Both the position numbers and the translations under genes were made by a program. A stretch of 41,141 bases of DNA. Origin: Natrialbaceae archaeon (GTDB lineage Archaea > Halobacteriota > Halobacteria > Halobacteriales > Natrialbaceae). The stretch is taken from positions 1 through 41,141 of the forward strand of contig PUKM01000163.1 in NCBI GenBank assembly GCA_003552325.1, written 5' to 3'. Below are positions 1 to 41,141 of this stretch, piece by piece. How positions within the stretch are numbered: the first letter of the stretch is position 1; every line of letters starts with the position of its first letter. The notes beneath the pieces were generated by a model. The model worked only from the letters and a program-made list of their open reading frames with translations. It ran no database searches and was not told where the DNA came from.

Positions 1-62
1 ACTGACAGGACTTCCCGTCCCATGCGACCAGTCGCACCGGTCACGGCAATAGCGTCACTCAT
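1..62 (-). CDS. dapB: 4-hydroxy-tetrahydrodipicolinate reductase, N-terminus only (partial at window edge)
   Basis: Reverse strand reads MSDAIAVTGATGRMGREVLS..., a Rossmann GxxGxMG N-terminus typical of DapB; ATG overlaps the dapA stop. Confidence 0.8.
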   Translation of the reverse strand, partial: MSDAIAVTGATGRMGREVLS

Positions 63-979
63 CACTCCCTCGTCGCCGCGACCGGCGTCTCCTCGAGCGT
101 TTCGAGTGCTTCCTCGAGCTGTGCTCGGTTTTCGGGCTCGAGACGCGTCAATGGTGGACGAAGGCGGGCCGGGCCGTAGCCGCGAATCGCCATCGCCTCC
201 TTGACGGGAATGGGGTTCGTCTCGGTGAACAGCGCCCGAACCAGCGGGCCGAGTTCGTGATGGATCGCTCTCGCTCGCTCGTAATCGCCCTCGATAGCAG
301 CCCCGGCCATCGCCACCGTTCGCTCCGGTTCGATGTTTGCGACCACGCTGATCGCCCCGTGACCACCGATCGAGAGCAGGGGGAGTGTCAACGGATCGTC
401 GCCTGAGAGGACTGTGAAGTCCTGCTCGGTCGTCCGCTCGATGATCTCACCGATGGCTCCAAGGTCTCCTTCGGCGGCCTTGTAGCCGGCAATGTTCGGA
501 TGCTCGGCGAGGGCAACGACGGTATCCGGTTCGATCGTCCGCCCCGTTCGTGAGGGCACGTTATACACGATTTGCGGAACGTCGACGGCGTCCGCGATCG
601 TCCGATAGTGCTCGAGCAGGCCTCGCTGTTCGGGTTTGTTGTAGTACGGCGAGATGAGGAGAATGCCGTCGGCACCGGCGTCAGCCGCCCGTTCGGAGAG
701 CTCGAGCGCTTCGCGGGTGTTGTTCGACCCCGTACCAGCGATGACTGGGACGTCGTCGACCGCGTCGATGACCGCTTCGACGACGCGAACGTGCTCGTCG
801 TGGGTCAACGTGGCGGACTCGCCCGTGGAACCGACGGGAACGAGCCCGTCGACGCCGGCTGCCTCGAGGCGTTGGGCATCTCTCTGCAGTGTTTCGAAGT
901 CGATTCGTCGGTCCTCGTCGAACGGCGTACACATCGCGGGGAAGACGCCCGCGAAGTCGCTGTCGTGTGTGGATGGCAT
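62..979 (-). CDS. dapA: 4-hydroxy-tetrahydrodipicolinate synthase
   Basis: FAGVFPAMCTPFDED, GSTGESATL, YYNKPEQRGL, YNVPSRTG, GYKAAEGD motifs of the DapA/NAL family; adjacent to dapB. Confidence 0.95.
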   Translation of the reverse strand: MPSTHDSDFAGVFPAMCTPFDEDRRIDFETLQRDAQRLEAAGVDGLVPVGSTGESATLTHDEHVRVVEAVIDAVDDVPVIAGTGSNNTREALELSERAADAGADGILLISPYYNKPEQRGLLEHYRTIADAVDVPQIVYNVPSRTGRTIEPDTVVALAEHPNIAGYKAAEGDLGAIGEIIERTTEQDFTVLSGDDPLTLPLLSIGGHGAISVVANIEPERTVAMAGAAIEGDYERARAIHHELGPLVRALFTETNPIPVKEAMAIRGYGPARLRPPLTRLEPENRAQLEEALETLEETPVAATRE

Positions 980-1369
980 GATAGTGTTTGTGGGTTGGTT
1001 TCACTGGTCGGTTTTCGATTCCAGCGGGCTCCTGGTCGCGCCCGAGACGAGGATGCTACCCTCGCAGCGAGCACTCTCACGGCCGTTTTTTCGATTTCGA
1101 AAAGCGAGCGGTTGCCGCGTCACTGGTCGAACCACGTCGACGCTCGAGTGAACCGCGGCACATACAGATTGCTGTGTCGGCGACGAACTTAGGGATTGTG
1201 AAATCGACCGTTCCTGCCGTCTGCGTCGCTGCGGGCTTCTTTCGATCTGCTTGGAACACTGTTGGCTCTGCTGTACACTCCCCTGCGTACCCTGGCTCGA
1301 GCAGCGATCGAGCCCTGGCATCGAGAACCGATACACGTTTGCCCCTCGCTCCGAAGCTACGCGATAGCG

Positions 1370-1702
1370 ATGGACCGATTCGATTATACGGCGTTCGTGG
1401 GGTTTCTCGCGCTTGCCATCTCTTCGTACGTACTCGAGGCTGCACTCGTCGGGGCGGCCTTTGGTGGGTTTCTCCTCTCGTTATCGATATGGCGGCTGTA
1501 CGATGGGAAGCCCTGGGAAGCTCTCGCCTGGCTCGCGTGGGTCGGTGCGGCCGTAGCGCTCGTCCTGTCACCGACCGGTTCGGTGTTTTTCGTCCTCTTT
1601 TTCGGCTCATTACTGATCGGACTGGCGTTGCTTTTTGCCAGTCGCCTCGAGTTGCTGCCGAATATCTGGCAGGCTGAGGAGCCAGTAAGCGACCTCGAGT
1701 GA
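1370..1702 (+). CDS. small integral membrane protein
   Basis: MDRFDYTAFVGFLALAISSYVLEAALVGAAFGGFLL..., several hydrophobic segments; internal Met preferred over the upstream ORF start at 1262. Confidence 0.65.
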   Translation: MDRFDYTAFVGFLALAISSYVLEAALVGAAFGGFLLSLSIWRLYDGKPWEALAWLAWVGAAVALVLSPTGSVFFVLFFGSLLIGLALLFASRLELLPNIWQAEEPVSDLE

Positions 1703-1811
1703 GGGTAGCGACGACCACCCAGTTACCTGAGAGCGGTACTGACGACGTCGCGGTTCGACGGAACGCTGCCGGGGTCGGTACTTGTTTATCGGAGCCACGA
1801 GAGACACAGCC

Positions 1812-3071
1812 ATGACTGCGTTTCCGCTCGAGGTGCTGCTCGGCATTTATCTTGGGTTGCTGACCGGGATCGTTCCGGCGTTCGTTGCTGGCTCCCTTGG
1901 CTTCCTGGTTCGGTACTTTACCGGCGTCAGCCTCCCCGGCTTCGGTGTCGTCGTCCTGGCATTGTCGATTGCCAGCGTACAGGGGGGACTGTTGGGACTC
2001 GTCGAACCTGATATCGCCCAATCACCTCGCTTGCTCGTGGCCGTTCTCGTCGTGTTGATGCTCGCGCTGTATGCCCACAACCAGGGTGATAGCCTTGGAG
2101 CGTCACTCCCTCGTCGACTCTCGCTCAAGAACCTTCGCCAGCGAACGCTCTCGGCTGACGTGATTGAAATCGTCGGGAGCGTTGGCCAGGTCACGATCCG
2201 CCCGAGCGGCGAAATTCGGGATATAGAGGGGTATCCGCCATTACCGCCGACGCTGCGTCAGACGTTGAAAAACGGCTCCTGGCGACTGCCGGCTGATCTC
2301 CCACTGGCCGAACTCGCCCGGCGACTCGAGGACCGGCTTCGCACCGAATACGATCTTACTGATATCGCCGTGACTGTGGATGAACGTGGACGGGCAACGA
2401 TCGCTGCGGCACCACCATCGAGTGGACTTTCAAAACGGGTGCCGGCCGGCCAGCGTGCCGTGTCTCTCTCGACGGTAATCCCGACGGGGCTCGCGCGCGG
2501 TGATCTGGTCCGCGTGCGGATTCAGTCTGGCTCTGAGTCCGACAAACCGGTCGAGGCGACGGTCCTCAGTGTCGAATCAGATGCCGATACGAAGGATTCC
2601 GGAGCTGGTGCAGACGACACGAGTTCCGAAGACGGGGACCCACCCGCGGCCCCCAAACCAGCCGGGAACGCCACCGCAGGCGGCAATGGGCGAGTGACGC
2701 TTGCTGTCCCACGAACAGTGACGGGCCGACTGCTCGCGGCGGAGTCACCTCGAATCGAGGTCCTCCCACGTGGGACAAACGATCTGTTCGAAGCGTTCAC
2801 CAGGATACGGACGGCCGGCTACGGTGTGAGACACGTCACGTCGTCACCGGTACTTGATCAGTCCGGGGCGGCGGACGCCACACCGAAGGTGGACCCCGCT
2901 GCCTACGACCTCGAGGTGCTGGCGATCAAACGCGCCAGTGTTGAGACTGGCGACCGCCGGCGAGGGTGGGTTTTCGGCCCGGGCCTCGAGCGAGCGCTCG
3001 CTCCTGGTGACGAGGCATACGTGGCTGGACGGACCACTGATCTCAGGCGGTTCAAGTCGGTGATTCGATGA
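1812..3071 (+). CDS. membrane protein with soluble TrkA-C-like C-terminal region
   Basis: N-terminal hydrophobic helices then repeated beta-rich RCK/TrkA-C-like region (GDLVRVRIQSG, GDEAYVAGRTTDLRRF); ATGA overlap with next gene. Confidence 0.65.
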   Translation: MTAFPLEVLLGIYLGLLTGIVPAFVAGSLGFLVRYFTGVSLPGFGVVVLALSIASVQGGLLGLVEPDIAQSPRLLVAVLVVLMLALYAHNQGDSLGASLPRRLSLKNLRQRTLSADVIEIVGSVGQVTIRPSGEIRDIEGYPPLPPTLRQTLKNGSWRLPADLPLAELARRLEDRLRTEYDLTDIAVTVDERGRATIAAAPPSSGLSKRVPAGQRAVSLSTVIPTGLARGDLVRVRIQSGSESDKPVEATVLSVESDADTKDSGAGADDTSSEDGDPPAAPKPAGNATAGGNGRVTLAVPRTVTGRLLAAESPRIEVLPRGTNDLFEAFTRIRTAGYGVRHVTSSPVLDQSGAADATPKVDPAAYDLEVLAIKRASVETGDRRRGWVFGPGLERALAPGDEAYVAGRTTDLRRFKSVIR

Positions 3072-4252
3072 TCGACGTGTTCCTCGAGCCGGCACCCGCA
3101 CAGGTCGGAAACTCTGGGCTCGTACTCGACGCCGTCGTCCGAATCGTCGGCTTCGCGATCCTCTCCGGTGCCGTGGCAGCCACTGTCGCCTTCGTGTACC
3201 GATGGTACAGTGCGGAGTCCATCCCAGAGGGTGTCGCTGTCCTCACCGGTGTCGTCGTGGTGGCACTCTGGTTGAATACCCAGACGGTGTTGCAGGATGC
3301 GATCATCGGCGATGCAGACGTCCTCGACCCGGCAACAGCCGTCTACACCGTGGGTGCCTTTGCTGTCAGTGCCGTGGCCGCAGACGGTGCCCGCCGTGCA
3401 GGCGACCACCTGGCGACGCGAGCGGTGATCCCTACCCCTCGAGGAATCGACGACGTCGGGCAACTGGTGAGAACCGGCGGTCGGGTCACCACCGTTGTCC
3501 TTCCGGAGGAAATCGGCGATGCGGACGGCTACGATCCCGTCGACGACGAAACGAAAGCCGCCATCGCGGGCACCACGCTGTTGTTTCCTCGCCGACTCAC
3601 CGTTGCCCAGGTTCGTGATCGGATCATCGGCCGCCTCGAGGCGGATTACGGCGTCGGGTACGTCGACCTCGAGGTCCAGACTGATGGGACCGTCGACCGC
3701 CTCGCTGTCGGGAGTAAGGCAGCAGGTATTGGCCCGACACTCGCGCCGGGATCGGTTGCGATCGCGCTCGAGGCTGACCCTGCTCCTGACGCGAGTCCGG
3801 GAGATACCGTCGAACTGTGGCGTTCGACTGCGGATGAGGAGCCGACCCGGTGTGGGACTGCAGAACTCCGGGCGGCACTCGAGGACGTCGCCACGGTCGT
3901 TGTCGACTCCGATGCCGACGTGCTTCGTACTGACGCTGGCGACCACCAGTATCGACTCGTCACGAAACCGGGTGCACCCGACCCGGAACGGGCCATCAGG
4001 GCACTCTTGCGCTCAGTCCCGGAGACGATCACCCGACTCGAGGTCGGTCCTGAAAGCCAGTGGATTGGTCAGCCGGTCGGCTCGGTGCCAGTGATGGTGT
4101 TGGTGCTCGTCCGTGGTCAGGCGAGTGCTGATGGGAGAGAGCAGGACGACCTCAATGAAGACGTGTTTGCATTCCCCGACCCCGAACGCCCCCTCGAGGC
4201 CGGCGATCGGTGTTACGTCATGGGTCATCCTGAGGCGCTCGAGCGCCTTTGA
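3068..4252 (+). CDS. second membrane protein with TrkA-C-like C-terminal region (paralogous architecture)
   Basis: Same layout as upstream gene: TM helices, then VGQLVRTGGRVTTVVLPEEIGD..., ending GDRCYVMGHPEALERL. Confidence 0.65.
   Translation: MIDVFLEPAPAQVGNSGLVLDAVVRIVGFAILSGAVAATVAFVYRWYSAESIPEGVAVLTGVVVVALWLNTQTVLQDAIIGDADVLDPATAVYTVGAFAVSAVAADGARRAGDHLATRAVIPTPRGIDDVGQLVRTGGRVTTVVLPEEIGDADGYDPVDDETKAAIAGTTLLFPRRLTVAQVRDRIIGRLEADYGVGYVDLEVQTDGTVDRLAVGSKAAGIGPTLAPGSVAIALEADPAPDASPGDTVELWRSTADEEPTRCGTAELRAALEDVATVVVDSDADVLRTDAGDHQYRLVTKPGAPDPERAIRALLRSVPETITRLEVGPESQWIGQPVGSVPVMVLVLVRGQASADGREQDDLNEDVFAFPDPERPLEAGDRCYVMGHPEALERL
4233..4248. repeat. 16-bp perfect palindrome AGGCGCTCGAGCGCCT at the gene end
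   Basis: Direct reading; just before the stop of the 3068..4252 CDS and followed by TTT. Confidence 0.7.
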
Positions 4253-4463
4253 GCGACCGGTGCATGTGGCCGCGGGGCGTACACCGGTTACGTCCCTTGT
4301 ACTATCATACTCTCTTTCCAGCACGCTCCCAGGACCACAGCTAACCACGGACCAGAACTTCCCTGCTGACGGTACGCGTGGGTAGCTGTGATTCTCACCG
4401 GTAACAGCGAAACAGTCGACCGAAACCGTCGGGTTTTACGCCTGCCATCCATTTAGCACTGAT

Positions 4464-6584
4464 ATGAGCAGCGAGGACTTTCCAACTGACCGACCCGCGG
4501 TGGTGACCTGTGGGTTGCCCTACGCTAATGGCGACTTGCACATCGGACACCTCCGTGGCTATATCAGCGCCGATGCGTTCAACCGAGCACTCAAAACCCT
4601 GGGCCAACAGTCAGCCTACGTCTGTGGGTCGGACATGCACGGCACCCCGGTTGCCGTCAACGCCGAAGCCGAGGGTGTCGACCCGGAGACCTTCGCACTG
4701 CGGTGGCACGACCAGTATCAAGAGACGTTTCCACAGTTCAACGTCGAGTTCGACAACTACGGACACACCCACGACGACACGAACACTGCACTCACCCAGG
4801 ACATCGTCCGCACGCTCGATGAGGAGGGGTACGTCTACGAGGATGCGGTCCTCGTTGCCTACGACCCGACGGCCGACGATTACCTTCCGGATCGCTACGT
4901 CGAGGGGACCTGTCCGTACTGCGGAGCCCACGCCCGTGGTGACGAATGTGATGAGGGCTGTCAACGCCACCTCGAGCCAGGCGAGATCGAGAATCCAACG
5001 AGCGTACGTACCGGCAACCCGGCTGAGTATCGCGAGCGAACCCACAAGTTCTTCCGCGTCTCGGAGTTCGCCGACTTTTTGACTGACTTCCTCGACGGCC
5101 TCGAGGGAACCTCGAACGCACGCAACCAGCCTCGTCAGTGGATCGAAGAGGGCCTGCAAGATTGGTGTCTCACCCGAGACATGGATTGGGGGATCGACTA
5201 CCCTGGTTCCGAGGACGAAGACATCGTCCTGTACGTCTGGGTCGACGCCCCGATCGAGTACATCGCCTCGACGAAACAGTACACCGAACGCGTCGGTGCC
5301 GAGGCGTACGACTGGGCGGAGGTCTGGCAACACGATGCGGGCGGCGAAATCGTCCACATCATCGGCCGGGATATCATCCAACATCACACCATTTTTTGGC
5401 CGGCCATGCTCGAGGCCGCCGACTACAACACCCCACGTGGAGTCGCCGCGACCGGCTTCATCACCATCGATGGCAAGGGCCTTTCGACCAGTCGTAACCG
5501 GGCGATTTGGGCCAAAGAGTACCTCGAGGAGGGATTCCACCCAGACTTGCTGCGGTACTATTTGACGACGACAGGTGGCCTTCAGCAGGACGTCGACTTC
5601 ACCTGGACGGCATTTCAGGAGAAAGTCAACGGGGAGTTAGTGGGGACGATCGGAAACTTCTGGTACCGATCGCTGCTCTTTGCCTACCGCAACTACGAGG
5701 GGACCCCTGACGTCGCGGTCTCCTCGGACGTCGAGGAACGAATCGAGGGCGCTATCGGCGCGGTTCGTGCGGGTGTCAACGACTACTCCCTCCGTGACGT
5801 TGGCCTGGCTGCCACACGCCTCGCGCAGTTCGGAAACGAGTACATCCAGCAACACGAACCGTGGAAGCTCACCGACGAAGACCCCGAGCAGGCCGCACAG
5901 GTGATCCGAGACTGTGTCCAGATTGCCAAGGCAGTAGGCGTCTTACTCGAGCCAATTGCTCCCGATAAGGCCCAGGCCCTGTGGGAGCAAATCGGGGAAA
6001 CGGGCTCCGTCGCGGATGCCCACCTCGAGGATGCACTCGAGGCCCCGCCGCGGACGTTCGACGAACCTGGTGAAATCTTCGAGAAGATCGAGGACGACCG
6101 CGTCGAGGAACTCGAGGAGACACTCGAGGAGAAGATCGCAGCCGCAAGTGAGGACGACGAGGATGAGGGTGCGTCCGAGAGCGAAGCGGAAACCGAAACC
6201 GACGACACCGCCGACGACGAAGCCCCACGCATGGACGACGACACCGAACTCGAGCCACTCGCAACCGATCGAATCAGTTTCGATGACTTCCAGGACCTCG
6301 ACATTCGCGTCGGCGAAATCGTCGTCGCCGAAGGCATCGACGGGGCGGACGACCTCGCCCGACTCGAGGTGGATATCGGCCTCGAAACCCGACAGGTCGT
6401 CGCCGGGATCAAACGGCTGCACGACCTCGAGTCATTGCCCGGCACGAGGTGTATCCTGCTCGCGAACATGGAACCGGCCGAATTGTTTGGCGTCGAGTCG
6501 AACGGAATGGTCCTCGCTGCTGGTGAGGCGGCGGATCTGTTGACCACCCACGGTGACGCCGGTCTCGGAGAAAAAGTCCGGTAG
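4464..6584 (+). CDS. metG: methionyl-tRNA synthetase with C-terminal tRNA-binding (EMAP/OB) domain
   Basis: PYANGDLHIGHLRGYISADAF (HIGH), CPYCG..CDEGC zinc site, GKGLSTSRNRAIW (KMSKS-equivalent), C-terminal DLDIRVGEIVVAEGI... Confidence 0.97.
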   Translation: MSSEDFPTDRPAVVTCGLPYANGDLHIGHLRGYISADAFNRALKTLGQQSAYVCGSDMHGTPVAVNAEAEGVDPETFALRWHDQYQETFPQFNVEFDNYGHTHDDTNTALTQDIVRTLDEEGYVYEDAVLVAYDPTADDYLPDRYVEGTCPYCGAHARGDECDEGCQRHLEPGEIENPTSVRTGNPAEYRERTHKFFRVSEFADFLTDFLDGLEGTSNARNQPRQWIEEGLQDWCLTRDMDWGIDYPGSEDEDIVLYVWVDAPIEYIASTKQYTERVGAEAYDWAEVWQHDAGGEIVHIIGRDIIQHHTIFWPAMLEAADYNTPRGVAATGFITIDGKGLSTSRNRAIWAKEYLEEGFHPDLLRYYLTTTGGLQQDVDFTWTAFQEKVNGELVGTIGNFWYRSLLFAYRNYEGTPDVAVSSDVEERIEGAIGAVRAGVNDYSLRDVGLAATRLAQFGNEYIQQHEPWKLTDEDPEQAAQVIRDCVQIAKAVGVLLEPIAPDKAQALWEQIGETGSVADAHLEDALEAPPRTFDEPGEIFEKIEDDRVEELEETLEEKIAAASEDDEDEGASESEAETETDDTADDEAPRMDDDTELEPLATDRISFDDFQDLDIRVGEIVVAEGIDGADDLARLEVDIGLETRQVVAGIKRLHDLESLPGTRCILLANMEPAELFGVESNGMVLAAGEAADLLTTHGDAGLGEKVR

Positions 6585-6687
6585 TCGAGCGGGTTGTTTT
6601 TCCGTCGTCACGTTATTCGCCAGGAGACAGTGCATACGCAAGGCCAACGAACACAGGGCCAACTGCTGTTTGTTTTGCAGATACCAG

Positions 6688-7821
6688 ATGGGCGACCACA
6701 ATCACGACCAGATGTCTCGGCGCGGGGCCGACTCGGGACCGCAACGTCGGGGAGACGCGCCGGACCAACGAGGAGACTCGAGGCGGCTACTCCCCGATGG
6801 CGGAACCGCGGCGGAGACTGCGTCATCGGAAACGGAAGAATTGGACGACGAGAGTGACGCCGATGACTCGGATGAAGAGAGTGTCGGAGACGATGAGGAC
6901 GCTGGTGACGCCGAAGAGTCGGGTCAACAGGGCGATAGTGAGGACAGTGAGGGGGAAGAAAGCGAGAGTGAGGAGGTAGAGAGCGAGAGTGAGGGGGCAG
7001 AGAGCGAGGACGAAGGAAGCGATGAAGGCGAAGAAAGCGACGAGAGTGAGGGTGATGACCCGAGTACAGCGGGCGAGGAAAGCACCGACGAAGACTCCGA
7101 GGAGCCTGAGACGGATGACGCTGCGGCGGAGGGCGAAAGCGAGGAGACAGATCCCGGAGAACAACACGGCAACGGTGCCGACGAAGTCTATGAGAGTGAG
7201 GACACAGCGGGCGTTGCCCACCTCGATCTCGATGGTCTCTTCCTCGATGTGCTTGGCCTCGAGGTCAATTTGAACGAGGTGACGCTCGACGTTTCGGCTC
7301 GCCCTGGGGAGGAGAACCTCCTTGGAAACTTGCTCTCGTCCGTCACCGGGCTCCTGGACGGATTAGGGTCACCACTCGACTCGGTGACGAGTGCACTCTC
7401 GTCGATCCCCGATGGATTCAAACGTGCCGCAAGCGGCCTCCTCGAGGGGCTGAAAAGTCGCCTCTCGAGTGTGGTTCCCAGCTTCGGATCCGAAGGCGAG
7501 GCAGCGGATGAAGAAGAGGAAAGCGAAGACAGCGAGGCGGACGATAGCCAGGGGGGAATCACCGGGTGGTTCCGATCCCTCGGGCAATCTCTCGTCAACG
7601 GGCTTCGTTCGCTGTTCACTCGAGCAATTTCCGCTATTCCGCTCGAGCAGGTCATTGCTTCGGTCGTTCGACGCGTGTTACAGGCCGTGATCGGCCGACT
7701 CGAGTCGGCTGGCGAGCGAGCGGAGGATGCCGTTACGTCGGACGCTGCTGGCGAAGATGAATCGGGCGACGAATCAATGCAACAGGAAGGCGATCAACAG
7801 GAAGCGGAGGCAACAGCATGA
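6688..7821 (+). CDS. hypothetical very acidic Ser/Glu/Asp-rich protein with central LFLDVLGLEVNLNEVTLDVSARPGEENLLGNLLSSVTGLLDGL module
   Basis: Long ORF with haloarchaeal codon usage; start taken at MGDHNHDQ after metG; ATGA coupling to next gene. Confidence 0.7.
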   Translation: MGDHNHDQMSRRGADSGPQRRGDAPDQRGDSRRLLPDGGTAAETASSETEELDDESDADDSDEESVGDDEDAGDAEESGQQGDSEDSEGEESESEEVESESEGAESEDEGSDEGEESDESEGDDPSTAGEESTDEDSEEPETDDAAAEGESEETDPGEQHGNGADEVYESEDTAGVAHLDLDGLFLDVLGLEVNLNEVTLDVSARPGEENLLGNLLSSVTGLLDGLGSPLDSVTSALSSIPDGFKRAASGLLEGLKSRLSSVVPSFGSEGEAADEEEESEDSEADDSQGGITGWFRSLGQSLVNGLRSLFTRAISAIPLEQVIASVVRRVLQAVIGRLESAGERAEDAVTSDAAGEDESGDESMQQEGDQQEAEATA

Positions 7822-8285
7822 GTGATCAGGCACTTTCAGTGACGGAGGGATTGGACTATGACCAGATTGTTGACGACATCGACCTCGAGTCGGTGCTCGA
7901 GGGAACCTCCTACGAGGGGGCTGTCGACGGTGACGAACCCATCGGCAGCGAACTCGGTGGGCTACTCGGTGCGATGATCGGCAAAACCCTTGGCGAGCAA
8001 ATCGGTGCCGCCGTCGGTGATGCCATCGTGGACTCGGTGCTCGAGGACGACGAAGCGGATGCAGACGACGAGGACGAAGCGTCGGAAGCGGATGAGGAAT
8101 CGTCGGACGAAGCGGATGGAGATGGCGAAGATGAGGATGGTGACGAGCAGTCTGGAGAGAGTCACGATGAAGAACCCGGAGATGACTCGGATGAGGATGA
8201 TGAGCCCTCGGACACTAATGCGGACGAGGGTTCCGAAGAATCGACCGACGCAGACGATGACTCGAGTGATGACGACGACTCGTGA
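7818..8285 (+). CDS. hypothetical acidic protein with Gly-rich amphipathic helix (GSELGGLLGAMIGKTLGEQIGAAVGDAI)
   Basis: ATGA overlap with upstream CDS; Asp/Glu-rich tail; N-terminus DIDLESVLEGTSYEGAVDG resembles neighbours. Confidence 0.7.
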   Translation: MSDQALSVTEGLDYDQIVDDIDLESVLEGTSYEGAVDGDEPIGSELGGLLGAMIGKTLGEQIGAAVGDAIVDSVLEDDEADADDEDEASEADEESSDEADGDGEDEDGDEQSGESHDEEPGDDSDEDDEPSDTNADEGSEESTDADDDSSDDDDS

Positions 8286-8359
8286 CTCGCCGTTCCAGTG
8301 GTCCTGGGCCACGGAACGGGGGAGACTGAACAGCCGACGCGAGCGGGGGCTGTGGCCGC

Positions 8360-9139
8360 ATGAGTGACGCAACCTCCTTGCAGGACATCGTCGTCGACGA
8401 AGCACTCGAGGCAGTCGACGTCGAGACACTGATCAACGGTGGCTCACTCCGTGAGGAAATCGATGGCCGCGAAGTCGGCGCTGCCGTCGGGCGTCGGGTA
8501 GGCGAACAGGTCGGTCGGCGGACGGGAACACGGATCGGAGCGGCAATCCAGGAGGGACTCTCCCGGAGTCGCGAAGAGGGACACTCACTCGAGGAGCTGC
8601 TGGCTGAACTCGTTCGTTCGGTTCGAACGGCAGTGGCGAATATCCTCGAGGAAATTGGACAGCAGGGACTGGCAGAACGAATCGCCCCTGGATCAGCGAC
8701 ATCGGAGGAGCAGGAAGATGACGAGTCTGCGGAAGACATTGAGGCGGATGCGGAGTCCGAGAGTGATGATGGTAACGGGCACGTGGATGACGATTCCGTT
8801 ACTGATGACGAGAGCGAAACCGATGACGACGAGGGTGACACCACTGATAGGGACACGGACTCTGACTCGGAGACCGAAATCGACATCGAGGAACTGGCCG
8901 AGGGTGAGGAGCCGCCGGACACAGCGGACCTCGCTGCACTCCGGCGTGAGGCCATCGATGCTGTTCTCGAGCAGTGTTCGTACCGCGACCTGCAATCGAT
9001 CGCCAAATCGGTCGGTGTGAAGGCCAACCTCGAGGCCGGAGAAATGCGTGATCGGATTGCGACGACTGTCGTTGACACTGACCAATCATCAACAAATGAC
9101 GGCCAGGGTGAGGTGGAACCTGAGGCCGAAGCCGATTAG
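8360..9139 (+). CDS. hypothetical acidic protein, paralogous Gly-rich helix (GREVGAAVGRRVGEQVGRRTGTRIGAAI)
   Basis: N-terminal VDVETLINGGSLREEIDG + Gly-repeat helix as in the previous ORF, acidic central tract, C-terminal SAP/Rho-N-like LEQCSYRDLQSIAKSVGVKANLEAGEMRDRI. Confidence 0.7.
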   Translation: MSDATSLQDIVVDEALEAVDVETLINGGSLREEIDGREVGAAVGRRVGEQVGRRTGTRIGAAIQEGLSRSREEGHSLEELLAELVRSVRTAVANILEEIGQQGLAERIAPGSATSEEQEDDESAEDIEADAESESDDGNGHVDDDSVTDDESETDDDEGDTTDRDTDSDSETEIDIEELAEGEEPPDTADLAALRREAIDAVLEQCSYRDLQSIAKSVGVKANLEAGEMRDRIATTVVDTDQSSTNDGQGEVEPEAEAD

Positions 9140-9144
9140 ATCCA

Positions 9145-10137
9145 ATGACCACTCAGCCATCCCCCGACGACCGTGTGAAGGAGTTGTTAACCGATGCGGA
9201 AGTGGCGATCGAATCGATCCTCGAGTCTGAAGCCGTCGATGTCGACCCCGAAGCAGACGGGTCGAACGTAACGGAACACATTGCGGACGAGCTCGATTCA
9301 TCTTCCTCTCCGACGGAACTCCTCGAGTCGACAGCACTTCCGGAACTGGCCACCCAGAGCGCAACCTACCTCGAGGATCGCGACCTCTCGACAGTCCTCG
9401 AGGAGACTGGATTCGAGTCAGTGAGTTCGGATTCGTCAGTTCCAGCAGCCATCGCAAACGGCAGCCCGGTTGCGGTAACCACGCTCCGTGCACTCCAGGA
9501 ACTGGCGGCCCTCGAGGAGGACACTGAAGCGGAGGGAAGTGGAACCGACCGAACGGACGAATCCGCCCTCTCAGAGCGCCTCACAAATTTGACAGCACTG
9601 CTCGAGCGTCGGATACAGCTACTCGAGGGGGAGTCTGAGGGTGACCCATCATCGACTGCTGATACGGAGACAGAGACTGAGCAAACGGCGCCTGAATCCA
9701 GTGACAACGACGAACTGTCAGACGAGACCGATGCACGATCGGACTCCGAGGAGGCCGAACGCGATGACGGCGATACATCCCCACTCGAGGCACTGGTGGA
9801 TGGGTTCAGTGACGACGTAGATGCGCTTTCGAACGCCGTGGAGGCAATCGGGTCTGGCGCTGATGAGGTGATAGAAACCGCCGCAGACGACGCCGATGAG
9901 ACGACTGAAGGCGACACGAGCGATGACATGACCGCAGACGACGCCGATGAGACGACCGAAAGCGACACGAGTCATGAGACTGATGAAGCGTTCTTCGGTG
10001 ACGGCGATGGCACACTGCTCGGTGGCAATGACAATGAGGCGAAAGGAACGATGTTCTCGACGGTTCCATCGAGACCCACGGATCGCGGAGATATGGGTGG
10101 GGTGGCTCGACTCTCGACGGTACCGAAGCGAAACTAA
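9145..10137 (+). CDS. hypothetical acidic protein with tandem repeat
   Basis: 5-nt gap from upstream CDS; DRDLSTVLEETGFESVSSD segment resembles 7818 ORF; acidic low-complexity region. Confidence 0.7.
   Translation: MTTQPSPDDRVKELLTDAEVAIESILESEAVDVDPEADGSNVTEHIADELDSSSSPTELLESTALPELATQSATYLEDRDLSTVLEETGFESVSSDSSVPAAIANGSPVAVTTLRALQELAALEEDTEAEGSGTDRTDESALSERLTNLTALLERRIQLLEGESEGDPSSTADTETETEQTAPESSDNDELSDETDARSDSEEAERDDGDTSPLEALVDGFSDDVDALSNAVEAIGSGADEVIETAADDADETTEGDTSDDMTADDADETTESDTSHETDEAFFGDGDGTLLGGNDNEAKGTMFSTVPSRPTDRGDMGGVARLSTVPKRN
9883..9984 (+). repeat. two near-identical copies of a 51-bp in-frame unit (GCAGACGACGCCGATGAGACGACyGAArGCGACACGAG...)
   Basis: Direct reading: unit starts at 9883 and 9934, encoding ADDADETTExDTS; second copy diverges at its end. 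Confidence 0.85.
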
Positions 10138-10188
10138 ACCAGTCTGTTTTGGCCCCGGTTTGATACCACTCGAGCCCCTCTTTCACGT

Positions 10189-10374
10189 ATGAGCGTCACC
10201 GGCCTGTGTCAGATCTGTTCGACCCGTACCGCCGAGCGTCGGTGTGATTCCTGTGGAGCGCTCGCCTGTCTGCACGATTATGAGGAGAGTGCGGGGGTCT
10301 GTGTCCAGTGTACCGGGACCCGCCGGTTCACTGATTCGACACCTGACCAGTCAGATACCAACCGATTTCCATGA
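10189..10374 (+). CDS. small zinc-ribbon/HIT-like zinc finger protein
   Basis: CQIC-x7-CDSC-x4-CLHDY-x6-CVQC Cys/His pattern; ATGA overlap with next ORF. Confidence 0.75.
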   Translation: MSVTGLCQICSTRTAERRCDSCGALACLHDYEESAGVCVQCTGTRRFTDSTPDQSDTNRFP

Positions 10375-10661
10375 CCTCGATTCGCGATCTCGTCGGGGAG
10401 ACGCTCGATATCGGGGCAGAATATTGTCTCGAACTCGAGCAAGCCGACCAGGGACGACTGCTCGCGCGACATCCAAACCCGCGCAGCCCGATGGACATCG
10501 AGGTTTGTCGCGACCTCGAGCGCCTCGAGAACGTGCCACCGAAAGAACCGGTAACCGTCCGTATTTGTGGAGAGATGTGTGGTGACCGGTTAGTGGGCAA
10601 AGTGATCGAACCGGCCTGTGACGACCCGGCGAACACGGGTCGGCCGTCTACCGATTCCTGA
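10371..10661 (+). CDS. hypothetical 96-aa protein
   Basis: ATGA coupling to zinc-finger gene; MTSIRDLVGETLDIGAEYCLELEQADQGRLLARHP... Confidence 0.65.
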   Translation: MTSIRDLVGETLDIGAEYCLELEQADQGRLLARHPNPRSPMDIEVCRDLERLENVPPKEPVTVRICGEMCGDRLVGKVIEPACDDPANTGRPSTDS

Positions 10662-10737
10662 GAACCCATGTCGTACGGGATATCGCTCCACGCAGGGATA
10701 GGATTTGCCATCGAACCCATCTGTGACGTCCGTCCGC

Positions 10738-11904
10738 TCACTCGTTTACCGGCGTCAGTGTCTGAAACGCTATCGGTGGAAACCGCGGCTCGATCGTGCT
10801 CGGTCGTCTGCCGCTCCCGCCGACCTCGAGGGGCACCCGAGTCAGGACATCCTTATCGGCGAGTTCGTACAAAAATCGCTTGACCGTCCCGGCAGTCAGT
10901 GCCGACCGTTCGGCAATCGCCGCTGCCAGTTCACGAATCGGCTGTTGACACGTCTTTATCCCGGCGGACTCGAGCGCGAGGAGCGTACAGAGCACTTGTT
11001 GGCGAGTCTCTGGCAGGCTCAACGTCCGATCGAGATGAATACACTCGTCCGGTACATCGGCCTTCCCTCGCTCGAGGTGTGTCGATTTCAGTGCTGGCTG
11101 ATCCTCTTGGCTTGCCAGTGTCGCGGCAGTAAACAGTGCCGTCAGTGCGTTGTGGGCGTTGCCATCGGCCCACTCAGCAACCTCACGCACGTGATGGTGT
11201 TCGATCGCCCCGGTAGCTAATCCACTCGAGACACGCTCGGTGAGGATGTCGGTTAGCTCGTGACGACGGTATGGGGGTACCTCGATGATGGTGTCCTCCC
11301 ACGTGGGTGGTGGCGATTGTCCGACCGGGACGACCGTGGTATGTTGGGCAACGGGATCGAGGAGTTCCTGGACGCGGTCCGCCGTGATCGTCTCCGGTTC
11401 GTCGTGATGGTCGATAGCGATGACGGCACGCCGGTTGTGTGGCTCGAGGTGGCTCACCAGACGATCACGAAGCTCTTCGGTCCCAACGCCACCCGTCGGT
11501 ACGGAATCGGCCGTCATGATCGAGAGGACGGTTCGATAGAACGCGAACGCACTCGAGACTCGCCGGGCGTCGACGTAGATGAACCAGGTGGTGGGCTCGC
11601 CACTGCCTGCACGCGTGGTCGTGCCGATCGTCCCAGTGGTTTCGCCTAACGTCGTGGTCAAGCTCCGAAACAGGGCGGTGATAACGGCAGACGTCCCGGA
11701 CCCAGGAGGGCCGACGACGGCGAACGACTCCGGGAATCCGCGGCCAAACGTGGGTTCGACGGCATCCAGCAACTGCTCGAGGACGGACCCACGCCCGACC
11801 GGCTCTTCTCGGTGCACGGTCGGACTCAGGACATCCCGATCGAGGATGATTCCGGTCTGTCCCCGGGCGGCTTGTCTTCTGGCGATACGCTCCTGCAGAT
11901 TCAT
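10738..11904 (-). CDS. Orc1/Cdc6-like AAA+ protein with degenerate nucleotide-binding motifs
   Basis: VGRGSVLEQLLDAVEPTFGRGFPESFAVVGPPGSGTSAVITALF..., ARRVSSAFAFYRTVL, AVIAIDHHDEPETI, C-terminal winged-helix-like region; ATG abuts glpC stop. Confidence 0.75.
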   Translation of the reverse strand: MNLQERIARRQAARGQTGIILDRDVLSPTVHREEPVGRGSVLEQLLDAVEPTFGRGFPESFAVVGPPGSGTSAVITALFRSLTTTLGETTGTIGTTTRAGSGEPTTWFIYVDARRVSSAFAFYRTVLSIMTADSVPTGGVGTEELRDRLVSHLEPHNRRAVIAIDHHDEPETITADRVQELLDPVAQHTTVVPVGQSPPPTWEDTIIEVPPYRRHELTDILTERVSSGLATGAIEHHHVREVAEWADGNAHNALTALFTAATLASQEDQPALKSTHLERGKADVPDECIHLDRTLSLPETRQQVLCTLLALESAGIKTCQQPIRELAAAIAERSALTAGTVKRFLYELADKDVLTRVPLEVGGSGRRPSTIEPRFPPIAFQTLTPVNE

Positions 11905-13299
11905 TTACGCTGGCCCCGTTCCCGATGAGCTTTGTGTCTCACCACCGTCGAGCAGAGCATCGGCGAGGATTTCCAGTGGGTGCAGGATATCGTAGCCCGT
12001 GCCATGTTCCATCTGCATCGAACAGGTTGGACACTCAGTGAGTCCGTGGGTGGCATCGGCGGCCTCCATGTGTTCGAACATCTCCTCACCGATTTTCATG
12101 GAGGTATCGTAGTTCTCCGCTTTCCATCCGTAGGTTCCGGAGATACCAGAACACGAATCACCTACGTCGTGGGCTTCGACGCCATCGATCGCCGACAGGA
12201 CCTCGATTGCCTGGCCGTCAAGTCCCTGGTTTCTGGCGTGACACGGGGCGTGGTAGGCGAGGTTTGGCAGGTCGGTGGTCGTTCCCTCGAGTTCGCCTTT
12301 CAGGTCTTCGTGGACCCGGAGGTATTCCAGCCCTTCCCAGGTGTTATTCGAGACCTCGTGGACGCCGTCGATATCGAACAGCTCGGGGTACTCCTGTCGG
12401 AGCGACATCGAACAGGAGGTACAGGAAGCGATGACGTCCGCACCCTCCTCGATGGCGGCTGCCAGTTCCGGGACGTTGGTCTTCGCCGCCCGTTCGGCAT
12501 CCCCAAGCATTCCGTTGGCGTACATTGGCGTTCCCGAACACCGTTGATCGGGAACCATCACCTCGTAACCGAAGTGTTCGTACACCCGGACGAGGGCCTT
12601 GCCGACCTCTGGGGTATTGTAATTCGAGTAACAACCGTGGAAGTACGCGATCCGTTTGTCAGTCTCGGCCGTCGTCTTCTCCCCCCGCGCTTCTCTCGCC
12701 GCTCGAGCACGCTCTCTCGAGGTGGCATACCCCCCACGAGCATCCCACCACTCACGGAACGTTTCCGTCGCGAATGCCGGGAACTCGCGTTCGCTGGTGA
12801 TCTTGAGGACCTTCTCGTTGAACACGCGGGTTACGCCGAGTCCCATCATGAAATTCGTCAATCGGGGCACTTTGCTTCCGAGGTGTGCCATCGTTCGATA
12901 GTTCGAAAGCAGTCGGTTTCGCCAGTACTCGAGTGAGCGCTTGCTCATCTGTTTCTCGACGTACTCCCCGCGTGCGGTGTTGTGCATCTGCGAGAGTGGA
13001 ACCTCCGATGGGCAGGCGTGATCACACCGCATACAGTTCGAACATTTCATCACCGAATCGTCGATGTCGTGATCGTCCTGTCGTTTGAGTCGCCACTGTT
13101 CTGGCCCCTGGAACTTCGGCCCGGGGAACTCGTCGTCGACTTCGGCGACGGGACAGTTTGTGTCACATGTAGAACACTTGTAACAGTTGTCCGCGCCCGG
13201 TCTGAGATCCATCTCCGTCGATTCGGGGAACACCTCGATTGGTTCGAAGTCGTCATCAGTCGGTACGTGCTCGTCTGTTGGTTGGGCTGCATCACTCAT
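11905..13299 (-). CDS. glpC: anaerobic glycerol-3-phosphate dehydrogenase subunit C (Fe-S)
   Basis: CYKCSTCDTNCPV and CSNCMRCDHACPSEVP 4Fe-4S motifs, CCG-type C-terminal domains; operon with glpA/glpB. Confidence 0.93.
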   Translation of the reverse strand: MSDAAQPTDEHVPTDDDFEPIEVFPESTEMDLRPGADNCYKCSTCDTNCPVAEVDDEFPGPKFQGPEQWRLKRQDDHDIDDSVMKCSNCMRCDHACPSEVPLSQMHNTARGEYVEKQMSKRSLEYWRNRLLSNYRTMAHLGSKVPRLTNFMMGLGVTRVFNEKVLKITSEREFPAFATETFREWWDARGGYATSRERARAAREARGEKTTAETDKRIAYFHGCYSNYNTPEVGKALVRVYEHFGYEVMVPDQRCSGTPMYANGMLGDAERAAKTNVPELAAAIEEGADVIASCTSCSMSLRQEYPELFDIDGVHEVSNNTWEGLEYLRVHEDLKGELEGTTTDLPNLAYHAPCHARNQGLDGQAIEVLSAIDGVEAHDVGDSCSGISGTYGWKAENYDTSMKIGEEMFEHMEAADATHGLTECPTCSMQMEHGTGYDILHPLEILADALLDGGETQSSSGTGPA

Positions 13300-13336
13300 C
13301 GAATCACCTTTGGTGGTCGTGTTCGTCCGTGGTTGC

Positions 13337-14623
13337 TCATCCGCTCACCTCTGCGCCCGCGCGGTCACCGGCGACGTAGCCGGTCGACAGCGAGACGCCA
13401 CTGCCCGATTTCTCGGCCGCAAAGTCGTATCCGGAAAGCACTGCCCCAGCAGCACGGAGGTTCTCGAATTCGAGGTCGCCGTTGGCGTCCTGTGGCCGTA
13501 GCTCGTTGTCGACCTCGAGGCCATAGCTGGCAAAGGGATGGTCGCCGAAGGCGTCGTCGACGAACCACTCGTATCGGTCCTCCGCGTGGGCGACGTGACA
13601 GTCGAAAATCGGCTCGAAGACGTGGGTTCGGTCCGAGTCAACGCCCTTGCCAACGAGCCCGCCCGTCGCCAAGACGTACTCACTCGCTGCGTAGGGCACC
13701 TGTTGGCCCTTCCGGTCGACGAGGACGTGCTCGATCCGATCTCCGTCACCTGCTTGGTAGTCCACGACGGGGACCCCAGTCGTTACGTTGACGCCCGCCT
13801 CCTCGAGTGCGTGGTAAAGCTGGTCCTCGAGTCGCATGCCGGGGAGACTCGGTGGCCCAGCCGGCACCTCGAAGACGGCAACACCGAGTCGCTCCTCGAG
13901 GTCGCGACGAACGACGTCGTGATTGTCGTCCCCGAGTATCGGCGGGAAGCCGACTCGGGTCTCACCCTCGAGTGCGTCGGAAACGCCTGCAGCGAGTGCC
14001 GCTCGTGCGCCGGTCTCACCGCGTCCGATGTCGACGGCTTCGTCCCAGTCGAGCAGATGGGCGTACCGCGTCACCTTCGCGTCGGCGCGTTTGATTCCCG
14101 GAAACTGGAGCGTTACTCCGCGTGTCTCGAACGGGACGCCTGCTGCCTCGAGATGCTTCGCTGCGAGTGGTCCGTCAAATTCTGGCAGGGTTTCGAACCC
14201 GACAAACAGGGTGTCGGCGGGATCAGCGGCAAGGCCCGGGGCGGTCCCGACAGGGTAACGGGCGGTCGGTTTGACTGTCCCATTGCTGGTCGGGACCAGC
14301 GCGTTCGAATCCGTGTGTGCACCGCCGTAGGTGTCTCCCGTGAGGGCATCGAAAAACAACAGCGCGTCACGAACAGCGTCGGTCCCGACGCGCTCGTATG
14401 GATGGCCCGTCGGCAACGCATCGATAGCGTCGAACGGATCAGCCAGTGGTCCCTCGCCTTCTGGTGTGTAGCCTAAGACGTCGATCAACCCCGTTGCGTG
14501 TCTGAGCGTGCTTTGTTTGTACGTTACTAATCGAACATCGCCACCGTGCTCGGCCGCTGACAGTGCGGCAACCGTTCCGGCGAGGCCGCCACCGATCACG
14601 AGCACGTCGTCAGTGATGGCCAT
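13337..14623 (-). CDS. glpB: anaerobic glycerol-3-phosphate dehydrogenase subunit B
   Basis: VLVIGGGLAGTVAALSAAEHGG FAD motif; GlpB-type sequence between glpA and glpC; SD GGAGGTGA upstream; start abuts glpA stop. Confidence 0.93.
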   Translation of the reverse strand: MAITDDVLVIGGGLAGTVAALSAAEHGGDVRLVTYKQSTLRHATGLIDVLGYTPEGEGPLADPFDAIDALPTGHPYERVGTDAVRDALLFFDALTGDTYGGAHTDSNALVPTSNGTVKPTARYPVGTAPGLAADPADTLFVGFETLPEFDGPLAAKHLEAAGVPFETRGVTLQFPGIKRADAKVTRYAHLLDWDEAVDIGRGETGARAALAAGVSDALEGETRVGFPPILGDDNHDVVRRDLEERLGVAVFEVPAGPPSLPGMRLEDQLYHALEEAGVNVTTGVPVVDYQAGDGDRIEHVLVDRKGQQVPYAASEYVLATGGLVGKGVDSDRTHVFEPIFDCHVAHAEDRYEWFVDDAFGDHPFASYGLEVDNELRPQDANGDLEFENLRAAGAVLSGYDFAAEKSGSGVSLSTGYVAGDRAGAEVSG

Positions 14624-16366
14624 TCACTGGTCACCTCCTCGATTCCGTGGCCCGCCGTCAGTGGCGACGACGCCGGACGGACCCGCCTCCGTATCAGTTT
14701 GCCCGCCGTCGAACGCCTCGAAATTCACATCCGTGCCCGTGCGTGCGGGGTCACCATCGGCGTTGTAGGTTGTCGCGTGGAGCGCGTACTTCAACATGGC
14801 CTGTGAGAGTTGCTCTCCCCAGAGTGCGTGGCGTTCACCCTTCCACCGCTCCTGGAAGAGTTCGTCGTACGCTGCACGTGCAGTCTCTTCGTCGTACTCC
14901 GGATGCAGTTCGTTGGCCAGCAGCTGACAGCAGAAGCCGCCCTGGCAGTTCCCCATCGACGCGCGCGTTCGGATTCGCACGGCGTTCAGATCCGATCCCG
15001 ACTGAGCGATTGCGTCCTGCACTTCCGCGCGTGTCACACTCTCACAGTTGCAAATGACCGGGTTGGGATCGGTCGTTTGCAGGACCTCCCTCGAGCGACT
15101 CCCCAGCCGTTGGGTGCTCCGACGGGCGACGGGTGACCTGAGTCCGAACTCATCCATGGCGTCCTCGAGCGCCTCGAGGTTTTCACTGCCTGGCAACGGC
15201 ACGTCGGCCGTGTCGCAGGACGCGCTGTGGCCGAGTTTGTCACAGATGTGGTCGCTGATCTTTTCTGCCATCAGTCGGGAGGTCGTGAGTTTTCCACCGA
15301 CGATGCTGGTCATGCCGCCGACGCCGTCCCGTTCGGCGTGGTCGAGTAAGAAGAAGTCCCGGGTGATGTCTGTCGGGTCTTCGGTTCCAGTGCCCGGTGG
15401 TTCGTACAGTGGTCGAACACCCCAGAACGAGCGGATCGTCCGTGCCTCTTTGAGGATCGGGACGAGTTCGGCGAGGGTGGCGATCATCAGATCGACTTCC
15501 CACTGTTCTTCTGGATAATCGTCAGGATCCTCGACTTCCTCGTCAGTCGTTCCCAAAATCGCCGTTGTCTCGTGTGGAACGATGATGTCAGCGTCACCTT
15601 TCGGCCGACAGCGGTTGATTACCGTATCGACCTGCCTGACGTTCATAATCGTCATCACGCCTTTCGATGGCCGGACGGCAACCTCGAGGTCAGCCATCGC
15701 GCCGATCTGTCCAGCCCAGGCACCGGTCGCATTGACGACGTAGTCGGCGGTGATGTCTTCGGTCGTTCCCGGTGTTTTGTGCGTTCGTTTGCCGGGCCCG
15801 GAGTCGTGACGGACGGTGACGCCGTAGATGTCATCACCCTCACGGAGCAGGTCGACGACCTCGGCGTGGGTTTCAATCCGTGCACCGTGGCGTTCGGCAT
15901 CGTGTGCATTGGCAACACAGAGTCGGAACGGGTCGACTGCGCCGTCGGGAACCTGAATCGCCCGTTTGACGTCTTTGGCGAGATAGGGTTCAATCCGGCG
16001 CGCCTCTGCCCCGCTCAGCACGCGTGCGGGGATATCGCATTCGCGACACCCGGTCAGTTTTTTCTGGAAGTACTCGTCACTGTCTTCTGGACGCTGGACG
16101 AACAGCCCACCGGTCATCTCGATACAATGACCCGCGATGTCCTGTAGGACGTCGACCTCTTGGATACACTCGCGCGCGCTCGCCTGATCAGACACCGCGT
16201 ATCGACCACCACTGTGGAGGAGTCCGTGCATCCGCCCCGTTGTGCCGTGTGTGAGATTCCCGCGCTCGACGAGTGTGACCTCGAGGCCGCGCATTGCCAG
16301 GTCTCTGGCGATGCCACAGCCGGTCGACCCGCCGCCGAGGACGAGCACCTCCGTATCGGTTGCCAT
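14624..16366 (-). CDS. glpA: anaerobic glycerol-3-phosphate dehydrogenase subunit A (FAD, BFD-like Fe-S domain)
   Basis: [53 protein letters not shown]-terminal [18 protein letters not shown]. Confidence 0.96.
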
Positions 16367-16693
16367 GGGTTAGCTACAGAATGGGTCCCCCTCACCTTTA
16401 TTTTATCGGAGGTCGGGGATCTGCGTTAACAAATGAAGATTCGTGTTTTTCCGTTTTGTGTGGGTGACTGGCACACGTGTTCGGATATTATGACAATACC
16501 CGCAATAAACGGCATTTTGACCGGCTAAAAATCGGGGAAATCGAACTATTACCCCTGTATCTCGGCGATTGAAGTGTATCGAATATTATGGGTTGAGAAA
16601 TGTTTATAACCATTGTATGTATTGTTTACCACCAATGCGCTATCGTCAGTAAACACGGTGGCGTATCCACTCAGTTAACGGGGTGACCACGAT
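16367..16693. promoter_or_regulatory. divergent glpA/glpK intergenic control region, locally AT-rich
   Basis: 327-nt AT-rich gap with TATA-like TTTATAA near 16611 and TTTATTTTAT near 16398, between divergent glp operons. Confidence 0.6.
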
Positions 16694-18232
16694 ATGACAG
16701 ACACATACGTTGGCGCGGTTGATCAGGGAACGACCGGCACACGGTTCATGGTCTTTGACCATGCCGGCCAGGTCGTTGCGAACGCATACGAGAAACACGA
16801 ACAGATCTATCCGGAACCAGGTTGGGTTGAGCACGACCCCATGGAGATCTGGGAAAACACGAAATCAGTCATCACGACTGCACTCGCACAGGCTGGCGTT
16901 GCGCCAGACCAACTCGAGGCAATCGGCGTGACGAACCAGCGAGAAACGACCTTGCTGTGGGACGCCGATTCCGGGAAACCAGTCCACAACGCACTGGTCT
17001 GGCAGGACCGACGGACCACGAGCCGTGTCGAGGAACTCGAGGAAGACGGGCTTGTCGGGACGATTCGGGAGAAAACTGGCCTCGAAGCAGACGCCTACTT
17101 TTCGGCGACGAAAGCCGAGTGGCTGCTCGACAACGCCGACCCGATCAAGATGGAACGGACGCGGCCGGATGACATCCGCGACCGTGCTGGACGGGGGGAA
17201 GTGCTCTTTGGCACTATCGACACCTGGCTGATCTACAATCTGACGGGGAACCACATCACCGAGGTAACCAACGCCTCGCGGACAATGCTCTACAACATCC
17301 ACGACCTCGAGTGGGACGAGGAACTCCTCGAGGAGTTCAACGTCCCCCGTGAGATGCTTCCGGAGGTCCGACCCTCGAGTGACGAGGAGACCTACGGGAC
17401 CACTGATCCCGATGGATTCCTTGAGGCCGAAGTGCCAGTTGCCGGCGCACTCGGTGACCAGCAGGCGGCGCTGTTCGGCCAGACCTGTTTCGATGCCGGC
17501 GAGGCCAAAAACACCTACGGCACCGGTTCGTTCTTCCTGATGAACACCGGAGAGGAAGCCGTCGAATCCGAACACGGCCTGCTCACGACCATCGGATTCC
17601 AGCGCTCGGGCGAACCCGTCCAGTACGCCCTCGAGGGGGCAATCTTCATCACCGGGGCCGCTATCGAGTGGCTCGAGGATATGACGCTTATCGATGATCC
17701 GGCGGAGACGGCGGAGATGGCCCGTAGCGTCGACTCGACTGATGGCGTCTACGTCGTTCCGGCCTTTACCGGGCTTGGAGCACCTCACTGGGACCAGCGC
17801 GCACGCGGAACCATCGTCGGGATGACCCGTGGCACGCGCAAAGAGCACGTCGTCCGCGCAACGCTCGAGTCGATTGCGTACCAGACCCGAGACGTCGCCG
17901 AAGCGATGGAAGCGGATTCGGGCATCGACATGCAGAGTCTCAAGGTTGATGGTGGCGCTGTCAAGAACAACTACCTCTGTCAACTACAGTCCGACATCAT
18001 CGGCTCGGACATCGCCCGACCAGTCGTCGACGAGACGACGGCGCTCGGATCGGCCTACGCAGCCGGCCTCGCTGTCGGCTACTGGGACGACATCGAGGGC
18101 CTCCGCGACAACTGGCAGGTCGACCGGGAGTTCAGTGCAGAAATGGACGAATCGAAAGCCGACAACATGTACGGCCGCTGGAGCGACGCCGTCGAGCGTT
18201 CGCTTGGATGGGCGACTGACGGGGGGGACTAA
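16694..18232 (+). CDS. glpK: glycerol kinase
   Basis: VGAVDQGTTGTRFMVFD, NQRETTLLWD, GDQQAALFGQTCF, GTGSFFLMNTG, KVDGGAVKNNYLCQLQSDI. Confidence 0.97.
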   Translation: MTDTYVGAVDQGTTGTRFMVFDHAGQVVANAYEKHEQIYPEPGWVEHDPMEIWENTKSVITTALAQAGVAPDQLEAIGVTNQRETTLLWDADSGKPVHNALVWQDRRTTSRVEELEEDGLVGTIREKTGLEADAYFSATKAEWLLDNADPIKMERTRPDDIRDRAGRGEVLFGTIDTWLIYNLTGNHITEVTNASRTMLYNIHDLEWDEELLEEFNVPREMLPEVRPSSDEETYGTTDPDGFLEAEVPVAGALGDQQAALFGQTCFDAGEAKNTYGTGSFFLMNTGEEAVESEHGLLTTIGFQRSGEPVQYALEGAIFITGAAIEWLEDMTLIDDPAETAEMARSVDSTDGVYVVPAFTGLGAPHWDQRARGTIVGMTRGTRKEHVVRATLESIAYQTRDVAEAMEADSGIDMQSLKVDGGAVKNNYLCQLQSDIIGSDIARPVVDETTALGSAYAAGLAVGYWDDIEGLRDNWQVDREFSAEMDESKADNMYGRWSDAVERSLGWATDGGD

Positions 18233-18236
18233 ATAA

Positions 18237-19193
18237 ATGGTACTCGAGACGGCACTGGGGGATCCAGTGTTCTGGATGGCCGCCTTCGCTGGCGGCGCGT
18301 TTGCCGCCTCGATCGGCGCGTTACCGGCGTTCGTCTTTACGGGATTCATGGTCATCGCCGGTGAAGCGCTCTTTCTTGCCGTCGAGGTCGATAGCGTCAC
18401 CGGCCTCGTCGGCTTCGGGCCCATCTTCGGCCCACACGTCTCGTTCGCAGGGGGTGCCGCAGCCGCGGCATACGCGGCGAGACAGGGATATCTCGAGGAT
18501 GGAAAAGACATAGCAAGCGCCCTCGGCACACATAACGTCGATGTGTTGCTCGTCGGGGGCATCTTCGGGGTGTTCGGATTTGCGTCCGTCGAACTACTGA
18601 ACTTCTATGAGTTCGGTACCGACAACATCGCGCTCATGGTGTTCGTGTCCGCACTCGTCCACCGTGTCGTGTTCGGCTACAGCATCATCGGGGAAATCAC
18701 CGGCAAGAACATCTTCGACATGACTCCTGCCGAACGCGGGGAAGAGAATGCTCCCGGAATCTGGCTGCCTTGGCAGTACAAACCGCAGGGCGTCGCCATG
18801 ATCGGACTCGTTGGAGGTCTGCTCGGCGGATTCATCTACCTCGAAACAGGCAGTGTCGTGTTGGTGTTCGGGATCAGTGCAGCCAGCCTGCTGTTCTTGA
18901 ACCTGGGCATCGACGACTTCCCGGTGACACACCACATCACCCTGCCCGGTGCAGTCGGCGCGTTCAGTGCCGCTGCGACGGGCTTCGGTCCGACCACGGC
19001 GATGGTCTTCGCCATCGTGTTTGGACTGTTCGGGGCGTTCATGGCCGAACTCTGTAACCGCGTGTTCTACGCCCACGGCTCGACTCACGTCGACCCACCG
19101 GCGTTCGGCATCGCGGCCTCTGGCCTGCTCGCAACGGTCCTGGTGGCTGTCGGCGTCTTCACCGAGACGTTCTGGCCCACCTTCGGACTCTAA
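18237..19193 (+). CDS. multi-TM membrane protein in glpK operon (candidate glycerol uptake protein, not MIP/aquaporin-like)
   Basis: 4 nt after glpK; many hydrophobic Gly-rich helices; no NPA motifs. Confidence 0.75.
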   Translation: MVLETALGDPVFWMAAFAGGAFAASIGALPAFVFTGFMVIAGEALFLAVEVDSVTGLVGFGPIFGPHVSFAGGAAAAAYAARQGYLEDGKDIASALGTHNVDVLLVGGIFGVFGFASVELLNFYEFGTDNIALMVFVSALVHRVVFGYSIIGEITGKNIFDMTPAERGEENAPGIWLPWQYKPQGVAMIGLVGGLLGGFIYLETGSVVLVFGISAASLLFLNLGIDDFPVTHHITLPGAVGAFSAAATGFGPTTAMVFAIVFGLFGAFMAELCNRVFYAHGSTHVDPPAFGIAASGLLATVLVAVGVFTETFWPTFGL

Positions 19194-19324
19194 GTGCGCT
19201 GACACACCCGCAGTCCTGAGCCGTCCGGAGACCGCCTCCGGGTTCTCGATTTGACGCGTGACGGGGTTCTGGGGGGAGCCCCGAAAAAAGCGTTTACTGG
19301 TGATCGTATCCGGTGAGCCCCTGC

Positions 19325-19879
19325 TCACTCAGTTGCCGGCTCCGGGGACTCACCCGCTCGAATCGTGACGACCGGGACGTCAGCCATCCTGACCACTTTT
19401 TCGGCAACGCTCCCGAGTAAGTACCGCTCGAGTCCACTGTGGCCGTGGGTCCCCATCACGATGATGTCGATGTCGTGTTCGTCGGCATAGTTGAGAATAA
19501 CCTGATGGGGTTTGCCGATGACGGTCACCGGAACGGTGTCGACATCACCGAACTCCCTTGCAATCTCTTCAGTCATGGTGGTGGCGTGATCCTCGAGTGA
19601 CTCCTGCAAGGCCCGGTGATCTTCGGCCATCATCCCCGTCTGCGAGCCGTCACCGCTGCCACCCATCATGCCGGACTGCGACGAATCGGCATCCTGTTTC
19701 ATCAACCCGGATCGAACGCCTTCAGTGCCGCTGCCGCCCATGTAGCCGAAATACCCGGAGTTGACGGCGTGTAAGACGTGGACGGTCGCGTCGTACTGTT
19801 CAGCGAGCTCTCGAGCGTGCTCGAAAGCGGCGTTTGCGCCACGGCTGCCGTCGGTTGGGTACAGTATGTTGGTATACAT
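19325..19879 (-). CDS. universal stress protein (UspA family) with Met/Gly/Ser-rich insertion
   Basis: MYTNILYPTDGSRGANAAFEHARELA; IIVMGTHGHSGLERYLLGSVAEKVVRMADVPVVTIR. Confidence 0.92.
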   Translation of the reverse strand: MYTNILYPTDGSRGANAAFEHARELAEQYDATVHVLHAVNSGYFGYMGGSGTEGVRSGLMKQDADSSQSGMMGGSGDGSQTGMMAEDHRALQESLEDHATTMTEEIAREFGDVDTVPVTVIGKPHQVILNYADEHDIDIIVMGTHGHSGLERYLLGSVAEKVVRMADVPVVTIRAGESPEPATE

Positions 19880-19998
19880 TGGTTTTCACTCCCAGGGAGT
19901 ATTCTCTACCACACCGAGTCCATTAGTGCTTGTCCCACTGTCATGGCTGATTGACCCCAAGTACAACAATTATGTCCCCACCGTGGATACGTCAGGCC

Positions 19999-20421
19999 AT
20001 GACAACGGTAGAGGACGCGACGCGAGTCAAACAGGTGGATAAGTGGAGTTGGGTGGTAGCCATGTCGGTGACGATTGCGCTCTTTACGATCAGTTTACTG
20101 GCAACGCTCGATGCCCAATTCAGCGCGGTCGCTGCCGCGGGGGCCGGCATCGGTGTGCAGTTTTTTTTACCGTATCAGGCCCGCATTTCCGCTGCGGCTA
20201 CGCTTGAGGGGGACACATCCAACGACGAGCCCGAAGACGGGGGAGTGCTTCACCAGGGGGCGATGGGCGGGGCACTATTCGTCACCTCGGTCGTTGCCGT
20301 GGTCGTCATGGTGTTCGAAGGGAACTCGACGACAGCGCTGTGGGTTGGTGGCCTCGTGCTCGTCGTCCTCTATGCCGTGCTGGCAGCCATCCTCGAGCAG
20401 GGGCCAACCCCACAGTCGTAA
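19999..20421 (+). CDS. membrane protein
   Basis: Hydrophobic segments VVAMSVTIALFTISLLATLDA, GGALFVTSVVAVVVMVF, LWVGGLVLVVLYAVLAAIL; internal ATG used. Confidence 0.6.
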   Translation: MTTVEDATRVKQVDKWSWVVAMSVTIALFTISLLATLDAQFSAVAAAGAGIGVQFFLPYQARISAAATLEGDTSNDEPEDGGVLHQGAMGGALFVTSVVAVVVMVFEGNSTTALWVGGLVLVVLYAVLAAILEQGPTPQS

Positions 20422-20483
20422 GTGGTTCAATCAACGCCCGTGTACACACAACTCTTATACCAGTTCGATGAATCGACTCTCGT

Positions 20484-20687
20484 ATGAATTGGCGGTTCAG
20501 GCTCGAGGCGCGAGATCGACGGAATCTCCTCATTATGACTGGGGTGATGGTGCTGCTACTGTTCGCCTACGCTGAGGGCTCACTCGAGGAGCGAGCACTC
20601 GCGTCCCTGGTGGGTGGTGTGTTCGCAGCACTCGTTTTCGTCGTCGTGACGGTCGTTATCAATGCGTACAAACCCGACCACTGGTAG
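20484..20687 (+). CDS. small membrane protein (67 aa)
   Basis: MNWRFRLEARDRRNLLIMTGVMVLLLFAYAEGSLEERALASLVGGVFAALVFVVVTVVINAYKPDHW; two TM helices. Confidence 0.6.
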   Translation: MNWRFRLEARDRRNLLIMTGVMVLLLFAYAEGSLEERALASLVGGVFAALVFVVVTVVINAYKPDHW

Positions 20688-20752
20688 ATTGTTAGACCGC
20701 TGTGGCAGGGTGAGATCAGTCACTTTTAGACCATACTCGGGCAACGTAGTGT

Positions 20753-21457
20753 ATGCCCCGTGACCCACCCATCGTCCTCGACATCGACGGCACCTTGACT
20801 CGCCCAGCGGGGTGGGGGATCGATCCCCGACTCATCCAGCCGTTGTACGAGTGGGATGGCCCAGTCGTCATCGCGACTGGCAAGGCCTTCCCGTATCCCG
20901 TTGCCCTCTGTCATTTCATCGCCATCCCTGAACTCGTGATCGCCGAAAACGGTGGCGTCGTCTACACGGGGGAAACGGTGGAATACGCTGGCGACCCGGC
21001 CGCTGCTCGAGCAGTCGCCGCTGCCTACCGTGATGCCGGATACGCCCTCGGGTGGGGTGATACCGAAACCGTCAATCGGTGGCGCGAGACCGAAATCGCC
21101 GTGAGCCGTGACCAGCCGCTGGCCCCGCTCCAAGCGATCGCATCCGAACACGGCCTCGAGGTACTCGATACTGGCTACGCGTACCACGTCGTCAGCCCCG
21201 ATACCAGCAAGGGGAGAGGCCTCGAGGTGTTGCTCGAATCCATCGGTCCCGATCACAATGCGGCGTTCGACCCTGCTGATGCGGTCGCCGTGGGTGACTC
21301 TGAGAACGACGTCTCCACGTTCGATCTCGTCGGACGGAGCTTTGCCGTGGCGAACGCTGATGACGCCGCGAAGCGTGCTGCTGGGACCGTACTCGAGGAG
21401 GCACACGCCGATGGAACCCTCGCTGTGCTCGAGCAGGTGAAGGGGTCAGTGCTGTAG
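20753..21457 (+). CDS. HAD-superfamily phosphatase, archaeal phosphoglycolate phosphatase-like
   Basis: IVLDIDGTLTRP (DxDGT), VVIATGKAF, VAVGDSENDVSTF. Confidence 0.85.
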   Translation: MPRDPPIVLDIDGTLTRPAGWGIDPRLIQPLYEWDGPVVIATGKAFPYPVALCHFIAIPELVIAENGGVVYTGETVEYAGDPAAARAVAAAYRDAGYALGWGDTETVNRWRETEIAVSRDQPLAPLQAIASEHGLEVLDTGYAYHVVSPDTSKGRGLEVLLESIGPDHNAAFDPADAVAVGDSENDVSTFDLVGRSFAVANADDAAKRAAGTVLEEAHADGTLAVLEQVKGSVL

Positions 21458-21551
21458 GATACGGTGGTGTCTCATTACCGAGGCGGTCGTCGCCTGTCTC
21501 CGCTTCAACACCACACGCCTTTTACTGGCAGCCGTCCAATCGCGTTCCAAC

Positions 21552-22583
21552 ATGAGCAATAGCGCCGAGCCGTCTGCCGGGGAGCCAGACCAGACCACTG
21601 ACGGGGCCACGGACGGGAATGAGGACGGACCACTGCAGGTCGACTCCCCCAACTACCACAACGTCAACCACACGGCAGCCCAGACCTGCGGCTGGACGGC
21701 AAACGCATTGCGTGGGGAAGGAAAATGTTACAAGAACATCTGGTACGGGATCGAGTCACACCGTTGTATCCAGATGACGCCCGTCGTCCGGTGTAACGAA
21801 CGCTGTGTCTTCTGCTGGCGCGATCACAACGGCCACGCCTACGAACTCGAGGGCGTCGAGTGGGACGACCCTGAAGCCGTCGTTGAAGCCTCCATCGAGC
21901 TTCAGAAGAAACTCCTCTCTGGGTTCGGTGGCAACGAACAGGTCCCACGGTCTGCCTTCGAAGAAGCAATGGAGCCTCGCCACGTGGCGATCAGTCTCGA
22001 TGGTGAGCCATCGTTGTATCCCTATCTCCCGGAGCTCATCGACGCATTTCACGACCACGACATTACGACGTTTTTGGTCTCCAATGGCACGCGTCCCGAG
22101 GTTCTCAGGGAGTGTGACCCAACACAGTTGTACGTGAGCGTCGACGCCCCCGAACGCTGGACGTTCGATCAGGTCGTCAAGGCGATGGAAGACGACGCCT
22201 GGGAACACCTCATCGAGACGATGGACGTGCTCGCCGAGAAAGACGAAACACGTACGGTGTTGCGGACGACCCTCATCGAGGGCGAGAACATGCGCGACCC
22301 GGACTGGTATGCTGCCTTTTACCAGCGCGCTGATCCCGACTTCGTCGAACTCAAAGCGTACATGCACGTCGGCCACTCTCGAGGCCGCCTCGACCGATCC
22401 TCGATGCCAGATCACGACGACGTCATGGCCTTCGCTCGAGAGGTCGCCTCCTACATGCCCGAGTTCACGGAAGTGAAGGGGGTTCCTGCTTCACGGGTCG
22501 CATTGTTGTCGAAGACGACAGACACGTGGGTGCCAAAACTGAAAAAAGACAGTGCGTTCTGGGAGCGAGACCCCGTGTCGTGA
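21552..22583 (+). CDS. taw1: tRNA 4-demethylwyosine synthase (TYW1-type radical SAM)
   Basis: CNERCVFCWRDHNG radical SAM CxxxCxxC, N-terminal Cys cluster QTCGWTANALRGEGKCYKNIWYGIESHRCIQMTP. Confidence 0.95.
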   Translation: MSNSAEPSAGEPDQTTDGATDGNEDGPLQVDSPNYHNVNHTAAQTCGWTANALRGEGKCYKNIWYGIESHRCIQMTPVVRCNERCVFCWRDHNGHAYELEGVEWDDPEAVVEASIELQKKLLSGFGGNEQVPRSAFEEAMEPRHVAISLDGEPSLYPYLPELIDAFHDHDITTFLVSNGTRPEVLRECDPTQLYVSVDAPERWTFDQVVKAMEDDAWEHLIETMDVLAEKDETRTVLRTTLIEGENMRDPDWYAAFYQRADPDFVELKAYMHVGHSRGRLDRSSMPDHDDVMAFAREVASYMPEFTEVKGVPASRVALLSKTTDTWVPKLKKDSAFWERDPVS

Positions 22584-22954
22584 GCGGTGGGCTCACGTTC
22601 GGCTCGCTCACTGTCACTTCCAACACGGGTCTTGGTTCGTCGGGGGGCGTGTAGAGGTGCCTACGAGATGGGGTCCGTCTCCGGCGACCGTGCTCGAGGA
22701 ACTGCCGTCAGAGACCATCGTCGCGTTTCTGGATGCCGACTCGAGAGGCGTCATCGCGACCTCGACGATGATGGGAACGAACTCCGAGCGTAAGATAGGT
22801 TCAGGACAGACGATCAGGAACGTGTTGCAGCGATCGAACGGTACATACCACGTGAACGCTAATTTGGTTGTAAGTAGCCGGGAACAAGCGTAACATTTTT
22901 GTTATCCATCACACATCCGATACGCTTAACAGGGGGTGACACGAAGACTCGCCT

Positions 22955-23659
22955 ATGCACCAGCCCGTCGGCACTGCCATCGGAAATGACGAGCGCGAGG
23001 TATTACGGCTCTTGGCGCTCGAGGGCGGCCTGGAAGGAGAGCTCAAAATCTCTTGTGGAGCACTGGCTGACCGCCTCGATGCCTCCAACCAGACGGCTTC
23101 TCGACGGCTCCAACGCCTCGAAAGCACGGGCTATCTCGAACGAGAGACGGTCGTCGATGGGCAATGGGTGACGATTACTGACGACGGCGAACACGTCCTT
23201 CGATCGACGTATGAGACGTACAAACAAATTTTCGAAACGGGGAGGACCGTCGTTCTCGAGGGCCGGGTAACCGGCGGCATGGGTGAAGGAAGCCACTACA
23301 TCTCGCTTCCAGGGTACAAGCGCCAGTTCGAGGATCGACTCGGCTACGAGCCCTTTCTCGGCACGCTCAATATCGAACTCGAACCCGACAGCGTTCGACG
23401 ACGACAAGCAACCACCGCTCTTGAGCCGATCCCGATCGATGGCTGGGAAGACGAAGACCGTACCTACGGGCCGGCAGTCTGTCTGCCGGCGGTCATCGAG
23501 ACTGGAGATGGTGAACGATACACTGACGCGCATACTATCGCGCCGGAACGCACCCATCACGATGAGGACAAACTCGAGTTGATCGCCCCTGAGAAACTCC
23601 GTGACGTACTCGGCCTTGCAGACGACGACCTGGTCACCGTCCACGTTGGTGATCGCTGA
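22955..23659 (+). CDS. ribK: HTH-domain CTP-dependent riboflavin kinase (RbkR-like)
   Basis: N-terminal winged HTH ([29 protein letters not shown]) fused to [40 protein letters not shown] riboflavin kinase domain. Confidence 0.93.
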
Positions 23660-24429
23660 TGCCGTCTGCTGACTCCGACGAGACACGTGAGAACACGAGC
23701 TCCGGCTCTTCGACGCACACGATGACTTCCTCCCCACCTGCAGAGACACCTATGAAGACGAATACGAACACCAACACGACCGATGCCCCACCGCTCGAGA
23801 CTGCCCTCCGTGCACTTGAGGCCGGCGACCCGGTACTCGTCCACGATGCAGCCGATCGAGAGGGGGAAACCGATCTCATCTATCCCGCTGGAGCGGTTAC
23901 ACCGGCAGCCGTTTCACGACTGCGAAACGACGCTGGAGGGTTGATCTGTGTGGCGTTGAGTGCCGAGGTCGCCGATGCGTTTTCGCTTCCGTTTTACGAA
24001 CATGCGATTGACCATCCGGCTGCTGGGGACCACGACCTGGGCTACGACGATCGCTCATCGTTCTCTTTCACCGTCAATCACCGGGACACCTACACAGGAA
24101 TTACGGACAAAGACCGGTCGCTAACGATATCGGCGCTGGCTGGTGCAGCAGCAGCTCCCTCAGAGACGACCTTCGCCGATGAATTCCGCGTTCCCGGCCA
24201 TGTCCACCTTCTTCGAGCGGCTCCAGGCCTCCTTTCACAGCGTGAAGGACATACTGAACTCGGCGTGGCACTTGCCGAAGCTGCCGACCTCCCACCTGCG
24301 GTGGTCGTTTGTGAAATGCTCGACGACGAAACTGGGGAGGCACTCACACCGGCAGACGCTCGTGCCTATGCAGAGCGTCACGACTTCGTGTATCTGGAGG
24401 GCGTTGACGTACGTACAGCCCTCCAATGA
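23659..24429 (+). CDS. ribB: 3,4-dihydroxy-2-butanone-4-phosphate synthase
   Basis: DAADREGETDLIYPA, DAGGLICVAL, FTVNHRDTYTGITDKDRSLTI, PGHVHLLRA, GHTELGVALAEAA; starts in ATGA overlap with ribK or at a downstream ATG at 23752. Confidence 0.95.
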   Translation: MPSADSDETRENTSSGSSTHTMTSSPPAETPMKTNTNTNTTDAPPLETALRALEAGDPVLVHDAADREGETDLIYPAGAVTPAAVSRLRNDAGGLICVALSAEVADAFSLPFYEHAIDHPAAGDHDLGYDDRSSFSFTVNHRDTYTGITDKDRSLTISALAGAAAAPSETTFADEFRVPGHVHLLRAAPGLLSQREGHTELGVALAEAADLPPAVVVCEMLDDETGEALTPADARAYAERHDFVYLEGVDVRTALQ

Positions 24430-24542
24430 AAACCGCCGTGTGAAGTGGTATTTCACGAGACGTAATGAATTCCATTGTCGGTTGACTTTTATGCCCTGGT
24501 GGTGAAGTACACTTGTTCAACTGAACACCTCAGTGTACCGCT

Positions 24543-24905
24543 ATGCAAACTGAACTATCCTCCACCAACGGCGACCACGATTCACACTACGACCAGGCAA
24601 ACGGTCGGTACACCTTCCGGTACGAACCCGAGGGAACAGCGACGATCACCACGACTATCGTGCACGCGCTGTCGAGCATTGCCAACGTCGACGTTTCCCA
24701 GGGAGAGTTTTCGCTGTACGATAGTATCGACCCCGATGCCCTCGAGCGCCTGTTTCGACCGAAAGCCGATGGCGAACTTCGCCTCGACGGACACGTCTGT
24801 TTCACCGCACTCGGTCACGAAGTCTACGTCTTCGCTAACGGCGACATTTTCATTTATCCGCCAACCGGCGGCGATCATCCGCTTCCCGATTCGGGCCGAG
24901 ACTGA
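24543..24905 (+). CDS. HalOD1-type output domain protein
   Basis: TITTTIVHALSSIANVDVSQGEFSLYDSIDPDALERLF...GHEVYVFANGDIFIYPP resembles the haloarchaeal HalOD1 domain. Confidence 0.75.
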   Translation: MQTELSSTNGDHDSHYDQANGRYTFRYEPEGTATITTTIVHALSSIANVDVSQGEFSLYDSIDPDALERLFRPKADGELRLDGHVCFTALGHEVYVFANGDIFIYPPTGGDHPLPDSGRD

Positions 24906-25042
24906 AGGGAACTTTTAGTGACTCTTTCCGTTAGCGATAGCCTTCACAGCGGATGCTCTCCTCTGAGCAGTCGGACCCATCGAGCGTGTACTACAACCGG
25001 ACAACGAGTAGGTATTTTTGCCTCGGCCTCGATGAATTGTGT

Positions 25043-25369
25043 ATGACCGTTATTGGCTTTCTGAGCACGGCACCCGTCACCGAGGAGAGTATGTCCGCAG
25101 AGGTAGCAAAAGCCGTCGATGCCCTCGAGGACTACGACGTCACGTACGAAACGACGCCAATGGGAACGACGATCGAAGCGGACTCGATCGACGAACTCTT
25201 CGGGGCGGCACAGGCGGCTCACGAAGCCGTCGATGGCGACCGCGTGAGTACGTTCCTCAAAATCGACGACAAGCGCTCGAGTGATGAGACAGCGGTGGAA
25301 AAAGTCAGGGCTGTCGAGTCGAAACTCGGCCGGGCCGCTCGGTCGGGGGTCGACACTCTCGAGCCTTGA
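25043..25369 (+). CDS. thiamine-binding protein (MTH1187/YkoF-like)
   Basis: MTVIGFLSTAPVTEESMSAEVAKAVDALEDYDVTYETTPMGTTIEADSIDELFGAAQAAHEAV. Confidence 0.88.
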   Translation: MTVIGFLSTAPVTEESMSAEVAKAVDALEDYDVTYETTPMGTTIEADSIDELFGAAQAAHEAVDGDRVSTFLKIDDKRSSDETAVEKVRAVESKLGRAARSGVDTLEP

Positions 25370-25631
25370 CCTCGAGGATGGGACCATCGAGCAGACGGCA
25401 CTGCTCGAGCACACGGGTGGCTCAGGCTTCGATGCGACAGCACTGACTATCTTTGTCCACAGCGACGGGGACCGTGTGGAAGTCGACGTCGACAGTATCC
25501 ACGAGGGGCCGTTCGAGGAAGGTGACACCGTCACCGTCGACCTGTCTGGTGAAAGCGAGTGGTACGCACTCGATTTAATCCACGAGGAGTATCACTCCCT
25601 CGGATTTGCCGAGCTGGACGTCGAGGACTAG
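25368..25631 (+). pseudogene. probable C-terminal remnant of an archaeal type IV pilin-like protein
   Basis: DLEDGTIEQTALLEHTGGSGFDATALTIFVHSDGDRVEVD...GDTVTVDLSGESEWYALDLIHEE resembles pilin C-terminal beta domain; no hydrophobic N-terminal helix or convincing start. Confidence 0.5.
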
Positions 25632-26182
25632 GGTTCGCCCTCGAGAACGAGTTCCAGATAAGACGTTCGAACTTGTTTTGCTGCATCGAGCCCGAGGCGC
25701 TCGAGTATGTGCGTGGCCCGCTCACGAGCCGCTTCGATCTCGGCTTCGGTCCCGACGTCGGTCTCGATTTCGACGAACGTTCCGGCACCACCGACGCGGT
25801 CTAGCGTGAGCGTGTAGTCGTCGTACCGGTAGCGTTCGCGGTCTTTTCGGACGACTGCCGCGGGCTCGAAGCCGAGTTTCTCGAGGGTCGCGTGCATCGC
25901 GGTTGCGTCCTCGAGTCCGGTTTCGTGTTCGGCCCTGGTTTTCGAGGCGGCCTCGAGGAGTGGCCCCTTGTAGGTGAGGCGTGTCGCGATTTCAGTCGTC
26001 CCATCGGCGTCATACTCCCGGCGAATGCGCAACGCTTCGTCAGTGTCTGGAAAGGATCGATGGGGGGCGTCGTAGTAGGTGTCTTCCTGCACGACACCGC
26101 CGAGGGGTGTTGCCTCGAGCTCCTCGAGACGCGTGCGAACGTCCTCGAGCGACGCAGGAAGTTTGAGTTCGACCTCGTACAT
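25628..26182 (-). CDS. CYTH domain / CyaB-like class IV adenylate cyclase family protein
   Basis: MYEVELKLPASLEDVRTRLEEL...QEDTYYDAPHRSF...EALRIRRE...LTYKGP...VRKDRERYRYDDYTLTLDRVGGAGTFVEIE. Confidence 0.92.
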   Translation of the reverse strand: MYEVELKLPASLEDVRTRLEELEATPLGGVVQEDTYYDAPHRSFPDTDEALRIRREYDADGTTEIATRLTYKGPLLEAASKTRAEHETGLEDATAMHATLEKLGFEPAAVVRKDRERYRYDDYTLTLDRVGGAGTFVEIETDVGTEAEIEAARERATHILERLGLDAAKQVRTSYLELVLEGEP

Positions 26183-26266
26183 ACCCGAAGGTCGGGGTGT
26201 GGGCTTATAGTAGTGATCCGAACTGAAAACGTCGGCCTTAAATGCGGACAGCGGGTCGTATCACGT

Positions 26267-27262
26267 ATGACTGAGGATCAGGAGGCCGACGCAGAGCCAG
26301 AATCCGAAGACGTAGCCGAATCGGCCGATGACAGTGAGGAGACCGCCGAAGAAACCGAGAGCGGACTGCAGGAGGGCGATTTCGTCAAGATCGCCTACAC
26401 CGCTCGAACGGTCGAAGAGGGCCAACTGGTCGACACGACTGACGCCGACGTCGCCGATGAGGAAGGTGTCGATAGCCAGGACCGCGAGTTCGCCCCACGA
26501 ACCATCGTCCTCGGTGAGGGTCACATCTTCGCCGGTGTCGAGGAGGAACTGCTCGGCAGCGAGGTCGGTGTCGAGGGTGAGGTCACGATTCCAGCCGAGG
26601 AGGCCTTCGGCGAGTACGATCCCGAAGACGTCGAGACGGTCAGTGCCGAGAAAATCGACGAGGACGACCGCTATCCCGGGGCTCACGTTCACGTCGATGG
26701 TCAACACGGCTACGTGAGCACGATCATCGGTGGTCGCGCTCGAGTCGACTTCAACCACCCGCTGGCAGGCGAGGACGTCGAATACAGCTACGAGATTATC
26801 GAAGCCGTCGACGACCGCGAACAGCAGGCTGCTGGCCTGTTCGAAATGTACCTCGACGTCGAGCCATCCGTCCACATCGACGTCGACGAGGTCGAAGAGG
26901 AGGTTCTCGTCGAACCGGACGACGAAGACGAGGATGACGACGAGGCAGACGCAGAACCCGAGTACGAAACCGAACTCGTCGAGAAGGAAACGCTGTACGT
27001 CGAGTCGACGCCACAGCTCACGATGAACCAGCAGTGGATGTTCTCGAAACAACAGATCGCCCAGGACGTCATCGACAAGGTCGGCGTCGACCGCGTCATC
27101 GTCCAGGAAGTCATCGACGGCATGGGCGGCATGGGCATGCCCGGCATGATGGGTGGCATGGGCGGCGCTGGCGGTGCCGACCTCGAGGCAGCCCTCGAGG
27201 ATGCTGACGTGGATGCCGACGAAATCGTCGAAGAACTCGAGGCTGACGCCGACGCCGAGTAA
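26267..27262 (+). CDS. FKBP-type (SlyD-like) peptidyl-prolyl isomerase with extended C-terminus
   Basis: GDFVKIAYTARTVEEGQLVDTT, RTIVLGEGHIFAGVEEELLG, IPAEEAFGEYDPE, DFNHPLAGEDVEYSYEIIE; Gly/Met-rich tail. Confidence 0.92.
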   Translation: MTEDQEADAEPESEDVAESADDSEETAEETESGLQEGDFVKIAYTARTVEEGQLVDTTDADVADEEGVDSQDREFAPRTIVLGEGHIFAGVEEELLGSEVGVEGEVTIPAEEAFGEYDPEDVETVSAEKIDEDDRYPGAHVHVDGQHGYVSTIIGGRARVDFNHPLAGEDVEYSYEIIEAVDDREQQAAGLFEMYLDVEPSVHIDVDEVEEEVLVEPDDEDEDDDEADAEPEYETELVEKETLYVESTPQLTMNQQWMFSKQQIAQDVIDKVGVDRVIVQEVIDGMGGMGMPGMMGGMGGAGGADLEAALEDADVDADEIVEELEADADAE

Positions 27263-27405
27263 GCGAGAAGAGTCGGCCCGGTTTCACGCTTGCATACAGC
27301 CGGTAACTCTTTTCACTCGGCGAGCTATCCACGGGAGCAGCACTCGCCTGAGCGACGTCCAAGTCCGCACTCGAGGAAGAAAGTGAGGGAACGACACCTG
27401 CCCGT

Positions 27406-28065
27406 TCAGGCAATATCTCGACTGGTGTCGATCTCGACCCGCTCTGAAAGTTGCAGTTTGATGGTTTCTGCCGGCGCGCCCCCACCCCGGAACTTCGGAA
27501 TCGCCAGATGGTTCTCTATTTCGGTGCCAGTGAGATCGGTTCGAAGATCGAAAATGGCGTCGGCCGCGTGCTGGGTTCGTGCCCGGTTCGGTGGTGCGTG
27601 GGGTCCCTTGAGGCAGTGGAGGACGGCGATCGATCCCGTCTCGAGCATCTGGGCTTTGAGGTCGTTCAAAAACGTCACGTAGGTGTCTGCCTCGGTGCGC
27701 TCGAGGACGTCCATCGTATCGATAATGAGGTTAGCACCGTCCGGTAAAGCCCCGGTGAGGCGGTTTGCTTCCTCGAGTGGATCGTCCTCGGCGACGTGTC
27801 GGACGGTGGGGTTCCCAACCCTGCTCCGGGAGGATTCGATGGCGTGACGGACGACGTCGTCGGTTCGTTCGGTGCTTAGATAGAGGGTCCCCCTCGCCGC
27901 GGTTAGTTCATAGAGGAGCAGTTCAGATTGGCTGGCGGGACTGGCGGTGTAGGCGACGACGCATCCCGGGGGGAGCCCACCCTCGAGTTTGCGATCGAGC
28001 ACGTCGATTCCCGTTTCCAGCCGGCCAACCATGCGATTGCCATCCAGTTTATGGAGTGTCTGCAT
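27406..28065 (-). CDS. RecA/KaiC-like ATPase-fold protein (haloarchaeal DUF7504/HTR-like type)
   Basis: MVGRLETGIDVLDRKLEGGLPPGCVVAYTASPASQSELLLYELTAARGTLYLSTER; true start MQTLHKLDG at 28065, the longer ORF is antisense to sucC. Confidence 0.8.
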   Translation of the reverse strand: MQTLHKLDGNRMVGRLETGIDVLDRKLEGGLPPGCVVAYTASPASQSELLLYELTAARGTLYLSTERTDDVVRHAIESSRSRVGNPTVRHVAEDDPLEEANRLTGALPDGANLIIDTMDVLERTEADTYVTFLNDLKAQMLETGSIAVLHCLKGPHAPPNRARTQHAADAIFDLRTDLTGTEIENHLAIPKFRGGGAPAETIKLQLSERVEIDTSRDIA

Positions 28066-28194
28066 AACTCTTTGGCCCGCTGGCTGTTTCTGTGACCGAT
28101 CCGCCCGTCCCAATAGTAAAATATGTGATGGTACCGGTGGCGCGGGCAAACTACCACCATTTAAGCAAGGGCAGAACCGCCTTTCGAGTGCGCA

Positions 28195-29340
28195 ATGAAG
28201 CTCCACGAATATCAGGCGAAGCAAGTGTTCGCCGACGCGGGGGTACCCACACCGGCTTCCACGCTGGCCGACGACGTCGACGGCGTGGTAGCGGCAGCCG
28301 AGGAAATCGGCTATCCCGTCGCGATCAAGGCACAGGTACAGGTCGGTGGCCGGGGGAAAGCCGGCGGCATCAAACTCGTCGACGACGAGGACGAGGCTCG
28401 CGAGGCAGCAGATGCCATCCTCGGGATGGACCTCAAGGGCTATCACGTCGACCGCGTGTTGGTCGAGGAAGCCGTCGATTTCACCGACGAACTCTACGTC
28501 GGCGTGACGATGGACCGTGGCGCGGGCAAGCCCGTCGCGATGGTCTCGACGAAAGGTGGCGTCGATATCGAGGCCGTCGCCGAAGAGACGCCCGAGGCAA
28601 TTGCCACCGAGCACATCGACCCGGCCTTCGGCATGCACCCATACCAGGCCCGCAAGGCCGTCTACGATGCCGGTGTCGACGCTGCCCTCGCCCGCGACGT
28701 CTCGAGCGTACTCACCACGCTGTACCGACTCTGGGACGACAAAGACGGCGCGGATGCCGAAATCAACCCACTGATGGTCACGAGCGATGGAGACGTCATC
28801 GCCGCTGACGCGGTGATGAACATCGACGAAGACGCGCTCTTCCGCCAGCCGGAACTGGCCGAAATGGAAGACGAAGCCGCGAGTGGGGACGCACTCGAGC
28901 AAAAAGCCGACGAGTACAACTTCGATTACGTCCGTCTCGAGGGGAACACGGGGATCATCGGCAACGGCGCCGGCCTCGTGATGACGACGCTCGACCTCGT
29001 GGATTACTACGGCGGTGAGCCGGCGAACTTCCTCGACGTCGGTGGCGGCGCGAAGGCCGAGCGGATCGCCAACGCCCTCGACATGGTGTTCTCGGACGAG
29101 AACGTCGACAGCGTCGTATTCAACATCTTCGGCGGGATCACCCGTGGGGACGAAGTCGCCAAGGGAATCAACGAGGCCCTCGGCCAGTTCGAGGAGATCC
29201 CAAAGCCAGTTGTCGTCCGCCTCGCCGGAACCAACTGGGAGGAAGGCATGGAGATTCTGAACGAAGACCTCGTGACGGTCGAAGAGACCCTCGAGGAGGC
29301 AGTCAAGCGTGCCGTCGAGTACGCGGAGGCAGAACAATGA
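28195..29340 (+). CDS. sucC: succinate--CoA ligase (ADP-forming) subunit beta
   Basis: [74 protein letters not shown]. Confidence 0.97.
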
Positions 29341-30206
29341 GTGTGTTAGTCGACGACGACACCCGCGTGGTTGTACAGGGGATAACTGGCGGCGAAGGCA
29401 AGTTCCACGCCGGACAGATGCTCGAGTACGGGACCAACGTGGTCGCTGGAGCCGTCCCTGGAAAGGGCGGTCAGGAGGTCCACGGCGTGCCCGTTTACGA
29501 CACGGTCAACGAAGCCGTCGAGGAAGAAGACGCCGACGCCTCAGTGGTGTTCGTCCCGCCGGCGTTCGCCGGTGACGCGATGTTCGAGGCGCTGGACACC
29601 GACCTCGACCTCGTCGTCGCAATCACCGAGGGGGTGCCAACACAGGATATGGCTCGCGTGAAACGCCGCCTCGAGGAGACTGACACCCACCTGATCGGCC
29701 CGAACTGTCCCGGGCTCATCACGCCAGGGGAAGCGAAACTCGGGATCCTCCCCGGGAACATCTTCGCCTCGGGTGACGTCGGTCTCGTCTCCCGCTCAGG
29801 GACGCTGACCTACCAGGTCGTGGACAACCTGACGAAACGAGGGATCGGCCAGACGACCGCTATCGGCATCGGTGGTGACCCGATTATCGGAACCAGTTTC
29901 ATCGACGCCCTCGAGCTGTTCGAGAACGATCCCGACACCAAGGCGATCGCGATGTGAGGGGAAATCGGTGGTGAGGACGAAGAGCAAGCGGCTGCGTACA
30001 TCGACGAGCACGTCGAGACGCCCGTTGCGGGCTTCATCGCTGGCCGAACGGCCCCACCAGGAAAACGCATGGGCCACGCTGGCGCGATCGTCTCCGGCTC
30101 GGGTACTGGCACTGCTGAGAGCAAGATCGACGCGCTCAACGATGCCGGTGTCCCAGTCGGCGACACGCCCGAAGAGGTCGCCGATCACATCGAGAGCTTC
30201 CTCTAA
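29337..30206 (+). pseudogene. sucD: succinate--CoA ligase subunit alpha, interrupted by in-frame TGA at 29955-29957 (authentic stop, recoding, or sequence error)
   Basis: Upstream part: [33 protein letters not shown]...[30 protein letters not shown]; same frame continues [82 protein letters not shown]. Confidence 0.9.
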
Positions 30207-30230
30207 ACTCGAGTCGCTTTCCTTTCCTCG

Positions 30231-30283
30231 AGTGGCACACCAGAGCGGTGGTTTTGATTTTCCACCGACGGGAATGTGCCACT
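30231..30283 (+). other. two-tier inverted repeat / hairpin 3' of sucD
   Basis: AGTGGCACA (30231-30239) pairs with TGTGCCACT (30275-30283); inner CGGTGG (30246-30251) pairs with CCACCG (30262-30267), loop TTTTGATTTT. Confidence 0.75.
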
Positions 30284-30443
30284 GGATGCCACGGTAAACT
30301 CGAAGCCACACGCGAGCCAGCTATAATAACAACTGAAACGATTTACACCTTGATCGCCGACCTCTCTGTCGATCAGGTGTGCAATGCCTTGCAGTGGCTA
30401 CTATGGGTGGTACACGATGGCACAGGGGACGGGCGGAAAGAAC

Positions 30444-32072
30444 CTACGACAGCCTTTCGGCACCGTCAGCCGTTTCCTCACACTCGATCCAGTCGTCAAC
30501 GGTTCCTGATTCGATCGCTGCTGCGACGGTTTCGAGTTCTGCAGCAAGTGACCGATCCTCCTCGAGTGGCGGGACGAGCGTCCGGATGCCCGCATAGAGC
30601 GACCCTGTCCCTTCGCCGAGGGCCACCTCTGGTTTCCCGACTGGCTCGTCGAACGCGTGCTCGATGAACTCTGCTGCCTGCGTGGCACACACGAGTTCGG
30701 TGGCGACGATCCGTTGGACGTTCTCGAGTACCCGCTGGGCGTTGAACGCAGCCTGTGCGCTCATGCTCACGTGATCTTCCTGTCCGCCACTGACGGGTGT
30801 GTTGTCTACGGAGGCGGCACCGAACGAGCGACATTCGTTGAGCAACGAGGCCGCGGTGTATTGGGCGATCATGTACCCCGACTGCACCCCACTTTCGGGT
30901 GCGAGAAACGGTGGCAGGTGTGGCTCCTGGAGATTTGGGTTCAGCAACCTGTCGATGCGGCGTTCAGCTATCGCGCCCAGGTCGGTGAGTGCCAGGCGAG
31001 CGTACTCGAGACGGAGTGCGAGCGGCTGGCCATGGAAGTTGCCCCCAGAAAGGACGGCGGTCTGGTCGGTTCCCGAGGCCCGATCGTCGACGTCCGCGGC
31101 GTCGAACACGAGTGGGTTGTCAGTGGCACTGTTGAGTTCGACCTCGATGGCTGCTCGGAGGTGAGAAATCGCATCGCGTGTTGCCCCGTGGACCTGTGGC
31201 AGACACCGCAGTGAGTAGGCGTCCTGGACGCGATCACAGTTTCGGTGGGCGTCGACGACATCGCTGTCTTTCGTGAGTGCACGAACGCGTGCAGCAGTCA
31301 CACGTTGTCCGTCGTGGGGCCGAACGTCGTGGATCGCCGCATCAGCCGTCGCCGTCGTTCCCAACGTCACTTCCGTCGTCAGTGCCCCCGCGGCGTCGCT
31401 CGCCCGAAGTAGTCGTTCGGCATCGACGACGAATAAGGCTCCCAGGCCAAGGGTCAACTGTGTACCGTTGATCAGGGCGAGTCCTTCTTTGGGTTTGAGA
31501 GAGAGTGGTTCGAGGCCTGCCCGCTCGAGTGCGGTTTCGCCGTCGACCCGCTCTCCACCGTCTTCGTGGCAGATTGCCTCACCTTCGCCGAGTAAGACGA
31601 GCGACAGGTGGGCAAGCGGTGCCAGGTCGCCGCTGGCACCGAGACTCCCCCTCGAGCGAACGACCGGCTGGACCCCTTCGTTGAGCAGCGTCACGAGGTG
31701 ATCGACCACGAGTTCACGAACGCCCGAATAACCGGTCAGGAGTGCGTTAATTCGGCAGACAAGCATTGCCCTGACCTCCGTTTGGGAGAGTTCGCGACCG
31801 GCACCAGCGGCGTGGCTTCGCAGGAGGTTGGTCTGGAGGCGCTCGATCTCTTCCGGTGGGATTCGTTCGTCGACCAGTTCGCCGAAGCCGGTGTTGAGGC
31901 CATAGACGGGTTCGCCGCTGTCGACGACATCGAGGACCCGGTCACGGGCATCTCGAACCCGTTTACGTGCAGTCTCGTCGACGATCACCTGTCGACCGTG
32001 ACGGGCAACGGCGACGACCGCCGCAGGTGTGAGTGTTCGACCATCGAGCGTCAGCGCCTCCTTAGTATCCAT
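30444..32072 (-). CDS. hutH: histidine ammonia-lyase
   Basis: YGLNTGFGELVDERI, SRGSLGASGDLAPLAHLSLVLLGEGEA (ASG MIO triad), SATDNPLVF, GGNFHGQPLAL. Confidence 0.97.
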   Translation of the reverse strand: MDTKEALTLDGRTLTPAAVVAVARHGRQVIVDETARKRVRDARDRVLDVVDSGEPVYGLNTGFGELVDERIPPEEIERLQTNLLRSHAAGAGRELSQTEVRAMLVCRINALLTGYSGVRELVVDHLVTLLNEGVQPVVRSRGSLGASGDLAPLAHLSLVLLGEGEAICHEDGGERVDGETALERAGLEPLSLKPKEGLALINGTQLTLGLGALFVVDAERLLRASDAAGALTTEVTLGTTATADAAIHDVRPHDGQRVTAARVRALTKDSDVVDAHRNCDRVQDAYSLRCLPQVHGATRDAISHLRAAIEVELNSATDNPLVFDAADVDDRASGTDQTAVLSGGNFHGQPLALRLEYARLALTDLGAIAERRIDRLLNPNLQEPHLPPFLAPESGVQSGYMIAQYTAASLLNECRSFGAASVDNTPVSGGQEDHVSMSAQAAFNAQRVLENVQRIVATELVCATQAAEFIEHAFDEPVGKPEVALGEGTGSLYAGIRTLVPPLEEDRSLAAELETVAAAIESGTVDDWIECEETADGAERLS

Positions 32073-32151
32073 CTTTCCCACCATCCGGTTGTGCGTCTAC
32101 TGTGCAAAAAGGGACAACCCTTGTATGGAGCCCTCGGTTACACGATTCTGT

Positions 32152-32505
32152 ATGAATCAGGTTGCTGTCGTCGTGCTCGCTGGTACAGACTCCAAATCCG
32201 ATCTCGGCCGTGTCGTCAACGCCCTGCAAACAGTCAAGGAGTGTGACGAACACGACGACGAGGTCGAACTGATCTTCGATGGAGCAGGGACACAGTGGAT
32301 TCCCGAACTCAGTGATGAATCCCACCCGTACCATGCACTCTTCACCACCGTTGAAGCCTACGCTCGAGCGTGTGAGTACTGCGTGAGTGCCTTCGACGTC
32401 GAGGAAGGCGTCGCTGGAAGCAATGTCGAACCCGACGGTGAGTACGAGGGGCACCCGAGCATCCGTTCGCTCGTGGACGACGGCTACGAGATCATCACGT
32501 TTTGA
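32152..32505 (+). CDS. DsrE-family-like protein
   Basis: MNQVAVVVLAGTDSKSDLGRVVNALQTVKECDEHDDEVELIFDGAGTQWIPELSDESHPYHALFTTVEAYARACEYCVSAF. Confidence 0.75.
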   Translation: MNQVAVVVLAGTDSKSDLGRVVNALQTVKECDEHDDEVELIFDGAGTQWIPELSDESHPYHALFTTVEAYARACEYCVSAFDVEEGVAGSNVEPDGEYEGHPSIRSLVDDGYEIITF

Positions 32506-32570
32506 CGCGCGCGAACCTGCCACTGGGTTCGGAATCGGCGCTCTCGAGTCGGCCTGTGTCACGGTCGAAC

Positions 32571-33824
32571 TCACAGCCGTTCACCTCCAGTCGGAACGAC
32601 GCCGTTTCTGGCGACCGGCCGTCCATCTTTCAATACAGTCTCGACCGCGGTCGTATCGAACCGGTAGGCGAGATGGGCGTAGCGGGGTGCCTCGAGCACG
32701 AGCAGATCTGCCGGTGCTCCGACGGCGAGCGTTCCGAGTCCATCGGTACGCTCGATGGCGGATGCGGCGTGACTGGTTGCGCCGAGCAGTGCCTCCGCGG
32801 GCGTCATGTCCATCCCGAGGCAGGCGAGCGTCTGGACGAATCCCATATCCCGGCTGTGACAGTTTGGATTGAAGTCAGTTGCGAGGGCAACGGGAGCGCC
32901 AGCCTCGAGCATCGCTCTCGCATCAGCGTAGGCTTCGCCCAGACCAAAGGCGGTGCCGGGGAGAGCCACCGGAATGGTACCAGCGTCGACTAACGCGGCG
33001 ATGTCGTCGTCGGTCGCGTACAACAGGTGGTCGGCACTGGCCGCCTCGAGATCCGCTGCGAGTTGGGTCCCCCCGAGATGTGACAACTCCTCGGCGTGGA
33101 CTTTGGGGATCAGTCCGTGCTCGCGACCGGCCTCGAGAACGCGGCGTGACTGCTCAACCGAAAAGACTCCATCCTCACAGAAGACGTCACAGAAGGTTGC
33201 AATCCCCTGGTCGGCAACGGCTGGGAGCTGTTCGTCGACGACGTGGTCGACGTAGCTGTCTGTATTCTCATCCTCGGGGACGGCGTGGGCACCGAGGAAG
33301 GTTGCCACCAGGTCGATTGGATGGTGCTCGTCGGCTCGGGCGATAGCCTCGAGCAACCGACACTCCGTTTCGGTGTCGAGTCCGTATCCGGATTTGACCT
33401 CGACCGTCGTCGTCCCTCGAGAGAGCATCACATCGAGGTGATCGAGCAGGCCAGCAACGAGTTCGTCGGTAGACGCTTCACGGGTGGCTCGAACCGTCCG
33501 GAGGATTCCCCCGCCGTCGGCGAGGAGGTCCTGATAACTGGTCCCCTCGAGTTTGGCTTCGAACTCGTCGGAGCGGTCGCCGGCAAAGACGGCGTGCGTA
33601 TGGGGGTCGACGAACCCGGGGACGACGGCTCGCCCGCTGGCCTCGATGGCGATGTCAGCATTTTCGGGCGGATACGCACGGGTGATTTCGGTCGTCTCAC
33701 CGACGTCGATGACCTGGCCATCGTCGGCGACGAGGGCAGCGTCCTCTCGCACGTCGACTTCGGACGCTCCCGCCGGGCCAACCACGAGTTCGCTGGCTCC
33801 AAAGACCACGGTTCGTTCGCTCAC
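32571..33824 (-). CDS. hutI: imidazolonepropionase
   Basis: GRAVVPGFVDPHTHAVFAGDRSDEFEAKLEGTSYQDLLADGGGILRTVRATREAS; KSGYGLDTETECRLLEAI; GTG start coupled to hutG stop. Confidence 0.96.
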   Translation of the reverse strand: MSERTVVFGASELVVGPAGASEVDVREDAALVADDGQVIDVGETTEITRAYPPENADIAIEASGRAVVPGFVDPHTHAVFAGDRSDEFEAKLEGTSYQDLLADGGGILRTVRATREASTDELVAGLLDHLDVMLSRGTTTVEVKSGYGLDTETECRLLEAIARADEHHPIDLVATFLGAHAVPEDENTDSYVDHVVDEQLPAVADQGIATFCDVFCEDGVFSVEQSRRVLEAGREHGLIPKVHAEELSHLGGTQLAADLEAASADHLLYATDDDIAALVDAGTIPVALPGTAFGLGEAYADARAMLEAGAPVALATDFNPNCHSRDMGFVQTLACLGMDMTPAEALLGATSHAASAIERTDGLGTLAVGAPADLLVLEAPRYAHLAYRFDTTAVETVLKDGRPVARNGVVPTGGERL

Positions 33825-34777
33825 GACGACCACCCCGCAAGCGTGTGTCCAATCGCTCGAGCAGCCGCATCGACGGTACGTCCCGCCTGATCGAGCGGCG
33901 GCGCACACTCGACGACTTCGAATCCAGCGATGCGCTCGTCCATCGCGACTTCCCGGAGAGCCCGAAAGAGTGCGGCCGAAGACGGCCCCCCGGGCGTCGG
34001 TGCACTCACGCCAGGCGCTGCTGTGGCATCGAGCACATCAATGTCCAGACTCAGGTAGAGGGTATCGATCCCCGCCATCGATTCGATGACGTGCTTCGCA
34101 GTCTCTTTGGGCTGCCGTCTCAGCGTCTCGGCTGTGACGATCACGCCGCCGTGGTCCTCGAGATACCCCGCGTACTGACTCGAGGTCTCGAAGTGGCGTG
34201 CGCCGATGACGGCCAGTTTGTCGAGACCGCGGTCGTGTAACTGGGTGTAGGGCGTCCCACTCGAGGGGCCGTCGATTGGGGTCCGACAGTCCAGGTGGGC
34301 ATCGAAACTGATGACGCCGACCGTTCCCGACTTCTCGAGCAGTGGGGCAACGTTCGGCACTGTCAGTGAGTTATCCCCGCCCAGGAACACGGGCCGGGCA
34401 CCCGTCTCGTAGATGTGCTGTGTCACGCTCTCGAGGCCCTGCTGGGTTTCCGTGACCGAATCGGGGGCTGGCTCGAGCACGGCAGGTGTGCCCAGATCGG
34501 CGACGCTTAGTCCCGAGTGGTCGTCGTCGGATCCCGCCCTCGCTACCGGCCCGTGCTCGAAGTGGTGGGTCTTGACCCCAGCGAGTGACTGGCGGATAGC
34601 CCCAGGCCCCTCGCGGGCTCCAGGACGGCCGAGTACCGCCCCGTCGTACGGTTCTCCGACGATCACGGCGTCGTACTCCCCGGCCCGCTCGAGGGATGTT
34701 CCCTCGACCACGTCGCCGAAGGTCGTGTCCTTCGGATCGCTCGAGGGGCTCTCCCACGCAGGTGGGTCACTGAACAT
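33821..34777 (-). CDS. hutG: formimidoylglutamase (arginase/agmatinase family)
   Basis: [55 protein letters not shown] metal-binding motifs; in hut cluster. Confidence 0.94.
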
Positions 34778-36512
34778 CCGTCTCCCCCATGGGAATCGAG
34801 ACGTCAGACGCTCGAGCCGTTCGTTCTGCTTCCTCGTAGCCCGCGTCGACGTGCCGAATCACGCCCATTCCCGGATCCGTGGTGAAGACGCGTTCGGCTC
34901 GCTCCCGCGCAGCATCGGTGCCATCGAGGACGACGTGATTGTTCGTGTGGAGTGCGTTGCCAATGCCGACCCCACCCCCGTCGTGCACGCTGACGATATC
35001 GGCACCAGCAGCGGTGTTCAACAGCGCGTTGAGGATGGGCCAGTCGGCAACCGCGTCGGTGCCGTCGGCCATCGCTTCGGTCTCTCGGTGTGGGCTGGCG
35101 ACGGAGCCGGCATCGAGGTGATCGCGGGTGACGACGATCGGTGCGCTGATCTCGCCTGCGGCGACGAGTTCGTTGATCCGACGAGCGAATCTGGCGCGTT
35201 CTGTGTGTCCGTCCTCGTCCCGTTCGAACCCGAGCCAGCAGACGCGAGCGGGCAATCCCTGGAACTCGACATGCTCCTGTGCGAGGTCGATCCAACGCCG
35301 AAGTTGTGTTTTTTCGGGGAAGAGTTCTCGTACGGCGTCGTCCGTCCGGTGGATGTCCGCCGGGTCACCAGAGAGGGCAACCCAACGAAACGGCCCCTTC
35401 CCCTGGCAGAACAACGGCCGGATGTACGCAGGGACGAACCCAGGGAAATCGAACGCCGTCTCGTGATCGCGGTGGTCGGCTACCTGTCCGCGAATGTTGT
35501 TGCCGTACTCGAGCGAAACAGCCCCCGCCGCTTGCATCTCGAGGATCGCATCGACGTGACGAACCATGGTGTCGAGACTCGCTTCTCTGTAGGCGTCGGG
35601 ATCACGCGCTCGAAGATCGTCGGCGTCCTCGACGGTGTACCCCGACGGGTAATACCCCTCGAGTACGTCGTGAGCGCTGGTCTGATCGGTGACGACGTCG
35701 GGGACGAACCCACGCTCGAGCATGCCCTCCAGCATATCTGCGGCGTTCATGTGGACGGCGACACTGTAGGCGTCACCAGCCTCTGCGGCGGTTTCGGCGC
35801 GCTCGAGAGCCGCCTCGAGGTCTGGGGCCCGCTCCTGGCAGTAGCCGGTCTCGAGTCGGCGCTGGATGCGGCGTTCGTCGACTTCGGCGGCGATACAGAC
35901 GCCGTTGTTCATCGTGACGGCGAGGGGTTGGGCCCCGCCCATTCCGCCCAGGCCAGCGGTGGCGACGATCCGTCCCCCGAGGCCCGCGTCGTCGGGGAAG
36001 TGCTGACGGCCAACTTCGGCCAGCGTCTCGTAGGTTCCCTGGATAATTCCCTGCGTGCCGATGTAGGCCCAGGAACCGGCTGTCATCTGGCCGTACATGA
36101 TTTTCCCTGCCGCCTCGAGTTCGTGAAAGTGTTCCCAGGTGTCCCACTTGCCGACGAGGTTCGAGTTCGCGATGAGGACGCGAGGGGCCCGTTCGTGGGT
36201 CCGGAACCGACCAACGGGTTTGCCACTCTGGACCAGTAACGTCTCGTCGTCCTCGAGTGTCCGGAGTGCGCTACAGATGGCGTCGTACGCCTCCCAGGAC
36301 CGGGCGGCTCGTCCCGTTCCGCCGTACACCACGAGGCGCTCTGGATCTTCGGCAACCTCTGGATCGAGGTTGTTGTTCAACATGCGTAGCGCTGCTTCTT
36401 GACGCCACCCACGGCACTCGGGTTCGGTTCCGGTCGGGGAACCCCGGTATCGTTTCCATTGCTCACTCGGCTCACCGATGCCTGCCCGTTCCTGTCCAGT
36501 TGGCGATGACAT
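34767..36512 (-). CDS. hutU: urocanate hydratase
   Basis: [77 protein letters not shown]. Confidence 0.97.
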
Positions 36513-36565
36513 GGGCTGACAGACGAGCCGAGTCGGTAAGGGTTTCGAGTAGCCACACGCTGGGT

Positions 36566-36578
36566 ATTTTATATATGC
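36566..36578. promoter_or_regulatory. TATA-box-like element TTTTATATAT between hutU and the divergent regulator
   Basis: gggTATTTTATATATGCtc centred about 24 nt upstream of the GTG at 36595 (leaderless spacing); near-symmetric so may also serve hutU. Confidence 0.6.
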
Positions 36579-36594
36579 TCGGGAAACTTCACCT

Positions 36595-37281
36595 GTGCAC
36601 GAAGCGACGTTCCACCTCACGCCACCCAGCAGTCGGTCCTACGATTCGATCACCGCCCAATTCGGCGGTCACCTCTCACTGTGGTGTACAGACAGTCGCG
36701 ATCTGGTCGTCGTTCACCTCGAGGATGACACCCCAATCGACCCACTTCTCGAGGCCATCGAGACCTTCACTGGGATCGACGACTCACTGGTCGACACTCA
36801 CTCGTCGACGGCGCTCGTCGTCACCACCACCTGTGTTAAATCCCACGAGACGCCGGTCGTCGATGGGATTCTCGACGACCACGGCTGTCTATTGTTGCCG
36901 CCGATCCGGTACCACGACGGCGGACGCTCGATACGCGTACTCTCGCTCGAGCCGGCAGCACTCACGGCGTGTTATCGCGCACTCGCCGCCATGTTCGACG
37001 TGACCGTCGAATCGAAACGGGAGCTCTCGACTGCGTCGTTTAACCCGGCCATCGAACCCGGCACCGCACCCGAACCAGGACTTTCGCCACAACAACACGC
37101 CGTCCTTTCACTGGCAATTGATCGTGGCTACTACGAGATCCCCCGAGCAACGTCGATGGCAGCCATTGCGGATTCCCTCGATATCGACCGGCGAACGGCC
37201 GACGAACACCGTCGCCGGGCCGAAAAGAAGTGCCTCGAGTGGGTAAGGCCGTTTCTCGAGAGCGCACACGCACGGAGATAG
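36595..37281 (+). CDS. bat/HTH-10-type transcriptional regulator, divergent from hutU
   Basis: C-terminal [59 protein letters not shown] is the HTH_10 (bacterio-opsin activator) pattern. Confidence 0.88.
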
Positions 37282-37534
37282 CGACGGCCAGTGGCACTGG
37301 CTGTGAGTGCTATCACCAGCGCTGAAACGCATTTCTTTCTGCTCGCAAAACGGTACGTTTACTCGATCTGTGATAACGGGTCTGGGTTGTTTTGACGAGT
37401 GGCTGCGTCGAAACGCTCGCTATCCAGGCATTCATATATCGGCTCTCTACACATTCGGGCAGACAGGACAGATAACTCATCAGCATATTCAGCACAACGT
37501 GGATGTCGGTGGCCGTGAGAGATTCGATCGATAA

Positions 37535-37861
37535 ATGGACGAACGTGGGGTGTTTGGTGGAACCGAATCGTGGACTGCCGATCCAAGCGCGGTTGGGTTT
37601 GGCTCCGTCTATGCGGGATCCGATGGCGAATTTTACACGAGCTGGGAGGTGCTCGCTTATCGGCGGAATGGACGGTGGCGGTTTTGCCTCGCCCACGAGG
37701 ATGGTCGCCGGTTAGTAGCTGACACTGACGGAGAGGCGGAGTCGTTGCTCTTGCTCGTGCCAGTTTCTCTTCGAGCGCTTCCCGAGTGGATCGATATTCA
37801 CGTCTGTACCGACCCCAAGGGTGACAGCCGACCCCGGACACGAGCAGTAGACACTCGGTGA
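37535..37861 (+). CDS. hypothetical protein
   Basis: MDERGVFGGTESWTADPSAVGFGSVYAGSDGEFYTSWEVLAYRRNGRWRFCLAHEDGRRL...; plausible codon usage. Confidence 0.5.
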   Translation: MDERGVFGGTESWTADPSAVGFGSVYAGSDGEFYTSWEVLAYRRNGRWRFCLAHEDGRRLVADTDGEAESLLLLVPVSLRALPEWIDIHVCTDPKGDSRPRTRAVDTR

Positions 37862-37959
37862 CGTGGTGATATCGGGAGGCGCACAACCAGTCAGGACCAC
37901 GATAACGACTGGACAGTTTCACGTGATGATTTTGGCACAAGGAACGCCTCGCCCCTGCT

Positions 37960-38715
37960 GTGAAGCGGCGAAGCGTCCTCGCGGCGATTGGCTCACTCGG
38001 GTCACTCGGTGCCCTGCACTACACGACGCGACCACGACCAGACACGCTCGAGGTGCGGTTCTGGCTCAGTGAACACGCTGCCCAATACGATATCGTCGAG
38101 ACGATACAGGCGTACCTCGAGTGGGCACTCGACTATGATTTCTGGTCTGTCGATGTCTCCTATGGTGGTCACCAGGTGCTCGAGCGCGAGCAGGGAGCCT
38201 GGCCCGTACGCAGTGGACGATGGCCCCTCCGGGTCGGCGCGGGTGGGGTCGGCGCGGACACCGTTGAAACTGCACGAGACGTCAACCTGTTGGTGACTGC
38301 TGGCGAGATGAATCAGGCCCCGACTGGCTATGCGATGCCACACATCGCCTCGGTCGGTGGCGCGCAGTATCTCGAGGCGCTTGGACCGCCTGTCGAGCAG
38401 TCAATTCGCCCGTATACCAGATCGAATTTCAGTATGCAAGTGTTGCTCCACGAGGTTGGACACACGCTCGGATTGCAACACGACCACGGGACGATATTCA
38501 AACAGGGCCCCACGACGGTGGCGACGCCGATGGTGAGTGCCTACGCGTGGGATGACGAGTTTCAGGCGACGCACTCTCGATGTGGTGACGCCTACGTTCC
38601 TCGTGACCAACGCGAGGAAACGCGCGAAGGCAGGCCTGCTCGAGCCATTTCACTCGAGTTTTCGTCTTGTTCGCGTGACCGACTGTCGTCGTATCGTGGG
38701 GGCGTCCGCCCGTAA
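37960..38715 (+). CDS. secreted metzincin-like zinc metalloprotease
   Basis: GTG start, Tat-like MKRRSVLAAIGSLGSLGAL signal, HEVGHTLGLQH (HExxHxxGxxH) followed by TPMVSAYAW (Met-turn-like). Confidence 0.8.
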   Translation: MKRRSVLAAIGSLGSLGALHYTTRPRPDTLEVRFWLSEHAAQYDIVETIQAYLEWALDYDFWSVDVSYGGHQVLEREQGAWPVRSGRWPLRVGAGGVGADTVETARDVNLLVTAGEMNQAPTGYAMPHIASVGGAQYLEALGPPVEQSIRPYTRSNFSMQVLLHEVGHTLGLQHDHGTIFKQGPTTVATPMVSAYAWDDEFQATHSRCGDAYVPRDQREETREGRPARAISLEFSSCSRDRLSSYRGGVRP

Positions 38716-38931
38716 CCGTGTTATTCTTTCCGTCTGTGAGGCAAACCAAACCATTTCAAGCCGGTCTCGCGTATGATTCAGTCGTATGTGTAGTGACGGG
38801 ACACGGAACCGGTCTCTCGGAGGAGTGTTGCATTCTTTGCTGACGAGACGAGTGCTGACAGTCGGACAGTTTCGGTGGCTTCGCCCCTCTCACGAGACCG
38901 CTGACACAACTGCCACCGAAACGGGTGAACG

Positions 38932-39354
38932 ATGGTAAGCCCGTTCCGAGTCGATGCCATCATCGACCTTGCCTACGGGGCCTTGATCCTGCTCGCGATT
39001 GTGTTGATTGCGACGCTCGAGTTCGGTATCGGTATCGCCTTTGGCCTCGGTGTCTTTTCTGCATACGTTCTTCACGTCGTCTGGAAGATGGCTCGGTTCG
39101 ATCCCGAATGGATGACGAAGGCGGTCGAGGATACCGTCGAGGAGGTTGTCGACGAGAGTCTCGAAAAACAGGTCGAAGGCGTACAGTCACAGGTACAAAA
39201 AGCGGTCGACGAATCCGTCGAAGCGCGGGTTGAAAAGCAAGTCAAGGACGTGCAAGCCCAGGTCGAAGCCGTCGAGGAACGGGTCGACCGTCGCCCACGG
39301 GAAGACGAGGTAGAAGAGCTCGTGGAGGACTCGATTGAGAACGAACTCGAGTAG
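38932..39354 (+). CDS. membrane-anchored coiled-coil protein
   Basis: Two TM helices then heptad-rich EDTVEEVVDESLEKQVEGVQSQVQKAVDESVEARVEKQVKDVQAQVEAVEERV. Confidence 0.7.
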   Translation: MVSPFRVDAIIDLAYGALILLAIVLIATLEFGIGIAFGLGVFSAYVLHVVWKMARFDPEWMTKAVEDTVEEVVDESLEKQVEGVQSQVQKAVDESVEARVEKQVKDVQAQVEAVEERVDRRPREDEVEELVEDSIENELE

Positions 39355-39369
39355 GCAGTACACCAGTTC

Positions 39370-39798
39370 TCAACGGACGACAGTGACGGGAACCGGTGAC
39401 CGCTTTGTCACCGTCTCGGCGACGTTTCCAACCAGAAACCGCCGCACTGCGCGGTCTCGGTCTGCGCCGTGGCTTCCGAGCACCACCGCGTCGTAGTCTT
39501 TCGCACGATCGACGATGATGCGGGCGGGATGACCGATACCGACGATGGTCTCAATCTCCCTCTCGTGTTCGCTCGCCGTCTCGTGGGCCCGATCGAAGAC
39601 CGGTTCGGCGCGTGTCGCGGCTGCTTCATGAATATCGTCCTCGAGCGTCAGCGCCACGGCGTCCCCCATCATCATCGACGGGACGCCGACGACGTGTAAG
39701 ACGCTGATCTCGGCGTCAGGATGATTGTCGAGGGCGTACTCGAGGGCTCGGCCAGCCGGTTCCGAGTCGTCCATCGGAACGAGTATTCGAGAGAGCAT
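39370..39798 (-). CDS. universal stress protein (UspA family)
   Basis: MLSRILVPMDDSEPAGRALEYAL; DAVVLGSHGADRDRAVRRFLVGNVAETVTKRSPVPVTVVR. Confidence 0.93.
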   Translation of the reverse strand: MLSRILVPMDDSEPAGRALEYALDNHPDAEISVLHVVGVPSMMMGDAVALTLEDDIHEAAATRAEPVFDRAHETASEHEREIETIVGIGHPARIIVDRAKDYDAVVLGSHGADRDRAVRRFLVGNVAETVTKRSPVPVTVVR

Positions 39799-39837
39799 GG
39801 GTGAGTCACGACTGCCAGTACTGTAAGTGTCACCTGC

Positions 39838-41019
39838 CTACGTGACTCCCGGTACGAGAGTAAAGAACCCATACGCCAGTATCGTCGACATCGACGGACC
39901 GATGATCCACATCGAGACGTACTTGATGACCGCTCGAGGGTTGAACAGATCACTCCCATCGAGTACCTGCTCGGTTTCTTGCTCCCCAATGGCGGGCGTC
40001 GGTTCGTCTTCTTGTTCTTCGGCAACGATCGCCCCGAGTTGGATCTCGCGGTCGTTGATGTCCGGATCGCGGGAGACCGCCTCACGCACCGTGATCGGTC
40101 GCGTCGCCCGGCCCCATCCGATGCCAACGATCGTCATCACCGTTGCCATCACGAGGCTGATCGGGATACCGATGTAGGAGAGTGCGGTCGTGATCGTCGA
40201 CGCCGTCACCATCACGAACAACGCGGCGAGCAGCGGGATATCGCTGAGTTCGCCACCGACCGATTCCATCGTCCGACGGGCGATAGTGAATCCACCGAGC
40301 CCGATTGCGAGCGTCGCAACGATCACGGCGGTATTCACGTCCAATCCGGCCTCACCGACCAGCGGCGCGGCAGCGTTCGGAACGTTACTCGCGCCCGCAC
40401 TGAACGCCATGTAACAGCCGATAATGAGGACGACGACGGTGGACGCGAGTTCTGATCGGGTCGTGTTCGGCCCACGTACTGGTTTTGGAACCAGTCCCTG
40501 TCTCTCGAGGGTCAGTAACGGACCATCGGATGATTCGATAGTCACCCGTCGATTCACCTCCGGATAGATGTAGCGACCGATGACGGCGCCGATCCAGAAC
40601 CCGATGATTGGCGTCACGATCCACCAGGACACGATCTCGGCGATGGTGGCGTAATTGAGTGTGTCAGTTGCCAACCCGAGTCCGGCAATCGCCCCAACGG
40701 TAGTCATCGAGGTTGGTACTGGGACGCCGAAAATATTCGCGACGAGAATCCCCAGTCCGATAAAAAAGAGGACGGCAACACCCATCGAAAGGGTGAGCTC
40801 GACCGTAATGATATCTCCACTGAGCGTTCCCATCACGTTCTGACCCACCGTCATCCCACCGAGGAATACAAAGACGGTCATGATGGCCGCTGCAGTCGTT
40901 TTCTTTACAATACCGGCACCGACGGATGGACCCCACGTGATTCCGGTCGATGAACCCCCAATATTGAACCCGACGAAAATCGACGCGATGACACCAACCA
41001 GCAACAGCGTTTCGACCAT
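39838..41019 (-). CDS. inorganic phosphate transporter, PiT family
   Basis: GFNIGGSSTGITWGPSVGAGIVKK, GASNVPNAAAPLVGEAGLDV duplicated PiT signature motifs; many TM helices. Confidence 0.92.
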   Translation of the reverse strand: MVETLLLVGVIASIFVGFNIGGSSTGITWGPSVGAGIVKKTTAAAIMTVFVFLGGMTVGQNVMGTLSGDIITVELTLSMGVAVLFFIGLGILVANIFGVPVPTSMTTVGAIAGLGLATDTLNYATIAEIVSWWIVTPIIGFWIGAVIGRYIYPEVNRRVTIESSDGPLLTLERQGLVPKPVRGPNTTRSELASTVVVLIIGCYMAFSAGASNVPNAAAPLVGEAGLDVNTAVIVATLAIGLGGFTIARRTMESVGGELSDIPLLAALFVMVTASTITTALSYIGIPISLVMATVMTIVGIGWGRATRPITVREAVSRDPDINDREIQLGAIVAEEQEDEPTPAIGEQETEQVLDGSDLFNPRAVIKYVSMWIIGPSMSTILAYGFFTLVPGVT

Positions 41020-41141
41020 TGCTAGAGGGTTCTACTGTCCCGATAAAATACGTGATGATCACAACCGAAGGTTTCCGCGAGAGTAGGGGCTGCCTCAATA
41101 CCGTTGGCAAGCCGTAAGGGATACGCTCGAGTGTGGAGGCA

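Follow-up and report, generated by a model that had tools for sequence, protein, structure and literature searches.

Organisation and composition of the array

The window, the whole 41,141-nt stretch of DNA analysed here, comes from a Natrialbaceae archaeon and carries a plus-strand run of four open reading frames, referred to below as A to D. A and B are joined by an ATGA overlap, B and C are separated by 74 nt, and C and D by 5 nt. The features discussed are the following.

6632..6647, plus strand: promoter-proximal element GCATACGCAAGGCCAA, 56-41 nt upstream of A
6688..7821, plus strand: gene A, a 377-aa acidic protein with a long acidic N-terminus, a conserved core and two amphipathic helical regions
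7213..7386, plus strand: core motif of A, an alternating hydrophobic stretch followed by the NLLGNLL amphipathic helix, with 16 invariant columns
7642..7728, plus strand: conserved C-terminal amphipathic helix of A, PLEQVIASVVRRVLQAVIGRLE, where AlphaFold pLDDT is 82-84
7818..8285, plus strand: gene B (155 aa), a short domain with a glycine-zipper-like helix and an acidic tail; paralog of C
8360..9139, plus strand: gene C (259 aa), paralog of B with an extra SAP/Rho-N-like C-terminal domain
8465..8578, plus strand: glycine-repeat helix of C, with G40, G44, G48, G52 and G56 invariant
8921..9097, plus strand: three-helix domain at the C-terminus of C, SAP/Rho-N-like, pLDDT >90 over most of the domain
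9145..10137, plus strand: gene D (330 aa), divergent GvpI paralog (hhalign against long-type GvpI 99.3%, E 2.3e-20)
10045..10134, plus strand: double 'STVP' box at the C-terminus of D, GTMFSTVPSRPTDRGDMGGVARLSTVPKRN, common to D and GvpI

Each of the four proteins has a computed pI of 4.05. Aspartate and glutamate make up 28-42% of their residues, compared with 13-26% in the other window genes sampled, and serine a further 8-13%; no signal peptide is seen in any of them. A preliminary description of this DNA had drawn attention to the consecutive same-strand frames with their ATGA junction and 5-nt spacing, to the extreme acidity and to the absence of signal peptides, and the coordinates and compositions bear it out on each of these points. 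It had also called the array operon-like. The order and strand of A-D are constant across nearly all homologous loci, so all four can be taken as real genes and the array as a conserved cluster; the four are widely kept together in relatives, and the suspicion that the neighbours might not be conserved is thereby removed.

Profile searches of Pfam, NCBIfam and PDB with A-D gave no match over threshold, gene A being unmatched in both Pfam and NCBIfam. The four are protein families without a name in any of these databases. The genes are not reported in the open-licence literature, where absence is no proof of novelty. The wider search for loci related to A was seeded with one single core sequence, and tblastn of A against plasmids returned nothing at 1e-5.

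The encoded proteins

The conserved core of A, LHLDLDGLFLDLLGLEVNLNxVTLDVSARPGxNNLLGNLLSxVTGLLDG, was absent from the preliminary description. Taken as a whole, A is modelled poorly by AlphaFold (pLDDT 62), and a fold search with this low-confidence model found no matches, so it is the sequence character of A that argues for surface binding by this protein. The same LLGNLL core is found in secreted bacterial proteins (Salipaludibacillus, loci L125 and L126), with 68% identity to the A core over 50 aa. Unlike A, these have an apparent signal peptide; they belong to no named family and lie in 16-kb loci without gvp genes.

B and C have a motif and the glycine-repeat helix in common, and their profiles align at 98% in hhalign, which identifies them, by sequence, as paralogs. 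Residues 36-108 of C are modelled by AlphaFold as a helical hairpin (pLDDT about 75-85). The tandem paralogy and the glycine-zipper-like helical region proposed earlier for the middle two genes are therefore upheld. A GxxxG-repeat helix is the feature that B and C share with the glycine-zipper families PF13488, PF13441 and PF05433, but their best score against these is 14.1 bits, below the curated cut-offs of 24-29, and they differ in their acidic soluble context and in having no visible signal peptide. The likeness of C to SAP/Rho-N nucleic-acid-binding domains lies in its confidently modelled three-helix C-terminal end. SAP domains are among the top Foldseek matches to C, none of them significant, and Rho_N is matched in one of 27 C members (E 0.0075).

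Gene D has a different affinity. Its N-terminal domain matches long-type GvpI (hhalign 97.4% over 123 columns), and its C-terminal tandem ST(V/M)P boxes match the GvpI C-terminus at 97.1% and the short Halobacterium-type GvpI at 82.7%. The D segment DRDLSTVLEETGFESVSSD had been read as a third copy of the B/C motif. This was rejected, since hhalign gives 1.25% against B and 0.14% against C, and the segment forms part of the N-terminal domain found in GvpI-type proteins (97.4%). Thus, the motif said to be common to three proteins survives profile-profile comparison for B and C and vanishes for D, which does not align to the B/C profiles. Several features set D apart from GvpI. Halobacterium GvpI is reported to be strongly basic (pI about 10.8; PMC7688916, PMC9501494), in contrast to acidic D. 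The gvpH-gvpJ slot of the same genome is filled by another, true long GvpI (L068:1270-2112), so D, which lies outside that slot, is a paralog and not GvpI itself. It stops after the second STVP box and lacks the final R(I/L)YG(R/Q)R box. On these alignments, D is a divergent GvpI paralog.

Association with gas vesicle genes

Gas vesicles are gas-holding protein shells that serve as buoyancy organelles, and they have been put to use in imaging and antigen display, mostly with GvpA plus GvpC. Across 295 genomes of the order, A and GvpO occur together in 97 and are jointly missing from 168, while 26 have GvpO only and four A only (Fisher 1e-47, without correction for shared ancestry). The four include one weak match and two broken copies. 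The association persists outside the window's own family (44 both, 3 A only, 23 GvpO only, 162 neither; p 1e-26). Among 61 relatives compared for PF00741 (GvpA/J/M), 37 have both, two gvp only, one A only and 21 neither (Fisher 4e-13, again uncorrected for shared ancestry), the single A-only relative being a weak match (E 8e-4). Within the own family, A and gvpO are jointly absent from genomes of three genera: g1 (G001), g8 (G089, G184) and g9 (G015, G285, G288).

Physical linkage varies between families. In the window's family, A-D are mostly apart from the main gvp genes and are flanked by unrelated ones (metG, cobalamin genes and others); in the window's own genome, gvpA-N-O and gvpF-M lie on contigs other than that of A-D. 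In two congeneric genomes (L035, L036), A-D are found in gvp operons. Of the 44 genomes outside the family that have both genes, 22 show A and gvpO no more than 15 kb apart; examples of linked loci, including the two just named, are L035, L036, L063, L065, L066, L101, L107, L121 and L128. On a Halocatena salina plasmid, A and a B/C-like gene stand between gvpH and GvpI. From these distributions and gene arrangements, A-D are inherited with the gvp genes, and in other families they form part of gvp operons.

An element upstream of A provides a further connection. The 15-16-nt pattern of GCATACGCAAGGCCAA occurs twice in the own genome, upstream of A and upstream of gvpA (contig C6:23981-23995); inspected upstream regions showed no copy near gvpF. 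A looser form, GC[AG]NN[ACT]GCAAG[GC], which was picked post hoc after inspection, precedes A in every one of the 32 own-family loci and is present in 23 of 29 gvpA upstreams, compared with 4 of 424 control upstreams. With a position matrix built from the A upstreams, the gvpA of the own genome was the one strong match in the gvp loci scanned (19.8 bits; next 14.3). Unbiased 7-mer sharing between A and gvpA upstreams was not above the null (0.22; null mean 0.21, maximum 0.28), so the shared element stands on the exact match in the own genome and on the post hoc pattern counts.

Relation to GvpC

GvpC is the usual vesicle-strengthening shell protein, and in Halobacterium it controls the shape, length and strength of the vesicle. 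Its loss gives long, weak vesicles (PMC7688916). A and haloarchaeal GvpC are almost mutually exclusive among GvpO-bearing genomes: 96 have A only, 10 GvpC (PF05465) only, one both and 16 neither (p 3e-7, computed without shared-ancestry correction). It is this near exclusion that makes A-D a candidate for the job of GvpC, although it may instead reflect two lineages of gvp clusters. About fifteen gvp-bearing genomes lack both A and any recognised GvpC, which indicates that not every gas vesicle system has a coat of one of these two kinds.

Halo_GVPC repeats (PF05465) are found neither in A-D nor elsewhere in the window's own genome, where gvpN follows only 7 nt past gvpA and the gvpC slot is therefore empty. 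The vac regions of Natrialba, Natrinema and Halopiger, genera in which A-D are present, also lack gvpC (PMC4390858, PMC3403918). G012 is the one own-family exception, where a 416-aa gene occupies the gvpC slot; a relationship between the tail of C and that of this GvpC-like protein is not claimed (BLAST E 7e-5, partly low-complexity). Both GvpC and A-D accompany gvpA and gvpO. Unlike GvpC, A-D are four proteins instead of one, have no GvpC repeats and lie outside the gvpA-gvpN slot.

Possible roles of the A-D proteins

The membership of A-D in the gas vesicle system is highly probable. The preliminary description had placed the array outside any known pathway, but the distribution, the location in gvp operons, the GvpI-like D and the promoter element all point to gas vesicles. 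Its idea of a self-assembling or surface-coating system fares better in part, since a link to a self-assembling structure is plausible, while the gas vesicle context had been missed. As an unrelated acidic system, tied to gvp by shared ancestry only, the array is already disfavoured and highly improbable. The unrelated neighbours in the own family and the four genomes with A and no GvpO would fit such a system; the gvpO linkage in half of the 44 genomes of other families, the D-GvpI homology, the joint absences and the shared upstream element all contradict it.

At a probability of about 0.5, A-D form an accessory gas vesicle operon whose products would work at the vesicle shell where a species is missing GvpC. 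The glycine-repeat helices would let B and C oligomerise, and A, by means of its amphipathic core and helices, would attach to the surface of the shell or to its growing edge. D would link the complex to the Gvp assembly apparatus in the manner of GvpI, which docks with GvpH, GvpL and GvpC. In Halobacterium, GvpI binds GvpH, GvpL and GvpF, its loss leads to extremely long vesicles (PMC7688916), and an interaction between GvpC and GvpI is known (PMC9501494). Together, A-D would take over the control of shape, length and strength exerted by GvpC in Halobacterium. That the proteins shape or reinforce the shell in this GvpC-like manner is somewhat less probable than their action on the shell as such. 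More tentative again is the proposal that A, B and C constitute a novel system that coats or shapes the vesicle independently of GvpC; it would have been recruited together with a paralog of GvpI, and its genes mostly lie outside the gvp cluster.

To a similarly tentative degree, the operon may serve gas vesicles at a step of assembly or placement, for instance as a second nucleation or chaperone complex with GvpH, GvpI and GvpL, or, by way of the SAP-like domain in C, in vesicle clustering, partition or tethering. This fits the co-occurrence data equally well. D is a paralog of a protein of the accessory complex, A and a B/C-like gene lie amid the gvpFGHIJKLM accessory genes (Halocatena, L066), and C ends in a SAP/Rho-N-like domain. 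However, such a role does not by itself explain the mutual exclusion with GvpC, and in the own genome the upstream element is shared with the structural gene gvpA, with no copy near gvpF among the upstream regions inspected. A further departure from the shell role, and an unlikely one, is a modified system in which A-D replace GvpC, GvpD and GvpE and the shell of GvpA makes compartments that are small or conditional. It would explain gvp genes that are intact in cells that look vesicle-free in culture: the vac regions of Natrialba, Natrinema, Halopiger and Natronobacterium lack gvpC and gvpDE, these genera are Vac- (PMC4390858), and A-D are present in the first three. The joint retention of gvp genes and A-D across the family indicates that both are probably under selection. 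Yet the Vac- reports come from laboratory growth and are also explained by ordinary vesicles made conditionally, and the sequences show nothing of a non-buoyant compartment.

Implications for GvpC-less haloarchaea

The named species of the window's family have been reported as Vac-, which speaks against the shell role, and why a group of haloarchaea with complete-looking GvpC-less gvp clusters appears vesicle-free was left open by a review (PMC4390858). Four further genes travel with such clusters and often lie at a distant site; heterologous expression or deletion experiments confined to the cluster may therefore lack needed parts. Four unnamed protein families thereby gain a testable function, and they are possible new shell-modifying parts. 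If the proposal of a GvpC-independent coat is true, it would account for the control of vesicle form in GvpC-less haloarchaea, and it might be the reason that cultures of them seldom show vesicles.

Gene Cluster and Encoded Proteins

The four acidic-protein genes (A to D) lie in a fragmented haloarchaeal genome (2.33 Mb, 287 contigs, 66.6% complete), arranged as follows:

4464-6584, metG, upstream of A
6688-7821, + strand, ORF A
7818-8285, + strand, ORF B
8360-9139, + strand, ORF C
9145-10137, + strand, ORF D

A and B overlap by ATGA, and gaps of 74 nt and 5 nt separate B from C and C from D. Each protein has a computed pI of 4.05, and Asp plus Glu account for 28-42% of residues, compared with 13-26% in the other window genes sampled. 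Pfam and NCBIfam searches gave no naming model for A-D. The region 3' of D contains:

10189-10374, small ORF with a CxxC...CxxC pattern, resembling a small zinc finger
10371-10661, small ORF overlapping the preceding one
10738-11904, opposite strand, Orc1/Cdc6-like ATPase, scoring under the curated family cut-off
11905-18232, apparent glycerol-3-phosphate dehydrogenase genes and glycerol kinase, directly abutting the Orc1/Cdc6-like gene

Neither small ORF is conserved with the cluster among the loci compared.

Homologs of A are present in 38 of 61 genomes, including 33 of the 37 from the same family, Natrialbaceae (the exceptions being G001, G010, G012, and G015). The order A-B-C-D on one strand is kept, with few exceptions, in 36 loci, the window included; flanking genes vary, metG being the neighbour within the genus only, and cobalamin genes or others taking its place outside it. 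Named taxa with A include Natrinema, Natrialba, Natronorubrum, Halopiger, Natronococcus, Halovivax, Halobiforma, Haloterrigena, Natronosalvus, Halocatena, Haladaptatus, Halogranum, Halohasta, and Haloarcula amylovorans, most of which have all four genes in order.

Protein A has an acidic N-terminus, a core of alternating hydrophobic residues with an amphipathic NLLGNLL helix, and a further, C-terminal amphipathic helix; many members also have variable KPxxxL repeats. AlphaFold models the protein poorly (pLDDT 62), and no PDB structure matches the model. In Salipaludibacillus (Bacteria), an apparently secreted protein belonging to no named family (L125:7638-8225; also L126) ends in the LLGNLL core, with 68% identity to that of A over 50 aa. 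No gvp (gas-vesicle) genes lie nearby at these two loci, so this core is not restricted to gas-vesicle systems.

B and C are paralogous at the sequence level, with a common N-terminal domain containing the glycine-repeat helix (profile-profile 98%). An origin by duplication is supported by two loci (L063, L059) where a single protein joins the start of B to the tail of C. The AlphaFold model of C combines a helical hairpin with a confident C-terminal three-helix domain, whose likeness to SAP folds is without significance. D matches long-type GvpI, an accessory protein (profile-profile 99.3%, E 2.3e-20; N- and C-terminal parts 97% each). The last GvpI box is missing from D, and its own genome also encodes a true GvpI, so D is a GvpI paralog.

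Association with Gas-Vesicle Genes

The cluster is associated with gvp genes, and very probably belongs to the gas-vesicle gene set. In 61 relatives, A and PF00741 are both present in 37 and both absent from 21; two have gvp only, and the single A-only relative has a weak A match (E 8e-4). Across 295 genomes of the order, A and GvpO occur together in 97, GvpO alone in 26, A alone in 4, and neither in 168 (p 1e-47), while the counts outside the family are 44, 23, 3, and 162 (p 1e-26); these p values ignore shared ancestry. Six genomes of the family, from three genera, lack both. As for the A-only genomes, G043 and G120 have broken A copies and G167 a weak match; the complete genome G022 (L060, L075) retains A-D, its gvp cluster having shrunk to a gvpM-like remnant.

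The whole or partial cluster lies in or beside gvp genes at L035, L036, L063, L065, and L066, with the same adjacency at L101, L107, L120, L121, and L128. On a Halocatena salina plasmid, A and a B/C-like gene, both labelled 'hypothetical protein', sit between gvpH and the GvpI gene. Outside the family, A is within 15 kb of the GvpO gene in 22 of the 44 genomes having both (chance ~6e-34, assuming random placement in a 3.5-Mb genome).

In several gvp-bearing genomes that lack A, a single B-like gene of glycine-zipper type lies next to gvpM or gvpO:

L154:13746-14159, lone B-like gene
L156:2877-3287, lone B-like gene
L163:2632-3042, lone B-like gene
L155:6756-7436, lone B-like gene
L158:7563-8153, lone B-like gene
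L160:10034-10672, lone B-like gene

A putative upstream element common to A and gvpA is supporting, not decisive, evidence. The strict pattern GCAYNYGCAAGN{0,1}CCAA occurs twice in the cluster's own genome, once at 41-56 nt upstream of A and once, on the opposite strand, at 43-57 nt upstream of gvpA. Of its 17 matches in 41 genomes, 14 are ahead of A and one ahead of gvpA, with only G010:C175:2222-2237 and G043:C14:141676-141691 tied to neither; a control with the pattern reversed yielded 23 matches (~0.6 per genome), so what counts is where the matches fall, not how many there are. The looser GC[AG]NN[ACT]GCAAG[GC], drawn post hoc after data inspection, precedes A in 32 of 32 loci of the family (allowing for start-codon calls misplaced in either direction) and is found in 23 of 29 gvpA upstreams versus 4 of 424 control genes. 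An unbiased 7-mer test of A against gvpA upstreams was not above null.

Relation to GvpC and Proposed Role

In genomes with GvpO, A and GvpC, the haloarchaeal shell protein (PF05465), almost never occur together. In the cluster's own genome, contig C6 carries gvpA-N-O and contig C1 the genes from gvpF to gvpM, with gvpF truncated by the contig end and gvpH called only in part; gvpN follows gvpA after 7 nt, leaving no gvpC in its slot. Of the 123 genomes with GvpO, A is present without GvpC in 96, GvpC without A in 10, both in one, and neither in 16 (p 3e-7); GvpC in the one with both, G102, is a single marginal repeat. G012, the exception in the family, has a 416-aa gene without a Pfam match in the gvpC slot (L072:11684-12934) and a short, basic, Halobacterium-like GvpI (L072:9285-9638). 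Short GvpI seems to be paired with GvpC (also at L083, L084, and L165), and long GvpI seems to occur where GvpC is missing. Most of the other inspected genomes with neither have full gvp clusters without gvpC, and thus there is no absolute need for A-D or GvpC; several of them are among the genomes with a single B-like gene listed above.

The gvp clusters of Natrialba, Natrinema, Halopiger, and Natronobacterium were described as without gvpC and gvpDE, and these species as Vac- for reasons not known (PMC4390858; PMC3403918). The sequences here agree on the absence of gvpC. The gene-cluster table of a later review credits Natrialba, Natrinema, Halopiger, and others with gvpC (PMC9501494), which conflicts with the earlier papers and is unsupported by the sequences examined here.

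Loss of GvpI leads to overlong vesicles and loss of GvpC to long, weak ones (PMC7688916), and a GvpC-GvpI interaction has been reported (PMC9501494); a GvpI paralog in a module exclusive with GvpC therefore fits shape control. A-C would act at the shell, substituting for GvpC, with B and C oligomerising through their glycine helices and D linking A-C to GvpH/GvpL. Such a GvpC-like role is tentative, and participation in vesicle assembly instead is nearly as likely. The best overall statement, to which we give a probability of about 0.5, is that A-D form an accessory gas-vesicle operon that does the work of GvpC at the vesicle shell. B-type proteins may form a wider gas-vesicle family, and G022 provides a natural case for asking whether A-D can outlast gas vesicles.
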